From assembly GCF_000019965.1 (NCBI RefSeq), contig NC_010571.1, positions 930,001 through 994,000 of the forward strand: 64,000 nucleotides of DNA, given 5' to 3'. The position numbers and the translations under genes are program-made. The notes under the pieces are model-generated. The model saw only the letters and a list, made by a program, of their open reading frames with translations, ran no database searches and was not told the DNA's origin. Source of the DNA: Opitutus terrae PB90-1. Its GTDB lineage: Bacteria > Verrucomicrobiota > Verrucomicrobiia > Opitutales > Opitutaceae. Below are positions 1 through 64,000 of this stretch, piece by piece; the first letter of the stretch is position 1; each line of letters begins with the position of its first letter.

Positions 1-1
1 C

Positions 2-1147
2 CTCGTGGTCGTCGAGGCGGCGCTGGCGATGGCGCTCCTGATCGGCGCCGGTTTGATGGTCCGCAGCGTCGTCCACCTCCAGCACATCGACCGAGGTCTC
101 GACCTCACCAACAAGGTCTCGGTGTGGCTCAAGCTGCCGGACGGAAGCTACCGTTCCGCCGAGGCTCAACTCGAACTCACGCGGCGACTCGAGGAACAGT
201 TGCGCACGATCCGGGGCGTGCAGACCGTCGCGGTGACCACCGGCGTCCCTCCCTTCAGCGGCGCGATATCGTGGCCGCTGGCCAAGCCGGATGGCTCGGC
301 CTACCAGGCGAACGTGAATCCCGTCTCGCCAGGATTTCTACGCACGCTGGGCCTGGTGCTCGTTCGGGGCGAGTGGTTCGACGATGCTCGGCCGAGCGGA
401 GAACGCGTGGTCGTGATCAACGAGGCGATGGCGCGCGGGTTCTTCGGTGCCGAGGATCCGCTCGGACGTTCGCTCGTCGTCATGCCAGGCCAACAAAAGC
501 AAGCGCCGTGGCGGGTGGTCGGCGTGGTGGCCGACGTGCGGGGCCGCGTCCACGCTTCTCCCTCTCCGCAGCTCTACTATCCCTACTGGCAGATGCCGTC
601 CACGTTTGCCGTTACCGTAGTCTTCGGGCTCGGCGGGCCGCGCGATACGGCCTTTGACGACGCCGTCCGGCGGGCGGTGTTCGTCGTCGATCCCCTGATC
701 GCGACGTTGATGATCACGTCGCTCGACGAAGCGGCCAACAGCCAGCTGGCCCAGGAACGCTACGTCCTGCGGGTCATGCAGGTCTTGTCCGCCCTCGCGC
801 TGGCGCTCGCCACGGCCGGGCTGTTCGCGGTGATGGCGTATGCCGTCGCGCAGCGGATGGGAGAGTTCGGTGTCCGGCTGGCACTCGGGGCGTTGCCATC
901 GGACCTCTCGCGGCTGGTGCTGCGACGCGGGCTGGTGCTCGCCTCGATCGGGGTGCTCATCGGCTGCTCCACCGCGTGGGCCCTGACGCGTTTTCTCCAG
1001 AGCCTCCTTTACGAAACCAGTCCGCTCGATCCGCTCGTCTACGCTGCCGTCGCGCTGCTCCTGCTCGCCGCCGCCGCGCTCGGCTGCTGGCTCCCCGCTC
1101 GGCGTGCGGCCCGTGCGGATGTCGCGCGCCTGCTGCGCGCGGAATGA
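2..1147 (+). CDS. ABC transporter permease, FtsX/MacB type (5' truncated by window)
   Basis: This is the C-terminal part of a MacB-like permease that moves substrates or lipoproteins out of the inner membrane, or acts mechanically with a partner ATPase. The visible N-terminus is a hydrophobic helix followed by a long extracytoplasmic MacB-type core domain. The last ~125 residues hold three hydrophobic segments (about 258-280, 308-325 and 340-365). The motif EFGVRLALGAL and the terminal PARRAARADVARLLRAE are typical of FtsX family ends. The frame is open to the left edge, so the gene starts outside the window, and the first GTG at position 5 is probably not the real start. The ATPase is not in view, and the substrate cannot be told from this fragment. 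Confidence 0.85.
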   Translation, partial: LVVVEAALAMALLIGAGLMVRSVVHLQHIDRGLDLTNKVSVWLKLPDGSYRSAEAQLELTRRLEEQLRTIRGVQTVAVTTGVPPFSGAISWPLAKPDGSAYQANVNPVSPGFLRTLGLVLVRGEWFDDARPSGERVVVINEAMARGFFGAEDPLGRSLVVMPGQQKQAPWRVVGVVADVRGRVHASPSPQLYYPYWQMPSTFAVTVVFGLGGPRDTAFDDAVRRAVFVVDPLIATLMITSLDEAANSQLAQERYVLRVMQVLSALALALATAGLFAVMAYAVAQRMGEFGVRLALGALPSDLSRLVLRRGLVLASIGVLIGCSTAWALTRFLQSLLYETSPLDPLVYAAVALLLLAAAALGCWLPARRAARADVARLLRAE

Positions 1148-1197
1148 ATTGGAAGGCGAGTGCCTCGCGCGCTCCGGCGAAGTTCAGCTCAACCGGC

Positions 1198-1362
1198 TTA
1201 TTCGAACCGCCGCGCAACCTTCCAGCCAAGATAGACGCCGACCAAACTGCCGACGCTGCTGACGCAGAACATCACCCAGAACCCAGCGCCAAGCGCCTCG
1301 GCCAAAAACCAGCCCGCGTAACCTCCCACCACCGCGCCGCCGAGCGTGCATAGCTTGTTCAT
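1198..1362 (-). CDS. Small glycine-rich membrane protein, 54 aa
   Basis: This is a short hydrophobic protein of unknown function. I start it at MNKLCTLGG because the 14 upstream in-frame residues are not hydrophobic. Two segments (about residues 5-22 and 24-45) are rich in Gly and Ala, with GGAVVGGYAG and GSLVGVYLG spacing like a glycine zipper or a two-helix hairpin in the membrane. It ends with the basic tail WKVARRFE. It stands alone, facing the permease gene tail-to-tail. It may be a real small membrane protein, but no family is recognised. Confidence 0.5.
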   Translation of the reverse strand: MNKLCTLGGAVVGGYAGWFLAEALGAGFWVMFCVSSVGSLVGVYLGWKVARRFE

Positions 1363-1469
1363 CGGCGCCGGTTCTAGCGCGAGCTGCAGGGCGTCACACG
1401 CCAAATCCGTGTTATCCGGTTTCGTGACCGGTCACCCTACCGACCTCAGCGGTGCCGCTGCATCGCCGC

Positions 1470-2081
1470 TCAGTATCCGACCGTGAATCGCCTCCGGCTG
1501 TGTCGCGGCCGCTCCAGCTCATCGATCAACGCGATCGCGTAGTCGGCGATGCTGATGGCGCTCTGGCCCTGCGCGTCCACCAGCAACGTATCGTCACCCA
1601 GGCGAAATTTCCCGGTGCGCGGACCGTCGTGCAGAAACGCCGAGGGAGAAAGGAAGGTCCAATCGACGTCTGTCTCCTTCCGCAACTCCTGCAGAAAATC
1701 CCGCGCGGCGAGCGCCTCCGCCTTGTAGTCCGCCGGAAACTCGGGCGTGTCGACGAGGCTTTCCCCCGGCGCCACCTCCAAGCTGCCCGCGCCTCCGACA
1801 ACGAGCAGCCGCGGCACGGCCGAACGCTTGACGGCGGACAGCAGCGTCGACGCCTTCAGGTCGGTGAAATGCACCGCGCTCAACAACGCCTCGTGCCCGG
1901 CGGTCGCCGCGGCGAGCTGCTCCGGCTCGTTCGCATCGACACGCTGGGCGCGCAATCGCGGCTGCGCCGCCAATGCTTCCGGATGACGCGCGAGCCCGGT
2001 GACAGTGTGGCCGCGGGACAGCGCCTCGGCCAGGAGATGTGAGCCCACCCGTCCGGTGGCTCCGAGAATGGCGATTTTCAT
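1470..2081 (-). CDS. NAD(P)-binding atypical SDR / NmrA-like reductase
   Basis: A 203-residue protein with a Rossmann fold. It begins with MKIAILGATGRVGSHLL, the GxxGxxG dinucleotide-binding motif of atypical short-chain dehydrogenases (YwnB/NmrA-like). The middle has LLVVGGAGSLEV and the segment DVDWTFLSPSAFL, typical of the group, in which the catalytic Tyr of classical SDRs is often absent. It probably reduces a small electrophile or flavin/quinone-like substrate in the cytoplasm, but the substrate is unknown. It is followed by a PNPOx-fold protein and a DsrE protein on the same strand, downstream of a divergent TetR regulator. That suggests a stress- or xenobiotic-responsive set. Confidence 0.85.
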   Translation of the reverse strand: MKIAILGATGRVGSHLLAEALSRGHTVTGLARHPEALAAQPRLRAQRVDANEPEQLAAATAGHEALLSAVHFTDLKASTLLSAVKRSAVPRLLVVGGAGSLEVAPGESLVDTPEFPADYKAEALAARDFLQELRKETDVDWTFLSPSAFLHDGPRTGKFRLGDDTLLVDAQGQSAISIADYAIALIDELERPRHSRRRFTVGY

Positions 2082-2100
2082 AAAGGAAGAGAGTGGTGCT

Positions 2101-2736
2101 TCAGGTTTCGGGCAAACGCGCCGCTACGACCGAGCCCTGCGCGCTCCGGCGTTCCGCGAGCGCGCGTTCGAGTTCGGCGATTCGTTCGCGCAGCGGCGCA
2201 GTCATCGCGGTGACTTCCTCGGCGGTGAATCGGGGGGTGATGTACTTCGGGCAGTTCCAATCGAACCCCACGACGTCGATCAGGAACACGCGCTCGACCA
2301 CCGTTCGTGGCGGCACGGCGAGTTGCGGGATCCACTCGCCCGCCTCGGTCGCCGGTAACACCCGCGCGTGGCCGAGAATCTTCAACCGCTCGCGCGCCGC
2401 GTAGTCCATCAGGAAGAGCGCAACGCGCCGGTGCGCCTGCACGTTTCCCGTCGTGAGCAGCTGACGGTTCCCGTTGTAGTCGGCGAACGCGAGCTGCGCC
2501 GGTCCCACCACCCGCAAAAACCCCTTCGGTCCGCCGCGGTGCTGCACGTACGGCCAGCCATTCTCGCTCACGGTCGCGAGATAAAAACTGTCACGAGCGG
2601 CGATGAAGGCCTGCTCCTCGGAGCCGAGCGACTGCGTCACGGGTCCCGGCGCAGGAACACGGCTGGTCCCGTAGTAACGCGCCTGCGCGGCCTGAACCGT
2701 GGGCGTCGCCAGGGTGCGAAGAAATTCGCGGCGCAT
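2101..2736 (-). CDS. Pyridoxamine 5'-phosphate oxidase-fold flavin protein
   Basis: A 211-residue member of the split-barrel FMN-binding family. The segment FYLATVSENGWPYVQHRGGP is the flavin-binding start of the fold, followed by QLAFADYNGNRQLLTTGN and VALFLMDYAARERLKILGHARV. The family includes FMN- or F420-dependent reductases of general substrates, and the protein is unlikely to be the vitamin B6 enzyme PdxH. The C-terminal ~40 residues are charged and probably helical (PLRERIAELERALAERR). Its start is an ATG at 2736. The upstream 150 bp up to the DsrE stop codon is occupied by a dispersed repeat element. Confidence 0.85.
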   Translation of the reverse strand: MRREFLRTLATPTVQAAQARYYGTSRVPAPGPVTQSLGSEEQAFIAARDSFYLATVSENGWPYVQHRGGPKGFLRVVGPAQLAFADYNGNRQLLTTGNVQAHRRVALFLMDYAARERLKILGHARVLPATEAGEWIPQLAVPPRTVVERVFLIDVVGFDWNCPKYITPRFTAEEVTAMTAPLRERIAELERALAERRSAQGSVVAARLPET

Positions 2737-2811
2737 GGGTGGTGTCGATCGACGGGAGGTCTTGAACGCTGGGCGTGGTTTCGTCGCGGCTTCGGTTTAT
2801 GGAAACCGGTT

Positions 2812-2893
2812 AGCCCGGAAATTTCATGAACAGAAATGAAGCCCAGTCCGAAGTTTCCGTCCGCCTGCGGCGGAGCGACCTTGTCGCGGCTAG
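2812..2893. repeat. Dispersed repeat family 3, left-half copy
   Basis: This ~80-bp stretch recurs at 27016-27100 with only a handful of changes. It starts with a CCGGAAATTTCATGAAC segment and ends with GTCGCGGCTAG. In the other locus the copy continues through a perfect dyad to an inverted partner. Here the repeat stops exactly at the centre of that dyad, so this is a half element. Its last bases contain the TAG stop codon of the DsrE gene read on the minus strand. Confidence 0.8.
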
Positions 2894-3264
2894 AACGTGG
2901 TCACGTGCCAGCCATCGGCCACGTAGCGACGCAGGCTCGCGACGCCTTGGGAACCCGGCACCAGGTTGTCGGCGATCAGCGGAACGCCCACAGCCTCGAG
3001 TCCGGGGACCGCGTCATTCCGGACGGCACAACTGCGCGACGCGCCGCGGACGTGTTCGCGGAGCGCGCTGTAGCGCGTGTGCGCCGGATGGGTGGGTTTC
3101 GCGAGTTCCTGCGGCCAGCGCGTGCCGGTGCCGGCAAAGACGATCTCGAGCTCGTCGGCATTGCGCTGGCACTCGTCGGCGAACGCGAGCGCGTTGAGCA
3201 GGCGCGACGTCGCCTCGTCCGAGCCGGCCCGGGGATCACTGAGGATGATGATGGCGTTTTTCAT
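2890..3264 (-). CDS. DsrE-family sulfur-relay-like protein
   Basis: A 124-residue cytoplasmic protein of the DsrE/YchN-like fold. It starts with MKNAIIILSDPRAGSDEATSRL and contains DELEIVFAGTGTRW, the pattern of DsrE proteins in which a strand carries small residues. A Cys is present in RSCAVRND around residue 80, a plausible persulfide site. It ends VADGWHVTTF. Its ATG lies directly next to the TetR operator region, so it is the first gene of the divergent transcription unit. Its stop codon is provided by a dispersed repeat. Function is inferred from fold only. Confidence 0.8.
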   Translation of the reverse strand: MKNAIIILSDPRAGSDEATSRLLNALAFADECQRNADELEIVFAGTGTRWPQELAKPTHPAHTRYSALREHVRGASRSCAVRNDAVPGLEAVGVPLIADNLVPGSQGVASLRRYVADGWHVTTF

Positions 3265-3275
3265 GGCGCGCGTAC

Positions 3276-3291
3276 TAGACCGATCTGTCTA
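3276..3291. promoter_or_regulatory. TetR-type operator dyad, copy 1
   Basis: TAGAC-N6-GTCTA, a perfect 5-bp-arm inverted repeat in the intergenic space between the divergent DsrE and TetR genes, 12 bp upstream of the DsrE start codon. A second copy with identical arms lies 35 bp away (centre to centre). Confidence 0.8.
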
Positions 3292-3310
3292 ACCGGACGC
3301 AAGCCGCAAC

Positions 3311-3326
3311 TAGACCATTCTGTCTA
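3311..3326. promoter_or_regulatory. TetR-type operator dyad, copy 2
   Basis: The same TAGAC-N6-GTCTA dyad, about 40 bp upstream of the TetR start codon. The paired layout fits autorepression by the TetR protein plus control of the divergent DsrE-led unit. Confidence 0.8.
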
Positions 3327-3365
3327 ATTGCTTGCTGGAGCCGTGCGATGCCGTAGCGTCTTTTC

Positions 3366-3956
3366 ATGTCATCAACCGCTTCCCCGGCTCCAGCCAGCAC
3401 GCCCAAACGCGATCGGCTGCTCGATGTCGCGAACCGGCTGTTCTACCGGCAGGGCTATCACGCGACCGGCATCGATACGATCCTGGCCGAGGCGGAGCTC
3501 GCGAAGATGACGCTCTATCATCACTTCGCCTCGAAGGAGGAGCTGATCGTTGCCGCGCTGGAGCGCCGCTCGCAGGCGATCGGCGGGGCACTGGCCGCCG
3601 CCATGCAGGCCGCCGGCTCATCGCCGCGCAAGCGGCTGCAGGCATTGTTCGACTGGCACGCCGAGTGGTTCGCCGACCGGCAGTTCAACGGCTGTGCCTT
3701 CATGCGCGCGGTCGGTGAGTATCCCGAGCTCAAATCGCCGGTGCATCAGGCCGTCCGGAAGCACAAGCAGGCGAGCCGCGCCCGGCTCGAGCAGCTGCTA
3801 AGCGAGATGAAGTTGCCCGGCGCCGCGGCGCTGGCGCAGCAGATTCAGCTGCTGCTGGAAGGCGCGATCGCGATCGCGCACACGGAGGGCGATCCCGCGA
3901 GCATCGAGGCGGCGCGCACCGCGGCCTTCGAGCTGATCAAGGCTGCCGAGCGCTGA
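3366..3956 (+). CDS. TetR/AcrR-family transcriptional regulator
   Basis: A 196-residue repressor. After a short disordered start it has the canonical N-terminal helix-turn-helix: KRDRLLDVANRLFYRQGYH, then ATGIDTILAEAELAKMTLYHHF and ASKEELIVAALE (about residues 14-62). The C-terminal ligand domain with QFNGCAFMRAVGEYPE resembles the TetR_C subgroup that often senses lipophilic or electrophilic compounds. It is divergent from the DsrE, PNPOx and SDR genes. Two identical dyads in the shared promoter make autoregulation and control of that unit likely. Confidence 0.93.
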   Translation: MSSTASPAPASTPKRDRLLDVANRLFYRQGYHATGIDTILAEAELAKMTLYHHFASKEELIVAALERRSQAIGGALAAAMQAAGSSPRKRLQALFDWHAEWFADRQFNGCAFMRAVGEYPELKSPVHQAVRKHKQASRARLEQLLSEMKLPGAAALAQQIQLLLEGAIAIAHTEGDPASIEAARTAAFELIKAAER

Positions 3957-4075
3957 GCCGCCGCTCACCGCCGCTTCGCTCGGCCCGTAAGAGCGGCTTT
4001 GCGCCGCGAGTCAGAGCTCGATCGATCCGACGCCGTCACTACGCGGCGATCCCATGCGGATCGCCGATCGGCCGC

Positions 4076-5260
4076 TCACCGTTCGCGACACAACGCCGCG
4101 AGCCGGTGAACACCTTCGCGAATTCGCTCGGGCGTGGAGTTGGAGAAATTCAGCCGCAGATAGTTCCTGCCGGCATCTCCGGGGAAGAAGTCGCGGCCGG
4201 GCACGAACGCCACCTTGCGCTGCACGGCTTTCTCCAGGAGCGCCAGCGCGTCGAGTTCCTTCGGTCCGGTGATCCACAGAAACATGCCGCCTTCCGGATG
4301 CGTCCAGGAAAAGCCTTTCGGCATCTCCTCGCGCAGCGCGGCATCCATCACGCCGAACCGCTCGCCGTAAGCCGCGCGGATCTTCGCCACGTGCGCCATC
4401 GGGTCGCCGCTGGTCAAATACACGTGCGCGACCCGCTGATCAAAGCTCGAGGTGTGCAGATCCGAGGCTTGTTTCAACATGAGCAGCTTCAGAAACACCT
4501 CGTGCGGCGCCACGACCCAGCCCGTCCGCAGCCCCGGCGCGATGATCTTCGAGAACGTGCTCGCGTAAAGCACCCGCCCCGCCGTGTCCCAGTGTTTCAC
4601 CGGCGGCACGTCGCTGCCGCGGTAGCGCAGCTGACCGTAAGGGTCATCCTCAAGAATCGTCAGCCCGTGCTCGGCGGCGATCCGCGCTAGTTTTTCGCGG
4701 CGGTCGGCGGGCAGCGTCACGCCCGTCGGATTCTGGAAGTTGGGAATCGTGTAGAGGAACTTCGGCCGGTGCTGCGCGATCAGCGCCGGAATCTCCTCGG
4801 GAACGAGGCCGATCGCATCCGTCGGCACCGGCACGAATCGCGCCTCCATCGCCTGGAACGCCTGGATCGCCGCGAGGTAGGTCGGGTTTTCCGTCAACAC
4901 CACATCACCCGGATCGAGGAACGCCTTGCCCGCGAGATCGAGCACCTGCTGCGAGCCCGTCGTGACCAGCACGTCCTGCGCGCTCGCCCGCACGCCGCGC
5001 CGCGCCATCTCCGTGGCGATCCACTCGCGCAGCGGACCGTAGCCTTCGCTCTCGCTGTATTGCAGCGCATTGCTGCCGCCGTCCGCGAGCACCGCCTGCG
5101 CCGCGCGACTCACCGCCTCGACCGGAAACAACTCCGGCGCGGGCAACCCACCCGCAAACGAGATCACCTCCGGCTGGGCGGTGACCTTCAGAATTTCGCG
5201 AATGGTCGACGGACGCAGCTGCTGCATCCGCCGCGCAAAGCGGCTGGGAGGATTGGACAT
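4076..5260 (-). CDS. PLP-dependent aminotransferase, class I/II (LysN/2-aminoadipate type)
   Basis: A 394-residue fold-type I aminotransferase. I start at MSNPPSRFARRM, as the upstream 42 in-frame residues do not resemble the family. Visible motifs are VISFAGGLPAPELFP, LQYSESEGYGPLREWIA, TTGSQQVLDLAGKAFLDPGD, IPNFQNPTGVTLP, EDDPYGQLRY (the Asp contacting the PLP pyridine ring) and STFSKIIAPGLRTGW, where the Lys forms the Schiff base. It lacks the GntR-type DNA-binding domain of MocR proteins. It probably transaminates aromatic or branched amino acids or 2-aminoadipate with 2-oxoglutarate. It is transcribed alone. Confidence 0.93.
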   Translation of the reverse strand: MSNPPSRFARRMQQLRPSTIREILKVTAQPEVISFAGGLPAPELFPVEAVSRAAQAVLADGGSNALQYSESEGYGPLREWIATEMARRGVRASAQDVLVTTGSQQVLDLAGKAFLDPGDVVLTENPTYLAAIQAFQAMEARFVPVPTDAIGLVPEEIPALIAQHRPKFLYTIPNFQNPTGVTLPADRREKLARIAAEHGLTILEDDPYGQLRYRGSDVPPVKHWDTAGRVLYASTFSKIIAPGLRTGWVVAPHEVFLKLLMLKQASDLHTSSFDQRVAHVYLTSGDPMAHVAKIRAAYGERFGVMDAALREEMPKGFSWTHPEGGMFLWITGPKELDALALLEKAVQRKVAFVPGRDFFPGDAGRNYLRLNFSNSTPERIREGVHRLAALCRER

Positions 5261-5397
5261 GGCGGTCCAACGTGACACGCGCCAGCCATCAGGGCCAACT
5301 GATTCTGGGTGCACCGGAACCGCACGCGATCGACTGTGCCGGTGCCGGCTGACAAAGTGAGCCGGCCGCCAAACGTCTGCGAACATCCTTGCTGGGG

Positions 5398-5418
5398 ACG
5401 CGACGCCCTCGTCGCGTG
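5398..5418. repeat. Short hairpin next to family-4 repeat
   Basis: ACGCGACG-CCCT-CGTCGCGT, an 8-bp perfect stem. The core GCGACGCCCTCGTCGC also occurs (inverted) at about 51796-51811. Confidence 0.55.
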
Positions 5419-5420
5419 CG

Positions 5421-5489
5421 GTAGGGCGCGTTATCCTTAACGCGCCGTCACGACCGAACTGAAGGCGGCTTACGGATAAGCCGCCCTAC
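5421..5489. repeat. Two-hairpin repeat bounded by GTAGGGCG/CGCCCTAC (family 4)
   Basis: The 69-bp element opens with GTAGGGCG and closes with its complement CGCCCTAC. Between them are two stem-loops, GGCGCGTT/AACGCGCC and GGCGGCTTA/TAAGCCGCC, separated by a linker. The same architecture with different stem sequence occurs at 23751-23823. It lies between the aminotransferase and the VOC gene. Confidence 0.75.
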
Positions 5490-6356
5490 CCTCCCAGCGG
5501 CTGCACCCGCTGACACAGCTGCAGCGGCACGCCCCACGGATCTCGCAGCATGAACAGGATCGAGCCATCGGGCAGGAGGTCCTGCGCTTCGAACGTCGCT
5601 CCGGCTTTCTGCAGTCGCGCGCGTTCCGCTCGCGCATCGGCCGCCACCACCGCGATATGAAAGCACAGCGGATGCGCCGCACGATAGTCGGGAATCGCTG
5701 CCGCCGGATTCGTGTAAAGCTCCACGATCACGCGGCCGGTTTCGTCCTTGAGGAAATGCGTGAACGGCGCATCCGCCCGGGACCGCGCGATGGCGAAACC
5801 CAGATGCTCGACATACCAGCCGGCCATCGCACGCACGTCCGGAACATTGAGGGCAAAATGCTCGAATTTCATGGGGAGAAGCGGACCCGAGTCTCGGTTG
5901 CTTGCCGGCAAAACACGATCGGAAACGTCCAGCGGCCGACACCGGCCGGTGCCGTTCAGCTGCGGCGCCCCGCCACGCCGTGAGCAGCCACGCCACGATC
6001 AGCGCAATCTCCACCGCGGCGTCAGCCAGATAGATCGGACCAATCACATCGCGGGCGACGAACACGATGTCCACGCAAGCGAGGACGCCCGCCTGCCCCG
6101 CAGCCAGCAATTTCCACTCGCTGGTCACCCGCGCGCGTCGCGTGACCCGGAGCAGCACGGCACCCGTCACCGCGAGCAGCGCGCCCACGGTTTGCACGAG
6201 CCACAGATCCGTCTTCGGGCCCGTCACGACGACGAAACTCGGCAGGTGCACGACGGGCCAGAGCCCGCTCACAAAATAGAAGAGCCCTTGCGCCGCGGCC
6301 AGTCGCCGGCTCCAGAGATCCGCCGCCGGGTTCACGCAACTGCCCGCTCCGTCCAC
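5448..6356 (-). CDS. Small membrane protein (~132 aa) with probable frameshift, reading on to 302 codons
   Basis: The first ~132 residues are a convincing four-helix membrane protein: AAQGLFYFVSGLWPVVHL, a GPKTDLWLVQTVGALLAV segment, then two further hydrophobic helices around residues 85-130. This is a pattern I recall from conserved ~130-residue hypothetical proteins. After AWRGAAAERH the frame loses sense and runs in the wrong phase through the whole VOC gene. A one-base shift near position 5960 would bring in a TGA at 5956-5958, just where the family normally ends. So this is either an authentic frameshift or a sequencing error, and the real gene is probably about 5956-6356. Its start overlaps the end of the MBL gene by 25 bp, suggesting translational coupling. 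Confidence 0.5.
   Translation of the reverse strand: MDGAGSCVNPAADLWSRRLAAAQGLFYFVSGLWPVVHLPSFVVVTGPKTDLWLVQTVGALLAVTGAVLLRVTRRARVTSEWKLLAAGQAGVLACVDIVFVARDVIGPIYLADAAVEIALIVAWLLTAWRGAAAERHRPVSAAGRFRSCFAGKQPRLGSASPHEIRAFCPQCSGRACDGRLVCRASGFRHRAVPGGCAVHAFPQGRNRPRDRGALHESGGSDSRLSCGASAVLSYRGGGGRCASGTRATAESRSDVRSAGPPARWLDPVHAARSVGRAAAAVSAGAAAGRVGRLIRKPPSVRS
5486..5872 (-). CDS. VOC-family (glyoxalase/bleomycin-resistance fold) protein
   Basis: A 128-residue metal-binding vicinal-oxygen-chelate fold protein. The start MKFEHFALNVPDVRAMAGWY gives the first βαβββ module, with FEHFALN carrying the first His ligand. The second module includes LCFHIAVVAADA and ends SILFMLRDPWGVPLQLCQR. The family includes lyases, isomerases and dioxygenases and drug-binding proteins, and no substrate can be assigned. 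It is the last gene of a minus-strand run after an MBL hydrolase and a small membrane protein. A longer open frame on the same strand passes over it in another phase. Confidence 0.88.
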   Translation of the reverse strand: MKFEHFALNVPDVRAMAGWYVEHLGFAIARSRADAPFTHFLKDETGRVIVELYTNPAAAIPDYRAAHPLCFHIAVVAADARAERARLQKAGATFEAQDLLPDGSILFMLRDPWGVPLQLCQRVQPLGG

Positions 6357-7153
6357 TCACTCGGCACGTACCGTCCGCGCGGTGGCAATCCGCGGTGCGG
6401 AAAATCAGCGAGCAGCTGGTCGAGTTCGCGCAACCATGATTCGCCGCTCAGCGGCTGGCCGTGTCCGCTCGCGAGCACCGCGGGGTTCAGTTGCCGCAGC
6501 CGCAGCATCGAACGATACGCGGCCGGCCAGTCATGCGTGAAATACGCCGGCGGTGGCCGCACCTCCCGCGTCTGCCGCCAGACCGCCAGCGCCGACTCCT
6601 GCCGCGTGCTGATCACCGCGTCGCCCGAGATCAGCAGCCGGTCATGCGCGCGCCACAACGACACGTGCCCCGGCGAGTGCCCGGGCGTGGCGATCCATTC
6701 CCACTCGGGCAGCCCCGGCACGGCGCCGTGCTCCGGCAGCGCATGCACCGCCACTGGAAGCTTCGCCGGATGCCGCGGGTAGAGCGGTGAACTCAGCGTC
6801 ATCACTCCGCCGCCGACGGAGGGATCAGCCGGCGCGTACGGCCGCTGTCCGTTGACGAACCGCAACTCGTTCGGATGCGCGAACACCGGCACCTGCCAGC
6901 GCTGCAGCAACCACGGCAGTCCGCCCACGTGGTCGAAATGTCCGTGCGTCAGCACGATCGCGCGCGGCGGCACGCCTGTGCCGAAGTGCCGCTCCGCCTC
7001 GCGCAGGATCCTCGGCCCGGCTCCGCGCAAGCCGCCATCCACGAGCATCCACACCCCGGGCTCGCTGCCGGACGCAACGAAGTAAACGTTCACCATGAGG
7101 GTGCGCAGTCCGGCGACGCCGCCGGCGACGTGAAAGGTGGGGGAAGGACGCAT
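6332..7153 (-). CDS. MBL-fold metallo-hydrolase
   Basis: A 273-residue metallo-beta-lactamase-fold enzyme. The zinc motif THGHFDHVGG (H70, H72, D74, H75) is intact, and further ligands are in TPGHSPGHVSL and SGDAVIS. The last His is in LASGHGQPL. I start at MRPSPTFHVA, after which VNVYFVASGSEPGVWMLVDG forms the first strands. The most likely role is thioester or glyoxalase II-like hydrolysis in the cytoplasm, but the substrate is unknown. It overlaps the downstream membrane-protein gene and heads the MBL-membrane-VOC run. Confidence 0.9.
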   Translation of the reverse strand: MRPSPTFHVAGGVAGLRTLMVNVYFVASGSEPGVWMLVDGGLRGAGPRILREAERHFGTGVPPRAIVLTHGHFDHVGGLPWLLQRWQVPVFAHPNELRFVNGQRPYAPADPSVGGGVMTLSSPLYPRHPAKLPVAVHALPEHGAVPGLPEWEWIATPGHSPGHVSLWRAHDRLLISGDAVISTRQESALAVWRQTREVRPPPAYFTHDWPAAYRSMLRLRQLNPAVLASGHGQPLSGESWLRELDQLLADFPHRGLPPRGRYVPSEWTERAVA

Positions 7154-7965
7154 GAGAGTTCGCGCGGTCCGACCGGAGATCGGCGGCCGCGGGGGTTGCG
7201 CAAGATAATGCCGATCGCGGACGCGCCCCATCCGGCGGGTTCCGGCACCGCCCCGCCGGGGTGATGGCACTCCCCCACGCGGGAAATACCTGTCGGCGCT
7301 GTGGGATCGTCCGATGACGCATGGAGCAGCAACCCCACCGCGTCTTGCAGGCCCGCACCGCTACCGCGGCCGCGAGGCGCGGACTATGGTGGCCGTTCCC
7401 CGCAGCCTCTATGCGCGGCGCATTCCTCATCCATCATGGTCTGCCACGATCCAAAGCTCCTGCGTCGCATGCCGGCCGATACCTCGAAGCCGGCCGCCGC
7501 CAGGATGCTCCAACCGGCCACCCGCGCGTTCGAAGGCGAGATGCGCACGTGCAGCCGCTACGGGTTCCCAACGTGGAGCTGGGTCGATTCGGCCGCGTCT
7601 CGCGAGCGGCTGGTCAAAATCCGTTTCCTTTTTCAGCCGGCAGCGCCGCTCAGGGATGAGCTCGTGCGCGCTCCGCCGGTGCCCGAGAGGCATGCGCAGC
7701 AGGAGCAGATGACTGGTGCACGGAGGGCCGACGTCGACCGGCCGCTCGCGCGCTGAAGCTGAAAAATGAACCCGGCCACGCCCGGCGCAGCGGCTTTCTT
7801 GCGCCGGGCGTGGCCGGAAAGATTCGTCCGCTCTCCTGTTCCTTCCACTCCCACGCGTCGCTTACCTGTTCGCGATCTAGACGCTGGCTGTCTGGAGCGA
7901 ACCAGCAGCAATCGGATTGTTTTCTACGGCGGGCTCCGGCTGTTGCGGGCCGTCGCGCCGGGCTT
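7154..7965. other. Gene-poor interval
   Basis: Roughly 800 bp separate the MBL start from the AraC stop. Open frames exist on both strands, but none encodes a recognisable protein and their composition looks like GC-rich shadow. The only clear structure is the perfect hairpin at 7772-7817. Confidence 0.5.
7772..7817 (-). terminator. Perfect 18-bp inverted repeat, possible terminator of the AraC transcript
   Basis: Arms at 7772-7789 and 7800-7817 are exactly complementary (CCGGCCACGCCCGGCGCA and its reverse complement) around a 10-base loop. Read on the minus strand, the stem is followed by a T-rich stretch (GTTCATTTTTC), as in a Rho-independent terminator, about 150 bp beyond the AraC stop codon. 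There is no T-run on the other side. It could also be a dispersed palindrome. Confidence 0.55.
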
Positions 7966-8832
7966 CTACTGCAGCGGCACCCAGATTTCCGTGCGCAGAT
8001 CCGCCGGCGGCGTGCGGTCGGGCGAGTTGAGGTAAAGCTCGAACGCCGGTTGCTCGCGCAACTGCTCGCCGCTGCGCGGCAGCCAGTCGCGGAAGATCGC
8101 GTCGTAGGTCGTGATGAGCTGGTGGTAGGGTCCGGCGTGCAGGAACACCGCGTAGCGGCCGCCGGGGATCGTTTGCACGCTCACCTCGCGGGAGGGAACG
8201 AATTTCTCGTTCACCGTCAGGCAGGCATCATAGCGGATCCGGTCCTCGGCGGTGAGTTTCGGGTCGTCCCAGCCGATGCCGATCATGGCGGTAGTCGGGC
8301 CGAACAGCTGGTGCGCGGCCGCAAATCCGCAAATCCTGGCCCACGCCGCCCCGACGGCGGCGTAAGGACCCACATGCCGGACAAAAGCGACCCGGGTGTC
8401 GGGCCGCTCGCGAATTTCGGGAGCGATCATGGCGTTGGGTTGGCTGGGTTGCAGGCTCGCCGTGCGCACCTGCAGCGACAGCTGGTGCGTCTTGCGGCAT
8501 TCCGTGGGCGCCATGCCGAAACGTTCCTCGAACGCGCGACTGAATCCCGCCGCGCTCTCGTAACCCGCATCGAGCGCAATGTCGGTCACGCTCCGTTGCG
8601 TGGTCTGCAGCTGCACCGCGGCGGTTTCGAGCCGGATGCGCTGTACGTAGCGCCCCACCGGCTCGCCCACATACGCGCGAAAAATCCGGTGGAAGTGAAA
8701 CGGCGACAGACACGCGACGGCGGCGAGATCGTCCAGGCACAGCGGTGCAGCGCGATGCTGATCGATGTGCAGCAGCACGCGCCGAAGGCGCTCCTGGTAA
8801 TCTTGCTCGGTGGCGGGACGAACGCTTGTCAT
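7966..8832 (-). CDS. AraC-family regulator with GyrI-like effector domain
   Basis: A 288-residue regulator. The N-terminal ~110 residues hold two helix-turn-helix units: LDDLAAVACLSPFHFHRIFR and SVTDIALDAGYESAAGFSRA, ending FGMAPTECRK, the AraC signature. The C-terminal half (about 130-288) is a GyrI/SbmC-like ligand pocket with VAFVRHVGPY, YDACLTVNEKFV, GGRYAVFLHAGPY and a terminal LYLNSP..RTEIWVPL. I start at MTSVRPATEQ. It lies downstream of the TonB receptor on the same strand and could respond to a small cationic or lipophilic ligand, as Rob and BmrR-like proteins do. Confidence 0.92.
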   Translation of the reverse strand: MTSVRPATEQDYQERLRRVLLHIDQHRAAPLCLDDLAAVACLSPFHFHRIFRAYVGEPVGRYVQRIRLETAAVQLQTTQRSVTDIALDAGYESAAGFSRAFEERFGMAPTECRKTHQLSLQVRTASLQPSQPNAMIAPEIRERPDTRVAFVRHVGPYAAVGAAWARICGFAAAHQLFGPTTAMIGIGWDDPKLTAEDRIRYDACLTVNEKFVPSREVSVQTIPGGRYAVFLHAGPYHQLITTYDAIFRDWLPRSGEQLREQPAFELYLNSPDRTPPADLRTEIWVPLQ

Positions 8833-8914
8833 GACGCCACCGAGTGTGCCAGATCGCTGACCCCGATTGCATTGCAGATCTTGCGGACTTGTCGCGCGCA
8901 AGCCGCCCGCCCGT

Positions 8915-11377
8915 TCAGCGCCAGACCCGGAAGCCCACCAGCAGCAGCCGCGGGGTGCCCACGCTGACCAGCCCGCTCGCCGCCCGGCCCGTCTCCACCC
9001 GGTGATCGAAAAGATTCTCGGCCGAAGCAAACACCTCGGCGCTGCGGCTCAACGTTGCGCTTACCGCCACGTCGATCACCGTCGCCGCCGCAAGCGGCAG
9101 GCGATTGTTGTCGTCCTCGAACTGCTGCCCCATCCAGCGCACCCGCGGCGACAGCGTCCACCGCCCGCGCCGCCAGCTCACGCCCGCGGTCGCGCTTTGC
9201 TCCGGCACTTGCGCGAGCCGGCGACCGATCAGCCATGGCGCGACGCCGGCGCGCGTCACGCGCGCATCGTTGAAAAGATACTCAGCCTCGAAACGCAGCG
9301 CGTCAGTGAACGTCCATGCCGCTTCAAGCGTCACGCCACGCACCCGCGTGCGGTCGAGATTGTGTTTCCGCCGCGCCTCGCCGCCCGCCGGCACAAAGCC
9401 GATGCCCGGCAGCGTGACCGGACCGCTCGCGATCGTGACGTTGGCGACGGAATCGCGCAGCTCGTTCCAGAATCCGGTCACGCCGAGTGTGAGCCTGCCT
9501 CGATTGACGGGCGGAATCTCCTGGTCCCGCCGGTCCGTCGATCGCGGCGCGGTCGGGAGAGCGCGCCCTGCCGTCACCGTCGCGCCGATTTCGCCGCTCG
9601 TCACGTTCTCGGTCCTCAGCGCGGGATTCCCGTCGGTGATCACGTTGCCTACGCGAAACGCGCGATAGAGCTCGTTCAACGTCGGCCGGCGAAACGCCTG
9701 TTGCACGCTCGCATGCAGCCGCACCGCCCGCGTCCCCCGCCCCGCCAAAGAGTAACCTAATGGGTTACTTTCTCCCAGGTGCGGTGGCATAAAAGAGTAA
9801 CCCATTAGGTTACTCTTTGGCGTCCAGGCCACGCCGGCGCTGGGACTCAGCTCGAGGCCGTCGCGGCGGCCGAAGGCCACGTCGCCGGCCGGCTCGCCAC
9901 GCAAGAAATCCCGGCGATGCCCGTCAGTCTCGAGCCAGCCGTCGGCGCGCAGCCCGAGTGAGGCGCGCACGTCCGGAGCGAGCGCGCGGCGATGCAGCAC
10001 GAACGCGCCCGCCATCGATTGCCGGCCGCCCGCAAACCGCCGCCGCGTAAAGGCGCCGTCGACATACGCGGAGTCTTCGCGCGTTTCGCCGCGCACATCG
10101 CGGAAATCAAAACCGAACACCGTGCGGGCCTCGTCGCTGGCGCGTCCGCCGCGTGCACCGACTTCGCTGGCACCCGCCGCGGCGGCGCCGTGGTCCGGCG
10201 AATTCGTTCCCGCGAACCCCACGGGCGGGACGCCCGTGCCACGGCTCATGCCCGCTTGCGCCAATCCTACGGGCGGGACGCCCGTGCCACGTCCGCGATT
10301 CGCCCCGCCGAGTTCGTCGCCACGGTCGTTCCATCGCGCCGCCGAGTCGTGCGCCCATTCGCCCACCCACGCGAGCCCCACGGTGTCCGCCGGCACGGCG
10401 AACTGGTGACTCGCCGGCGTTTCCGCTGTGCGCGTGGCATTCACCGCGCTGAACGTGCTCGTGAAATCCTGCTGCTGCCCATACGCGGTCGCGTTCCACT
10501 GAAACCGCGTGCTCGGCTGACCCGCCAGCGCGAGCGACGCGAACGTCTCGTCCGACGTGTTGCGCGTGTAAGGCGTGCCGTTGCCGCGGCTCTCGGCAAA
10601 CCGCCGCACGGTGAGCGTGGCGGTCACGCCGTCGCCCACTGGCTGGCGCCAGCGCATCGTCGCCCAGCGCGCGCGGCTGCTCGCCGGCACGTCGATCGGG
10701 CCGCGCTGTTCTTCAGCCACCGTTTCGTAGCCATCGGTCGAGAGCATCCGGCCGAGCAGCTGCAGCGTGCCCGCACCGACCGGTTCGGTGAACTGCGCCT
10801 CGAGATCCAGCGTTTGGTAGCTGCCCGCGCGCGCAGCGAACCGCTGCCGCGAACCGACCGCCGGCTCCGTGAACAACTGGATCACCCCGCCCAACGCAGC
10901 GTTGCCCCACGCCGTGCCGCCAGCGCCAGGAACGATTTCGATCCGCGCAAGCGACTCGCGCGGCACCTTGCTCCACAGCACCCAGCCGCCGAACGGATCG
11001 ATCAGCGGCACGCCATCGAGCAGAATCAACGACCGGCTCGCGCCGCTGGGTCCCAGTCCGCGCAGCGACACGCCTTGCGTGCTGGGATTCGCCACCAGAC
11101 TGTCGCTGCGGCGAAACAGGCTGAATCCCGGCATCTCGCGCAGCAGTCCGTCGACCGTCACATTCGGAGAGCCGCGCACCGCCTCGCTGGTGAACGTCTC
11201 GTTCGAAAACGGCATGAGCTCCGCGGCTTCCGCGGTGCGGTTCGCGGTGACGAACAGCGGCGACAACGCCACCGGCTCAGATTCGGCCGCCCCGGCAAAC
11301 GCCAAACTGCCCGCCATCGCGCTGGCCGTGAGCAGGGCGGCGGCCGCGAAACGGCGAAAAAGGGGTGGTCGAGGCAT
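8915..11377 (-). CDS. TonB-dependent outer-membrane receptor, with in-frame repeat insertions
   Basis: An 820-residue outer-membrane receptor for energised uptake. It has a signal peptide (about 1-30, AAALLTASAMAGSLAFAGA) and a plug domain at about 40-165 with LLREMPGFSLFRRSD, STQGVSLRGLGPSGASRSLI and LARIEIVPGAGG. The rest is a 22-strand type barrel closing with LLLVGFRVWR. Two features are odd. Around 10218-10291 two direct copies of a GGGCGGGACGCCCGTGCC repeat are translated as RGTGVPPVG in tandem. Around 9745-9820 a 25-bp perfect inverted repeat is translated as a loop. Both keep the frame open. Cobalamin, siderophore or sugar are possible ligands. The flavoprotein upstream is on the same strand. 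Confidence 0.93.
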   Translation of the reverse strand: MPRPPLFRRFAAAALLTASAMAGSLAFAGAAESEPVALSPLFVTANRTAEAAELMPFSNETFTSEAVRGSPNVTVDGLLREMPGFSLFRRSDSLVANPSTQGVSLRGLGPSGASRSLILLDGVPLIDPFGGWVLWSKVPRESLARIEIVPGAGGTAWGNAALGGVIQLFTEPAVGSRQRFAARAGSYQTLDLEAQFTEPVGAGTLQLLGRMLSTDGYETVAEEQRGPIDVPASSRARWATMRWRQPVGDGVTATLTVRRFAESRGNGTPYTRNTSDETFASLALAGQPSTRFQWNATAYGQQQDFTSTFSAVNATRTAETPASHQFAVPADTVGLAWVGEWAHDSAARWNDRGDELGGANRGRGTGVPPVGLAQAGMSRGTGVPPVGFAGTNSPDHGAAAAGASEVGARGGRASDEARTVFGFDFRDVRGETREDSAYVDGAFTRRRFAGGRQSMAGAFVLHRRALAPDVRASLGLRADGWLETDGHRRDFLRGEPAGDVAFGRRDGLELSPSAGVAWTPKSNLMGYSFMPPHLGESNPLGYSLAGRGTRAVRLHASVQQAFRRPTLNELYRAFRVGNVITDGNPALRTENVTSGEIGATVTAGRALPTAPRSTDRRDQEIPPVNRGRLTLGVTGFWNELRDSVANVTIASGPVTLPGIGFVPAGGEARRKHNLDRTRVRGVTLEAAWTFTDALRFEAEYLFNDARVTRAGVAPWLIGRRLAQVPEQSATAGVSWRRGRWTLSPRVRWMGQQFEDDNNRLPLAAATVIDVAVSATLSRSAEVFASAENLFDHRVETGRAASGLVSVGTPRLLLVGFRVWR
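9745..9820. repeat. 25-bp perfect inverted repeat inside the TonB receptor (GTAACC palindromes)
   Basis: Arms 9745-9769 and 9796-9820 are exact reverse complements, spaced by 26 bp. Each arm contains a near-palindrome, AGTAACCTAATGGGTTACT or its complement. This core is related to the intergenic GTAACCTAATAGGTTAC elements at 27906, 31611 and 57212. Confidence 0.8.
10218..10291. repeat. Tandem family-5 repeat (GGGCGGGACGCCCGTGCCACG) in coding sequence
   Basis: Two direct copies of CACGGGCGGGACGCCCGTG-like sequence, about 47 bp apart, each a short palindrome (CGGGC..GCCCG). Read on the minus strand they encode RGTGVPPVG twice. Related copies occur at 50310-50379 and 60013-60096. Confidence 0.75.
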
Positions 11378-11429
11378 GGAGCTGGCTTAACGATTGGCGC
11401 GGAGAATGGATGCGTCGAGCGCCGCCCAG

Positions 11430-12353
11430 CTATTTGAGGTCGGCTTCGTGCAGGGCGTTGTTGATCGCCATGCCGGCCTCCGCGCCTTCCGCCGCGGCCA
11501 CGATCGCCAGGTGCACGCCACCGCGCACGTTCCCCGCAACGTAGAGGCCGGGCACCTGCGTGGCGGCGTGGCCCGTGCAGCGCACGGATCCCGTGTCGTC
11601 CAGATCGCAGCCGAGCTCCTCCGCCAGCGGCGACTTTTGCAGGCAATCGCTGGAGAAAAAAATCGCGCCGCAGCTCAGCTCCGGATGGCCCTCGAACACG
11701 ATGCTCGCGATCACGCCGCCGGTGCCGCCGCGCGCGCCGACGACGGGCGCCTCGATCACGCGCACGCCGTTCAGCGCCAGCTTCCGCAGTTGCGCGGGAG
11801 TGAGTCCGCTGGGGCCGTCGGTGCAGAGGACTACGTCACGGCTCCACACCCGCAGATCGAGCGCAAGATCGTGGCCCGTTTCGCCCGAGCTGTAGGCCAC
11901 CAGCGTCTCGTCGCGATGTTCCCATCCGTCGCAATATGGGCAATGAAACACCCCGAGCCCGTAGTATTCGCGGAAGCCCGGCTTCTCCGGCACCAGGTCG
12001 ATCCGCCCAGTGGCGAGCAAAAGGATCCGCGCGGCAACCGTGCTGCCGTCGGCGAGCGTGAGGTCGAACCGGTTCTCGCCGCGCCGAGCCGCCACGACCG
12101 CCGTGTTTTGCCGGAGCTGCACGCTCGGGTACGGCTCCAGCTCGGCCCGGCCGAGTGCGCGCAACTCCAACGGCGGCGTGCCGTCGCGCGACAGAAACCC
12201 ATGCAGCGCGCGCGAAGCCCCGTTGCGGGGTTTGCCGGAGTCGATCACCACGACGTCGCGCCGGCATCGGCCCAGGATCAGCGCGGCGTTCAACCCCGCC
12301 GGCCCCGCCCCGACGATGCACACGTCGTGTAGCTCGCCTGAGTCAGTCGCCAC
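11430..12353 (-). CDS. Thioredoxin-reductase-like NAD(P)/FAD oxidoreductase
   Basis: A flavoprotein of about 307 residues. The FAD motif VCIVGAGPAGLNAALILGR is at the N-terminus, and the redox-active CPYC of the thioredoxin-reductase family is at about residue 142 (VFHCPYCDGWEHRDE). The FAD-binding end GLYVAGNVRGG is near the C-terminus, followed by AAEGAEAGMAINNALHEADL. I choose a GTG start at 12353, preceded by a GGGGG ribosome-binding-like run; an open frame continues 20 residues further upstream. The NADPH-binding GxGxxA is not clear (VAYSSGETGHD), so it may be a TrxR-like protein that uses another electron donor. It lies 52 bp upstream of the TonB receptor. Confidence 0.88.
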   Translation of the reverse strand: MATDSGELHDVCIVGAGPAGLNAALILGRCRRDVVVIDSGKPRNGASRALHGFLSRDGTPPLELRALGRAELEPYPSVQLRQNTAVVAARRGENRFDLTLADGSTVAARILLLATGRIDLVPEKPGFREYYGLGVFHCPYCDGWEHRDETLVAYSSGETGHDLALDLRVWSRDVVLCTDGPSGLTPAQLRKLALNGVRVIEAPVVGARGGTGGVIASIVFEGHPELSCGAIFFSSDCLQKSPLAEELGCDLDDTGSVRCTGHAATQVPGLYVAGNVRGGVHLAIVAAAEGAEAGMAINNALHEADLK

Positions 12354-12569
12354 GATGTCCCCCGGTGATCGCGGCGCAGCGGTGGACCGCTCGCGTTGTT
12401 GGCATCGCAGCATCGTGCTTTCGGACAGGACAAGGCATGGCCGCGACGGACAGGGCGGTTGCGACGAAGTTCGCCAAACTCACTGCCGCATCGGAACCTG
12501 CCCGATGCCGGTGGTCTATGACCGGCCGCCCAGCTTCGCGTCCCCGATTTCGCGGCCGGGCGGCTTCCC

Positions 12570-13025
12570 ATGGACGCCATTATCATCGTTGACCTGCAGC
12601 AGGATCTGCCGGTGCCGCCCGAGCTCGTGCGCCGTATCGAGGCGCGTTCCCGCGAGTTTCCGCGGCGGGTCTTCACCAAGTTCATCAACGAGCCCGGTTC
12701 GCTTTTCCGCACCAAGCTCGGTCGCAACTCGTGCCTGCCGGGTACCCCCGGCGCCGAGCTCACGCTGCCGACCACCGACGCGGACCTCGTGCTGGAGAAG
12801 CCAGGCTACGGACTCGGGCCGATGCAGATCGCGCAGATCCGGGCGGCGGGCATTCAAAAAGCATTGGTCTGCGGCGTGGACACCGACGCCTGCGTGCTGG
12901 GCGTGGTCTTCTCGCTGTTCGACGCCGGGATTGATTGCGAAGTCGATCGCGAACTCTGCTGGAGTTCCAGCGGGTTGCACGAGGCCGCGTTGAAGATCGT
13001 CCAGGAGCAATTCGGCACCGGTTGA
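12570..13025 (+). CDS. Isochorismatase-like cysteine hydrolase
   Basis: A 151-residue α/β hydrolase of the cysteine hydrolase (isochorismatase/nicotinamidase) superfamily. The first strand AIIIVDLQQDL carries the catalytic Asp. EKPGYGLG holds the catalytic Lys. The nucleophile Cys is in CGVDTDACVLGVVFSLFDAG, in the expected TDACV context. It is shorter than classic members (~180-200) because helices after the first strand are reduced. The substrate, an amide or vinyl ether, cannot be named. Confidence 0.9.
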   Translation: MDAIIIVDLQQDLPVPPELVRRIEARSREFPRRVFTKFINEPGSLFRTKLGRNSCLPGTPGAELTLPTTDADLVLEKPGYGLGPMQIAQIRAAGIQKALVCGVDTDACVLGVVFSLFDAGIDCEVDRELCWSSSGLHEAALKIVQEQFGTG

Positions 13026-13119
13026 CCGAATCGTCCGGCCACAAGCGCCTGAACCAGCCCCCCCTCCGCCCGTCCGTTCCGACGGCGGGCCCGCCGGAGG
13101 ACGCAGAAAAATTTGCGAT

Positions 13120-13137
13120 GGTTGGATCACCTCCTTA
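13120..13137 (+). other. 18-nt match to the 3' end of 16S rRNA (anti-Shine-Dalgarno) in a kinase leader
   Basis: GGTTGGATCACCTCCTTA is identical to the 3' terminus of bacterial 16S rRNA as I know it from E. coli. It lies 5 bp upstream of the histidine kinase start codon. It overlaps a six-codon ORF (13118-13138, M-V-G-S-P-P-stop). The CCTCC core could pair with GGAGG at 13096-13100 in the same leader. Confidence 0.6.
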
Positions 13138-13142
13138 GCTGC

Positions 13143-14243
13143 ATGAACCTGCCGATGGCTTCCTTGCTTCCCACATCGGTCCTTTGTATCGGCGCCGACG
13201 CTGCCGGCGCGGACCTGCTCGCCGTGACGACGCGGCGGCTGGCCGACGGCGTGGCGGTGCGATCGTACGCCCGCCTGGCCGACGTGCCGCCGGACGCGGC
13301 GGTGGACGGGGCCGGGCTGCTGGCGTTGTGCGATCCCGATGCCGCGACGCTGCGGGAAGCACTGGCCGCGAAAGACCACGCCGCGCTGCCGCGCTGGGCG
13401 GTGCTGGTGCTCGGCGCGATGCCGGACACCGAGACGGACGGCACTTTGGCCGTGGCGCGGGAAGAGTGGGCGCCCGCCGTGCTCGCGCACGCCATGCGCG
13501 GCGCGCTCGCGTTGCACCGCTGCCGGCGCGAACACGCGCAGCTCTGCGGCGACGTGGCCACGTTTGGCAGCCGGATCGCGCACGATCTCCGCACGCCGCT
13601 CGGCGGCGTGATGACGACCACGGAGATGCTGCACGAGATCCTGATGGAATCGGATCCCGACAACGCCGCGCTCACCCAGCCGATTCTGGATTCCGCCGAC
13701 GGGCTGGTGAAACTGATCGAGCGGATGAGCTTTCTCGCCAAGGCGATCGCCTCCCGCGAACCGCCGCAGCGCGTCGACATGGGCGTGCCGTTCTGGAACG
13801 CGTTCCAGCAGTTGGAAAGCCGGTTGCTCGCCACCCACACCCCGCTGACCTATCCGCAGGAATGGCCGGCCGTGCACGGTCACTCGACGTGGCTGCAGGT
13901 CGTCTGGCGCGAGTTGATCGCGAATGCCGTCCAGCACGGCAGCCCCGGCGCGCCGATCGAAGCCGGTTGGAATCCGGTCGCAGGGGGTTTTCGCTTCTGG
14001 GTGCAGGATCACGGACGGGTGGCACCCAGCCTGCGGCCCGTACTCTTCATGCCTTTCCATCGGCTGAATGAACCTGGCGCGCCGCGCGGGCTGGGTCTTG
14101 CCATCGTGCAACGCTTGATCGCCGCCGAGGGCGGGACCTGCAGTTACGAACCGACGCGCGACGGCGAGTCGTGCTTCACCTTCACTCTTCCGGCAGCTTC
14201 ACCTTCCGATTCCGTCTCTTCGTCTACAACCACCCTGGGCTGA
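13143..14243 (+). CDS. Sensor histidine kinase (soluble)
   Basis: A 366-residue kinase without membrane segments. I start at MNLPMASLLPTSVLC, as the upstream frame runs through a 16S-like sequence. Residues 1-125 form a Rossmann-like, REC-resembling domain without a clear phospho-acceptor Asp. A HisKA helix pair follows with FGSRIAHDLRTPLGG (H147). The HATPase domain has WRELIANAVQHG (N box), FWVQDHG (G1) and RGLGLAIVQRLIAAEGG (G2). It has no cognate receiver, so it may phosphorylate the receiver domains of the hybrid kinases that follow. It is separated by 7 bp from the giant hybrid kinase, so it opens a five-gene operon. Confidence 0.88.
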   Translation: MNLPMASLLPTSVLCIGADAAGADLLAVTTRRLADGVAVRSYARLADVPPDAAVDGAGLLALCDPDAATLREALAAKDHAALPRWAVLVLGAMPDTETDGTLAVAREEWAPAVLAHAMRGALALHRCRREHAQLCGDVATFGSRIAHDLRTPLGGVMTTTEMLHEILMESDPDNAALTQPILDSADGLVKLIERMSFLAKAIASREPPQRVDMGVPFWNAFQQLESRLLATHTPLTYPQEWPAVHGHSTWLQVVWRELIANAVQHGSPGAPIEAGWNPVAGGFRFWVQDHGRVAPSLRPVLFMPFHRLNEPGAPRGLGLAIVQRLIAAEGGTCSYEPTRDGESCFTFTLPAASPSDSVSSSTTTLG

Positions 14244-14250
14244 ACCGAAG

Positions 14251-17200
14251 ATGGCGGACGCGAGCGACAAGACGGCCGGGCAATCCGGGCCCACCTGCGC
14301 CGCCGATCCGTTTCGCGGCGGTGGGGAAGCGGGCGCGATCCTGCGGGCGATCGATTGGCCCAGCAAACCGATCGGCCCGGTCGACACCTGGCCGCAGAGC
14401 CTGCGCACCGCGTTGAGCCTGTGCCTGGCTTCGCGCCATCCGATCTGTATCATCTGGGGACCCGACCGGCTGTATTTCTACAACGACGCCTACGCGCCGA
14501 TTCTCGGCGAGAAGCATCCCTGGGCGCTCGGCGAAAGCTATATTACCGTCTGGCCGGAAATCTGGGAGAGCTCAATCCGACCGATTCTCGAGCAGGTCGA
14601 ACAGACCGGCGAAGCCTCCTGGTGCGACGACCTGCTGCTCGTGCTGCGCCGCCACGGTTTCAACGAGGAGTGCTATTTTGCGTTCTCGTTCGCGCCGACG
14701 CGCGTCGAGGACGGCAGCGTCGGCGGCGTGTTCACCGCCATCACGGAAACCACGCTGCAGGTGGTCGGCGAGCGGCGACTGCACACCTTGCGCGATCTGG
14801 GCGCGCGCGCCCCGGACGCGCGATCGGCGGAGGAAGCCTGCCGGATCGCGGCCGACGTCTTGGCGCAGAATCGCTACGACGTGCCGTTCGCGCTGTTCTA
14901 CGCGATCGACGAAACCGGCCAGGCGGCAAAACTCGTGCCCGGGCCCGGCATTGAGCCCGGCGCGCGGGGCACGCCCGCGCGGGTGGCGCTCGATCAGGAA
15001 GACCCCGAAGACTTTTGGCATTTCGGTGAGGTGATCCGCTCCGGCAAGCCGCGCGTGCATTCGCAGCTGCCGGAGGATCTCGGGCCCCTGCCGAAGGGGC
15101 CCTGGCCGGAACGCCCGCACACGGCCGTCGTACTGCCGATCGCCCGGCCGGGAGAATCGGTGCCGTACGGCCTGCTGGTCTGCGGCGCGAGCGCGCGGCG
15201 GCCACTCGATCCGGATTACCAGAGTTTCTTCTCACTGATCGCGAGCCAGGTCGCCACCGCCGTGGCCAACGCCCTCGCGTTCGCCGAACAGCGGCGCCGC
15301 GCCGAATCCCTCGCCGCGCTGGATCGCGCGAAAATCGATTTCTTCAGCAATGTCAGCCACGAGTTCCGGACACCGCTAACGCTGATCCTCGGACCGCTCG
15401 AGGAATTGTTGAGTGAACCCGCGCGGTCCGCGTTGCCCGCCGATGCCCGCGAGCAGTTGAAGGTCGTTCACCGCAACAGCCTGCGGCTGCTGAAACTGGT
15501 GAACATGCTGCTGGATTTCTCGCGGCTAGAAGCCGGACGGATCGACGCGCATTTCGAGCCGGTCGACCTGCCGGAGTTCACCGCCGATCTCGTCGCGGTC
15601 TTCCGCTCCGCGATCGAAAAGGCCGGGCTCCGGCTGCAGGTGGACTGCCCTCCCGCGCCGTTCCCGGCCCTGGTCGACCGCGAGATGTGGGAGAAGATCG
15701 TGTTCAATCTCCTCTCGAACGCCTTCAAGTTCACCCGGCACGGCGAGATCGAGGTGTCGCTGCACTGCCTCGGCCCGACGTTCGAGCTGCGCGTGCGCGA
15801 CACCGGGCTGGGCATCCCGCCCGAGAGTCAGAGCGAGGTCTTCAAGCGCTTTCACCGGCTCAAGCACGCCCACAGTCGCACGCACGAGGGCACCGGCATT
15901 GGTTTGTCGCTGGTGCAGGAGCTGGTCCGGCTTCACGGCGGCACGGTGTCGCTCACCAGCGAGGTCAACGTTGGCACGATCGTGAGCGTCACGATCCCGG
16001 TGCACCGGCCAGCCGGCACGCCCGCCAACCCGGGCGCACCGCGCAGCGCCTCCGGTGTCGAACCGCGGGCTTTCGTGGAGGAATCGCTGCGATGGATCCA
16101 ACCCACGGACGCGGTCATGAAGGCGCCAGCCGTTCCGCGCGCCGACCGCCCGCCGCTCGCCCGCGTGCTCCTGGCCGACGACAACGCCGACATGCGCGAC
16201 TACGTCATGCGGCTGCTGCGCGAGCATTACGACATCGCCGCCGTGGCCGATGGCCAGGCCGCCCTCGCGCTGGTCCGCCATTGGAAACCCGATCTCGTGC
16301 TGGCGGACATCATGATGCCGGGGTTGGACGGCTTCGAGTTGCTGCAGGCGTTGCGCGAATCGCCGGCGACACAGCAACTGCCGGTGATCCTGCTCTCCGC
16401 GCGGGCCGGCGAGGAATCCCGTAGTGAAGGGCTCGAGGCCGGCGCGGATGATTATCTCATCAAGCCTTTCAGCGCGCGCGAACTGCTCGCGCGGGTGCAA
16501 TCGCAGCTGCACCTCGCGGAGTTGCGGCGCAAGGCCGAAGCGAAAGTCACGGCCAGCGAGGCCCGGCTGGCGCAGCTCGTCGCCATGCTCCCCGCCGGCA
16601 TCTACACGGTCGATGCCGAGGGCCGGATCACGTTCTACAATCCGCGCGCCGCCGAGATCTGGCAGGCGCGGCCGACCCTCCACGCGCCCTACGCCGAGTT
16701 CGCCGCCCAGTTCAAGATCATCGGCGAGGACGGTCGCGAAGTGGCGATGGAGACGCGGCCCATGCCCACCGTGCTGCGCGAGGGCCGCAATCTGGTGACC
16801 AACGAAATCGAGCTGGAGCGGCCGGACGGCTCGCGGTTCTTCGCCAACTTCAGCATTTCGCCGACGTTCGGGCCGGACGGCCAGATCAGCGGAGCGATCG
16901 CGGTGTTCCAGGACGTCACGGCCGAGCGGCAGGCGAGGGTGGCGTTGCGCGCAACGGAGGAGCGATATCGCGCGGTGTTTCAGCAGGCATCGATCGGCAT
17001 CATGGAGTGCGACCTCGAAGGCCGCATCCTGCGCTGCAATCCCGCGCTGGCGCGGCTGGTCGGCTACGCCGAGGCCGAGCTGTGCGGAATGAACTGGCGC
17101 GACCTGTGTCCGCCGGAAGAGGTGGGCGAAAACGAGCGCGTCGCCCAGCGGTTGTTGCGCGGCGACCGGCCGTCGTTCACCGGCGAGCGCCGCTACCGGC

Positions 17201-18930
17201 GCAAGGACGGCTCCGTCGGCTGGATCGATATCTTCGCCACCAGCATCTTCGACGACAGCGGCCGGCCCACCTACGGACTCGCCATGCTCGTCGACATCAC
17301 CGAGCGCAAACGCGCCGAGGCGGAATTGCGCGAGACCGAGGAGCGCTTCCGCGTCGCCGCGGACAACGCGCCCGTGCTGCTGTGGATCGCCGACACCGAC
17401 AAGCAGCGCACCTGGTTCAACCAGCCCTGGCTCGAATTCGTCGGCCGGACGCTGGAGCAGGAGGTGGGCCTGGGTTGGCTCGACAACGTGCACCCCGAAG
17501 ATCGGGACCATGTGCTGGAGGTGTTCGACACCGCCTTCGAGCGGCGCGGGCCCTTCCGCCTCGAGTATCGAATCCGCCGGCACGACGGCGAGTACCGCTG
17601 GATGCTCGTGCACGGCGTGCCGCGTCAGCAGGACGAGGAGTTTGTCGGCTACATTGGATCGTGCGTCGACATCACCGATCGCCGGCTGGCGGAGGAGGCG
17701 ATCCACGCGAGCCGCAACGCCGAACGCGCCCACCGCGTCGAGTTGGAGCGCGCCCGCGACGAGGCGGTCGCCGCTTCGCGCGCCAAGGACGATTTCCTCG
17801 CGGCGCTGTCCCACGAGTTGCGCACGCCGCTCAGCCCCGTGCTGCTGCTCGCCAGCGACGCCGCCGCCGATCCCCAGCTGCCCCCGTCGGTCCGGGCGGA
17901 TTTCGAAACCATCCGCAAGAGCGTGGAATTGGAGGCGCGGCTGATCGACGACCTGCTCGATCTGACGCGCATCGTGCGGGACAAGATCTCGCTCGATTTG
18001 CGCGAGGTCGACGCGCCGGTGGCGCTGCGCGACGCACTCATCAACGTGCGCGCGGAGTTCGAGGCGAAACGAATCGGACTGGTGCTCGATCTTTCACCCG
18101 AACCTCAATTCGTACGCGCTGATCCGGTGCGGCTGCAGCAGGTGATTTGGAACGTGCTGAAGAACGCGGTGAAGTTCACGCCGGCCGGCGGCCGCGTCAC
18201 CATTACGAGCCGGATCGATCATGAGCGGCGCCGCCTGGTGCTGGCCGTGGCCGACACCGGCATCGGCATGACGGCCGGCGAGATCGAGCGCGCGTTCGAA
18301 GCGTTTGCCCAAGGCGACCACGCCGGCAGCGGCGGCTCGCACCGATTCGGCGGCCTCGGCCTGGGCCTGGCGATTTCGCGCCGCGTGGTCGAGCTCCATG
18401 GCGGCAGCATCACGGCGCAGAGCCCGGGCCGTGGCCGCGGAGCGGTGTTCCGGATTGAGCTGCCCCTGCTGGCGGGTCCAGCCGGCGCCACCGCTGGCGA
18501 CCCGCCCGTTGCCTGGGAACTGCCGACGGACCGCACCACCGCCGCCGCCACCGGCGGCTCACGCCGTCGCGTGCTGCTGGTGGAGGATCACGCGCCCACC
18601 CGCAGTGCGTTGGAAAGTCTGCTCGTGCGCCGCGGATTCAGTGTCACCGCGGCCGCCTCGGCCACCGAGGCTCGCGCGCTCGCCGCGTCGGAGCATTTCG
18701 ATCTGTTGATCTCCGACATCGGGCTGCCCGACGGCAGCGGCTATGACCTCATGGCGGAATTTCGCGAGCGCTACGGGCTCGTCGGCATCGCGCTCACCGG
18801 CTACGGCATGGAGGAGGATGTCATGCGCAGCCGGCGGGCAGGGTTCAAGATGCACCTCACGAAACCCGTCCGTATCCAACACCTGGACCAGGCGCTCGCC
18901 ACGCTGCAGGCTGCGAAGGAGGGCGAATGA
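14251..18930 (+). CDS. Giant hybrid histidine kinase: PAS-GAF-HK-REC-PAS-PAS-PAS-HK-REC
   Basis: 1559 residues, apparently cytoplasmic. The order seen is: a PAS-like start (PICIIWGPDRLYFYNDAYAP); a GAF domain (about 170-345); HisKA with NVSHEFRTPLTLIL (H370) and its HATPase (GTGIGLSLVQELVRLHGG); a REC domain with LADIMMPG (D686) and LIKPFSARE; three PAS domains with PAC ends (about 770-1155); a second HisKA with AALSHELRTPLSPVLL (H1188) and HATPase (RFGGLGLGLAISRRVVELHGG); and a final REC with ISDIGLPDG (D1489). Two complete transmitter-receiver pairs in one chain suggest internal phosphorelay, but no HPt domain is visible. The second kinase-receiver unit closely resembles that of the kinase at 21454. 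Its stop overlaps the next start by 4 bp. Confidence 0.93.
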   Translation: MADASDKTAGQSGPTCAADPFRGGGEAGAILRAIDWPSKPIGPVDTWPQSLRTALSLCLASRHPICIIWGPDRLYFYNDAYAPILGEKHPWALGESYITVWPEIWESSIRPILEQVEQTGEASWCDDLLLVLRRHGFNEECYFAFSFAPTRVEDGSVGGVFTAITETTLQVVGERRLHTLRDLGARAPDARSAEEACRIAADVLAQNRYDVPFALFYAIDETGQAAKLVPGPGIEPGARGTPARVALDQEDPEDFWHFGEVIRSGKPRVHSQLPEDLGPLPKGPWPERPHTAVVLPIARPGESVPYGLLVCGASARRPLDPDYQSFFSLIASQVATAVANALAFAEQRRRAESLAALDRAKIDFFSNVSHEFRTPLTLILGPLEELLSEPARSALPADAREQLKVVHRNSLRLLKLVNMLLDFSRLEAGRIDAHFEPVDLPEFTADLVAVFRSAIEKAGLRLQVDCPPAPFPALVDREMWEKIVFNLLSNAFKFTRHGEIEVSLHCLGPTFELRVRDTGLGIPPESQSEVFKRFHRLKHAHSRTHEGTGIGLSLVQELVRLHGGTVSLTSEVNVGTIVSVTIPVHRPAGTPANPGAPRSASGVEPRAFVEESLRWIQPTDAVMKAPAVPRADRPPLARVLLADDNADMRDYVMRLLREHYDIAAVADGQAALALVRHWKPDLVLADIMMPGLDGFELLQALRESPATQQLPVILLSARAGEESRSEGLEAGADDYLIKPFSARELLARVQSQLHLAELRRKAEAKVTASEARLAQLVAMLPAGIYTVDAEGRITFYNPRAAEIWQARPTLHAPYAEFAAQFKIIGEDGREVAMETRPMPTVLREGRNLVTNEIELERPDGSRFFANFSISPTFGPDGQISGAIAVFQDVTAERQARVALRATEERYRAVFQQASIGIMECDLEGRILRCNPALARLVGYAEAELCGMNWRDLCPPEEVGENERVAQRLLRGDRPSFTGERRYRRKDGSVGWIDIFATSIFDDSGRPTYGLAMLVDITERKRAEAELRETEERFRVAADNAPVLLWIADTDKQRTWFNQPWLEFVGRTLEQEVGLGWLDNVHPEDRDHVLEVFDTAFERRGPFRLEYRIRRHDGEYRWMLVHGVPRQQDEEFVGYIGSCVDITDRRLAEEAIHASRNAERAHRVELERARDEAVAASRAKDDFLAALSHELRTPLSPVLLLASDAAADPQLPPSVRADFETIRKSVELEARLIDDLLDLTRIVRDKISLDLREVDAPVALRDALINVRAEFEAKRIGLVLDLSPEPQFVRADPVRLQQVIWNVLKNAVKFTPAGGRVTITSRIDHERRRLVLAVADTGIGMTAGEIERAFEAFAQGDHAGSGGSHRFGGLGLGLAISRRVVELHGGSITAQSPGRGRGAVFRIELPLLAGPAGATAGDPPVAWELPTDRTTAAATGGSRRRVLLVEDHAPTRSALESLLVRRGFSVTAAASATEARALAASEHFDLLISDIGLPDGSGYDLMAEFRERYGLVGIALTGYGMEEDVMRSRRAGFKMHLTKPVRIQHLDQALATLQAAKEGE

Positions 18931-20864
18931 ACCGCCGGCGTTCCCGCGCACGCCGCTGGATCCCGGGCCTCCGCGGGCTCGCGGTCGCCGGCCTTTGCCA
19001 CGTCGCCGCCGCCCACGCGCAAACGCCGCTCGCCAGCGCCGAGCGGATGCAACAGCTGTCGTTGGAGGAGCTGCTTTCCCTCGAGGTCACCACGATGTCG
19101 CGCAAAACCGAGCCGTGGTGGACGGCACCGGGAGCGGTCGAGGTGCTGACAAGCGAGGAGATCCGTCGCTCCACCGCGCGGAACCTGCCGGAGGCGCTGC
19201 GCCTCGCGACCGGCCTGGACGTGGCGCAGTCGAGCGCGCGGAGCTGGGCGATCAGCGCGCGCGGGTTCAACGTCCTCGCCGCCAACAAAATTTCCGTGCT
19301 GCTCGACGGCCGCAGCCTGTTCACCCCGTTCTTTTCCGGCGTGCAGTGGGACGCGCAGGACACGCTGCTGGCGGATGTCGACCGCATCGAGGTGGTGCGC
19401 GGTCCGGTCGGCGCGCTCTGGGGCGCGTTCGCGGTGAACGGCTTCGTGCAGATCGTAACGAAGCCCGCCGACGACACGCAGGGCTGGCTGGTCAGCGGCG
19501 GCGCGGGCACCGAGGACCCGGGCTTTCTTGCCGTGCGCTACGGTGGCCGGATCGGCCGCCGCGCGTTCTACCGGGTTTACGCGAAGTACTTCGATACCGA
19601 TTGGACGTATCTCGCGAACGGCCGGCATGCCCAGCCCTCCACCGATTTTGGCCAGGTGGGCTTCCGCGCCGACGCGCTCCTCGATGCGGACACCAGCCTG
19701 ACGGTACAGGGCGACGCTTACACCAACAAGGGCCTGCCGCAGGACCGCGAACAAGCGGAGATCTCCGGTGGCAATCTCCTCGCGCGGATCCGCCGCACGT
19801 TCTCCGCCGCCTCCGACCTCGAGGTCATGTCCTACTACGATCGCACCGCGCGCTGGCTTCCGACCGCCTGGCTGGAACGGCGCGACACCGGCGCATTGAC
19901 CGCGAAGTTCCGCTATCCGCTCGACCGCCATGATCTGCTCGTCGGGGCGGACGTGCACGTGTCGCGGGACGACATCGCCAACCTGGGCTTCGCGACGATG
20001 GTGCCGCCGCAGCGCACCACCCACGTGGTGGGAGTGTATTTGCAGGACACGATCGCGGTCGTTCCGAGGCGCTGGGCGGTGACGCTCGGTGCCAAGGCGG
20101 AGCACAACAGTTTTTCCGGCGTGGAGGCGGAACCCTCGCTGCGCGCGGCGTGGACCCCCACTCCGCGCACGACGGGGTGGGCCGCAGTCTCGCGCGCCGT
20201 GCGCGCGCCCGTACGCGTGGATCAGGACCTGTTGCTCCAACTTGGCGGCCAGATCATCGTGGACGCGAGCGACGCGTTCGATTCCGAATCGGTCGTGGCC
20301 TACGAGCTGGGCTGGCGGCAGCAGGTCGGCTCGCAGCTGACGCTCGACGTGGCGGCCTTCCACAACGAATACCGCGACCTGCGCACGGCCGAGCCAATCG
20401 GCGCAGAGATTTTCCCCCTCACGTTCAAGAACGGCGCCGAGGCGCAGGCGGACGGGCTGGAGACCAGCGTGCAATACCAGCCGAGCGCCCGGCTGTTCTT
20501 CAAGGCGAGCTACCGACTGCTCGACCTGGACTTCATGTTGCGCCCCGGCAGTCGCGCCGGGAGCAGTTTCGCCAACGAGGGCAACGACCCGCGGCATCTC
20601 GGCTCCCTGACCGCCCACGCCGTGCTCAGCCACCATCTGGAATTCGACGCCACGCTCCGGCACGTGAGCAGCCGGCCCGACCCGGCGACGGAAGGCTACT
20701 GGACCGCGGACCTGCGACTCGCCTGGCTGCCCTCCGAGAGCTGGGAGATCGCGCTGCTCGGCCGCAATCTGTTCACCGGACTGCACCGCGAGCTGATCAC
20801 CACCAACAGCCTCAATGAATTCATCCGCGCGAGCGGGACCGTGAAAATCACATGGCGCTACTGA
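18927..20864 (+). CDS. TonB-dependent receptor of the YfiR-associated type
   Basis: A 645-residue outer-membrane protein. A signal peptide ends near AAAHAQ (about 32), followed by the segment LSLEELLSLEVTTMSRK, which I recall at the N-terminus of receptors found beside YfiR and hybrid kinases. The plug domain runs about 60-170 (ARNLPEALRLATGLDVAQ, WAISARGFNVLAANKISVLL, DRIEVVRGPVGALWG), and the β-barrel ends GTVKITWRY. It is small for a TonB receptor and may signal rather than import. It is translationally coupled to the kinase upstream (ATGA) and overlaps the YfiR-like gene by 13 bp. Confidence 0.92.
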   Translation: MNRRRSRARRWIPGLRGLAVAGLCHVAAAHAQTPLASAERMQQLSLEELLSLEVTTMSRKTEPWWTAPGAVEVLTSEEIRRSTARNLPEALRLATGLDVAQSSARSWAISARGFNVLAANKISVLLDGRSLFTPFFSGVQWDAQDTLLADVDRIEVVRGPVGALWGAFAVNGFVQIVTKPADDTQGWLVSGGAGTEDPGFLAVRYGGRIGRRAFYRVYAKYFDTDWTYLANGRHAQPSTDFGQVGFRADALLDADTSLTVQGDAYTNKGLPQDREQAEISGGNLLARIRRTFSAASDLEVMSYYDRTARWLPTAWLERRDTGALTAKFRYPLDRHDLLVGADVHVSRDDIANLGFATMVPPQRTTHVVGVYLQDTIAVVPRRWAVTLGAKAEHNSFSGVEAEPSLRAAWTPTPRTTGWAAVSRAVRAPVRVDQDLLLQLGGQIIVDASDAFDSESVVAYELGWRQQVGSQLTLDVAAFHNEYRDLRTAEPIGAEIFPLTFKNGAEAQADGLETSVQYQPSARLFFKASYRLLDLDFMLRPGSRAGSSFANEGNDPRHLGSLTAHAVLSHHLEFDATLRHVSSRPDPATEGYWTADLRLAWLPSESWEIALLGRNLFTGLHRELITTNSLNEFIRASGTVKITWRY

Positions 20865-21451
20865 CGCAAACCCTCGGACGCCGCATGCCTGCGGTCCGGC
20901 TTTCCCGGTTGCTGCGTGCGGCGTGCGCCGGCCTCTGGCTCAGCCTGTCCGCGCCTGGAGTGCGCGCCGTGCCCGCGGCGGACGAGGCTGCGGTGAAGGC
21001 CGCCCTGCTGTACAACCTCACGCAATTCGTGGATTGGCCGCCGTCGTCCTTCCGCACGCCGTACGATCCCGTCATCATCGGTATCCTCGGGCCCGATCCC
21101 TTCGACGATTATCTCGACCAACTTGTCCGGCCAGTCGGCGCCGGCTCCCGGCGGGTGGTGGTGATGCGTTTCCGCGATGCCCGGGCGGCGCGGCAAGCCC
21201 ACGTGCTGTTCATCCACGCGAGCCAGCGTGAGCATCTGCAGGCGATCTTCGCCACCCTGGAAGGCCGGGCAGTCCTCACCGTGGCCGACTTCGACGGCTT
21301 TCTCCGCCGCGGCGGCATCGTTCGTTTTTACCGGAACGCGGAAAACAAGATTCGGGTCCGGATCAATCTCGAGGCCGCCCGCGCCGCCGGGTTGACGATC
21401 AGTGCGAAATTGCTTCGCGTCGTCGAGATTGTCCCGCCCGAGGAAGAGTAG
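20852..21451 (+). CDS. YfiR-family periplasmic protein (DUF4154)
   Basis: A 199-residue exported protein. The signal peptide has RLLRAACAGLWLSLSAPGVRA. The mature part begins AADEAAVKAALLYNLTQFVDWP, the hallmark of the YfiR/DUF4154 family. Later segments IIGILGPDPFDDYLDQLV, HVLFIHASQREHL and AVLTVADFDGFLRRGGIVRF are also typical, and the end is ISAKLLRVVEIV. In Pseudomonas, YfiR represses the diguanylate cyclase YfiN through its periplasmic part. Here the next gene is a histidine kinase with a YfiN-like sensor, so YfiR probably controls that kinase. An alternative ATG at 20885 would avoid overlap with the receptor gene. Confidence 0.9.
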   Translation: MALLTQTLGRRMPAVRLSRLLRAACAGLWLSLSAPGVRAVPAADEAAVKAALLYNLTQFVDWPPSSFRTPYDPVIIGILGPDPFDDYLDQLVRPVGAGSRRVVVMRFRDARAARQAHVLFIHASQREHLQAIFATLEGRAVLTVADFDGFLRRGGIVRFYRNAENKIRVRINLEAARAAGLTISAKLLRVVEIVPPEEE

Positions 21452-21453
21452 CC

Positions 21454-23718
21454 ATGGATTTTCGCGATCTGCCCATCAAACGGAAACTGGCCGGCGCCAT
21501 CATGCTGACCAGCCTCACCGTCCTGGCGCTGACCTCGCTGGCGCTGATCACCTACGAGCTTTACGCCTACAAACAGACCACCCGCCGCACGCTCTCGACC
21601 ATCGCCGACATCATCGCGTCCAACAGCACGGCGGTGCTGATCTACGACGACCACAAGCTCGCCAGCCAGATCCTGGCGGGGTTGCACGATGAACCGGAGA
21701 TCGAGGCGGCGGCACTGTATGACAAGGATGGACAGCTGTACGTGTCCTATCCCCTCTCGCTCGGCCCCACCGGCGTACCGGCGACCCCCGGCGTGGACGG
21801 CATCGATTTCGGCTTGCGGCAGATCACGCTGTTCGAGCCGGTGATCGAGGGCCAGAACCGCGTCGGCACGTTGTACCTGCGCGGTGACCTCGCCGACATG
21901 TACCGCCGGCTCGGCGTCTACGGACTCGTGCTGCTCAGCGTGCTCGGTTGCTCGGGGCTGGTCGCGCTGTCGCTGGCGGCTTATTTCCAGCGGCTGATCT
22001 CCCAGCCCATTCTCAACCTGGCCAACACCGCGCGCATCGTGTCCGAGCGGAAGGACTACTCCGTGCGCGCCGTAAAGCTGAGCAACGACGAGCTCGGCGG
22101 GTTCACCGAAACCTTCAACTCGATGCTGCACCAGGTGCAGGAAAGCCATTCGGCGCTGCGTGAGAGCGAGGAACGACTCTCCGCGGTGTTCCAGCAGGCC
22201 GGCGCCGGTATCGCGCAGACGGATGTCAGCGGGCGCTTCCTCATGGTCAACGACCGCTACTGCGAGATCGTCGGCCGCCCGCGCGAGTCGCTGCTCCAGC
22301 TCCGGATGCAGGACATCATTCACCCCGCGGACCTGAGCCATCATCAGTTCCTGAGCGAACACTCCGCCCGCGACGGCTCGTCGTTCGTCGTCGAAACCCG
22401 TTACGACCGGCCGCAGGGCGGCTTCGTCTGGGTGCGCAACAGCGTCGCGTTCATCCGCGATGCCGCTGGCACCATCGAATCCGCGATCGCGGTGACCGAG
22501 GACATCACCAGCTCCAAGCGCACGGAGAAGGAGCTCGAGCGCGCGCGCGACGACGCGCTGGCCGCCTCGCGCGCGAAGGACGATTTCCTCGCCACGCTCT
22601 CGCACGAGCTGCGCACGCCGCTGAATCCCGTGCTGCTGCTCGCCAGCGAAGCGGCCGAGGACCCGACGCTCCCGCCCGCCGTCCGCAGCGACTTCGCCAC
22701 GATTCGCAACAACGTCGAGCTCGAGGCCCGGCTGATCGACGACCTGCTCGACCTGACGCGGATCACGCGCGGCAAGCTGCTGCTCGATTTGAAGCCGCAC
22801 GACATGCACGCGATCCTGCAGGACGCGCTCGCGACCGTGCGGGCGGAGCTGGAGCGGAAGCAGATCGTCACCACGCTCAAGTTCGACGCCGGCCGGGCCG
22901 TGGTGCTCAGCGACGCCGTCCGGCTGCAACAGGTGTTCTGGAACGTGCTGAAGAACGCGGTGAAGTTCACGCCCGAGCAGGGCGGCATCACCGTGCACAC
23001 GCATCTCGCGGTCGGCGATTCGCTCGTCGTCGAGATCACCGACACCGGCATCGGCCTCGAGCCGGCCGAGATCGAGCGGATCTTCGACGCGTTCTCCCAA
23101 GGCGACCACGCGGGCACGGCGGGCTCGCATCGCTTCGGCGGCGTCGGCCTCGGCCTGGCGATTTCCCGGATGCTGGTGGAACTGCACCGCGGCTCCATTC
23201 GCGCGGAAAGTCCGGGCCGGGGACACGGCGCCACGTTCCGCATCGAGCTGCCGCTGCTGCGGCGCGATGTCGCCGCACCGCGGATGCCGGCCGCCGATGG
23301 CCCGCCCGCCCGCGCGGCCGCGGCTGCAGGCTCGGCGGTGCCCGAAACGATGCGGCGCCGGATTCTGCTGGTGGAGGATCACGCGCCCACGCGCACGACG
23401 CTGCAGCAGCTGCTGATGCGGCGCCGCTACGAAGTGCTCGCCGCCGGCACGGTGGCGGAAGCCCGCGCCATCGCCGCCAAGGAAAGCTTCGATTTTGTGA
23501 TCTCCGACATCGGGCTGCCGGACGGCAACGCGTATGAGCTGATGTCCGACCTGCGCGCGGAAAAAGGACTCACCGGCATCGCGCTCACCGGTTACGGAAT
23601 GGAAAGCGACATCGCGCGCAGCCACGCCGCCGGCTTCGTCGTGCATCTGACCAAGCCGCTGCGCGTGCAATCGCTCGACGAAGCGCTGGCCCGCATTTCC
23701 GGCGCCACGCCGGCGTAA
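21454..23718 (+). CDS. CHASE8-like/HAMP/PAS hybrid histidine kinase with C-terminal receiver
   Basis: A 754-residue membrane kinase. TM1 is at about 13-35 (AIMLTSLTVLALTSLALITY). The periplasmic domain (36-150) with TLSTIADIIASNSTAVLIYD resembles the CHASE8 sensor of YfiN. TM2 is at about 155-178. HAMP follows (QPILNLANTARIV), then PAS/PAC (about 235-355), HisKA with ATLSHELRTPLNPVLL (H384), HATPase (FGGVGLGLAISRMLVELHRG) and REC with ISDIGLPDG (D685) and THLTKP-like VHLTKPLRVQ. It starts 3 bp after the YfiR gene. The kinase-receiver half is paralogous to the C-terminal half of the giant kinase at 14251. Confidence 0.92.
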   Translation: MDFRDLPIKRKLAGAIMLTSLTVLALTSLALITYELYAYKQTTRRTLSTIADIIASNSTAVLIYDDHKLASQILAGLHDEPEIEAAALYDKDGQLYVSYPLSLGPTGVPATPGVDGIDFGLRQITLFEPVIEGQNRVGTLYLRGDLADMYRRLGVYGLVLLSVLGCSGLVALSLAAYFQRLISQPILNLANTARIVSERKDYSVRAVKLSNDELGGFTETFNSMLHQVQESHSALRESEERLSAVFQQAGAGIAQTDVSGRFLMVNDRYCEIVGRPRESLLQLRMQDIIHPADLSHHQFLSEHSARDGSSFVVETRYDRPQGGFVWVRNSVAFIRDAAGTIESAIAVTEDITSSKRTEKELERARDDALAASRAKDDFLATLSHELRTPLNPVLLLASEAAEDPTLPPAVRSDFATIRNNVELEARLIDDLLDLTRITRGKLLLDLKPHDMHAILQDALATVRAELERKQIVTTLKFDAGRAVVLSDAVRLQQVFWNVLKNAVKFTPEQGGITVHTHLAVGDSLVVEITDTGIGLEPAEIERIFDAFSQGDHAGTAGSHRFGGVGLGLAISRMLVELHRGSIRAESPGRGHGATFRIELPLLRRDVAAPRMPAADGPPARAAAAAGSAVPETMRRRILLVEDHAPTRTTLQQLLMRRRYEVLAAGTVAEARAIAAKESFDFVISDIGLPDGNAYELMSDLRAEKGLTGIALTGYGMESDIARSHAAGFVVHLTKPLRVQSLDEALARISGATPA

Positions 23719-23750
23719 CAGTTGTCGCATACGTTTGCGCAACCGGCGAG

Positions 23751-23823
23751 GTAGGGCGGGCATTCCGCTGCCCGCCGGGAGTTCGCTCGATGTTCGCGGC
23801 GCTCACCGGCGCGAGCGCCCTAC
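23751..23823. repeat. Two-hairpin repeat bounded by GTAGGGCG/CGCCCTAC (family 4)
   Basis: The 73-bp element has the same outer ends as the one at 5421-5489 and two internal stems, GGCGGGCA/TGCCCGCC and GGCGCTC/GAGCGCC. It sits between the signalling operon and panB and could end transcription there. Confidence 0.75.
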
Positions 23824-23883
23824 CTTCCCTGCCGGGCTGCGGGCTTGTGACCGGGGCATTCCTGTGCTCGGTTTGCCACTCGC

Positions 23884-24675
23884 ATGCCTACGATCCGAGA
23901 CCTCGCGGCCGCCAAAGCGGGCGGTCGCAAAATCGTCATGGTCACCGCCTACGACGCGTCGGCGGCCCGGCTCCTCGCCGGCACCGAAGTCGATTGTCTG
24001 CTCGTCGGCGACAGCGCGATGATGGTGGTCCATGGCCAACGCGACACGCTCGGCGCGACGGTCGAACTGATGGCGATGCATACGCGGGCGGTGGTGCGCG
24101 GCGCGCCGGGCAAGCTGATCGTGACCGATTTTCCTTTTCTCGCCGCCCGCAAGGGCATCGCGCCCGCCCTCGACGCCGCGGCGGAGTTGCTGCGCGCCGG
24201 CGCGCACGCGGTGAAAATCGAAGGCGTGCGCGGACACGCCAATGTCATCCGCCACCTGATCGAATCGGGCATTCCGGTCATGGGCCATCTTGGGCTGCAA
24301 CCGCAGTCCGTGCACACACTCGGCGGTTACACGGTGCAGGGACGCGATCCGGTCGAGGCGCAGCGGTTGCACGAGGACGCCGCGGAGCTGCAGGCGCTCG
24401 GCGTGTTCGCGCTCGTGCTCGAATGCGTGCCGCAGAAGCTCGCGCGCAACGTCACTGCCGAGCTGCAGATTCCTACGATCGGCATCGGGGCCGGCGCCGG
24501 CTGCGATGGCCAGGTGCTCGTCTGGCACGACCTGCTTGGGCTCAACCCCGACTTCAAGCCGAAGTTCGTGCGGCCGTTCGCCGACGGCGCCACCGTGCTG
24601 CGCGAGGGCATCAACCGCTTCGTCACCGCGGTCCGCGCGGGCAAATTTCCCACGAACAAGGAGAGCTTTTCGTGA
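23884..24675 (+). CDS. panB: 3-methyl-2-oxobutanoate hydroxymethyltransferase
   Basis: A 263-residue TIM-barrel enzyme that transfers a hydroxymethyl group from 5,10-methylene-THF to α-ketoisovalerate, the first step of pantothenate synthesis. Family motifs are KIVMVTAYDASAARLL, CLLVGDSAMMVVHGQRDT (Mg-binding Asp), GAHAVKIEG, GHLGLQPQSVHTLGGYTVQG and the C-terminal IPTIGIGAGAGCDGQVLVWHD. Length is as usual. It begins the CoA-precursor cluster panB-panC-coaC-coaB-coaX. Confidence 0.97.
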   Translation: MPTIRDLAAAKAGGRKIVMVTAYDASAARLLAGTEVDCLLVGDSAMMVVHGQRDTLGATVELMAMHTRAVVRGAPGKLIVTDFPFLAARKGIAPALDAAAELLRAGAHAVKIEGVRGHANVIRHLIESGIPVMGHLGLQPQSVHTLGGYTVQGRDPVEAQRLHEDAAELQALGVFALVLECVPQKLARNVTAELQIPTIGIGAGAGCDGQVLVWHDLLGLNPDFKPKFVRPFADGATVLREGINRFVTAVRAGKFPTNKESFS

Positions 24676-24731
24676 ACCGATTTGGTCCGATGGAGCGGCG
24701 ATGTCCCGTCGCCAGTTACGAGCGACCTCAA

Positions 24732-24803
24732 CTACAGATGAACACTGATAAACACAGATTGAGACCGGATTTCCATCTGTGTTCATTTGTGTCCATCTGT
24801 GGT
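24732..24803. repeat. Bipartite inverted repeat A (ACAGATGAACAC-type arms)
   Basis: The left arm at 24732-24761 and the right arm at 24773-24803 are about 80% complementary. They consist of iterated ACAGATG-AACAC-like words, separated by only ~12 bp. The 3' arm reads CATCTGTGTTCATTTGTGTC. It lies between panB and panC. A degenerate relative (G) lies at 29073-29153. Confidence 0.75.
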
Positions 24804-24843
24804 TAAGGGGTCTGAGGCTTGCCTTGCTAGAATCGATTCACTG

Positions 24844-25617
24844 ATGCCCAAACTGATCCACACCATCGCCGAGTGGCGGGCGCTGCGCGCGGAGCATCGC
24901 GCGGCGGGTCGCACGATCGGATTCGTTCCGACGATGGGCGCGCTGCACGAGGGACACGCGTCGCTGTTCCGCGCGGCGGCCGGTGAGCACCCGGTGGTGC
25001 TCGCGTCGGTCTTCGTCAACCCCACGCAGTTCGACGAGCAGCATGATTTCGAAAAATATCCGCGTACCCTCGCCGCGGACTGCGCGCTGATGGACGCCGC
25101 CGGCGTGACGGTCGCATTCGTCCCGTCGGTCGACGAGATGTATCCCAACGGCACGCGCTACGGCGTCGTCGAGACCGAGTTCAGCCGCGAGCTGTGCGGC
25201 GCGCACCGGCCGGGACATTTCGCTGGCATGCTCACGGTTGTGATGAAGCTGCTGCAGATCGCCGATGCGGAAGCCGCCTATTTCGGCGAAAAGGATTATC
25301 AGCAGCTGCTGTTGATCCGCGGCATGCGCGAGGCGTTTTTCCTACCGACGCGGATTGTCGGCTGTCCGATCATTCGCGAACCGGACGGGCTCGCGATGAG
25401 CTCGCGCAACGCCCGGCTCTCGTCGGCCGAGCGCGCGCTCGCGCCACAGTTTCACTCAGCGCTCGTCGCTGCCCCGACCGTCGAGCAAGCGCGCGCACGA
25501 CTCGAGGCGGCGGGTTTCCGCGTCGATTACGTCGAGGATCGCGACGGCCGTCGCTTCGGCGCCGTCCGGCTCGGCCAGACGCGGCTGATCGACAATGTCT
25601 CGTTGAGAGTTGAGTGA
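24844..25617 (+). CDS. panC: Pantoate-β-alanine ligase (pantothenate synthetase)
   Basis: A 257-residue enzyme joining pantoate and β-alanine with ATP. I start at MPKLIHTIAEWRALR. The nucleotide-binding signature is FVPTMGALHEGHASLFRAA (HxGH), followed by SVFVNPTQFDEQHDFEKYPRT, FGEKDYQQLLLIRGM and the KMSKS-equivalent GLAMSSRNARLS. It is slightly shorter than usual (~280), the loss being in the C-terminal domain. Its last codons and stop (LRVE-stop) lie inside the left arm of repeat B, so the native C-terminus may have been altered. Confidence 0.96.
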   Translation: MPKLIHTIAEWRALRAEHRAAGRTIGFVPTMGALHEGHASLFRAAAGEHPVVLASVFVNPTQFDEQHDFEKYPRTLAADCALMDAAGVTVAFVPSVDEMYPNGTRYGVVETEFSRELCGAHRPGHFAGMLTVVMKLLQIADAEAAYFGEKDYQQLLLIRGMREAFFLPTRIVGCPIIREPDGLAMSSRNARLSSAERALAPQFHSALVAAPTVEQARARLEAAGFRVDYVEDRDGRRFGAVRLGQTRLIDNVSLRVE

Positions 25618-25720
25618 TGAGAGTTGAGAGAACAACCAAGCTCTGATGCCGCCTCCCTCGCGAACGCGCCTTCGCGCCGGCCTGCTCCGGCCCTCAACTC
25701 TCAACCCTCAACTCTCATCT
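25601..25720. repeat. Bipartite inverted repeat B (GAGAGTTGAG-type arms)
   Basis: The left arm (25601-25632) iterates GAGAGTTGA. The right arm (25691-25720) iterates its complement CTCAACTCTCAACC. The ~60 bp between them contains a GC-rich hairpin (GCGAACGCG/CGCGCC). The left arm overlaps the end of panC. A single arm of the same family lies within miaB at 42506-42537. Confidence 0.75.
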
Positions 25721-25735
25721 CGGTTTTCCGCTCCC

Positions 25736-26302
25736 ATGCCCAACGTCCTCGTTCTCCTCACCGGCTCGATCGCGTGCTTCAAGGCTTGCACGCTGATCTC
25801 GCGGCTCGTGCAGGCCGGTGTCACCGTGCAGACGGTCGCGACGCCTGCGGCGCTGCGCTTCGTCGGTACCGCGACGCTCGAAGGCCTGAGCGGCCGGCCT
25901 GTGTTCACCGACGTGTTCGAGGAGGGCCGCGCCTTGGATCACATTGCGCTCGCCCGCGCCGCCGATCTCGCGCTCGTCTGCCCGGCGACGGCCAACACTA
26001 TCAACCAGCTCGCCGCCGGGATCGCCGGCGACCCGGTTGGCACGCTGTTTCTCGCCTGGGAACTCGAGTCGAAACCGTGGTGGATCGCCCCGGCGATGAA
26101 CGCGTGGATGTGGAAGCACCCCGCCACGGCCGCCTCGATCGCCACGCTCAAGTCCTGGGGCGTGCGCGTGCTCGACCCGGTCGAGGGCCCGCACGCCTGC
26201 GGCGAAACCGGGCCCGGCCGGCTCGCTGAACCGGAACTGATCACCGCCGAGATCTTGAAAACCTTGGGAGCGCGGCCGCCCTCCGCCGCATCCGAAATGT
26301 AA
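25736..26302 (+). CDS. coaC: Phosphopantothenoylcysteine decarboxylase (stand-alone CoaC)
   Basis: A 188-residue HFCD flavoprotein that decarboxylates 4'-phosphopantothenoylcysteine. Start MPNVLVLLTGSIACFKAC gives the FMN-binding loop. The substrate-recognition motif PAMNAWMW and the catalytic-Cys segment HACGETGPGRLAEP are both intact. In most bacteria this domain is fused to CoaB, but here it ends 27 bp before a separate coaB. The upstream region is repeat B. Confidence 0.93.
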   Translation: MPNVLVLLTGSIACFKACTLISRLVQAGVTVQTVATPAALRFVGTATLEGLSGRPVFTDVFEEGRALDHIALARAADLALVCPATANTINQLAAGIAGDPVGTLFLAWELESKPWWIAPAMNAWMWKHPATAASIATLKSWGVRVLDPVEGPHACGETGPGRLAEPELITAEILKTLGARPPSAASEM

Positions 26303-26329
26303 CGACCGAGGACGCCGCGCTCCCAACCC

Positions 26330-27019
26330 ATGAAGATCCTCGTTACCTCCGGTGCCACGCGCGAGCCGATCGACGACGTGCGGTTCCTCTCGAACGTCAG
26401 CACCGGCACGACCGGCGCGGCGCTGGCCACCGCGCTCGCCGCCGCCAGCCACGGCGTCACCTTGCTGCACGGCGCGGCCGCGCCCGCCGCATCCGGCGCA
26501 CAGCACAACGAGGAATTCTCCTCGGCCATGGACCTGTCGGCGCGACTGCGACGGCAGCTCGCGACCGGCGATTTCGATGCGATCATCATGACCGCGGCCG
26601 TCGCCGACTACCGCCCCGCCGCGCCGTTCGTCGGCAAGCTTCCCTCCACCGCCGAGACGCTCACGCTCGAGCTGGTGCGCAATCCGAAAATTCTGCCTCA
26701 CCTCAAATCGCTCACCACGCGACCGCTGCGCGTGATCGGATTCAAGCTCACGGCCGGAGCCGACGCCGACCACCGGCGGGCCGCCGTGTCCGCGCAGTTC
26801 GCCGCCGGCGGCGTCGACGCCGTGGTGCACAACGATCTGTATGAAATCCGCGCCGCCGCGCGCGAGCAGCATCCATTCGCACTGCACTGCGGTCTCGAGG
26901 TCGAACCCCTCTTTCTCCACGGCGTCCCAGCACTGGCGAACGCGCTCAGCGCATGGCTGGCTGAGTGGCCCGCGCGTCCCGCCCGTGAGCTGGGAAGTGG
27001 CACCCCGGCTCGCGTCTAG
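26330..27019 (+). CDS. coaB: Phosphopantothenate-cysteine ligase (stand-alone CoaB)
   Basis: A 229-residue ligase joining phosphopantothenate and cysteine, in bacteria CTP-dependent. ILVTSGATREPIDDVRFLSN and STGTTGAALATALAAA form the Rossmann-like nucleotide site. AAVADYRPA with a following Lys (GKLPS) matches the catalytic region, and ELVRNPKILPHL is typical. It is encoded separately from coaC. Its TAG stop codon lies in the CTAG end of the family-3 repeat at 27016. Confidence 0.92.
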   Translation: MKILVTSGATREPIDDVRFLSNVSTGTTGAALATALAAASHGVTLLHGAAAPAASGAQHNEEFSSAMDLSARLRRQLATGDFDAIIMTAAVADYRPAAPFVGKLPSTAETLTLELVRNPKILPHLKSLTTRPLRVIGFKLTAGADADHRRAAVSAQFAAGGVDAVVHNDLYEIRAAAREQHPFALHCGLEVEPLFLHGVPALANALSAWLAEWPARPARELGSGTPARV

Positions 27020-27160
27020 TCCGGAAATTTCATGAACAGGAGTGAAGCTCAGTCCGAAATTTCCGCCCGCCTGCGGCGGAGCGACCTTGTCGCGGCTAGC
27101 CGCGACTGGGTCGGCCCGGAGGGCGGATATCTCATGAATTTCATGAAATATCCGGGCTAG
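27016..27160. repeat. Dispersed repeat family 3, full-length element with terminal inverted repeats
   Basis: The 145-bp element starts with CTAGTCCGGAAATTTCATGA and ends with the near-complement TCATGAAATATCCGGGCTAG. The perfect 18-bp dyad GTCGCGGCTAGCCGCGAC (27089-27106) lies in the interior. The left half recurs at 2812-2893. There is no ORF inside, so it resembles a small non-autonomous (MITE-like) element. Confidence 0.8.
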
Positions 27161-27173
27161 CGCTCGTCATCCC

Positions 27174-27914
27174 ATGCGCACGCTCGCGATCTCTCTCGGC
27201 AACACCTCGCTGTTCGGGGGCGTGTTCGTGGACGACCGGCTGAGCCGAACGTTTCGTCTGGCACATGGTGAGCTGCACCGGTTGCCGGCGCAGGTCGGCA
27301 AGTCGATCGACGCCGCGGCGGTTTGTTCGGTCGTGCCCGCGCTCACCGCACGCGTCGTCACGCGGATCCGGCGCACCTGGCGAATCCAGCCCGGGATGCT
27401 CACCGCCGACACCGCGCACGGACTGACGATCAGGTATCGCCGACCGCGCGAGCTCGGCACCGACCGGCTCGCCGCCGCGCTCGGCGCGCGGGCGCTTTAT
27501 CCGCGCCGCCACGTGATCGTCGTCGACTGCGGCACTGCGACCACCGTGACGGCACTGCATCGCGACGGCCGGTTGCTGGGCGGCGCGATTTTGCCCGGCG
27601 TCACCCTCTGGGTCGACGCGCTCGCCGTTCGCACGGCCCAATTGCCGCGGATCGCACCGCGGCGTCCGCGCACGGCCGTCGGCCGCTCCCCCATGGAGGC
27701 GATCGCCAGCGGCGTATTCTTCGGTCACCTCGGCGCCGTGCGCGAGCTCGTGGCCCGCGTGCGCCGCGAGTCCTTTGGGCGCGGGGCCGCGATCGTGGTC
27801 GGCACCGGCGGACATGCCCCGCTGTTCGGCCACGACGGGCTCTTCGACGCCCTCGTCCCCGATCTGGTGCTCCGCGGCCTGCACGTCTTCGCCGCGTCCC
27901 GTAAAGTAAGCTAA
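27174..27914 (+). CDS. coaX: Type III pantothenate kinase
   Basis: A 246-residue kinase of the ASKHA fold that phosphorylates pantothenate. RTLAISLGNTSLFGGVF is the phosphate-1 motif, though the usual D-x-G-N-T has Ser at the Asp position (SLGNTS). GTDRLAAALGA and VVDCGTATTVTALHRDGRLLGGAILPG are the family signatures, and AIVVGTGGHAPLF closes the fold. The last residues (SRKVS-stop) are encoded by a GTAAGCTAATAGGTTAC palindrome. It is placed last in the CoA cluster. Confidence 0.93.
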   Translation: MRTLAISLGNTSLFGGVFVDDRLSRTFRLAHGELHRLPAQVGKSIDAAAVCSVVPALTARVVTRIRRTWRIQPGMLTADTAHGLTIRYRRPRELGTDRLAAALGARALYPRRHVIVVDCGTATTVTALHRDGRLLGGAILPGVTLWVDALAVRTAQLPRIAPRRPRTAVGRSPMEAIASGVFFGHLGAVRELVARVRRESFGRGAAIVVGTGGHAPLFGHDGLFDALVPDLVLRGLHVFAASRKVS

Positions 27915-27929
27915 TAGGTTACATTGTGC
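27906..27929 (+). repeat. GTAACC palindrome at coaX 3' end
   Basis: GTAAGCTAATAGGTTAC followed by ATTGTGCGG. It is one of three plus-strand copies with the same right flank (ATTGTnGnGG), the others being at 31611 and 57212. It contains the coaX stop codon. Confidence 0.75.
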
Positions 27930-28010
27930 GGCACGACCGGGAGGCCGCGGCGGGCGATGGCAAAGCCGGACTTTGACCCGCGGGCGCACGCCGTGCATCG
28001 TAGGCGCTGA

Positions 28011-29054
28011 ATGATTGCCACTGACGATACCATCGAAGCCGAAGCGGAACGCTTGCTGCGCCTGCTCATGCACGTCGACTGCGACCCGCATGGCCGCACC
28101 TGGAATCTCGCGACCTGTCGCGAGATCGCGCCGCTGACGCTCGAAATCAACCGGCTCAAGCGCGAGAAGGACGCCGTCATCCTCACGCACTCCTACGTGG
28201 AACCGGAGATCATCTACGGCGTCGGCGATTTCAAAGGCGACTCCTACTACCTGAGCGAGAAAGCGCGGGAATCGAAGGCCAAGGTCATCGTTTTCGCCGG
28301 TGTCGTGTTCATGGCGGAAACCGCGAAGATCCTTTCGCCGAATGCGCTCGTCGTGGTGCCCGATCGGGGGTCCGGCTGCTCGCTCGCCGACTCGATCACG
28401 GGCGAAGAGGTTCGCCGGCTGAAGCAGCTCTACCCCGACGCCACTGTCGTCTGCTACATCAACAGCACGGCGGAGGTGAAGGCGGAATCGGACGTCTGCG
28501 TCACGTCGGGCAACGTCTATGACATCGTCGCCAACCTGCCGGCGAAGCGTATCCTGTTCGTGCCGGACCGGCTGATGGCACAGAACGTCCGCGCCGAGAT
28601 GAAAAAGCGCGGCGTGGCGAAGGAGATCATCTCCTCCGACGGCACGTGCGTGGTGCACGATGAATTCACGCCGGCGCAAATTGCCGAGGCCCGCGCACAG
28701 TTTCCCGGGCTGAAGGTCGTGGCGCATCCCGAATGCACACCGGAGGTCGCCGCGGTCGCGGATTTTGTCGGCAGCACCGGTGCGATGCTGAGCTACGTGA
28801 AAACGACGAACGCGCCCTACTTCCTGATGCTGACCGAGTGCGGACTCGTCGGCCGACTCGAGGTCGAGGCGCCGGAGAAGAACTTCATCGGCGGCTGCCG
28901 GCTGTGTCCCTACATGAAGATGAACACGCTCGAAAAAGTGCGCCAGGCGCTGGTGGCGCCGCGCCCCGAGCAGATCATCACGCTCGACGAAGGGCTGCGG
29001 CGGCGCGCACTGCGCTGCATCGAGCGGATGTTTGAGCTCGCGCCGAAGAAATAA
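28011..29054 (+). CDS. nadA: Quinolinate synthase
   Basis: A 347-residue [4Fe-4S] enzyme condensing iminoaspartate with dihydroxyacetone phosphate to quinolinate. Motifs include AVILTHSYVEPEIIYGVGDF, KVIVFAGVVFMAETAKIL, VVPDRGSGCSLADSI, VVCYINSTAEVKAESDVCVTSGN, VVAHPECTPEV and GCRLCPYMKMNTLEKV. These hold the three cluster-binding Cys positions. Length is as usual. It is first in nadA-nadC-nadB. Confidence 0.97.
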   Translation: MIATDDTIEAEAERLLRLLMHVDCDPHGRTWNLATCREIAPLTLEINRLKREKDAVILTHSYVEPEIIYGVGDFKGDSYYLSEKARESKAKVIVFAGVVFMAETAKILSPNALVVVPDRGSGCSLADSITGEEVRRLKQLYPDATVVCYINSTAEVKAESDVCVTSGNVYDIVANLPAKRILFVPDRLMAQNVRAEMKKRGVAKEIISSDGTCVVHDEFTPAQIAEARAQFPGLKVVAHPECTPEVAAVADFVGSTGAMLSYVKTTNAPYFLMLTECGLVGRLEVEAPEKNFIGGCRLCPYMKMNTLEKVRQALVAPRPEQIITLDEGLRRRALRCIERMFELAPKK

Positions 29055-29072
29055 AGCCGGATGCCGCTGGGA

Positions 29073-29153
29073 TCACAGATGCGCCCAGACAAACACGGGT
29101 AGTGCAGGTCGCCGGAACGCGCTTTAGCCGTGTCTATCCGCACTATCCGTGGT
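29073..29153. repeat. Bipartite inverted repeat G (degenerate ACAGATG/AACACGG arms)
   Basis: The left arm (29073-29099) CACAGATGCGCCCAGACAAA... and the right arm (29128-29153) CCGTGTCTATCCGCACTATC... are imperfect inverted partners related to repeat A. It lies between nadA and nadC. Confidence 0.6.
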
Positions 29154-29165
29154 TGGTATTGCTCC

Positions 29166-30011
<846 letters not shown>

Positions 30012-30036
30012 CGCGGGCGCAAGCCCGTCCACTTTC

Positions 30037-31593
30037 ATGGAAACTCTCCGCACCGACTGCCTCGTGATCGGCGCCGGCCTCGCCGGCTCGGCTTACGCGC
30101 TGCAGATGGCCAGACGTGGGTTCAAGGTCGAACTCCTCGCCCTCGATGGACCGCTCCAAGCCAACAGTGACTGGGCGCAAGGCGGGATCATTTACGACCA
30201 GGCGCAGGACCCCGCGGCGCTGGCACGCGACATCATGGTCGCGAGCGATCATACCGCGAACCCCGCGGCGATCGACCATCTGATCCGCGAGGGCCCGATC
30301 GCCGTCAAGGAGCTGCTGCTCGACGAACTGAAGATAGGCTTCGACCGCGGCCCCGCCGGCGAATTGGACTTCACGCGTGAGGGCGGACACAGCCACCGCC
30401 GGATCATTCACGCGAAGGACGCCACTGGACACGCGATCCTCGCCGCCGTCGCGCATCGGGTCGACGAGCAACCGGCGATCACGCGCCGCAGCGGCTGGGT
30501 CGCGATCGACCTGCTGACGCTGTCGCACAACTCCGAGGACCTGACCGACAAATACGAGCCGCTGACCTGCTTCGGCGCCTACGTGCTCGACACGTCGACC
30601 GGCGAAACGGTTGCGATCGTGGCGAAAAAAACCGTGCTCGCGACCGGCGGGCTCGGACAGATTTTCCTGCATTCGACAAACCAGCCCGGCAGCGTCGGTC
30701 ACGGCGTCGCGATGGCCTACCGCGTCGGCGCCCGGTTGATGGACCTGGAATACGTCCAGTTTCATCCCACCGTCTTCGCGAAGAAAAATGCACCCCGCTT
30801 CCTCATCACGGAGGCGATGCGCGGCGAAGGCGGCGTGCTGGTGAACGCGAAGGGCGAGCGGTTCATGGATGCAGCCGACCCGCGCGGCTCGCTCGCGCCG
30901 CGCGACATCGTGGCGCGCGCGATCAAGCAGGAACTCGCGAGCAGCGGCGACCCCGGCGTGTTCCTCGATCTGTCGGCGATGAAGCCGGAGTTCGTACGCG
31001 ACCGCTTCCCGAACATTTACGAACGCTGTCTCAGCTACGGGGTCGACATCACGCGCGAGCCGATTCCGGTCGTGCCGGCGGCGCATTTCGCGTGCGGCGG
31101 CGTGCACGCCAATCTCTCCGGCCGAACCAGCGTGCAGCACCTCAACGCGATCGGGGAAACCGGTTGCACCGGCCTGCACGGCGCGAACCGGCTCGCGAGC
31201 ACGTCGCTGCTCGAGTGCCTGGTGAGTGCAAAATCCGCCGCGATCGCGGATGCCGCGGGGATGGCCGCGACGGACTTTCGGCTGCCGCAGCCGCGGTTGT
31301 GGGAGAGCCCCACCCGCGAGGCCGACCCCGTGCTCGTGCGGCAGGACATGCTGCAGATTCAGCACACGATGTGGAACTACGCCGGCGTGATCCGCTCGCG
31401 TCGCCGGCTCACGCGGGCGCGCCGAATCCTGCTCGAACTCCGCGAGGAGGTGCAGAGTTTTTATCGCGGGTGCCGGCTCTCGCGCGAGCTGATCGAGCTG
31501 CGCAACGGCATCCAAACCGCCCTGTTGATCGTCCACGCCGCGTCGCTCAATCCCCACAGCAAGGGCTGTCACTACGTGATCGAGGAGGAGTGA
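30037..31593 (+). CDS. nadB: L-aspartate oxidase / succinate-dehydrogenase-type flavoprotein
   Basis: A 518-residue FAD enzyme oxidising L-aspartate to iminoaspartate, the substrate of NadA. I start at METLRTDCLVIGAGLAGSAY (the Rossmann GxGxxG). NSDWAQGGIIY, DFTREGGHSHRRIIHAKDATG, VLATGGLGQIFLHSTNQPG, EYVQFHPTVFA, AHFACGGVHANLSGRTSV and GLHGANRLASTSLLECLVSA are typical of NadB. The presence of nadA and nadC supports this over fumarate reductase. A GTAACC palindrome begins 17 bp downstream of the stop. Confidence 0.95.
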   Translation: METLRTDCLVIGAGLAGSAYALQMARRGFKVELLALDGPLQANSDWAQGGIIYDQAQDPAALARDIMVASDHTANPAAIDHLIREGPIAVKELLLDELKIGFDRGPAGELDFTREGGHSHRRIIHAKDATGHAILAAVAHRVDEQPAITRRSGWVAIDLLTLSHNSEDLTDKYEPLTCFGAYVLDTSTGETVAIVAKKTVLATGGLGQIFLHSTNQPGSVGHGVAMAYRVGARLMDLEYVQFHPTVFAKKNAPRFLITEAMRGEGGVLVNAKGERFMDAADPRGSLAPRDIVARAIKQELASSGDPGVFLDLSAMKPEFVRDRFPNIYERCLSYGVDITREPIPVVPAAHFACGGVHANLSGRTSVQHLNAIGETGCTGLHGANRLASTSLLECLVSAKSAAIADAAGMAATDFRLPQPRLWESPTREADPVLVRQDMLQIQHTMWNYAGVIRSRRRLTRARRILLELREEVQSFYRGCRLSRELIELRNGIQTALLIVHAASLNPHSKGCHYVIEEE

Positions 31594-31598
31594 CGAGT

Positions 31599-31642
31599 GC
31601 GCCCCCGCAGAATGTAACCTATTAGGTTACATTGTGGGGCGC
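31599..31642. repeat. GTAACC palindrome downstream of nadB
   Basis: The core AATGTAACCTA-T-TAGGTTACATT (31611-31633) is a perfect 11-bp-arm dyad. It is flanked by complementary GCGCCCCC and GGGGCGC, giving a longer stem. It could terminate nadB transcription, although no T-run follows. Confidence 0.8.
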
Positions 31643-31696
31643 GCGGTTGCGCGTATGGGATTGAAACTGGGGCGTCACCGGTGTCGTCATACGGGC

Positions 31697-32443
31697 ATGC
31701 GTCCACTTTCCCTCTCCACCCTGTTCCTGCTGGCGGCTTGCGGCGCCACCCTGGCCAGCGCCCGCGCGGATGATCGCGGCCGACCCAGCGTGACGTTCTA
31801 CGAGCACGCCGATTTCCGCGGCGGCTCCTTCACCGTGTATGCCGGGGACGTCCTGGAAAACTTGACGCGGGTGCGTTTCTCCAACGGTCAGGTCATGAAC
31901 GACCGGATCTCGTCGTTCCGGGTCGAGGCCGGCGCCCAGGTGAGTGTGTTCCAGGATGCCGGCTTTCGCGGTGATCGCGATCGGTTCCAGCATTCCGTCG
32001 CCAACCTCGGCGACAGCGCGCCGGGCTGGAATGACGCCATTTCCTCGCTCCGCGTCGAGCGTGGTGGCCGGGACGACGGGGACCGCGGTCGTCCGGATTC
32101 CGCTCGCGTCGATGCGATGATCCGCCGGGCGTATCGGGATATGCTTCGGCGCGACGCCGACGAGGGCGGGTTGCGCGACTACCGCCGGCACATCCTCCAG
32201 GACAACTGGAGCGAGGAACAGCTGCGGCACTCGCTGCGTGAGAGCGACGAGTACCGTCCGATTGCGGACCGGATCATCAACGAAGCCTATCGCGAAGTGT
32301 TCCGGCGTGATCCGGACGAACGCGAGCTGCGGCGGATGCGCGAGCAGATGATCCGGCGCGGGTGGAACGGGGACGACGTCCGCAAGGCCATTCGCCGCGA
32401 CGACGCCCCGCACGATCGCCCGCGGCCGCCTCGGGGCGGGTAA
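31697..32443 (+). CDS. Lipoprotein with β/γ-crystallin-like and DUF4214-like domains
   Basis: A 248-residue exported protein. I start at MRPLSLSTLFLLAACGAT, where LAAC fits a lipobox, so it is probably a lipoprotein. Residues ~30-115 form two crystallin-like repeats, SVTFYEHADFRGGSFTVYAG and VSVFQDAGFRGDRDRF, each with a Greek-key FR(G)G motif; such domains often bind Ca2+. The C-terminal half has repeated VDAMIRRAYRDMLRRDADEG and IINEAYREVFRRDPDERE units as in DUF4214 proteins. The tail is rich in Arg, Asp and Pro. The role is probably structural at the cell surface, and no enzyme motif is visible. Confidence 0.8.
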   Translation: MRPLSLSTLFLLAACGATLASARADDRGRPSVTFYEHADFRGGSFTVYAGDVLENLTRVRFSNGQVMNDRISSFRVEAGAQVSVFQDAGFRGDRDRFQHSVANLGDSAPGWNDAISSLRVERGGRDDGDRGRPDSARVDAMIRRAYRDMLRRDADEGGLRDYRRHILQDNWSEEQLRHSLRESDEYRPIADRIINEAYREVFRRDPDERELRRMREQMIRRGWNGDDVRKAIRRDDAPHDRPRPPRGG

Positions 32444-32671
32444 GCCTCGGCAACGAAGGGCGCTCGGCGGCGGGGCTTGCTTCCGGGCAAGCTCGCGCCT
32501 GCGGGCACACGCCGCTTTTGGTCGGCACAAGCGACCACGAACCTCGCCGGAAGCTCAGGGCGCAGCGCCGTGTCCGCAGCGTTTGCGCGCATGGGATTGT
32601 CTCCCACTTTAAGCTGCAATCCGGCACTTTCGGGTTTAGTTCAGGACAATTGGATCGGACCCGGCTCAGCC
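32444..32671. other. Intergenic region upstream of debranching-like gene
   Basis: About 230 bp with no convincing gene. It contains a GC stem near 32485 (GCTTGCTTCCGGGCAAGC) and an A/T-richer tract (TTGTCTCCCACTTTAAGC) near 32597, which might hold the promoter of the next gene. No strong motif is seen. Confidence 0.4.
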
Positions 32672-34969
32672 ATGATTTTGCGCACCCGGCCAGTTCGTTT
32701 CCTGATCACTCGCATCGCGCGAGCCTACGGGTTTCTCGACCCGGTGGCTCTGCTTGCGAGCTTGCGCGGCTTTGCCAAACCCTCCGAAGTCGCTGAGCCG
32801 ATCGAGTTGCTGCGCGCCGGCATGCTGTTCCATGCGCGCGGGCTGGTGAACACGAAGGCGATCCAGAACAATCTCGACTGGGTGTGGCCCTACTGGGTCG
32901 AGCGGCAGTTCAATCCGGCCGATCCGTCGTTCATTCCGCGGGCGTTTTCTTTCAGCCACATCAATCTCACGCACCGCAACTGGACCGCCGTGGGCCGACC
33001 CGACGTCCCGTTCTATCCGATCGTCGATCCGCGCGGGCTGGTGACGCCGCTGTTCGATGGCTGGTCGCTGGATTTTTGGTTTGTGCCGGAGGAGGGACCG
33101 CTGCTGCTGCCTTCCAAGCTCAGCCGCGTCGAACAAACGCTGTCGCTCGAGCAGAACCTCCAGGTGCGCACGATCGTCGGCGACGCGGCGTTCGATCCCG
33201 CGGATCCGGCCACCGACGGGGTTGGTCTCGAGAGCTGCGTTACGCTCGAGCTCGAGCGCGGGCAGCCGCATTGCACGATTCACGTCCGCACGCTCAGTCG
33301 CCGGCCGGGGGCGATCGCGGTGGCGTTGCGGCCCTACAATCCCGAGGGCGTCAGCTTCATCAAGGACATCGCGGTCGCTCCGGACTGGCCGGGGTGGCTG
33401 ATCAATCACCGGCACGAGGTGCGGTTCGATCGCGCGCCCGAGCGCCATCTGCTTTCCACCTACGCGGCGGGCGATGTGCTGCTGCGGCTGCGCGAGAGCT
33501 TCACGGCGCAGCGCGTCACTTGCCCGGTCAGCATGGCCACCGCCGTTGCCTTGTTTTCCACCGGAGCCGACGGCCACGGCTCGAGCCGTATCCGGGTGCC
33601 GATTTTCGACGAACTTGAGCCGCGGCAGCGACCGGTGATCCGGAATTCGCAATCGTGGAGCGAGGCGGTGGCGCCGCTCGCGCGGTTGACGATCAACGAA
33701 CCACGGCTGCAGCGGCTCTACGACCTGGCGGTTGCCAACGTCGTGTTGCACGCGCCGGGGGAAGTTTATCCCGGACCCTACACATACAAGCGCTTTTGGT
33801 TCCGCGACGCCGTGTTCGTGCTCAACGCGCTGCTCTCGCTCGGCGCGGTCGAGCGCACGCGGCGGGCGCTGCGCGAGTTCGCCCCTCGCCAGCGGCTCGA
33901 CGGTTACTTCCTCTCGCAGGAAGGCGAGTGGGACAGCAACGGCGAAGCATTGTGGTTTTATCACCGCTTCGCCGCGCTGACCGGCGAATCACTCCCCGCC
34001 GACTGGCTGCACGCCGTCGCGAAAGGCGCGCGGTGGATTCACCGCAAGCGGCTGCCGCTCACGCCGCCGCGGCTCGAAGCCGGGCTGCTGCCGGCCGGAT
34101 TCAGCGCCGAGCATCTCGGACCGAACGACTATTATTATTGGGATGACTTCTGGGCAGTCGGTGGGCTGCGGGCCGCGGCCGAGCTGCTGCGCGCCACGGA
34201 TCCGGCGGACGCGACCGAGTGCGCGCGCGAGGCCGACGAGTTCCTCGAGACCATCCGCCGTTCGTTTCCCGCCGGTCCGCACCGCCGGTTTCCGGGCGCG
34301 ATTCCGGCGTCGCCGCATCGCCGGATGGACTCCGGCTCGGTTGGCTCGCTCGTGGCGGACTATCCGCTGCAGCTCTTCGCGCCCGGCGACCGCTCGATCG
34401 CAAAGACGGCGGACTACCTGTGCAACGAGTGCCTGCACGACGGTGGTTTTTTCCAAAACATGATTCATTCCGGCATCAACGCCTACCTGACGCTGCATCT
34501 CGCGCAGGTGCGGCTGCGCGCCGGCAAACCGCAGGCGGCGTGGGCCTTGATCGACCGCGTGGCCGAGCTCGCCTCGCCGACCGGGCAGTGGCCCGAGGCG
34601 ATTCATCCGCTCACGCTCGGCGGCTGCATGGGTGACGGCCAGCATATTTGGGCCGCCGCGGAATGGTTGATGATGATCCGGCATCTTTTCGTGCGGGAGG
34701 AAGCCGGCACGCTCGTGATCGGCGCCGGGTTGCGGCCGGAATGGTGGCGGGACGCGGAGGCGGCGTTCGGGCCTACGCTGACCCCGTATGGCGCCGTCAG
34801 GGTACGGATCAGCGCCCAGGACGCCGGCGCCCGCGTGCAGCTCGACGCCGCCTGGCGCGGCGGTGCGCCGGCGCTCGAATTCCACCTGCCCGGCTGCGCA
34901 CCGCTGTCGCTCCCGCCCGGCGAGCAGCGAAATGAATTCATCCTGACCCGGAACGGAGGCCAGCCATGA
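32672..34969 (+). CDS. Glycogen-debranching-like (α/α)6-barrel protein
   Basis: A 765-residue protein. The C-terminal ~400 residues resemble the GDE_C/GH15-like (α/α)6 toroid: YKRFWFRDAVFVLNALLSLG, RLDGYFLSQEGEWDSNGEALWFYHRF, YYYWDDFWAVGGLRAAAELL and LGGCMGDGQHIWAAAEWLMM. Glu and Asp in these motifs could be catalytic acid and base. The N-terminal ~350 residues have no clear match and may be a β-sandwich. I start at MILRTRPVRFLITR. A soluble glycan or glucoside trimming role is plausible. It is coupled by ATGA overlap to a tiny ORF and then a glycosyltransferase. Confidence 0.8.
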   Translation: MILRTRPVRFLITRIARAYGFLDPVALLASLRGFAKPSEVAEPIELLRAGMLFHARGLVNTKAIQNNLDWVWPYWVERQFNPADPSFIPRAFSFSHINLTHRNWTAVGRPDVPFYPIVDPRGLVTPLFDGWSLDFWFVPEEGPLLLPSKLSRVEQTLSLEQNLQVRTIVGDAAFDPADPATDGVGLESCVTLELERGQPHCTIHVRTLSRRPGAIAVALRPYNPEGVSFIKDIAVAPDWPGWLINHRHEVRFDRAPERHLLSTYAAGDVLLRLRESFTAQRVTCPVSMATAVALFSTGADGHGSSRIRVPIFDELEPRQRPVIRNSQSWSEAVAPLARLTINEPRLQRLYDLAVANVVLHAPGEVYPGPYTYKRFWFRDAVFVLNALLSLGAVERTRRALREFAPRQRLDGYFLSQEGEWDSNGEALWFYHRFAALTGESLPADWLHAVAKGARWIHRKRLPLTPPRLEAGLLPAGFSAEHLGPNDYYYWDDFWAVGGLRAAAELLRATDPADATECAREADEFLETIRRSFPAGPHRRFPGAIPASPHRRMDSGSVGSLVADYPLQLFAPGDRSIAKTADYLCNECLHDGGFFQNMIHSGINAYLTLHLAQVRLRAGKPQAAWALIDRVAELASPTGQWPEAIHPLTLGGCMGDGQHIWAAAEWLMMIRHLFVREEAGTLVIGAGLRPEWWRDAEAAFGPTLTPYGAVRVRISAQDAGARVQLDAAWRGGAPALEFHLPGCAPLSLPPGEQRNEFILTRNGGQP

Positions 34970-35058
34970 AACTTACCCGCTCGCCGTGGTTCTATTTTCC
35001 GCCGCTTCCGGCGGGCCGGTGCTCCCGCCGCACCCGCCCGGAGCGCTCCCTCCCATGA
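34966..35058 (+). CDS. Possible 30-codon coupling ORF
   Basis: A short frame that starts on the ATGA overlap with the preceding stop codon and ends on an ATGA overlap with the following glycosyltransferase start. It encodes a basic, Pro/Arg-rich peptide beginning MKLTRSPWFYFPPLP. Overlap at both ends suggests translational coupling, but the peptide has no recognisable domain and may not be functional. Confidence 0.35.
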   Translation: MKLTRSPWFYFPPLPAGRCSRRTRPERSLP

Positions 35059-36332
35059 ATATTTGCATGATGACGAACACCTACCTGCCGCACGTCGGCG
35101 GCGTAGCGCGTTCCGTGAGCACGTTCGCCGAGGAATATCGCAAGCGAAAGCACCGCGTGCTCGTCGTGGCCCCCGAATTCCAAGGCAAGGCCCTGCCCGC
35201 CCGCGCCGCAGCGATCGTCGAGCGCGTGCCCGCGATCCAGAAATTCAACGGCAGCGACTTCTCCGTTAAGCTGCCGCTGCTCACCGGGCTCACGCCGCGG
35301 CTCGACGCTTTCCGGGCGGACATCGTGCACGCGCATCATCCGTTTTTGCTCGGCGACACGGCGCTGCGCGTGGCGGCCAACAAAAACGTCCCGGTGATCT
35401 TCACGCACCACACGCGCTACGAGGACTACACGCATTACGTGCCGTTCGACTCACCCGCGCTGAAGGAGGTTGCGATCAACATCTCCACGCATTTCGCGAA
35501 TCTCTGCGACGCCGTGATCGCGCCGAGCGAGAGCATCGCCCGGCTCATTCGCCGCCGTGGCGTCGAAGTGCCGATCCGCGTGGTACCGACGGGCATCGAC
35601 ACCGAGGCGTTCGCCAGCGGCGACGGCGGCCGGTTTCGCGCGAAGTTCAAGCTGCCGCCCGACGCGTTCGTCGTCGGCCACGTCGGCCGGCTCGCGCCCG
35701 AGAAGAACCTCGAGTTTCTCGCCGAAGCGGTCGCGCAGTTTCTGCATCGCTCGCCGGACGCGTGGTTTCTCGTCGTCGGCGCCGGTCCGTCCGAGGAAAC
35801 GCTAAAACAGGTCCTCGGTCAGCACGGCGTGCTCGACCGGCTGGTGCTGGCGGGCAAGCAGACCGGCCGCTCGCTTGCCGACGCTTACAACGCGATGGAC
35901 CTGTTCGCCTTCGCCTCCTTCAGCGAGACGCAAGGCATGGTGCTCGCCGAGGCCATGGCCGCCGGGCTGCCGGTGATCGCGCTCAACGCTTCGGGGGTTC
36001 GCGAGGTCATGGATGACGGCAAGAACGGGTTCATGCTCGAGAAGACCGCGTCACCGCGACGGTTCGCCGCGCAGCTGGCGCGGCTCCAGCGGCATGACGA
36101 CATGCGCTCGGCGTTTGGCGAGGAGGCGCGCCGCACCGCGGAACTCTTCTCGCGCGAACGCTGCGCGGAGCTGGCGCTCACCTACTACGAGGACGTGCGC
36201 CGGATGACCCGCCGCGAGCGGTTGATGATCGAGCGCAGCCCGTGGGGCACGTTGCTCGAGCGCGTGAGCGTCGAGTGGAATCTGCTCGCGGAAAAAGCCC
36301 AAGCGGTCGCGCAGGCGATGGGGGGCCGCTGA
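35055..36332 (+). CDS. Glycosyltransferase family 4 (diacylglycerol-glucosyltransferase-like)
   Basis: A 425-residue GT-B enzyme. I start at MNICMMTNTYLPHVGGVARS, the glycine-rich acceptor loop. IVHAHHPFLLGDTALRVA, FTHHTRYEDYTHYVP and VVPTGIDTEAF follow. The sugar-nucleotide site is VGHVGRLAPEKNLEFLAEAV and FASFSETQGMVLAEAMAAGLPV, with the two Glu of the GT4 EX7E motif. This pattern resembles bacterial mono-glucosyl-diacylglycerol synthases and mannosyltransferases. The neighbours suggest glycolipid or glycan work, but the acceptor is unproven. Repeat C starts 5 bp after the stop. Confidence 0.92.
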   Translation: MNICMMTNTYLPHVGGVARSVSTFAEEYRKRKHRVLVVAPEFQGKALPARAAAIVERVPAIQKFNGSDFSVKLPLLTGLTPRLDAFRADIVHAHHPFLLGDTALRVAANKNVPVIFTHHTRYEDYTHYVPFDSPALKEVAINISTHFANLCDAVIAPSESIARLIRRRGVEVPIRVVPTGIDTEAFASGDGGRFRAKFKLPPDAFVVGHVGRLAPEKNLEFLAEAVAQFLHRSPDAWFLVVGAGPSEETLKQVLGQHGVLDRLVLAGKQTGRSLADAYNAMDLFAFASFSETQGMVLAEAMAAGLPVIALNASGVREVMDDGKNGFMLEKTASPRRFAAQLARLQRHDDMRSAFGEEARRTAELFSRERCAELALTYYEDVRRMTRRERLMIERSPWGTLLERVSVEWNLLAEKAQAVAQAMGGR

Positions 36333-36336
36333 CCGA

Positions 36337-36475
36337 GGCCAAATTCCAAACGCCAATGATCAAACGCCAAAGAAAAATCGTCGCACCGGGCGGCATCGCA
36401 GTCGCCGGAGCGGTTTTTGAAATTTCGCCGGTGCGGAGTTCTTTGGGCCTTGGCCTTTGGGTTTTGTGATTTCTC
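36337..36475. repeat. Bipartite inverted repeat C (CCAAACGCCAA-type arms)
   Basis: The left arm (36337-36375) iterates CCAAAnnCCAAACGCCAA. The right arm (36439-36475) holds the complement TTTGGGCCTTGGCCTTTGGG. Between them an inner pair (TCGCACCGGGCG / CGCCGGTGCGG) can also fold, so the full 139 bp forms a long imperfect hairpin. It fills the gap between the glycosyltransferase and the phosphatase-EEP gene. Confidence 0.7.
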
Positions 36476-36478
36476 GGA

Positions 36479-38905
36479 ATGTTTGCCGGCATTGAATCCA
36501 TCGTTCATCGGCTGCGGCTCGGGCTGAGCCGCAACGAGTGGGCCATCCGCCACCTCGGGTTGACGCCGTCCGAAGGCACCAGCGAGGTACCTGGACTGTT
36601 GCTGATTCAGATCGACGGACTCGCCCGGTCGCAGGTGGAGGCGGCGTTGGCGGCGGGCCGGCTGCCGTTTCTGCGCCGGCTGCTGGAGCGCGAAGGCTAT
36701 GAGTTGCGGACGTTTTATCCGGGCCTGCCCTCCACGACCCCCGCCGTGCAGGCGGAGTTGTTCTACGGCGTGAAATCCGCCGTGCCCGCCTTCAGCTTTT
36801 TCGATCGCGTGCTGAAAAAAATGGGCCGGATGTGGGATCCCGATTGGGCCAAGGCCCGCGAATCCGCCTGTATGCAACAAGCGGAGGGCCTGCTCAAGGG
36901 CGGCAGTTCGTGGTCCAACATCTACACGGGCGGGGCCGCGCAGGAGGAAAGCCATTTTTGCGCCGCCAGCATCGGGCTGGGCGACATGTGGCGCTCGGGG
37001 AAGATTCGAAACATTTTTCTCTTCATCATCTTTCAGCTGCCCGCGGCGCTGCGGATCTTCTGGCTGCTGCTGATCGAGATGGCGGTGTCGGTGGGCGACG
37101 GCGTGCGCGCGATCGCCGCCGGCCGGCGGCCCTCGCCGGAGATCATGCTGATGCTCTCGCGGGTGTTCATCGGCGTCGGCCTGCGCGAACTGCTGACGAT
37201 CAGCGGTGAGATCGATGTGACGCGCGGGTTGCCGATCGTACACATCAACTTTGTCGGCTACGACGAGCAGGCGCACGTGCGCGGGCCGGGCTCACGGTTC
37301 GCGCATTTCGGGCTGCGCGGTATCGACACCGCGATCCGCAAGATCACGCGTGCCGCCCACCGCTCGCGTCGCCGCGACTACGCGGTCTGGATTTTTTCCG
37401 ACCACGGCCAGGAGCACACGCGATCGATTCTCGACGTGGTGCCGGGCGGGATCGAGCAGGTGATTTCCGAAAGTCTCGAGCAAACGCGCCGCAACGATCC
37501 AGTCTGGCAGCAGCGACAACGCCCGCGGCGCACGGCCGCTGCGCCGTGGCTCACGCAACGCCGACGCCTCACGCCGCCGTCGCGCGAAGAGCGCGCCGCG
37601 CTCGACGACCAGGGCCGCGGCTTCGTGGTCGCCGCGATGGGGCCGGTGGCCCACGTGTATTTCACCGAGCCGAAGACCGACGACCAACGGCGCGCGCTCG
37701 CGCGCACGCTCGTCCGCAGCGGCCATGTGCCCGGCGTGTTGCTGCGCGACGCCGCCGGCGAAATCACCTGGTTTCACGCGCAGGGCGAAACCCGCGTGCC
37801 AGGGGAGGTACCGGCGTTGCTGCCGCATCCGCCCACGCTGCGGGAGGAAATCGCGCGTGATTTGGTGGGCTTTACCGCGCACCCCGACGCCGGCGACTTG
37901 ATCCTCGTCGGTTGGAGCCCGTGGGACGCGCCCGTGAGTTTCGCGCCCGAGCGTGGCGCTCACGGCGGATTCGGCCCGAACGAGACGCAAGGCTTCGCAC
38001 TGCTGCCCTCGACCACCGAATTGCCGGCGGGGACCGACGATTTCATCCGGCCCGGCGCGCTGCGCACGGCGGCGCTTCACTATCTCGGCCGGCACAGCCT
38101 CGCCGCGCGCTCCCAACGGCTAGCTCCGGCGGCCAACCGGCTGCGGTTGATGACCTACAACGTCCACGGCTGCTCCGGGATGGACGGGCGCGTCTCGCCG
38201 CGCCGGGTTGCGCGGGTGATCGCCGCGCATGGCCCGGATCTCGTCGCGCTGCAGGAGATCGATCTCGGCCGCCGCCGTTCGCGCGCCGAAGACCAAGCCG
38301 CGTTGATCGCGCATCAGCTCGGGCTGCACATGGTGTTCTGCCCGACCGTCACGCGCGGCCAGGAGCACTATGGTCATGCGTTACTGAGCCGCTGGCCGAT
38401 CGAGGTGGTGAAACGCAAACTACTGCCGCACGATCCGCGCGGCTGGTGGAAGGAACCGCGAGCCGCGCTGTGGGCCCGCGTGTGGATCGGCGACACGCCG
38501 GTGCACGTCGTCACCACGCATCTCGGCCTCGGCCGGCGCGAGCGATTGCTGCAGATGAAGATGCTGCTCAGCCCGGAATGGCTCGGCGGATTGCGTGACG
38601 ACGAGAGAGTGGTGTTGTGCGGCGATTTCAACCTCACCCCGGGCAGCGCGCCCTACGGGCTCATGGCGAACCGGCTGCAAGATGCCCAAGCCGCGCGCGA
38701 CGGCCACCGACCGCTCAGCACCTTCAGCTCGAACCGGCCGTTCGTCCGGCTCGACCATATTTTCATTTCCCCGCACTTCCGCGTGCAGGACGTGCGCGTG
38801 CCGCGCTCGGAGCTCACTCGCGTCGCGTCCGATCACCTGCCGCTGATCGTGGATCTGGCACTTGCGCCTGCAGCCGCCGAAACGCCCACGCGCACGTCGC
38901 CGTGA
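36479..38905 (+). CDS. Fusion of alkaline-phosphatase-superfamily and EEP nuclease/phosphatase domains
   Basis: An 808-residue two-enzyme chain. Residues ~40-545 look like a nucleotide-pyrophosphatase/phosphodiesterase: LLIQIDGLARSQVEAALA (metal Asp), LPSTTPAVQAELFYGV (nucleophile Thr), GYDEQAHVRGP (metal Asp/His) and FSDHGQEH. Two hydrophobic helices near 180-205 (IFLFIIFQLPAALRIFWLLL) may anchor it. Residues ~555-800 are an endonuclease/exonuclease/phosphatase fold: LMTYNVHGC, LVALQEIDLG, VHVVTTHLGLG, VVLCGDFNLTPGS and ASDHLPLIVDL. Phospholipid or sphingolipid headgroup cleavage is one possibility. Its 3' end overlaps the convergent VTT gene by 92 bp. Confidence 0.88.
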   Translation: MFAGIESIVHRLRLGLSRNEWAIRHLGLTPSEGTSEVPGLLLIQIDGLARSQVEAALAAGRLPFLRRLLEREGYELRTFYPGLPSTTPAVQAELFYGVKSAVPAFSFFDRVLKKMGRMWDPDWAKARESACMQQAEGLLKGGSSWSNIYTGGAAQEESHFCAASIGLGDMWRSGKIRNIFLFIIFQLPAALRIFWLLLIEMAVSVGDGVRAIAAGRRPSPEIMLMLSRVFIGVGLRELLTISGEIDVTRGLPIVHINFVGYDEQAHVRGPGSRFAHFGLRGIDTAIRKITRAAHRSRRRDYAVWIFSDHGQEHTRSILDVVPGGIEQVISESLEQTRRNDPVWQQRQRPRRTAAAPWLTQRRRLTPPSREERAALDDQGRGFVVAAMGPVAHVYFTEPKTDDQRRALARTLVRSGHVPGVLLRDAAGEITWFHAQGETRVPGEVPALLPHPPTLREEIARDLVGFTAHPDAGDLILVGWSPWDAPVSFAPERGAHGGFGPNETQGFALLPSTTELPAGTDDFIRPGALRTAALHYLGRHSLAARSQRLAPAANRLRLMTYNVHGCSGMDGRVSPRRVARVIAAHGPDLVALQEIDLGRRRSRAEDQAALIAHQLGLHMVFCPTVTRGQEHYGHALLSRWPIEVVKRKLLPHDPRGWWKEPRAALWARVWIGDTPVHVVTTHLGLGRRERLLQMKMLLSPEWLGGLRDDERVVLCGDFNLTPGSAPYGLMANRLQDAQAARDGHRPLSTFSSNRPFVRLDHIFISPHFRVQDVRVPRSELTRVASDHLPLIVDLALAPAAAETPTRTSP

Positions 38906-39491
38906 TGGCGATCGTATAGAGGGCGAAACCCGTGACGCGGGCGGGGGTGAGATTGTCGCTCATGTCACCGAACAGGATCCCGACGATCGAGCGCGCGATG
39001 TGGATCGGCGCCGACCAGAGCAGGTAGGTGCGCAACGGCACCCCGGCGAGCGGCAGCACGTAATTTTTCGCGAAATAAGGCACGCCCGGCAGCAGCAGCG
39101 TGAACAGCGTGAGTGGCACGTGCGCCGTGTGCGGCAACCGTTGGCGGACGCGCTCGAACCGGTGCGAGAAGAAACCCGGCAGGCTTTTCACCAGCGCGTA
39201 GCTCGCGAGCAACTGCAGTACGATCGAAATGGCGACCAGCGCCCAGCCGAGGCCCAGCCCGAATCGCACGCCCGCCACCGCGTGGGTGACGCTGACCGGA
39301 AAACCGATCAGCGGCAGCACGGTCATCAGCACGAAAACCCACACCCCGTTGATCGCCTCGGCGCGACGATGCAGCGCGGCCACGTCAATCTGCCGGTACA
39401 GCAGCGAGAGCGCCGCAATCGCGAGCACCACCAGGACGAGTTTCACGACCGTGCGACGGTCGAATTCGAATCCCAGGAAGGTGCGGGGCAT
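38814..39491 (-). CDS. TVP38/TMEM64-family (VTT/DedA-like) membrane protein
   Basis: A 225-residue inner-membrane protein. After TM1 (VVKLVLVVLAIAALSLLY) the VTT domain includes LPLIGFPVSVTHAVAGVRFG, a re-entrant hairpin-type motif, then GLGWALVAISIVLQLLASYA, TLFTLLLPGVPYFAKNYVLP and LLWSAPIHIARSIVGILFG. Family members are proposed lipid scramblases or undecaprenyl-phosphate flippases. That suits a neighbourhood with a lipid-type glycosyltransferase and phosphodiesterase. I start at MPRTFLGFEFDRR. It is convergent with, and overlaps, the phosphatase-EEP gene. Confidence 0.88.
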   Translation of the reverse strand: MPRTFLGFEFDRRTVVKLVLVVLAIAALSLLYRQIDVAALHRRAEAINGVWVFVLMTVLPLIGFPVSVTHAVAGVRFGLGLGWALVAISIVLQLLASYALVKSLPGFFSHRFERVRQRLPHTAHVPLTLFTLLLPGVPYFAKNYVLPLAGVPLRTYLLWSAPIHIARSIVGILFGDMSDNLTPARVTGFALYTIAITATCAWAFRRLQAQVPDPRSAAGDRTRRE

Positions 39492-39811
39492 CCGCTCCAG
39501 ACCGCACGGGAGCTCGTCAGTTCGGTCGGGCCGAGAATCGCGACCGCGCGCGTTCACGGACTCAGCTTGTCGCCTCCGCGCTGGTGCTGCAACGCCCCTG
39601 TGCAGCAGAGCCGCCATGGCGGTGGTCTGTCCTGAGCGTCACCAAGACCGGCACCCAAAGACGGGGCGCCCTTGCCGCGTCCGGCCCGCGACGCGACGTC
39701 GCCGCACTACTATCCGCCGTCGTTGTAGCCGGGGTCGTCGACTCCCGTCTACGATTTGGGGGCTAGAGCGAAAAATCCACCGACCTCACCGCGCCCGGCT
39801 ACGCTGCCAGA
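39492..39811. other. Intergenic region between VTT gene and gmk
   Basis: About 320 bp without a convincing gene. It includes a dense run of GC hairpins near 39658-39720 (for instance GCGACGCGACGTCGC), perhaps a degenerate dispersed repeat or the gmk terminator. Confidence 0.4.
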
Positions 39812-40474
39812 CTACTTCGCCGCCACGCGCGCTCGCGCCTGCTCCAGAATGCTCCGCAGCGTGGCGAAGTCCTCGTCGCGTGTTTTGCTCTCGATGCGAA
39901 AATCGAACTTGTGCGCTTCCTTCAGCTCACGCTCGGCGGTCTTCATCCGGCCCGCGATCTCCGCCTCGTTGTCCTGCGCGCGCGAGCGCATTCGCGCGAT
40001 CAGCCGGTCGTGATCCACCAGGATGAACACGGTGACCAGATGCCGCGCGAGCAGCGGATTTGCGCGCGCAGCCTGGCGGAAACTTTCCACCCCCTGCACG
40101 TCGACGCTCATGACGAGGTTCTGTCCGCGCGCGAGCGGTTCGAGCACACTCGCCTTCAACGTGCCGTAGCGGCGATCGACGCCCGCGCCAGGTTTGCCGT
40201 GCACCCACGCCCACTCGAGGAACTCGCCGGCCGCCACCCGCCGATCGAACTCTTCCGGGGTGAAGAAATGGTAGTGCACGCCGTTGATCTCCCCCGGCCG
40301 CGGCGCGCGCGTGGTGGTGGTGATCACGCGCGAGAACGACGGATCCTCCAAGACGAGTCGGTCACACAGCGTGCTCTTGCCGGAGCCGGCCGGCCCGGCC
40401 AGGACGAGAAGAACAGCGGTGGGCGTTAGGCTGTGAGCTCCCGGCTGCGGGCTCTGGCCGGCGACGTTTTCCAT
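39812..40474 (-). CDS. gmk: Guanylate kinase
   Basis: A 220-residue kinase phosphorylating GMP to GDP. The P-loop GPAGSGKST is at about 27-35. ITTTTRAPRPGEINGVHYHFF binds GMP, FLEWAWVHGKPGAGVDRRYGT follows, and VDVQGVESFR corresponds to the usual DIDvQGa region. The Arg lid is in RMRSRAQDNEAEIAGRM. The N-terminus is ~18 residues longer than E. coli's, so a later start is possible. It is followed on the same strand by no close neighbour. Confidence 0.95.
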   Translation of the reverse strand: MENVAGQSPQPGAHSLTPTAVLLVLAGPAGSGKSTLCDRLVLEDPSFSRVITTTTRAPRPGEINGVHYHFFTPEEFDRRVAAGEFLEWAWVHGKPGAGVDRRYGTLKASVLEPLARGQNLVMSVDVQGVESFRQAARANPLLARHLVTVFILVDHDRLIARMRSRAQDNEAEIAGRMKTAERELKEAHKFDFRIESKTRDEDFATLRSILEQARARVAAK

Positions 40475-40525
40475 TGGAGAGAGTGCGGACGGGGAGCCTA
40501 TAGCCCAGGGCCTATCGCGTATCGC

Positions 40526-41065
40526 CTAATACGTGAACGCCACGAGCGCGAGCAGCACGCCGTAGCCGATCAGCGCCGCGCCGAAACCGCGAGTGCGGCC
40601 GGCGCGGGCAAAGAGCCACTCGAAGAAGTCGCGCAGTCGAAACGGCGACGCGCCCAGCCAGATCGCGAGCGCGATGAGCAGGTAGACCAGCGAGACCAGG
40701 AACAGCCGCTGGGGATATTGGTATTCCATGTACGCAGCGCCGAGCAGCGGCGTCGCGGCGAGCAGCACCAGCACGCAGAGTCCGCGCACGGCCAGGAAAT
40801 CCGGCACGCATTTGAACGCCAGGATGGCCACGGCAGCGAAGCCGATGGCCAGGATCGTGCGGTAGTTGCCGAAATCCGCCGGTGACAAATGCCAGATGTT
40901 CCATAGGAACCACACGGCGCCGGCGCCGAAGAATAGCAGCGCCGCGGATTGCGAACGCGGCATCGCCTTCAAGGCCGCGACCGCCCGCGAGCTGTTGGCC
41001 AGCAAGGGCACACCGAGCGCGATGAGAAGCAGCCCGGGGAGGAGTGTGGCTAGAAGAAGACTCAT
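40526..41065 (-). CDS. Conserved membrane protein, 179 aa
   Basis: A 179-residue integral membrane protein of unknown function. Five hydrophobic segments are visible: about 3-24, 43-60 (AALLFFGAGAVWFLWNIWHL), 70-86, 90-112 and 118-138, with a final one at 160-178. The motif NIWHLSPADFGNYR lies after the second helix. It lies between gmk and the S23 cassette. No domain is recognised. Confidence 0.75.
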   Translation of the reverse strand: MSLLLATLLPGLLLIALGVPLLANSSRAVAALKAMPRSQSAALLFFGAGAVWFLWNIWHLSPADFGNYRTILAIGFAAVAILAFKCVPDFLAVRGLCVLVLLAATPLLGAAYMEYQYPQRLFLVSLVYLLIALAIWLGASPFRLRDFFEWLFARAGRTRGFGAALIGYGVLLALVAFTY

Positions 41066-41076
41066 GTGACGCGTCA

Positions 41077-41559
41077 GATCGTTCTCGTTCTCTTACTCTT
41101 TCTCGTTCTCTCAGGCGCCAGCAGTTTCGACGGAATAGGATGCCTGGTCCTCGTTGGTCTGTATGGCAAATCGTGCAATCAGACCGGCGATCATCGCGAC
41201 CACGCCGATAAGGATATCCTTTCCCTCGGCTGTTAAGTGTGAATCGAGCTTCTGCCGAGCGACAAGCACGTCCAGGCAAGCGGCACACTCAAGCGAGGAG
41301 CCCCGCGCGATGTCGAGGTAGCGGCATCGATCCGTCGTCGAACGCTTGCCGTTACCTTCCGCAATGTTGAGCACAACGCTCGTTGAGGCCCGGTCTAATT
41401 GATCTTTGGCCGCCAGCTTGGCAGGTAATTCCTCGATTATCGGCCCCACCCACGCCACGAACCGAAGCGCCTCTTGATAGGCGCGAAGTTTCTCGTGATC
41501 AAATTGCGCGGTCATTCCGGAAGGAGAACGAGAAAGAGAACGAAGAACGAGAACGATTA
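41077..41559. mobile_element. Inverted-repeat cassette D enclosing a four-helix-bundle gene
   Basis: The left arm (41077-41112, GTTCTCGTTCTCTTACTCTT...) and the right arm (41524-41559, GAGAACGAGAAAGAGAACGA...) are inverted partners with about 90% identity over 35 bp. Each is built from iterated GAGAACGA words. The only gene inside fills the interior almost exactly: its stop touches the left arm and its start lies 8 bp inside the right arm. The miaB stop codon falls at the right edge. A gene-less palindrome with the same arms lies at 58409-58500. Confidence 0.65.
41111..41515 (-). CDS. Four-helix-bundle protein (S23/bAvd-like)
   Basis: A 134-residue all-helical protein. FDHEKLRAYQEALRFVAWV starts helix 1. 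QLDRASTSVVLNIAEGNGK is the signature of the family, first seen in proteins encoded by intervening sequences of 23S rRNA genes and related to the Avd accessory protein of diversity-generating retroelements. YLDIARGSSLECAACLDVL is the third helix. Such proteins form positively charged pentamers and may bind nucleic acid. Here no rRNA is nearby; the gene sits alone between inverted repeats and may be their mobilising or stabilising partner. Confidence 0.9.
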   Translation of the reverse strand: MTAQFDHEKLRAYQEALRFVAWVGPIIEELPAKLAAKDQLDRASTSVVLNIAEGNGKRSTTDRCRYLDIARGSSLECAACLDVLVARQKLDSHLTAEGKDILIGVVAMIAGLIARFAIQTNEDQASYSVETAGA

Positions 41560-42999
41560 TTTCCTATTTCTTTCACGCCCAACTCCGGCGAGCATCAGCT
41601 CCCCGTACAACGTGCTCACGCTCGCCCGCGTGATCCGCAGCGACACGAGCCGGCCCACGAGATCCGGCGTGGCTTCGAAAATGCACACACGGTTGCCACG
41701 GGTGCGACCCGTGAAGCGTTGCCCCGTCTTGTCGGGACCTTCGACGAGCACTTCCTCCACCGTATCGAGCAGGAGCGCGTTCCGGCGCTCGGAGTTTTGC
41801 CGCAGCAACTCGAGCAGGAGCTGGTTGCGCTGTTCCTTCACGTCCTCCGGCACCTGGTCACCCCTCTCCGCCGCCGGCGTACCCGTGCGCACGGAATATT
41901 TGAAAACGTAGGCCATATCGTAATTGCAGGCCTCGAACAGCTCGCGGGTCTGCTCGAAATCCTCATCCGTCTCGCCCGGAAACCCGACGATCACATCCGT
42001 CGAAAAATACATGTCGCTGCGCACCGCCCGCAGCGCGTCGACGATCTCGCGATAGCGTTCGCGCGTGTAGGGCCGGTTCATCGCGCGCAGGATCCGGTTG
42101 CTGCCGCTTTGCAGCGGCAGATGCACGTAGCCGCAGAGCTTCGGCAGCCGACCGTAAGCGGCCACGAGGTCGTCCTTGAACCCGCGCGGATGCGGCGAGG
42201 TGAAGCGGATCCGTTCGATCCCATCGAGCGCGTGGACGCGCTCGAGCAACTGCACGAAGGGAGAAATCCCGTTCGTGTGCGTGTAGTCGCGACGGCCGTA
42301 GCTGGTGACGATCTGACCGAGCAGCGTGACCTCGCGAACGCCGCGCGCGGCGAGTTGCTCGCACTCGCGCACGATGTCGTCCATCGGCCGCGAACGCTCG
42401 TCGCCGCGGGTTTTCGGGACGATGCAGAACGCGCAATCCATGTTGCAGCCCTGCTGGATCGAAACGAAGGCGGTGATCTGCGGCGGGGGGGCGGCGGCGC
42501 CGCGCAGTTGAGAGTTGAGCGTTGAGGGTTGAGAGTCGGAATCAGAATCCTGCGGGAGGAGGTGGTCCTTGATCGTGTTCTGCGAGCCGGCTTCCTCGCC
42601 GATGTCGACGATCGTCTCGCCGATCGGCACGCCGGCGTCGCGCGCGGCGCGCAGGTTGTCCAGATAGCCGGGCACCTGGTGAAATTTCTGCGTGCCGACG
42701 ATCAGGTCCACGTCGGGCAGCTGATCCAGCAGCGACGCGCCGCGGTTCTGGGCCATGCAGCCGAGAATCCCGAGCACGAAGTCCGGCTGCTTCTTTTTGC
42801 GCTGCTGCAGGTAGCCGGCTTTGCCGATGGCCTTCTGTTCGGCGGCATCGCGCACGGAGCAGGTGTTGAGCAGCAGGATGTCGCAGTCGTTCTCGTCCGC
42901 GACGATCCGGTAACCGCGCGCGCGCAGCATCGCCGCGACCGCCTCGCTGTCGCGCTCGTTCATCTGGCAGCCGTAGGTCTTGATGTGGACGCGATTCAC
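41557..42999 (-). CDS. miaB: tRNA-2-methylthio-N6-dimethylallyladenosine synthase, with inserted repeat peptide
   Basis: A 480-residue radical-SAM methylthiotransferase acting on i6A37 of tRNA. I take a GTG start at 42999 giving VNRVHIKTYGCQMNERDSEA. The UPF0004 cluster Cys are in GCQMN, LLNTCSVRD and LGCMAQ. The radical-SAM cluster is GCNMDCAFCIVPKTRGDERS. GDDRS..TFPGETDEDF-type VGFPGETDEDFEQT and a C-terminal TRAM domain follow. The linker between the first two domains (SDSDSQPSTLNSQL) is encoded by a GAGAGTTGA repeat arm, in frame. The stop codon lies at the edge of cassette D. Confidence 0.95.
   Translation of the reverse strand: MNRVHIKTYGCQMNERDSEAVAAMLRARGYRIVADENDCDILLLNTCSVRDAAEQKAIGKAGYLQQRKKKQPDFVLGILGCMAQNRGASLLDQLPDVDLIVGTQKFHQVPGYLDNLRAARDAGVPIGETIVDIGEEAGSQNTIKDHLLPQDSDSDSQPSTLNSQLRGAAAPPPQITAFVSIQQGCNMDCAFCIVPKTRGDERSRPMDDIVRECEQLAARGVREVTLLGQIVTSYGRRDYTHTNGISPFVQLLERVHALDGIERIRFTSPHPRGFKDDLVAAYGRLPKLCGYVHLPLQSGSNRILRAMNRPYTRERYREIVDALRAVRSDMYFSTDVIVGFPGETDEDFEQTRELFEACNYDMAYVFKYSVRTGTPAAERGDQVPEDVKEQRNQLLLELLRQNSERRNALLLDTVEEVLVEGPDKTGQRFTGRTRGNRVCIFEATPDLVGRLVSLRITRASVSTLYGELMLAGVGRERNRK
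42506..42537. repeat. Single GAGAGTTGA repeat arm inside miaB
   Basis: GTTGAGAGTTGAGCGTTGAG followed by GGTTGAGAGT, the same word set as repeat B arms at 25601-25720. Translated on the minus strand it gives QPSTLNSQL in the MiaB linker. Confidence 0.7.
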
Positions 43000-43120
43000 A
43001 GGCGGAGCGGTCCTACGTAGCCACAGCGTCCCGCGCGTCAACGCGGGAAACCCAAGCCATGCTCGGCATCCTCAGCGATATTTGGGGGCGGTCATCGGCA
43101 CCTAACTGCACCGAAGCGAG

Positions 43121-45601
43121 TTACGGGTTCACCGCGATCTGCGTGGTCACGTCGGTGCCGTCCTGCTCGAGCCGGGCTTGGTTCGTGCGCGCGGACAGCG
43201 TGTTGCCGTGCGAATCGCTGCCGGGCTGGAACTGCAGCTGCGTCAACCCGCTGACCTGCACGGGTCGGCCGTTGGCCTGCTCCAGGTCGCCGCCCGTGAT
43301 CCACGTGTTGCCGTTGGCGCTGCCGATCACGAGCACCGGTGTCGCCTCGTCGAACGCCGTGATGTCGCCAAGATAGACCGGCCCGTCGAACGTCACCCCG
43401 GGTGCGTAGAGCCCGGTGAGCCCCTTACTGGCGAAATACGTCGCGTTTGCCGTCCGCACGCCGCCGAACCGGCCGTTGCTGCTCTGGATCGCGATGAAGG
43501 CGATGTCCGCAAACCCGTCGTAGTTCACGCCGTCTTTGAACAGCGTCTGGTTCACCGCCGTCGCCCGGCCCACGGTAAACACCGACAGGTTCGTCTGCTC
43601 GGTCGCGCCGGTGATCACAATCCCCGCATGGCCCTTCATGTAGCTGAAGTTTTGATTGTAGTTCACCGGCAGTGCCGGCCCCGACGGCGCGTCCAACACC
43701 AGCGAGAGCGTGCCGGGACCGCTGAACTCGATCTGCACGATGTCATTGTCGGCATCGATGAACGATGTCCGCGTAATCTGATTCGCTGCAAAATCCGCCG
43801 TGATCGATTCCGCCGCACCCGTCACGGCGACCTGATCGAACACGTTGCCGTTCGAGTGCCTGATATTCGCGCCGATTTCCTCGCCGGTGCCAATCACCTT
43901 GCTCGTCGTGGTTACGCCCACAATGGCCGCGCCACTCACCGTCACGCCGCCCGGGCTGGTGACCAGCGCCTGATATAGCCCCGTTTGGGCGGGCTGCACG
44001 CTGTCGAGCGTCAGCGTGTCAGTTGTGGCGCCAGCGACCGCTCCGCCGTTTTGCTGCCACTGAAATGTCGCCGTGGCGTCCGCCGCCACGTTGAGCACGA
44101 CCGGGGCGCCGGCGGCGAGCGCTTGACTGGCAGGTTGGGCCGTGACGGTCGGAGCGGCTCTGACTGAGAAATCGTCCAGCAACAGCTGTCCCGTTCCAAT
44201 AGGCGCGGCGCTGGTGGAGAAGCCGAGCGCCTGAAAATAGAATCCGCCCGTCGAGAGCGTCGGCCAATCGGAGGTCGCGATCGTGCGCAGCGTCGAATAG
44301 GTGACACCGTCGTCAAAGCTGCAGCTCGCCGTCAGGAGTCTCGTGGTGGCGTCCCACGCGATCCGCAGCCGCACGCCTGCATTCTCCGGCGCGGTCAGGT
44401 TCACGCCTGGATCCGACGGGCTCATGGCTTCAGCGCGCACCACCAGCTGGCTATTGGTCCTGAACAGCGAAATCTCGTAGTAGGAATCAACGCCCGCGCT
44501 GACCTCGATGCTCACGGCGGAGAAGGTGCCGGACTCCGGTACGTGCCGATTCGTGGCGGTCACGTCCATCACCCAACTCGTCGTGTAACTTGCCAGCGTC
44601 CGCGCGACGTTGTTCTTCGGAACGCCGTCACCGTCCCACTCCAGCAGGTAGCTGCCCTTGCCAGCGCCCTTGGTGAACTCGAACGCGGACCCGTTGAACG
44701 TGCCCAGTCCGTTCGTGCCTTCCGTCAGATACGGCAGCCGAAAGAAGAACTCCCACTTGTCAGCACCGCCGCTGAAATCGTCAGAACCGGCGAACCGGCC
44801 AGTGCCCAGCGGAGACACGCTCATATCGTCAAAAGTGATCTGACCGGCCGCGATCGCGCCGCTGGTCGGCGCCACCCCGACGAGCTGCAAGCCGAAGCCG
44901 TTGGCATAGGGCGCGCCAATCCCTGCCTCGGCACCGGCAAGCGCGAACGATCGCACCGCCTCGAACCGCGTGCCGCCATCCGTACTGAAAGAAGCCGTCA
45001 TTGTCCGCGTGGCCGCGATCCAAGTCAGCCGCAGGAGAACGTTCGCCGTGGCGGCGATCGGGATTCCCTGCGTGTTCCGCACCCAGCCGCCGCTCCCGCC
45101 GTTCAGCGTCGCGTCCCACCGCCCCCACTCCGCGACCAACTGCTTGCCGCTGCTCGCACTGGTCGAGAGATACGCCCCGTAGTAGGCGCTGCTGCTGATA
45201 TTGCCGCCGCCGGTGTCCGCGAGCGTGTAGGCCTCGAGTCCGGCGGAGGCGAAACCCGCAGCCGGCGCAGCCGAGTTGGACACCTTCACCGTGGCCTGCC
45301 AGTCGACGCCAAACGATTCGCCGCTCGTGCTCGGGCTGATCCAACCGAGCGCGCGTGTCGTCGCTCCCGTGGATTGCGCCGCGGTAAACTCCAGCCGTTG
45401 GTTGCGCTCGGCAAACGCGCCGCCGCTCCCGCTGACGTCAGTCTCGAACCGCCAGCGGAGGCCAGCGCCGATCGTGAGCGTATTGTCGTTGAAATCGTCC
45501 GAGCCGAACAGCGTTTGCGCGTGCAGCGACGCGAAGCTGGAAAACGCCAAGGCGCCGAGCAACAGTCCGGTGCGGACCAAGCGGGAATGAATGGGGAGCA
45601 T
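43121..45601 (-). CDS. Large secreted protein with duplicated β-sandwich domains and an Ig-like domain
   Basis: An 826-residue exported protein. A signal peptide (TGLLLGALAFSSFASLHAQ) is followed by two related modules, about 30-260 and 275-490. Each begins GSDDFNDNT/GSDDFSGGADKW and holds LRLTWIAATRTMTASFSTDGG/LRIAWDATTRLLTASCSFDDG near its end, a concanavalin-like layout. An Ig-like domain follows (about 495-575, PASQALAAGAPVVLNVAADATATFQWQQNGG). The last 250 residues are unassigned. It is common to find such surface or secreted proteins in Verrucomicrobia. It is not followed by a recognisable PEP-CTERM or GlyGly-CTERM tail. Confidence 0.8.
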   Translation of the reverse strand: MLPIHSRLVRTGLLLGALAFSSFASLHAQTLFGSDDFNDNTLTIGAGLRWRFETDVSGSGGAFAERNQRLEFTAAQSTGATTRALGWISPSTSGESFGVDWQATVKVSNSAAPAAGFASAGLEAYTLADTGGGNISSSAYYGAYLSTSASSGKQLVAEWGRWDATLNGGSGGWVRNTQGIPIAATANVLLRLTWIAATRTMTASFSTDGGTRFEAVRSFALAGAEAGIGAPYANGFGLQLVGVAPTSGAIAAGQITFDDMSVSPLGTGRFAGSDDFSGGADKWEFFFRLPYLTEGTNGLGTFNGSAFEFTKGAGKGSYLLEWDGDGVPKNNVARTLASYTTSWVMDVTATNRHVPESGTFSAVSIEVSAGVDSYYEISLFRTNSQLVVRAEAMSPSDPGVNLTAPENAGVRLRIAWDATTRLLTASCSFDDGVTYSTLRTIATSDWPTLSTGGFYFQALGFSTSAAPIGTGQLLLDDFSVRAAPTVTAQPASQALAAGAPVVLNVAADATATFQWQQNGGAVAGATTDTLTLDSVQPAQTGLYQALVTSPGGVTVSGAAIVGVTTTSKVIGTGEEIGANIRHSNGNVFDQVAVTGAAESITADFAANQITRTSFIDADNDIVQIEFSGPGTLSLVLDAPSGPALPVNYNQNFSYMKGHAGIVITGATEQTNLSVFTVGRATAVNQTLFKDGVNYDGFADIAFIAIQSSNGRFGGVRTANATYFASKGLTGLYAPGVTFDGPVYLGDITAFDEATPVLVIGSANGNTWITGGDLEQANGRPVQVSGLTQLQFQPGSDSHGNTLSARTNQARLEQDGTDVTTQIAVNP

Positions 45602-45986
45602 GCTGGATGTGTGTGGAAAAGGGTCCGGTTCGACGCAGCGGGACTCACGTTTGCGGATTCTGCCCGCTCCGGGTGAGGCCCACGAGGTCGTCCCGACGAG
45701 GGTGCCTGGGTTGCGCGTGTGCGCCGAGCGAGAGGATCGGGACCGCCGTGCAAGCCAAAGGCCTGCCGACGGACCATCGGTCGTCGAAGTGGAACATGGG
45801 GGAAGCTGGTGTGGTGCCCGAGTCGGGCGCAGCGGTTGATGGCAGTTAAAAACAGAACGTCAACGCCAGGCTCGCGTCGGAGCGGCCCGTCCGGTCATTC
45901 GCCATTTTCTTTGCCCGTCACCGTGCGACGCGTTGCAGGTTCTCGGAACCCGCCCCAGGCTCCGTGGTCACGAACCCACTGATTCC
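45602..45986. other. Divergent intergenic region
   Basis: About 385 bp between the divergent secreted-protein and transglycosylase genes. It must hold both promoters, but no clear -35/-10 pair, operator dyad or riboswitch fold stands out. Short frames here look like noise. Confidence 0.4.
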
Positions 45987-47042
45987 ATGAGCGTCCTTGC
46001 CGCCCCGATTCCGCAGCGTTGCTCCGCACGCGCACGGCCGAAATCCCGGCGCATCGCCCGCACGCTCGCAGCGTGGCTGCTGCTGACCGGTTTCGCCGTC
46101 GCCGCGGAATCCGCGCCCAAGAAAGCAAACAACGAAGAGCCGCCGTCGACCGACCAGCTTTACGAGCTTGGCAAGTCACTGTTCGAGCAATACGCGCCGG
46201 CGGAGATCAAGGAGGAATACGAATTCCCTTCCAAGGAACAGTGGGACCAGTTCGCGGCGCGGCTGCAGCAGGGATTGGAACAGGACGACCTCTCGCTCCT
46301 CGCGCAGTATGAGCCGGAGGCGCGAAGCGCGCTCACCGCGTTGCGGGCGTTTCCGGGTTACGAAGATTACGCCGACTGGCTCGAAGAGCGGCTCGACTAC
46401 ATCGAGGCGGCGAAAACCGCGACCAGCGCCGAAGCGGTCAAGCCCACGCCGGCGCCCTCGCCTTCCACCCCGGTGCCCGCGCCCACTGCGCCGGCTCCGC
46501 GCGCCACGAAGCCCGCGTCGTTACCCTATTACGACCTCTGGCTGCAACGGGTGCAGAGCCGGCCCGTGCCGGAGCGCGCGGGAAAACTGATGCCGTTGCT
46601 TCGCGACGCGTTCGCCGAGGAAGGCGTCCCGCCCGAGATCGCGTGGCTCGCGGAGGCAGAATCCACGCTCAACCCCAGCGCGCGCAGTCCGGCCGGCGCA
46701 AAGGGCCTTTTCCAATTGATGCCCGAGACCGCGCGGAATCTCGGGCTCAGCACGTTCATTCCCGACGAGCGCGGCGATCCGGAAAAGTCCGCTCGCGCCG
46801 CCGCGAAGTATCTCCGCGAGTTGCACGGTAAGTTCGGCAGCTGGCCGCTCGCCTTCGCCGCTTACAACGGCGGCGAGGGTCGCGTGCGCCGACTGCTCAA
46901 GCAGAAGGACGCGTCCACGTTCGCGGAGATCGCCTCCGCGCTGCCGTCCGAGACCCGCATGTATGTGCCGAAAGTCTGCGCGACCATCGCCGTGCGCAGC
47001 GGCGTGGCGCCTGGCGAACTGGCGCCGCCACGCGCCAGCTAA
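45987..47042 (+). CDS. Lytic transglycosylase (SLT family)
   Basis: A 351-residue exported murein lyase. I start at MSVLAAPIPQ; a signal segment TLAAWLLLTGFAVAAESA ends near 45. A helical N-terminal region is followed by a Pro/Ala/Thr linker (about 150-175) and the SLT domain (about 185-320). In it EIAWLAEAESTLNPSARSPA holds the catalytic Glu, with GAKGLFQLMPETARNLGL, SARAAAKYLRELHGKFGSW and ALAFAAYNGGEGRV-type LAFAAYNGGEGRV. Soluble lytic transglycosylases cut the peptidoglycan MurNAc-GlcNAc bond to make 1,6-anhydro ends. Confidence 0.92.
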   Translation: MSVLAAPIPQRCSARARPKSRRIARTLAAWLLLTGFAVAAESAPKKANNEEPPSTDQLYELGKSLFEQYAPAEIKEEYEFPSKEQWDQFAARLQQGLEQDDLSLLAQYEPEARSALTALRAFPGYEDYADWLEERLDYIEAAKTATSAEAVKPTPAPSPSTPVPAPTAPAPRATKPASLPYYDLWLQRVQSRPVPERAGKLMPLLRDAFAEEGVPPEIAWLAEAESTLNPSARSPAGAKGLFQLMPETARNLGLSTFIPDERGDPEKSARAAAKYLRELHGKFGSWPLAFAAYNGGEGRVRRLLKQKDASTFAEIASALPSETRMYVPKVCATIAVRSGVAPGELAPPRAS

Positions 47043-47265
47043 CGCTCCCGCAGGGTGTAGCCCGCCGTCCCGGCGGCTTGCATGACCTGCAGGAAGAGGT
47101 GAGAGCGCTTTATCCCAAGACGCTCGAGCGGGTCGTAGCCGTGTCTTTTCGATGCGGTCTGAGCGGCCACGCCGCGCGCCGGCGAGCAGCCGGGCGGGAC
47201 GCCGGGTCCACCGCGACACCGGCTTTGCCGTTGAGTCTTTCCGCACCGCTGCAAGTCTGTCGCGC

Positions 47266-48120
47266 ATGTCGCACCCCCGCCGCTTCAGCTCCACGCTTGT
47301 TCTTCTCCTGCTCGCCGCGGTGGCTTCGTTCGCCACCGGCTGCCATTATTTCAACCAGCAGCGCACCGACCGTTCCAGCAGCGTCGTCGCGTTTCTCTAT
47401 CCCCGCGAATCCAACCCGCTGCCGCCCACCGCGATCCCCGTGCTGCGACTGCCGTTGCGCGTCGGCGTCGCGTTCGTGCCCTCGGCCTCCGGCCGCATCG
47501 TCGAGGGCGGGCTCTCCGAGATGCAGAAAACGGCACTGATGGAGCGCGTCGCGAAGGAGTTCAAGGCCTACCCCTTCGTCGAATCGATCGAGATCATCCC
47601 GACGATGTATCTGCAGCCGCAGGGCGGGTTCACCAACCTCGACCAGATCCGGCGGATGTTGAACATCGATGTCGTCGCGCTGATCGCCTACGACCAGGTC
47701 CAGTTCACCGACGACAATTTCCTCTCGCTGAGCTACTGGACGATCGTGGGCGCCTACATTTTCCAGGGAAACAAGAACGACACGCAGACGCTGCTCGAGG
47801 CCGCCGTTTACGACATCCCGAGCCGGCACCTGCTTTTCCGCGCACCGGGCGCGAGTCGCGTCGAGGCCGGCTCGCAGGCGATGAACCTGTCGCGCAACCT
47901 GCGCGACGACAGCGTGCACGGGTTTGATGTCGCGACCGGCGAGCTGATCAAGAACCTCAAACTGCAGCTCGAGGAATTCCGCGAACGCGTGAAGCGCGCG
48001 CCGGGTGAAGTCCAGATCGAGCACAAGCCCGGCTACACGGGGAGCGGTTCCTTTGGCGCGGGCTTCGCCGGCGCGCTGGCCTTGCTCGCCCTCGGCCGCT
48101 GGTTGCGGCGCCGCGCGTGA
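47266..48120 (+). CDS. Rhombotarget-type lipoprotein with C-terminal sorting tail
   Basis: A 284-residue protein. The N-terminal signal peptide ends in a lipobox (FATGC, C26). The body includes SSSVVAFLYPRESNP, LPLRVGVAFVPS and LNIDVVALIAYDQVQF. The C-terminus GSGSFGAGFAGALALLALGRWLRRRA has a Gly/Ser motif, a TM helix and a basic cluster, the GlyGly-CTERM-like sorting layout read by rhombosortases. The next gene, overlapping by 4 bp, is a rhombosortase-like rhomboid. The pairing matches the known rhombotarget lipoprotein arrangement. I start at MSHPRRFSSTLVLL. Confidence 0.88.
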   Translation: MSHPRRFSSTLVLLLLAAVASFATGCHYFNQQRTDRSSSVVAFLYPRESNPLPPTAIPVLRLPLRVGVAFVPSASGRIVEGGLSEMQKTALMERVAKEFKAYPFVESIEIIPTMYLQPQGGFTNLDQIRRMLNIDVVALIAYDQVQFTDDNFLSLSYWTIVGAYIFQGNKNDTQTLLEAAVYDIPSRHLLFRAPGASRVEAGSQAMNLSRNLRDDSVHGFDVATGELIKNLKLQLEEFRERVKRAPGEVQIEHKPGYTGSGSFGAGFAGALALLALGRWLRRRA

Positions 48121-48722
48121 AATCGTCCGCGCAAACTTCCCCCGCCGCCGCGTCCGTGCCGTGGCCGTTTCCGTGGATGACGGTGGCTTTCGCCCTCGCC
48201 GCGCTCACGCTGCGGTTCTGGCCGGGCGCGGAGGCGGCGCTGGGCTACGAACGCGCGCAGATCGCAGCGGCACAGTATTGGCGGCTGTGGACGGCGCACC
48301 TCGTGCACTTCAGCTGGTCCCACCTTTTCTGGAATCTGCTGGTGTTCGTGCCCGCCGGCCTCTGGGCCGAACGCCTGTTGCCGGATCGGCTGCGGCTCTT
48401 GCTCCTGCTGGGCCCGGCGCTCATCGGCGTCGCGCTGTACGGACTCGATCCGGGGCTGGCCCGCTACGCCGGATTGTCGGGCGTGGTGGCCGGCGTGGTG
48501 GCGTTCCTGGCGCTGGTGCAATTGCGCCGTGGCACGAGCGATCGCTGGTTCTGGCGTAGCGTGCTCCTGTTGCTGGTGGCGAAGATCGGACTCGAATTCG
48601 CGCTGAGCGAACCCCTCTTCGCGCGGTTCGCCGAAACCGGCGTGCGCGCGGTTCCGCTCGCTCATGCCGCTGGCGTGCTCGGCGCAGGATTGATTCTTTT
48701 CGGCCGCCGCCGACGGCGCTGA
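48117..48722 (+). CDS. rrtA: Rhombosortase (rhomboid-family intramembrane serine protease)
   Basis: A 201-residue six-helix rhomboid protease. WRLWTAHLVHFSWSHLFWNL gives the conserved His/Asn cluster (H64, H69, N73). The catalytic Ser is in YAGLSGVVAG (S121) and the catalytic His in PLAHAAGVLGA (H183). It starts with GTG on the GTGA overlap with the stop of its presumed substrate gene, so expression is coupled. Rhombosortases cleave GlyGly-CTERM tails and pass the protein to further processing at the cell surface. Confidence 0.9.
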   Translation: MKSSAQTSPAAASVPWPFPWMTVAFALAALTLRFWPGAEAALGYERAQIAAAQYWRLWTAHLVHFSWSHLFWNLLVFVPAGLWAERLLPDRLRLLLLLGPALIGVALYGLDPGLARYAGLSGVVAGVVAFLALVQLRRGTSDRWFWRSVLLLLVAKIGLEFALSEPLFARFAETGVRAVPLAHAAGVLGAGLILFGRRRRR

Positions 48723-48868
48723 CACCGTTCGCGGCGGCGATGCCGTCGTCCGGTCGGGGCTGCACCAACCGCCAAGTCAGTTTGCCTCCGGCTCGAACCG
48801 ACGTATCGCCGCCGCGGTAGGGGTGTTGCTCCGGCGCGAGGACTGGTTAGTGGAATGCCTCGCGCCGA

Positions 48869-49651
48869 TTACTCAGGCACGCTGTAGATTTCGAGCAGCA
48901 CGTCGCCTGACGTTTCGGTCTCGGTTACCACGTGTGCGGTGTAAATTCCGGGTGGCAGCTCGACGAGGATCGCCGCGTCCTTCGCTCCCATCGGCAGCGG
49001 AAAAGCGCCGACTTGCGCCGACACGCGCGCGATCTCGGCGGCGTCGAAGCTCGCGCCCCAGTCGTCGTTGTAATTCAGGCCCGTGGCGCCGTGGTAAATC
49101 GTGAGGAACGGATCCGGCAACGGCGAGGCCACGCCTTGGGTGGCGAGCGTCGGGCCGACCGCGCGCACCAGCACCCAGCGATGCTGCGCGTCGATCACGA
49201 AACCGCCGATCATCGGTTTACCGGGTGCGACGTAGCCGCGAGCGGAGAGATTCAACAGCGAGCCGTGCGAAATCCTGGGCTCCGGGCTGGGCGCAATATC
49301 GAGATAGTCGCGTTCGCCGATCCGGTAGTGAACGCTCTCGGGATCGGCGACGAAGTTGTCCGTCGCCACCGAGCTCAGCTTGCGGTAGGCGAGCCAGGCG
49401 TCGTAGCTGACGAGATTCCGCTCCAAGGCCGCCGCGGGCACGGTGACGGTGCTCGGCACGGGCGTGGTGCTGGTCTCGCGGAATTGGCCGAGGACGGTGA
49501 GCAGCCCTTGCTTGGAGGTCCACTGCCCCGGGGCTGTCTGCTGGAAACGAGCAATTGCGATTGCATCGAGTCGCAGCGGCTCGGCGGCGGCCGCGCCGAG
49601 CGCCGCGGAAAAGGAAAACAGAAGCAGGAGGAACGAGCGAATCGAAGACAT
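48869..49651 (-). CDS. Secreted protein with Verrucomicrobia-type β-domain
   Basis: A 260-residue exported protein with signal peptide SFLLLLFSFSAALGAAAA. Its C-terminal half reads LLNLSARGYVAPGKPMIGGF, WVLVRAVGPTL, DPFLTIYHG, LNYNDDWGAS, DAAILVELPPGIYTAHV and GDVLLEIY. This module recurs in many secreted proteins of Opitutaceae that I recall, usually at the C-terminus, without a known function. The N-terminal half (FRETSTTPVPSTVTV) is unique. Confidence 0.75.
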   Translation of the reverse strand: MSSIRSFLLLLFSFSAALGAAAAEPLRLDAIAIARFQQTAPGQWTSKQGLLTVLGQFRETSTTPVPSTVTVPAAALERNLVSYDAWLAYRKLSSVATDNFVADPESVHYRIGERDYLDIAPSPEPRISHGSLLNLSARGYVAPGKPMIGGFVIDAQHRWVLVRAVGPTLATQGVASPLPDPFLTIYHGATGLNYNDDWGASFDAAEIARVSAQVGAFPLPMGAKDAAILVELPPGIYTAHVVTETETSGDVLLEIYSVPE

Positions 49652-49700
49652 GTGCGTGGGTGCTACAAATACGGAACGGCGCGGGGGCGCCGGTTGAGCG

Positions 49701-49895
49701 TCAGAGCCGGACCACCACGACCTCGGACCGCGCGTCGGCGGCCGGCCGGATTTTCCTGCGGGACGTCCGTGTGCTCCGGGCTGGTTTCACCGCTGCCGCC
49801 GCGCTGGGAAACGCGTCGACAAACCGCAGGATCATCCCGGGTTGAGCCGGAAGTTTGACGGGGGAAAGGAGGCTCGAGGAAGGAGTCGTGGACAT
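49701..49895 (-). CDS. Small hypothetical protein, 64 aa
   Basis: A short basic, Ser/Ala-rich frame beginning MSTTPSSSLLSPVKLPAQPG and ending SEVVVVRL. No ribosome-binding site or domain is seen. It may be real because the segment after it (PGMILRFVDAF) is more structured than typical shadow, but support is thin. Confidence 0.3.
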   Translation of the reverse strand: MSTTPSSSLLSPVKLPAQPGMILRFVDAFPSAAAAVKPARSTRTSRRKIRPAADARSEVVVVRL

Positions 49896-50022
49896 GGCAA
49901 TGCAGTGAGTGGATTACGTGGCCAACGCGGGTTTGGAGTCAGCCGGCCGAAAAAAATCTCGCGCCGGACCCAACGCCGGCGCCCGCGCTTGCAGATTTTG
50001 CCGAAACGCCGATCGGTGCGGG

Positions 50023-51036
50023 ATGCGGCCAGCGCCTGAGAACGAGCTGATCCTCCTGCCCGCGTCCGAATGGCAGGACCGCCGCGCCGCGCACGAGCGA
50101 CGCGTGCGCGCGTGGACGGATCCGCATCAGGCCCGCGCCGCACGCCGCGAGCGGCATCCGATCTATGACTTTCTTTTCGACTATTACTCGTTCCGCCCCG
50201 CGTGGCTCCGCCGCTGGCACCCGGGACCCGACTGTGCGCTCGGCGGGGAGTCGGCGCGCGAGTTCCTGCGCTGGCCGGCGTATCGGGAGGTCGAATTGGA
50301 AAACAGCGACCGTGGCACGGGCATCTTGCCCGTCGGGGGAACGGTAGCCAAACCACCCGGGCAAGATGTCCGTGCCACGACCGTCGTCATGCTGGACGTC
50401 GCGGCGCTCACGCCTGACCGCCGAACCTTCGTAAGCTGGCTGCGCGAGTTGCTCGTCCGGATGCGGGAGCGGCCCGCGTTCTTCGGCTGCTTCGGGCTGC
50501 ACGAGTGGGCGATGGTCCATCGGCTGCCGGCGACGGAGGTGCGGCACGCGCGCTGGCCGCTGCGATTCCCCCGCGAGGAACTGGCGCGGATCGTCGAGCA
50601 GAGCGCGATCTGCTGCTCGCATTTCGACGCGTTTCGGTTCTTCACGCCTGCCGCCCGCGGACTCAACCGGCTGCAGCCGACGCGCGAGGCCGTGCCGCAG
50701 CTCGAGCAGCGCGGCTGTCTGCACGCCAACATGGACCTCTACAAATGGGCGTTCAAACTCGCGCCCTTCACGCCGAGCGAGCTGCTCGCGGACTGCTTCG
50801 AGCTCGCCCGCGATATCCGCGAAGTGGACATGCGGGCGAGCCCCTACGACCTGAGCACGCTGGGGTTCGAGCCGATCGCGATCGAAACCGCCGCCGGCCG
50901 GGCGGACTACGAGCGACAGCAACGGGCGTTCACCGCTCGCGGCGAACCGCTGCGCGAGCGGCTGATCGCGCTGTGCGAGCGGCTGCTTCGCGAGGACCCG
51001 TCGTCGCTCGCTCCGGTCACGACTGCACTCTCGTAG
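50023..51036 (+). CDS. 3-methyladenine-DNA-glycosylase-annotated family protein, with repeat insert
   Basis: A 337-residue protein of a family often annotated as 3-methyladenine DNA glycosylase, though I see no helix-hairpin-helix. ERHPIYDFLFDYYSFRPAWL, LRRWHPGPDC, FGLHEWAMVH, RFFTPAARGLNRLQPTR and ASPYDLSTLGFEPIAIET are conserved-looking blocks. I start at MRPAPENELILLPASEW. At residues ~96-118 the frame passes through a family-5 inverted repeat (RGTGILPVGG ... GQDVRATT), an insertion that is probably not part of the native protein. The function is uncertain. Confidence 0.75.
   Translation: MRPAPENELILLPASEWQDRRAAHERRVRAWTDPHQARAARRERHPIYDFLFDYYSFRPAWLRRWHPGPDCALGGESAREFLRWPAYREVELENSDRGTGILPVGGTVAKPPGQDVRATTVVMLDVAALTPDRRTFVSWLRELLVRMRERPAFFGCFGLHEWAMVHRLPATEVRHARWPLRFPREELARIVEQSAICCSHFDAFRFFTPAARGLNRLQPTREAVPQLEQRGCLHANMDLYKWAFKLAPFTPSELLADCFELARDIREVDMRASPYDLSTLGFEPIAIETAAGRADYERQQRAFTARGEPLRERLIALCERLLREDPSSLAPVTTALS
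50310..50379. repeat. Family-5 inverted pair in coding sequence
   Basis: CGTGGCACGGGCATCTTGCC (50310-) and its inverted partner GGGCAAGATGTCCGTGCCAC (ending near 50378). The frame remains open across it. Related copies are at 10218-10291 and 60013-60096. Confidence 0.8.
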
Positions 51037-51093
51037 CGCTGCTGCCTGTAGGACGGCGTCGGGCGACGCCGCTCTCCGCGTCGAACGCCACGC

Positions 51094-51708
51094 TCAGCCG
51101 AGCTGTTCCAACGCGAGCGCGGCGGCGCTGGTGCGGTTCTCCACGCCGAGTTTCACGAACACCGCCTCGAGGTGTTTCTTCACGGTGGTGAGCCCGATGC
51201 CAAGGATCGTCGCGATCTCCGGGTTCGTCTTCCCCTGCGCCACCCAGAACAGGATCTCCGCCTCGCGCGGCGTGAGCCCAAGCGGTTCGAGTTGTGCGGG
51301 CGCGGCCTCACCTTTCGCCGGCCGCGCGGGGTTGGCGGCTTGCGCGCGCCGCAACCGTGCCTGCACCGCGGCGATCAGATCCGCCGGCTCGACCGGCTTC
51401 ACGAGATAGTCGTCGGCGCCGAGGTTCATTCCCGTGCGCACGTCCTCACGTTCGCCCCAGCCGGTGAGAAAAATGAACGGCACGTGCGAGGTCGCCGGCT
51501 CGGCGCGCAGCGCCTCGAGCACGCGGTGACCGTTCATTTCAGGCATCGTGATGTCGCACATCACCAGATCGGGGCGCTCCCGGCGCGCGAGTTCCACGCC
51601 CTCGCGACCGTTGCGCGCTTCAGAGACCGCGAATCCTTCCAGGTTGAGCAACTCGGCGAACTGCCGGCGCAGTTTGGCCTCGTCATCAATCACCAGGATC
51701 CGCTTCAC
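51094..51708 (-). CDS. Response regulator, REC-LuxR (NarL/FixJ) type
   Basis: A 204-residue two-domain regulator. The receiver is about 1-120: RILVIDDEAKLRRQFAEL, DLVMCDITMPEMNG (phospho-acceptor Asp), FIFLTGWGER and DDYLVKPVEPAD. The LuxR HTH is at the C-terminus: LTPREAEILFWVAQGKTNPEIATILGIGLTTVKKHLEAVFVKLGVENR. A GTG start at 51708 gives the usual N-terminus VKRILVID. It is not next to a histidine kinase; the kinases at 53-57 kb are the nearest candidates for partners. Confidence 0.93.
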   Translation of the reverse strand: MKRILVIDDEAKLRRQFAELLNLEGFAVSEARNGREGVELARRERPDLVMCDITMPEMNGHRVLEALRAEPATSHVPFIFLTGWGEREDVRTGMNLGADDYLVKPVEPADLIAAVQARLRRAQAANPARPAKGEAAPAQLEPLGLTPREAEILFWVAQGKTNPEIATILGIGLTTVKKHLEAVFVKLGVENRTSAAALALEQLG

Positions 51709-51769
51709 GGCGGCAACGTGTGCCGGAGTGAGGCGAAGTAAAGCGGGACGCGCGTCATGCACCGGGAGG

Positions 51770-51815
51770 AGCCCGCCGGCCCGGCGGGCTGCAGCCGCGA
51801 CGAGGGCGTCGCGGC
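51770..51815. repeat. Two adjacent hairpins upstream of the response regulator
   Basis: AGCCCGCCGG-CCCGGCGGGCT (51770-51790) and GCCGCGACG-AGGG-CGTCGCGGC (51794-51815). The second shares the core of the short hairpin at 5398-5418. Confidence 0.55.
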
Positions 51816-51965
51816 CCCAACGCCCCTCAAAAGCTGACCGGTTTTTGCGGTTGGGATTTCGTACGTCGGCTTTTCCGCTCCAGGTGGGTCGTTCGGCCCA
51901 CCCCGGCCGGCCCATACCGCAACGGCGTGGATTCAGGCATGCTGAGGCCCACACACCACCCGTTC

Positions 51966-52172
51966 ATGAAGATTCCCTTTTCCTTCCTCGCTTTCGTTTC
52001 GAGCTTCGCGGCGCTGTTCGCCTTTCCGCTGAGCCCGGCGCTGGCCGTCGCTCCGCTTGTGCTCACCGGACTCGTGCTGATGTTGAGCTTGGATTACCGC
52101 CAGCCCACCCGGATCCGTCTTCCGCAGCCCGTGCGCCACCGCGCGCCCGAATGGTTCCGACTTGCCGCGTAA
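51966..52172 (+). CDS. Small membrane protein, 68 aa
   Basis: The peptide MKIPFSFLAFVSSFAALFAF continues through a second hydrophobic stretch (AVAPLVLTGLVLMLSLDY) and ends in a Pro/Arg-rich tail (RLPQPVRHRAPEWFRLAA). Two TM helices are likely. I recall similar short proteins in Opitutaceae, but no function. It lies directly upstream of the globin gene on the same strand. Confidence 0.65.
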   Translation: MKIPFSFLAFVSSFAALFAFPLSPALAVAPLVLTGLVLMLSLDYRQPTRIRLPQPVRHRAPEWFRLAA

Positions 52173-52209
52173 GAACGCGTTTCCCCGCCAGGTTTCCGCT
52201 TCACTTCCC

Positions 52210-52632
52210 ATGACCTCCCGCGAAATCGTCCTCGTCCAGGAGTCCTTCTCCAAACTCGCGCCGATCGCCGATCAGGCGGCCGCGCTGTTCTTCGTCCGTT
52301 TGTTCGAACTCGATCCATCGCTCCGCCGATGCTGCCAGGGCGAACGCGAGCAGCAAGGCCGCGGGCTCGTGCGGCTGCTGGCGTCGAGCATCCACCGGCT
52401 GGCCCGGCTCGAACGGCTCCAGCCCGCGCTGCGCCGGCTCGGCCACCGCCAGGCGGCCCACGGCACGCGCGACGAACACTACGCGTTCTCCGGCGCCGCG
52501 CTGCTGTGGACCCTCGAGAAGGCGCTCGGGCCCGAGTTCACGCCCCCGGTGAAGGCCGCCTGGACCCAGTTCTACGTCGTACTCGCCAACGCCATGCTCG
52601 ATGGCGCCCACCGTCACGAACTCGCCGCGTAG
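52210..52632 (+). CDS. Globin-family protein (bacterial single-domain)
   Basis: A 140-residue single-domain globin. Residues align with the family pattern: SREIVLVQESFSKLAPIADQAAALFFVRLFELDPSLRRC (helices A-C), LGHRQAAHGTRDEHYAFSGAALLWTLEKAL, where the H of RQAAHGTRDEHY is the proximal-His region, and the final AWTQFYVVLANAM helix. I start at MTSREIVLVQ. It may bind O2 or NO. It precedes a cytochrome c and two kinases, one of which carries a GAF domain, so a redox or gas-sensing set is possible. Confidence 0.85.
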   Translation: MTSREIVLVQESFSKLAPIADQAAALFFVRLFELDPSLRRCCQGEREQQGRGLVRLLASSIHRLARLERLQPALRRLGHRQAAHGTRDEHYAFSGAALLWTLEKALGPEFTPPVKAAWTQFYVVLANAMLDGAHRHELAA

Positions 52633-52680
52633 TCCGTCGGTGAGCGGCGGCGCCGCGTCGCGAGACCTTTTCCCTCCTCC

Positions 52681-53133
52681 ATGAAGCCCTCCCTGCCCTC
52701 CCTGCCCTCCCTGATCCTCGCCCTCGTCACCTTGGGCGCGGTGGTGACGCTCGCGTTCAGCGTGCGTGCCACCGAGCCCGCGACCGCCGCCTCCGAGCAA
52801 GGCCTGCTCGTCGAACGTGGCAGCTATCTCGTCAACAACGTCGGGCTCTGCTCCGACTGTCATTCTCCGCGCAATGAGCGCGGTGAATTCATCCGCGAGC
52901 TCTGGCTGCAGGGCGCGGCGCTGCCGATGCAGCCGACCGTGCCGATGCCATGGGCGGCGGCGGCGCCGGCGATCGCGGGCCTGCCGAGCATGACCGACGA
53001 GCAGGCGATCACCTTCCTCACCACCGGCGTGCGGCCCAATGGCTCCAAGCCGCTGCCGCCCATGCCCGAATTTCGTTTCTCCGAGACCGACGCCAAAGCC
53101 GTCGTGGCTTATCTTCGGACCCTCGGCAAATAG
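52681..53133 (+). CDS. Mono-heme c-type cytochrome
   Basis: A 150-residue exported electron carrier. It has a signal/TM segment (LILALVTLGAVVTLAFS), and the single heme site CSDCH at residues 57-61. The likely axial Met is in PPMPEFRFSETDAKAVVAYL, near the C-terminus. Length and layout fit a class I cytochrome c or the cytochrome c subunit of a dehydrogenase. It is 49 bp downstream of the globin gene. Confidence 0.93.
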   Translation: MKPSLPSLPSLILALVTLGAVVTLAFSVRATEPATAASEQGLLVERGSYLVNNVGLCSDCHSPRNERGEFIRELWLQGAALPMQPTVPMPWAAAAPAIAGLPSMTDEQAITFLTTGVRPNGSKPLPPMPEFRFSETDAKAVVAYLRTLGK

Positions 53134-53206
53134 CGCACCACACACACCACCCGCAGGCAGTGCGACGGCGACACGATTCGCCGTTGCCTGCCTGCGGTTC
53201 CGTTTT

Positions 53207-55996
53207 ATGTTGTCCGGTCTTTTCCCTTTCCGCATGCCCCGCCCGGATCCCCCCCCAGTTCCGTCGGCGTCCCCGAATGCTGCCAGCACCGAGCTGGCGC
53301 GCGTGCAGGAGGCGCTGCGCGTCAGCGAAGCGAGCCGGCGTGAATCGGAGAGTCTTTTCGCCAAAACCTTCGACGCGAATCCCGCGTTCATGACGATCGG
53401 CCACGTCGCCGATGGCCGGTTGCTGGAAGTGAATCCGGCGTTCGAGCGCGAATCCGGCTACCGCCGCGAGGAAGTGCTCGGCCGCTCCACGCTCGAGCTT
53501 AATCTGTGGGTGCGCCCGGAGGAACGGGATGAATTTCTCCGCCAGATGCGCGCCACGGGGAGCGTGCGCGATTTCGAGGCGAACTTTCGGGCCAAGTCCG
53601 GCGAGATTCGCACGCTGCTGCTCAACGCCGACATCCTCGCCGGTGAAGGCCCGGCGTGCATGCTCACCGTCGGCATCGATATCACGGAACGCCGCCGCCG
53701 CGAGCAGGTGCAGAATGCGACGTATCGAATCTCGCAAGCCGCGCTCGCCGACAACGACCTGGCCGCGTTCTTCGCCGAGATTCACCTGATCATCGCCGGA
53801 CTCATGCCGGCGCGAAATCTCTACGTTGCGCTACTGAGCCTCGACCGCAGCCTCCTGAGCTTCCCGTATTTCGTCGACGAACGCTCGACGGCACCGGCTC
53901 CCCGCAAACCCGGCAACGGGTTGACCGAATACGTCCTCGATACCGCCAAGCCGCTGCTCACCACGGCCGACGAGCTCACCGTGCTCCTGCGCGAGCGCGG
54001 TCGCTATCAGGCGATGGGCGCGCCAGCTGCGCTCTGGCTCGGCGCCCCGCTGCTGGTCGAAGGCCGCGCGATCGGCGTGATCGCGGTGCAGGATTACTCG
54101 AATCCGAAAGCCTATGGCGAGGAGGAGCAGCGGCTGCTCACATTCGTCGCGGAGCAGGCCGCCACCGTCGTGCATCGCCGGCAGATTCACGCCGCCATCC
54201 GGCAGGCGGAGGAGCAGTATCGCGGCATCTTCGAAAACGCGCTCGAGGGCCTGTATCAAAGTTCGCCCAGCGGTCGATTTCTTCGCGCCAACTCCGCGCT
54301 GGCCCGGATGTGCGGCTACGAATCGTCCGAGCAGCTGCTGCACGCGATCAACGACATCGGCCACCAGATCTACGTCGACGAGCACCGCCGCGAGCAGTTT
54401 CTCGAACTGGCGAAGGTTCACGATCAGGTGACCGATTTCGAATCCGAGATTTTCCGGCGCGACGGTTCGCGCATCTGGATTTCGGAGTCGGTGCGGGTGG
54501 TCCGCAACTCCGCCGGCGAGTTGGCGCGGTTCGAGGGCGTCGCGATCGACATCACGCAGCAGCGGGAGGCCGCGCGCGCCCTGCAGGCCGCCAAGGAGGC
54601 CGCCGACGCGGCGAGTGGCGCGAAGAGCCAGTTCCTCGCCAGCGTCAGCCACGAGCTGCGCACGCCCCTGAACGGCATCCTCGGCTACACGCAGATTCTC
54701 CGGCGCGATCCGCTCCTGGGCGAAAAACAGCGCGAGGGCATCCGCGTGATCCACGAGTCCGCCGAGCATCTGCTCGTGCTGATCAACGACGTGCTCGATC
54801 TCTCGAAGATCGAGGCGGGCCGGATCGAGCTGCACCCGGGCGATTTCGCGCTGGCAGAATTCGCCGCGGGCGCCGAGCGCGTGTTCGCGCCGCGCGCGCG
54901 GGAGAAAAACCTGCTCCTCGAGACCGCGCTCGCCCCGGACCTGCCGGAGTTCGTGCGGGGCGACGAGGCGCGGTTGCGCCAGGTGGTGTTCAACCTGCTG
55001 GGCAACGCGGTGAAGTTCACCGCGCAGGGCGGCGTGGTGTTTTCCATTTCTTCGAGCGCCGGCGGAGGGCTGCGGTTTTCGGTAAGCGACACCGGGCGCG
55101 GGATCGCCGCCGCTGACCTCTCGCGGATTTTCGAGCCGTTCACCCAGGTCGGTGAGTCCACCGGCGCGGCCACGGGCACCGGCCTCGGGCTCGCGATCAG
55201 CCGCAGCCTGGTCGAGCGGATGGGCGGCCGGCTGCAGGTGGAGAGCAAGCCCGGTTGGGGCAGCCGGTTCTGGTTCGACCTGCCGCTGCCCGCCGCCGCC
55301 AGCGCCGCGCCGCGCACGGCCGCGGTGCAACGCGTGACCGGGTACGATGGACCGATCCGCCGCGTGCTCGTCGTCGATGATAACACCGCGAATCGTTCCG
55401 TCATGGCGGCCATGCTTGCGCCGCTGGGCTTCGATCTGCTGGAAGCCGACGACGGCCGCGCGGCACTCGACGCCGCGGCGCGGGCCAAACCCGATCTCGT
55501 GCTGATGGACCTGCGGCTCCCCGGCGAAATCGACGGACTCGAGGCGACGCGACAGCTGCGGCAGACCGCGCATGGCTCCGCGGCGCGGATCGTCGCCGTG
55601 TCGGCCAGCGCCTATGACATCGACCAACAGGATTGCCGCGCGGCCGGCTGCGACGCGTTTCTCGCAAAGCCGTTTCGCGAAGAGGACCTCTGGCGCGTGA
55701 TCGGCGAGACGCTTTCGCTCGTGTGGCGGTTCGCCGACGATGGCGGGGAGACGCGCACGCCGTTCGTGCGATTGCCGAAGGTGCCGCCGATCGCGGTGCT
55801 CGACGCGCTGCACGAGCTCGCCCGCAAAGGAGACATCGTCGGCCTGCGCCGGCAGCTGGAGCAACTCGCGGCCGACGACGCGGCGCTGGCGCCGTTCGTG
55901 AACGGGCTGCTGGAGCTCGCCGCCCGGTTCAAGATGAAGGCCATCCGGCAGTTTCTCGAACGTTACCGCGCCGGCAGCACGCCGCCGATCGGATGA
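53207..55996 (+). CDS. Hybrid histidine kinase PAS-GAF-PAS-HK-REC
   Basis: A 929-residue cytoplasmic kinase. I start at MLSGLFPFRMPRPDP; an ATG at 53234 is possible. A PAS domain (about 45-165), a GAF domain (about 175-330) and a second PAS (about 340-450) precede HisKA (FLASVSHELRTPLNGIL, H482) and HATPase (NLLGNAVKFT, GTGLGLAISRSLVERMGG). A REC domain follows with LVDDNTANRSVM, VLMDLRLPGE (D768) and FLAKPFREED. The C-terminal ~120 residues (about 810-929) are an extra helical part, HPt-like by position, but I see no HPt His motif. It is 117 bp upstream of the REC-kinase gene. Confidence 0.92.
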   Translation: MLSGLFPFRMPRPDPPPVPSASPNAASTELARVQEALRVSEASRRESESLFAKTFDANPAFMTIGHVADGRLLEVNPAFERESGYRREEVLGRSTLELNLWVRPEERDEFLRQMRATGSVRDFEANFRAKSGEIRTLLLNADILAGEGPACMLTVGIDITERRRREQVQNATYRISQAALADNDLAAFFAEIHLIIAGLMPARNLYVALLSLDRSLLSFPYFVDERSTAPAPRKPGNGLTEYVLDTAKPLLTTADELTVLLRERGRYQAMGAPAALWLGAPLLVEGRAIGVIAVQDYSNPKAYGEEEQRLLTFVAEQAATVVHRRQIHAAIRQAEEQYRGIFENALEGLYQSSPSGRFLRANSALARMCGYESSEQLLHAINDIGHQIYVDEHRREQFLELAKVHDQVTDFESEIFRRDGSRIWISESVRVVRNSAGELARFEGVAIDITQQREAARALQAAKEAADAASGAKSQFLASVSHELRTPLNGILGYTQILRRDPLLGEKQREGIRVIHESAEHLLVLINDVLDLSKIEAGRIELHPGDFALAEFAAGAERVFAPRAREKNLLLETALAPDLPEFVRGDEARLRQVVFNLLGNAVKFTAQGGVVFSISSSAGGGLRFSVSDTGRGIAAADLSRIFEPFTQVGESTGAATGTGLGLAISRSLVERMGGRLQVESKPGWGSRFWFDLPLPAAASAAPRTAAVQRVTGYDGPIRRVLVVDDNTANRSVMAAMLAPLGFDLLEADDGRAALDAAARAKPDLVLMDLRLPGEIDGLEATRQLRQTAHGSAARIVAVSASAYDIDQQDCRAAGCDAFLAKPFREEDLWRVIGETLSLVWRFADDGGETRTPFVRLPKVPPIAVLDALHELARKGDIVGLRRQLEQLAADDAALAPFVNGLLELAARFKMKAIRQFLERYRAGSTPPIG

Positions 55997-56113
55997 AGGC
56001 TACCCGACCAGAGCCGGCAGATGAGGTCATGGCCCAACACACCCCGGCGCTTCGCGCCAGCCCTTTCGAGCGGGGTGCCCGCAGGCGGGGGCGTGTAGAG
56101 ACTCCCTTTTCCC

Positions 56114-57217
56114 ATGAGCGAAACGATCCTGATCGTCGATGACACGCCGGCGAATCTGTGCGTGCTGGTGGAGACCCTCGGCGCGGCGGGCTACCGGCTG
56201 ATGGTTGCGGAGGACGGCGAAGAAGCGCTCGCCCAGACGGCGCAAACCGTGCCGGATTTGATTCTCCTCGATGTGATGATGCCCGGCATCGACGGTTTCG
56301 AAACGTGCCGCCGGCTGCGCGCGCAGCCCACGACCGCCGACACGCCCGTGCTGTTCATGACCGCGCTCAACGAAACGCCCGACAAGGTGAAGGCGTTCGC
56401 CGCCGGCGGAGTCGATTACATCACCAAGCCGATCGAGCACGAGGAGGCGCTCGCACGCGTGCGCACCCATCTCACGCTGCGGCGGCTGCGGCACGAACTC
56501 GCCGAACAGCTTGCCATCAAGGAGCAGTTCATGCGGATCGCCGGGCATGACCTGCGGAATCCCGTGTGCCTGATTCTCATGGCCGTCGAACTGGCGCGAC
56601 GCAGCGCCGGCAAGCCGGAACTCCTCGGCGAACACCTCACGAGCATCGCCGACTCGGTCGCGCAGATCCGTCGGATCATCGACACCTTTCTCGGCATCAA
56701 GATGCCGCTGGCCGGCTGTGCCGATGCCGGCGCGGTGGACCTGGCTCTCCTCGCAGCGGCGGTGGCGCGCCAGTATGCGCCGATGGCCGAACGGAAACAG
56801 ATCGCGCTGAGCGTCGACGCCGTCGAACAGCCGATGGTGGCGCGCGGCGACGCAACCCTCGCCTATCAGGCCCTGGCGAATCTCGTCAGCAACGCGCTGA
56901 AATACACGCCGCCGCACGGTCGCGTGCAGTTGGGCACCCGACTGACGGGCGAGGTGGTGCGTGTTGAGGTGAGCGATTCCGGCCCCGGCGTGCCGGCCGC
57001 CGAGCGCGACGGGCTGTTTACCGCGGGGCGACGGTTGTCGCCGCGGCCGACCGCGGACGAGGAAAGCCACGGACACGGGCTCGCGATCGTAAAGCAAATC
57101 GTCGCAGCGCAAGGCGGCAGCGTCGGCGCGGATTTCCCCGCGGGCGGCGGCAGCGTGTTCTGGTTTCAGCTGCCGGGCGCCGCCACCGCCGAGCGCCCCA
57201 CCCTCCGCGCGAGGTAA
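56114..57217 (+). CDS. Response regulator-histidine kinase (REC-HisKA-HATPase)
   Basis: A 367-residue protein in which the receiver comes first: ILIVDDTPANLCVLVETL, LILLDVMMPGIDG (D53), FMTALNETPDKVKA and DYITKPIEHEE. HisKA has FMRIAGHDLRNPVCLIL (H145), and HATPase has ANLVSNALKYT, VSDSGPGVP and GHGLAIVKQIVAAQGGSVGADF. Such proteins may receive phosphate from a hybrid kinase and pass it on. It follows the hybrid kinase in the same orientation. Its TAA stop falls within a GTAACC palindrome. Confidence 0.92.
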   Translation: MSETILIVDDTPANLCVLVETLGAAGYRLMVAEDGEEALAQTAQTVPDLILLDVMMPGIDGFETCRRLRAQPTTADTPVLFMTALNETPDKVKAFAAGGVDYITKPIEHEEALARVRTHLTLRRLRHELAEQLAIKEQFMRIAGHDLRNPVCLILMAVELARRSAGKPELLGEHLTSIADSVAQIRRIIDTFLGIKMPLAGCADAGAVDLALLAAAVARQYAPMAERKQIALSVDAVEQPMVARGDATLAYQALANLVSNALKYTPPHGRVQLGTRLTGEVVRVEVSDSGPGVPAAERDGLFTAGRRLSPRPTADEESHGHGLAIVKQIVAAQGGSVGADFPAGGGSVFWFQLPGAATAERPTLRAR

Positions 57218-57236
57218 CCTGATAGGTGGCATTGTC
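57212..57236 (+). repeat. GTAACC palindrome at kinase 3' end
   Basis: AGGTAACCTGATAGGTGGCA followed by TTGTC and a GCGG flank. It is a more degenerate member of the family at 27906 and 31611, with the same right-hand ATTGTnGCGG. It includes the stop codon of the preceding kinase. Confidence 0.65.
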
Positions 57237-57298
57237 GCGGGAGGCCGCGGGTAGAGCTGGCTCGCTTTGCCGGCGAAGCCGCCTACGTTCGCCACTCG

Positions 57299-58381
57299 AT
57301 GGAGCTCGGAGAGCACGTAATCGCGCCCACCAAAAAAAAGCCGGCTTACCCGATCAACGAGGGCTTGCGCGGCTACCTGCGGCATTACCAGCGCGAGCGC
57401 GAGCTGCCGGTGAACTACGACCGGCTGATCGATTTTCACGAGGCAATCCCGCTGCCCGACGCCGAGGGCAAGCCGACCCTCTGGGACAGCGTGATCTATC
57501 GCGCCGACGAGATGAACACGCTCTACGACGGGCTGAAGCGGATCTACGCGCTCCTCAAGGTCGACGGCGACTTCTCGGTGATGGAGCACCTCTACATCGA
57601 TCGCGTGGATTTCTGCAGCTTCGGCAACTCCACGCCGTTCCGGATCCGGATCGTGAACGCCTACAACGACAACGCGGACTACTTCTACATCAAGAAGGCG
57701 GACGCGTCGCGGGTCTACGGGCTCGAACTCGAGCACCTGCTCTCACCGAACCGGCTGAACTTCCTCACCACCGGCGCCACGCTGGTCGAGGAGCACATCG
57801 TGGGAATTCCCGGCGACGTGTTCATCACGCAGTGGCTGCACGACCCGAGTCTCACGCCGATCCGCGTCGCGAAGGAGATGGTGAAATTCAACGAGCGCTG
57901 CTTCGTGCGGCTGCTCGGCGACATGCGGTCCTACAACTACGTCGTGGTGCTCACGCCGGATTTCGAAGGCTGGCAACTGCGGATCCGCTCGATGGATTTC
58001 GACCAGCAGTCCTATGACGGGCACAAGAACTTTTACCTGCCGCAGTTTTTCAAGGAGAACGCCGAGGTGGTGCGCTACTGCATCAAGCACCTGCATCCGC
58101 AAACCGCGCTGCAGTATCGCCGCGAGGAGCAGGCGCTGATGTTCCAGCGCGCGGAGGTCGCGGCCCAGCGACTTGGTTATCTGCTCGACGAGATGGCGAC
58201 CGATGTGATCGCGCCCATCGAGAAAGTGCACCAGCTGCGCGCCGGGCTCGCCGAGCACTACCAGCGCAACGAATACCTGCGCTGCGAATCGATGGGCGAT
58301 CTGGTGCGGGAAAACCTGGAATCGATCCGGCTGCAGATCGGCCGGCCCGCGCGACCGGAGTTGCTGCCGGACGCGGAATAG
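57299..58381 (+). CDS. Conserved protein of unknown function with kinase-like catalytic motifs
   Basis: A 360-residue cytoplasmic protein. I recall close homologues in Bacteroidetes and Verrucomicrobia that carry only a hypothetical label. The N-terminus KKPAYPINEGLRGYLRHYQR and segments EMNTLYDGLKRIYALLKVDGD, MEHLYIDRVDFCSFGNSTPF and YGLELEHLLSPNRLNFL are well formed. RCFVRLLGDMRSYNYVV resembles a kinase catalytic loop (GD....N), and LRIRSMDFDQQSYDG resembles a metal-binding DFD, as in HipA- or aminoglycoside-phosphotransferase-like folds. This is inference from motif resemblance. It precedes the empty GAGAACGA palindrome. Confidence 0.75.
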   Translation: MELGEHVIAPTKKKPAYPINEGLRGYLRHYQRERELPVNYDRLIDFHEAIPLPDAEGKPTLWDSVIYRADEMNTLYDGLKRIYALLKVDGDFSVMEHLYIDRVDFCSFGNSTPFRIRIVNAYNDNADYFYIKKADASRVYGLELEHLLSPNRLNFLTTGATLVEEHIVGIPGDVFITQWLHDPSLTPIRVAKEMVKFNERCFVRLLGDMRSYNYVVVLTPDFEGWQLRIRSMDFDQQSYDGHKNFYLPQFFKENAEVVRYCIKHLHPQTALQYRREEQALMFQRAEVAAQRLGYLLDEMATDVIAPIEKVHQLRAGLAEHYQRNEYLRCESMGDLVRENLESIRLQIGRPARPELLPDAE

Positions 58382-58408
58382 CCCAATCCTCGTCGGCATC
58401 GACCGATA

Positions 58409-58500
58409 CCCTCGTTCTCGTAATCGTTCTCATTCTCGTTCTCGCGATCGGGCATGGCTCGCGACAGAGAACGAGGACGAGAAAGAGAACGAGAACGATT
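58409..58500. repeat. Empty GAGAACGA inverted repeat E
   Basis: The left arm (58409-58445) iterates TTCTCGTTCTCG-like words and the right arm (58460-58500) iterates AGAGAACGAG-like words. They are inverted partners separated by only ~14 bp (ATCGGGCATGGCTC) inside a CGCG/CGCG clasp. It uses the same arm words as cassette D but carries no gene. Confidence 0.75.
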
Positions 58501-58547
58501 CGAGCGTAGCCGGCGCGGCTACGTGTTGGCCGATTCGACAGACCCGC

Positions 58548-58871
58548 CTACACAAAGCTCGGCTGCGCGCCGATGCCAATCGCGACCTCTTCCTCCTGCT
58601 CCTCGGCCGGCAACTCCTCGAGTGGCGCGAAACGCTCCGACGAAAACCCGAGCTCCTGGTTGCCTTGGTGAAAAGGGTCCGGCGGATTCTTCAACTCCTC
58701 CAGCAGCAGCCCCACCGTAGCCGTGTCGCCGCCGCGCACAATCTTCTCCCGGCCGAGGAACACCTCGCGCACGGTGTAGACGTCGCCCTTCACCGGCAGC
58801 TGCTTGTAGAGCGCGCGGATGATCGGCGGGAACGTGTCGTTGATGCAGACGACTTTCTGACCTTTGACCAT
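58548..58871 (-). CDS. Conserved small protein, 107 aa, phage-protein-like
   Basis: A 107-residue protein. MVKGQKVVCINDTFPPIIRA, LPVKGDVYTVREVFLGREKI and a FSSERFAPLEELPAEEQ end resemble small proteins in phage and host genomes with a KOW/SH3-like N-terminus. No function can be named. It lies upstream of and on the same strand as the kinase-like gene's repeat, alone. Confidence 0.6.
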   Translation of the reverse strand: MVKGQKVVCINDTFPPIIRALYKQLPVKGDVYTVREVFLGREKIVRGGDTATVGLLLEELKNPPDPFHQGNQELGFSSERFAPLEELPAEEQEEEVAIGIGAQPSFV

Positions 58872-58907
58872 GATGTCGGTGGTAGTTTGTGCGAGGCGGG
58901 CTGCGGT

Positions 58908-59321
58908 TCAACCCTGCTTGCGCGAATGCGGGCGACGCTGATTGGCGCGACGAGCTTTTTGCCGTGGTTCGATGCCGATGCGCGGGTCGCGGGCCCGCAC
59001 GCGCGTGACCAGCCACCCCGCATCGCGCTCGAAGGTCGCGGCCGATTCCGGCAAATAGAGCCATTTGCCGAGGATCGAGTGTTCGCGCAGCTCCGGGCGG
59101 TCCCCGACCAACGACGCGTGATGCTCTCGCAACGTGGGTACGAGCACGCCGCACCAAGGCTCGGTTTTCGCGGTGAGGTAGAGGACGAACCGGCCGTGCA
59201 GGTAAACCGCTTTCCCGCCGAACATCGATCGCACGACGAGCGTCGGCTCGTTTTCCAGCGGCTCGATGACCCACGCGAACGGGTGCACGACAGCAGCACG
59301 AGTGGCGAACAACTCACGCAT
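58908..59321 (-). CDS. Conserved hypothetical protein, possibly TfoX-N-like
   Basis: A 137-residue protein. VVRSMFGGKAVYLHGRFVLY and LTAKTEPWCGVLVPTLREHH have the MFGG..V...G.....L.. pattern of the TfoX N-terminal domain. ELREHSILGKWLYLPESAATFE follows, then a basic tail (RARDPRIGIEPRQKARRANQRR). TfoX is a competence regulator in other bacteria, but here the match is weak. The start is an ATG at 59321. Confidence 0.6.
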   Translation of the reverse strand: MRELFATRAAVVHPFAWVIEPLENEPTLVVRSMFGGKAVYLHGRFVLYLTAKTEPWCGVLVPTLREHHASLVGDRPELREHSILGKWLYLPESAATFERDAGWLVTRVRARDPRIGIEPRQKARRANQRRPHSRKQG

Positions 59322-59342
59322 GGCGCTCAGGAAATGTCACCG

Positions 59343-59475
59343 CCCGCGCACCCACGCGAATCGGCACGAATGCCGTCAGTCTTCGCAGCGCGGAAGTCCC
59401 CGCCCGCGCATGCTCGTCGGGCAATGGTGCAGCCCGCGGCTTCGAGATTCGCGTTCATTCGCGGGATTCGCGGGA
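59343..59475. repeat. Bipartite inverted repeat F (ACGCGAAT-type arms)
   Basis: The left arm (59343-59372) contains ACCCACGCGAATCGGCACGA. The right arm (59441-59475) contains GATTCGCGTTCATTCGCGGG. They are inverted relatives built on the word CGCGAAT and about 65 bp apart. It lies between the TfoX-like and DUF5069 genes. Confidence 0.65.
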
Positions 59476-59496
59476 GAACCGCCTGCTTGAGATCGT

Positions 59497-59958
59497 TCAC
59501 TCGATCCGGCCCTCGTCGAAATCGATCAGATCGGGCACGCTCTTGATTTCGTCCACACGGTCTGCGCAGCCCATTGCAGTCAACGCCTCGCGCAGGAAAT
59601 CCTGCCCCGCTGGCGTCATCCCTTTCTGCACCAGCTCGCGGTTCCACTTCGCCGCCCGCACCTCGGCAGGGAGCAGCGCTTTGAGCTTCTCCTCGATCTC
59701 GGCGTCCGTGGCAGATTCGAACACGATTTTTTCCACCGCAGCCGGATCAATGCCGAGGTGAAAGCAAAGAAACCGGTCCAACCCGCGCTTGTAGTTCTTC
59801 GCGTAGCTGGCCGGCAGCGCGCCGTGTGCTTTCACGTAACGGCATTTGGCCAGGAAGCGCGGCAGGTAGAGCAGCCCGGTGCCCGGATGCGGCAGATAGG
59901 GCGAAGGGAGCTCGGTCAAGACTTCGCCGGTGGAACCCGGGATCGGCTTCGATGGCAT
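59497..59958 (-). CDS. DUF5069-domain protein
   Basis: A 153-residue protein. I start at MPSKPIPGSTGEVLTELPSP. YLPRFLAKCRYVKAHGALPASYAKNYKRGLDRFLCFHLGI is the DUF5069 signature, and FLREALTAMGCADRVDEIKSVPDLIDFDEGRIE is the C-terminal region. The family is frequent in Verrucomicrobia and of unknown function. It is divergent from the PQQ-type dehydrogenase across a region rich in repeats. Confidence 0.88.
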   Translation of the reverse strand: MPSKPIPGSTGEVLTELPSPYLPHPGTGLLYLPRFLAKCRYVKAHGALPASYAKNYKRGLDRFLCFHLGIDPAAVEKIVFESATDAEIEEKLKALLPAEVRAAKWNRELVQKGMTPAGQDFLREALTAMGCADRVDEIKSVPDLIDFDEGRIE

Positions 59959-60012
59959 CCCTGCCCGATTGTCAGGGAGCTTCGTGAACGTCAACGCCCG
60001 CGCCGCCCGCGG

Positions 60013-60096
60013 TTGCACGAGCATCTTGCCCGTGGGGCTGCAACGTGCCCGGTCGCGACGCGGAGCGCCGGCCACGGGCGGCATGCCCGTGCCACA
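60013..60096. repeat. Family-5 repeat pair upstream of DUF5069 gene
   Basis: GCACGAGCATCTTGCCCGTG and the inverted CACGGGCGGCATGCCCGTGC, about 45 bp apart. It shares its words with the copies at 10218 and 50310. Confidence 0.7.
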
Positions 60097-60129
60097 TCCC
60101 CGCTCCCGCGCCCGTCCGGCCGCTTCGCC

Positions 60130-60171
60130 ACGACCGATGTGATGCTACACCTGTAACACCACATCGGTCGT
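60130..60171. promoter_or_regulatory. 42-bp dyad with TACA-N2-TGTA core
   Basis: Arms 60130-60149 and 60152-60171 are inverted partners with two mismatches and a 2-base centre. The centre reads TACA-CC-TGTA, which fits the TACAnnTGTA core bound by BlaI/MecI/CopY-type repressors. It lies between the divergent DUF5069 and dehydrogenase genes. It could alternatively be a terminator-like hairpin. Confidence 0.55.
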
Positions 60172-60359
60172 CGCCGCAGCGTGATCTCCGCTGGCGGTGC
60201 GACTCGTCTGGGGCAGCGCTTGGTAGACCGCGATGCCGCGGCTGCGCGGGAGAACCTGCGTCGCGACGGGGCAGGCTTCACGCAGCCGCGGACCGGGAAA
60301 CGCCCGGGGAACGTCGCGCGGAGCCGACGGTCTGGCGACGTCCGCCCGCGGGCGGGAAT

Positions 60360-61817
60360 GTGCATCTTCATCGCCCTCTCCGAACTTATCTCATTGCTCT
60401 CGTCTGGCTGGCTCTGCCGGAGCTTCCGATGGCTTCGGCGGCCGATCAAAGCCCCGGTCGGGACGTGAACCAACTTTACGCCGAACTGTGCAGCGGCTGC
60501 CACGGCGAGCGCATGGAAGGCGGCAAGGGCGGGAGCCTGATCGACGGTCACTGGCAGCACGGCGGCGACACCGAGGCGCTGCGTCGAAGCATCCGCGACG
60601 GTTATGCCGGCGCAGGCATGCCCTCATTCCGCGCCGCGCTCAACGACGCCGAGATCAGCACGCTCGTGAATTTCATCCACGAAACCGCCACGCGCACCGT
60701 CGAACCCGAGCCGAAGCAGGAGCGGCCACTGCCGGCAGGCGTGCAGCACAGCGAAGAGCACGCGTTTCGGATCGAACCGGTCGCGAGCGGATTCGATGTG
60801 CCGTGGTCGCTGACGTTCCTGCCGGACCGGCGCATCCTGGTCACTGAACGCGTCGGCCGGCTGCGCGTGATCGAAGCAGACGGCCAGCTCAACCCGGAGC
60901 CCGTGGCTGGGCTGCCGACGAACATTCTGGTCCGCGACGAAGCCGGGTTGATGTCGGTGGTCGCCGACCCCGATTACGCGCACAACGGCTGGATTTATCT
61001 CTCCTACAGCGACCGTGGTCCGAACGACACCGCGATGACGAAAATCGTGCGCGGCCGGCTGCGCCATGGTCGCTGGATCGACGAGCAGGAGGTGTTCGCC
61101 ATCGACCCGCGCGACTACCTGCCGAGCTCCGTGCTGTTCGGCGGCCGGCTCGCGTTTGCCGGCGAGTATCTGTTCTTCAGCGTGGGTGAGCGTGGAATGG
61201 AGGAAGGCACCACCGGCCAGGCGCAGGACCTCCGCACCGCGAACGGAAAAATCCATCGCGTGTTTCATGATGGTCGGACCCCGCCTGACAACCCGTTCGT
61301 CGGGCGCGACGGCTCGCTCGGTTCGATCTGGGCCTACGGCGTGCGCAATCCGCAGGGCCTTGCGATCAACCCACGCGACGGCGCCGTATGGGAAACCGAG
61401 CACGGCCCGCGTGGCGGCGACGAGCTCAACGCCATCCGGCGCGGCGCAAACTACGGCTGGCCGGTGATCACCTACGGGATGAACTACGACGGCACGCCAA
61501 TTTCCGACAAAACGGCAGCACCAGGCATGGAGCAGCCGGTGATCAACTGGACGCCGTCGATCGCGGTGAGCCAACTCGAGTTCTACACCGGCGATCGGTT
61601 CCCGCGCTGGAAAGGCAATCTGTTCATCGGCTCACTCGCGCAGCAGAAGTTCATCCGGGTCGTCGTGGACGGCGACCGCGTAGTGCACCGCGAGGAGGTG
61701 TTTCGAGGGCTGGGTCGCGTGCGCGATATCAAGACTGGTCCGGAAGGGAATCTGTACCTCGCGATCGAGCTGATCGGCAAGCCGGGCCGGATCGTGCGAC
61801 TGGTGCCGGCGGGATAG
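60360..61817 (+). CDS. PQQ-type sugar dehydrogenase with N-terminal cytochrome c domain
   Basis: A 485-residue secreted oxidoreductase. I take a GTG start at 60360 because LIALVWLALPELPMASA then forms a signal peptide ending near residue 27. An N-terminal cytochrome c domain follows: CSGCH at 44-48 with the Met-ligand candidate in GMPSFRAAL. The C-terminal six-bladed propeller (about 125-485) matches soluble glucose/aldose dehydrogenase: PWSLTFLPDRRILVTER, GLMSVVADPDYAHNGWIYLSY, NPQGLAINPRDGAVWETEHGPRGGDELN, NYGWPVITYGMNYDG and FIGSLAQQKFIRV. The cytochrome domain would pass electrons to a periplasmic acceptor. The frame is open further upstream but reads through repeats. Confidence 0.88.
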   Translation: MHLHRPLRTYLIALVWLALPELPMASAADQSPGRDVNQLYAELCSGCHGERMEGGKGGSLIDGHWQHGGDTEALRRSIRDGYAGAGMPSFRAALNDAEISTLVNFIHETATRTVEPEPKQERPLPAGVQHSEEHAFRIEPVASGFDVPWSLTFLPDRRILVTERVGRLRVIEADGQLNPEPVAGLPTNILVRDEAGLMSVVADPDYAHNGWIYLSYSDRGPNDTAMTKIVRGRLRHGRWIDEQEVFAIDPRDYLPSSVLFGGRLAFAGEYLFFSVGERGMEEGTTGQAQDLRTANGKIHRVFHDGRTPPDNPFVGRDGSLGSIWAYGVRNPQGLAINPRDGAVWETEHGPRGGDELNAIRRGANYGWPVITYGMNYDGTPISDKTAAPGMEQPVINWTPSIAVSQLEFYTGDRFPRWKGNLFIGSLAQQKFIRVVVDGDRVVHREEVFRGLGRVRDIKTGPEGNLYLAIELIGKPGRIVRLVPAG

Positions 61818-62000
61818 TACGGCCGGTGCCGTGCGTCTATTAGCCGCCCGCGGCGGTGACGTCCGGCCCCTAATAGCCATGGCCCGACCTTCAAAGTCCG
61901 CCGGCGAAAGCCGAATACCAGCACCAAGGCCGATGTCCACGTAACGCGCGATGATTGCATTGATTGGGAATCCCGCCGCACCTGTCCGCCAGCCCCAACT

Positions 62001-63617
62001 ATGCACACCTTCACTGTCGGAAAACGGATCACGTTCGGCTTTGCCCTGATCATATTGATCGCGGTCGGGATGGGCGCTCTCGCGGTCGAGCGCCTCCTGG
62101 TCATCCGCGACTCAGCACACGTGATTGTGGCGGATTGTCTGCCGGGAGCGTATTTAAGCGGACGGATTGAGACAGAGGTAACCAGCGCTGAAATGCATGT
62201 GCGCAAGCACATCCTAACCGAGGACGCCTCCGCGCTCGGCGAACTGGAAGCCGAGATCACGGCAAACCGCGATCGGGTCACGCAGCTTTATAAGGACTAC
62301 GAAAAGACCGTCACGCTCGCGGAGGATCGGGAGTTGCTCAAGAAGGCGAATGCGTTCCGCCCCGGCTATCTGACGCGTCGCGACGCGGTGCTGGCGCTCA
62401 GCCGTGCAGCCAAGAAGAAGGAAGCCGCGGAAATGGCCGCCAAAGAGCTCGAACCGTATTTCGACACCTACATGGCTGCGGTCCAGGAGGTGGTTCAATT
62501 CAATCGCCGCAATGCGCAGGCGGATTCGGAGCAGATCACGACCGCCGTGCGAACGATGCAGCTCGCCATCGGAATGGCCGTGCTGATTGCCGTGGGTCTC
62601 GGCGCCTCGGCCGCGACCTACATCGTGCGCGGCATCAACCGGGCGTTGGGCGAAGTGGCTGATGCGATGCAGGAAAGCTCCGAACAAGTGGCGGCGGCGG
62701 CCAATCAAGTAGCCGCGTCGAGTCAGTCACTGGCCAGCGGTTCGGCCGAGCAGGCGGCGAGCTTGGAGGAAACGAGTGCCTCGCTCGAGGAGATGGCCAG
62801 CATGACCAAGCGCAACGCCGAAGGAGCACAACAGGCGAAGGAATTCTCCAGTCAGGCCCGCGTGGCCGCCGACTCGGGTGCGACCAACATGCACGCCATG
62901 AAGACGGCGATGGACGAGATCAAAACGTCTTCCAACGACATTTCCCACATCATCAAGACCATCGACGAGATCGCCTTTCAAACGAACATCCTGGCGCTCA
63001 ACGCGGCGGTCGAGGCCGCCCGCGCGGGCGAGGCTGGGATGGGCTTCGCGGTGGTGGCCGAGGAGGTCCGCAGCCTCGCCCAGCGCTCGGCGCAGTCTGC
63101 GCGCGAGACCGCCGAGAAAATCGCGGTGGCGATCGCCAAGACGAATCAAGGCGTGCAGCTCTCCAACGTCGTCGCCCAGTCCCTCGATGAGATCGTCGAA
63201 AAATCGCGCAAGGTCGACGCTTTCGTCGCGGAGATTGCCACCGCATCCACGGAGCAGAATCAAGGTATCGGCCAAGTGAACAGTGCGGTCGGCCAAATGG
63301 ATAAGGTGACCCAAAGCAATGCTGGCGGAGCTGAGGAAACCGCCGCCGCCGCCGAAGAACTCAGCGCGCAAGCAAAAGTCACCCGCGAAAATGTCGAACG
63401 TTTGCTCGAACTGGTGGGTCGCCGGGACGGAAAGGCAAACCGCCGCATGGACGCAGCTTTGGTGATCACGGCGCCAGCGTCTGGTGTTTCAGAGCAGCGG
63501 ATGAACGGTGCAAGGGTTTCGGCTCCAACGGCACATCCTCCGCGGTCGGCCGCGAATCACGCGTTGGCGGAACACGGTAGCAATGGCGGAGCGAGGCGAC
63601 GCGCGCCCGTCCGTTGA
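62001..63617 (+). CDS. Methyl-accepting chemotaxis protein
   Basis: A 538-residue chemoreceptor. TM1 is at 10-30 ([20 protein letters not shown]). A periplasmic four-helix sensor (about 31-190) is followed by TM2 at about 191-211 ([20 protein letters not shown]). The cytoplasmic part has [20 protein letters not shown] and the hairpin tip [40 protein letters not shown], the most conserved MCP region. HAMP is short or absent. No CheBCR-binding pentapeptide is seen at the C-terminus. No che genes are in view. Confidence 0.95.
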
Positions 63618-63757
63618 AGCTTTTGGCGATGGCCTCGCAGCCATCGCTCTTCCGTCGAGCACGCCGTTGCGGAACCGACCGTCCGCAATTCCGTCGTGAC
63701 GCAGGCGGACGCGGGTGGTAAATGCACCGGCGTTTTTCCCCCAACGCCCCATTGCTC

Positions 63758-64000
63758 ATGAGCCATCCGATCCAATTCCTGCTTCGCGCCAAAGAGATGC
63801 CGACGCACTGGTATAACCTGCTCGCGGATTTCCCCGAGCCGCTGCCGCCGCCGCTGCATCCGGGCACGAAGCAGCCCGCGACGTTGGACGACATGAAGGC
63901 GATCTTCCCGGAAAACCTGATCGCGCAAGAAATGAGCGCGGAGCGGATGATCGAGATTCCGCAGGAAGTGCGTGACGTTTACGCGCTCTACCGGCCCACG
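63758..64000 (+). CDS. Tryptophan synthase β-chain-like protein (TrpB2 type), 5' fragment
   Basis: The first 81 codons of a gene cut by the window's right edge. MSHPIQFLLRAKEMPTHWYN, PEPLPPPLHPGTKQP, MKAIFPENLIAQEMSAERMI and IPQEVRDVYALYRPT match the N-terminus of the TrpB2 group of PLP-dependent tryptophan synthase β chains. The PLP-binding Lys lies beyond the window. No trpA is seen. Confidence 0.85.
   Translation, partial: MSHPIQFLLRAKEMPTHWYNLLADFPEPLPPPLHPGTKQPATLDDMKAIFPENLIAQEMSAERMIEIPQEVRDVYALYRPT

Follow-up and report, generated by a model that had tools for sequence, protein, structure and literature searches.

Inverted arrays of short words box S23-type four-helix-bundle genes in Opitutus terrae and other bacteria

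Genes of the S23 family, which was first met within insertions in ribosomal RNA, lie between inverted arms made of tandem short words far more often than control intervals do. We analysed one such locus, a cassette of 480 bp in a 64-kb stretch of the Opitutus terrae PB90-1 genome (the window), which a sequence-only reading had singled out as a four-helix-bundle gene boxed by inverted repeats. This original observation is confirmed and proves too modest, as the boxed design recurs around the gene family. Arm sequences are highly variable, but the period of the words corresponds to the enclosed family and, among S23 genes, follows the protein phylogeny. Within a locus the two arms remain alike even as orthologous loci diverge from one another, and spacers that hold a cassette in one genome hold gene-less relatives or a different cassette in others. 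We read the window feature as a word-armed S23 cassette, an intervening-sequence-like (IVS-like) selfish element of intergenic spacers whose oligomeric protein would read the arm words, and give this reading an even chance of being correct.

The window cassette and its surroundings

The cassette and its immediate neighbours are arranged as follows (positions in the window; the arms carry no strand).

40526 to 41065, minus strand: conserved open reading frame (ORF) just downstream of the cassette, with no Pfam match
41078 to 41110: left arm, 3′ of the gene in gene sense, an array of CGTTCT-type hexamers defined by inverted alignment with the right arm
41111 to 41515, minus strand: S23-type four-helix-bundle gene of 134 aa (PF05635 / TIGR02436; Pfam, NCBIfam, AlphaFold2 and Foldseek)
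41524 to 41557: right arm, 5′ of the gene in gene sense, reverse-complement hexamers adjoining the miaB stop codon, defined by inverted alignment
41557 to 43041, minus strand: miaB-type gene just upstream of the cassette (Pfam Radical_SAM, UPF0004 and TRAM)

A Pfam scan of the enclosed ORF returned PF05635 (23S_rRNA_IVP) as its sole match (E 1.7e-20), and the gene also matches TIGR02436, ‘four helix bundle protein’, in NCBIfam. Aligned as inverted copies, the arms of 33–34 nt are identical in 31 of 34 columns, the remainder being two mismatches and one gap, which bears out the description of an S23/bAvd-like gene between near-perfect inverted arms. The coordinates likewise agree with the boundaries read from the letters: the stop codon (41111–41113) adjoins the left arm without a gap, and 8 nt separate the start codon (41513–41515) from the right arm. 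Both arms are tandem hexamers of the CGTTCT type with a best period of 6, and they base-pair with each other when the fold of the cassette is predicted. Not one Rfam family scores at its gathering threshold in the 64-kb window, so that no rRNA was recognised there, and the cassette lies outside an rRNA gene, as had been stated.

The upstream neighbour, which we take to be MiaB, was matched in all 38 genomes searched, and an ORF resembling the downstream neighbour follows miaB in at least 21 of the 27 miaB loci compared by eye. Among the three neighbouring ORFs scanned (the miaB-type gene, the ORF with no Pfam match and a guanylate kinase) there is no reverse transcriptase, and Pfam assigns no catalytic domain to the cassette itself.

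The AlphaFold2 model of the window S23 protein is a four-helix bundle (pLDDT 95.4). Foldseek matched it to 2gsc (XCC0516 of Xanthomonas campestris) and 2rld (BT_0352), and also to Avd of diversity-generating retroelements (4dwl, 8ub7; TM ~0.7, E ~0.01). S23 family members form five-membered rings, and the five chains in each of the entries 2gsc and 2rld are consistent with this. Although the 2gsc crystal structure was released in 2006, we know of no established function for S23 proteins.

Besides the cassette, the array detector found palindromes of similar build that enclose no gene.

24730 to 24801, no strand: gene-less palindrome with a word of ~10 nt (ATCTGTGTTC) and the grammar seen at GxxExxY cassettes
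25602 to 25717, no strand: gene-less palindrome with the heptamer word GTTGAGA, which also boxes S23 gene L002 of the window genome
58411 to 58498, no strand: gene-less palindrome with hexamer words as in the window cassette (detector score 39)

The last of these is the gene-less palindrome with shared arm words that had been placed 17 kb from the cassette. One Markov-shuffled copy of the window contained zero inverted arrays. A fifth detector match in the window, at 37097–37712, was discarded because it resembles GC-rich noise.

Boxed genes in related and distant genomes

We searched 38 genomes of the same order, the window genome included, for PF05635. The family is present in 26 of them, with 131 matches summed per genome, and absent from 12. 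Inverted arms were sought within 250 nt of 96 of the 131 matches, 94 of which had enough flank; the arm score reaches at least 28 in 68 of these 94 loci and at least 26 in 74, so that genes between such arms are by no means confined to the window genome. Same-locus controls, drawn for the first 36 related loci only, gave scores of at least 28 in 2 of 178 intervals, compared with 26 of the 36 loci themselves. The pattern extends to a wider sample from many phyla, which is non-random because the best-scoring 80 of at least 576 confirmed stretches were chosen: of its 79 testable loci, 53 score at least 28 and 57 at least 26, as against 13 and 20 of 1228 same-locus controls. A single query for S23 in phage records produced no match.

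The arrangement is common but not universal, and for roughly one S23 gene in three or four the arms stay below threshold. In the window genome 6 of 8 S23 genes score at least 26; of the exceptions, L001 scores only 22, and L005 is unboxed, having a small palindrome to just one side. When strictly periodic arrays are demanded on both sides, 22 of 116 loci qualify at a score of at least 14 and 47 of 116 at a score of at least 10, against a background of 3.4% and 7.0%, respectively, of 1578 single control stretches; strictly periodic arrays are few because the words are degenerate. Inverted arms also accompany 9 of 10 plasmid-borne S23 genes (nine cyanobacterial, one from Riemerella), a figure that stands without a control comparison; the remaining one (L238) has direct rather than inverted arrays.

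On the plasmids of Pseudanabaena (L238) and Anabaena (L241), S23 genes lie between cas6 and cas4. The Anabaena gene has inverted AGGTGAC arms, and the Pseudanabaena gene is the one with direct arrays. A published survey counted 18 S23 genes in cas loci, and its section 15 makes no mention of arms (PMC3936711).

A second small family shares the design. GxxExxY genes, which correspond to PF13366 and TIGR04256 (checked for one gene), are boxed with a score of at least 28 at 25 of the 30 loci examined out of 114 matches in the same genome set, and none of 133 controls reached that score. Their arms have a median length of 32 nt, with the period peaking at 9 (10 loci), 10 (8), 8 (6) or 6 (1) among the 25. 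On eight plasmids of other taxa, arms scoring at least 26 accompany only 3 of the 8 GxxExxY genes.

Arm words, shared spacers and alternative readings

No word sequence is common to all loci, although related proteins often have related words. What recurs is the spacing. Of 120 boxed S23 genes, 89 have a best period of 7 nt, 21 one of 8 nt, seven one of 6 nt and three some other value; the window copy, with its hexamers, departs from the prevailing heptamers. In the related genomes the S23 arms have a median length of 31 nt and a peak period of 7 in 53 of 68, and the 5′ arrays detected there have period 7 in 49 of 64, with a median of 4.4 copies, mostly 5 or 4. The sequence-only reading picked out one word; the more general rule is that each protein family keeps its period although the words vary by locus.

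Within S23 the period follows descent. On a FastTree phylogeny of the proteins, restricted to the 110 rows with period 7 or 8, the period label changes 10 times. Shuffling the labels over all rows required a minimum of 16 changes, and shuffling within three phylum groups a minimum of 14; in both cases 0 of 300 shuffles was as low as the observed value. Word similarity also tracks protein similarity across 74 boxed loci (Mantel r 0.43, p 0.0005), and the outer flanks show a slight correlation of their own (r 0.06, p 0.009). Much of the protein–word correlation reflects shared descent, since 11 of 18 chosen pairs of similar cassettes are orthologous loci with both flanks homologous, and we rejected word similarity as a sign of movement after this flank comparison. 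The other 7 pairs are without matching flanks on both sides, though several of them include one partner with a flank of only ~250–350 nt; L039 and L064, both in G031, are the clearest example of two copies at unrelated places. Word similarity does not follow the genome: the nearest arm (similarity of at least 0.3) lies in the same genome in 2 of 51 cases, with 4.3% expected by chance, and nearest-word neighbours come mostly from other genomes, usually with related proteins.

The two arms of a locus nevertheless remain alike while orthologous loci drift. Arms within one locus are closer to each other than arms across orthologues in 18 of 20 comparisons, with 2 ties (p 0.0002), and closer than the same-side orthologous arm in 15 of 20 (p 0.036), both p-values being only indicative because the pairs share members.

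Comparison of orthologous spacers bears on the age of the window copy. By eye, an S23 cassette follows miaB in five genomes of four genera: G000, which is the window genome, and G001 (one genus), together with G006, G023 and G024. In G002 a truncated S23 gene and one arm follow miaB (L203), and in G022 only the other arm is left (L220); these decayed cassettes suggest how gene-less forms may arise. The miaB spacer is empty in several genomes, for example G007, G009, G013 and G018, and seemingly holds arrays of other words, judged by eye and unscored, in G005, G014, G015, G017, G020 and G021. Recent insertion of the window copy was rejected, because the same post-miaB cassette is found in five genomes and degraded forms in G002 and G022. 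Among the miaB-linked S23 genes, dN/dS is 0.07–0.15 in 6 of 10 pairs, with dS above 1.4 even in these six; the remaining 4 pairs have saturated synonymous sites. The window copy is old, since five genomes of four genera share its site beside miaB, and it is under purifying selection. Of the mobile cassette that had been proposed, the association of gene and arms as one unit is well supported, the refuting outcome named beforehand, a lack of such boxed genes in every other genome, having failed to appear; but the window copy itself is no recent arrival.

The gyrB–gyrA spacer likewise varies in its occupants. We compared 26 loci, which yielded 25 spacers, as the G032 locus is without gyrB. S23 cassettes occupy the spacer in G002 and G017, and GxxExxY cassettes in G001 and G007. 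Clear gene-less palindromes are present in G000, G003, G009, G013, G022 and G023 (scores 24–49, 0 of 40 shuffles each), and weaker ones in G006 (score 21, 0 of 40 shuffles) and G016 (score 19, 1 of 40). Toxin–antitoxin pairs fill two more spacers, HicB-like plus HicA by Pfam in G020 (L317) and MazE plus PIN in G005 (L318); neither has inverted arms (end scores 15 and 14). Nothing is evident in the other eleven. No target-site duplication could be read, filled and empty spacers of both miaB and gyrB–gyrA being too diverged for exact junctions.

The arms might be only hairpins for RNA processing or stability, in which case the element would be inert, host RNase III or slippage would shape the arms, and the protein would serve something unrelated such as regulation. 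Inverted arms would indeed give a strong RNA stem, the stem of the Coxiella IVS is cut by RNase III (PMC4990558), and most S23 genes are co-directional with their upstream neighbour (28 of 34 in the relatives, 69 of 80 in the wider set). GxxExxY genes, however, show no clear bias to the upstream strand (18 of 30), and hairpins alone leave unexplained why S23 arms have period 7 and GxxExxY arms period 9–10 in the same genome set, why the period follows the S23 tree, and why the two toxin–antitoxin pairs in the gyrB–gyrA spacer are armless. We consider this account rather unlikely.

Gene-less arrays are also dispersed through the genomes. In the window genome, a single contig of 5957605 bases, the doubled word GAGAACGAGAACGA occurs in 56 copies, as against 0 for the pattern read backwards. 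The copies form 36 clusters, and 15 of the 18 clusters inspected have an inverted partner within 200 nt; the three others are the window cassette, whose partner lies beyond the stretch examined, and the lone arrays L012 and L025. In L025 (at ~1371137) a single GAGAACGA array with no inverted partner apparently runs in frame within a coding gene, presumably GlgE-like.

Copy numbers of the four words tested show only imperfect agreement with the presence of a resident gene that has the word, AGTAGCG agreeing least. Where a matching cassette is present, GAGAACGAGAACGA reaches 56 copies in G000, 40 in G001, 19 in G023 and 49 in G024; elsewhere it occurs 190 times in G006, where the cassette arms have changed, 31 times in G017, where no such cassette was found, and 12 times in G022, with its degraded cassette. 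For AGTTGAGAGTTGAG there are 70 and 13 copies in genomes with a matching gene, and 15 in G004, which has no S23 match at all. AGTAGCGAGTAGCG is present in 0, 0 and 11 copies in three genomes with a match, in 11–18 copies in four without one, and in 2 and 4 copies in two more. GATTTTCGATTTTCGAT is found 3 and 16 times with a match, and 11, 10, 9 and 3 times, plus some single copies, without one; two of its copies in G022 adjoin an S23 match (C3:9566). The per-genome counts thus give no support to the idea that gene-less words strictly require a resident gene; they imply that gene-less arrays outlive the gene, travel apart from it or depend on genes that were not matched. Dispersal of gene-less relatives, as suggested earlier, is supported, whereas autonomous spread of the arms is only one reading of their imperfect match to resident genes, gene loss being another.

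Host-made short tandem repeats might instead be capture sites for small genes, the arms belonging to the host repeat machinery. Gene-less arrays are common enough for this: samples of 100 kb hold 1 inverted array in G000, 1 in G020, 3 in G004 and 0 in G028 (0 in one shuffled copy of each), and some arrays, such as L012 and L025, are single. G004 is free of S23, but it has two GxxExxY genes, and two of its three arrays are of the 8-nt type; G028 has neither family. Against capture stand the dependence of arm period on the enclosed family, the location of nearest-word neighbours mostly in other genomes and usually beside related proteins, and the lack of arms at the HicBA and MazE–PIN pairs in the same spacer, all of which make it decidedly improbable. 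That the arms are termini for an unlinked transposase in REP/RAYT or MITE style, with the S23 gene as cargo, would suit the many gene-less copies per genome and the 7 of 18 chosen pairs in which genes with like arms are without matching flanks on both sides (several with a short flank), but two small families, arm sequences unrelated at most loci and a protein-tied period are unexpected for one transposase, and with no target-site duplication seen in spacers too diverged for exact junctions we give it very little weight.

Possible mechanism and relation to known systems

That the S23 protein acts on the arms would account for the protein-dependent arm period, which argues for it. Because the arm sequence varies while the period follows family and lineage, the simplest reason would be recognition of the spacing by the protein and, inside a lineage, of the word as well. 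Most likely, the Avd-type four-helix bundle forms a ring that binds an arm as single-stranded RNA or DNA, with one word of ~7 nt per subunit. Arms hold about 4–5 words, and a ring of five subunits at 7 nt each would span ~35 nt, near the arm length. TRAP, which binds repeated triplets around its ring, offers an analogy. The arms would most probably be the recognition ends of the element, and the gene-less palindromes its deletion derivatives or passengers. Pairing of the arms in the transcript could explain why insertion between co-directional genes is tolerated, by analogy with the IVSs cut by RNase III. With no catalytic domain recognised by Pfam in the cassette, copying to new sites would have to rely on an enzyme of the host, such as a reverse transcriptase or a repair polymerase.

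Several known systems resemble the word-armed cassette in part. Avd of diversity-generating retroelements has the same four-helix-bundle fold, but the window cassette has no adjacent reverse transcriptase among the three ORFs scanned. REP/BIME elements with a RAYT transposase likewise consist of a gene flanked by inverted short repeats together with many gene-less copies. Unlike these, the window cassette encloses a gene that matches only PF05635 and not a Y1 (TnpA_REP) transposase, and the arms are word arrays without a common sequence.

The closest parallel is the IVS of 23S rRNA. In Coxiella burnetii an S23 ORF lies in the loop of an inverted-repeat stem, the element being 428–444 nt long with a stem of 28 bp; it is described as selfish and horizontally acquired, and the function and origin of rRNA IVSs as unclear (PMC4990558). 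The window cassette shares the S23-family ORF enclosed by an inverted-repeat stem. It differs in lying outside a 23S rRNA helix, between miaB and a conserved ORF, and in having arms made of tandem short words that change by locus; moreover, its gene-less relatives are scattered in the genome and a second protein family shares the design.

The arms themselves recall the heptameric intergenic repeats GGGAATC of Xanthomonas and GGGGA(C/T)T of Nostoc, of which 70 and 75 convergent inverted pairs were counted in two Xanthomonas genomes; in its passages on their origin that paper offers only polymerase slippage (PMC4692102). TAACTGA heptamers are repeated in Beggiatoaceae, where the author raised the speculative possibility of a repeat-binding protein being the mobile element itself (PMC4679880), and a passage on Thiomargarita reports TAACTGA and palindromic repeats with S23 unmentioned (PMC4853749). 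Like S23 arms, these are tandem 7-nt words, mostly intergenic and in part arranged as inverted pairs. The term ‘S23’ is absent from the main texts of PMC4692102 and PMC4679880, and among the open-licence literature matches listed (titles, abstract starts and passages) none joined S23/IVP or GxxExxY genes with repeated-word arms.

A bolder reading, which we hold somewhat less likely than not, is that word-armed cassettes make up a class of mobile element that is widespread but has escaped recognition. An oligomeric protein, the S23 pentamer or the nuclease-like GxxExxY, would read a run of like words, one per subunit; the protein would thereby set the period, and the word could drift yet stay equal in both arms. 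Such cassettes would be the source of the long-unexplained heptamers in Xanthomonas, Nostoc and Beggiatoaceae, with the rRNA IVS as a special case that has made its home in rRNA. The boxed design may then explain some of the puzzling short repeats scattered in bacterial genomes, and the shared anatomy with its protein-tied period joins three puzzles, the function of S23, the rRNA IVS and the heptameric repeats, into one hypothesis.
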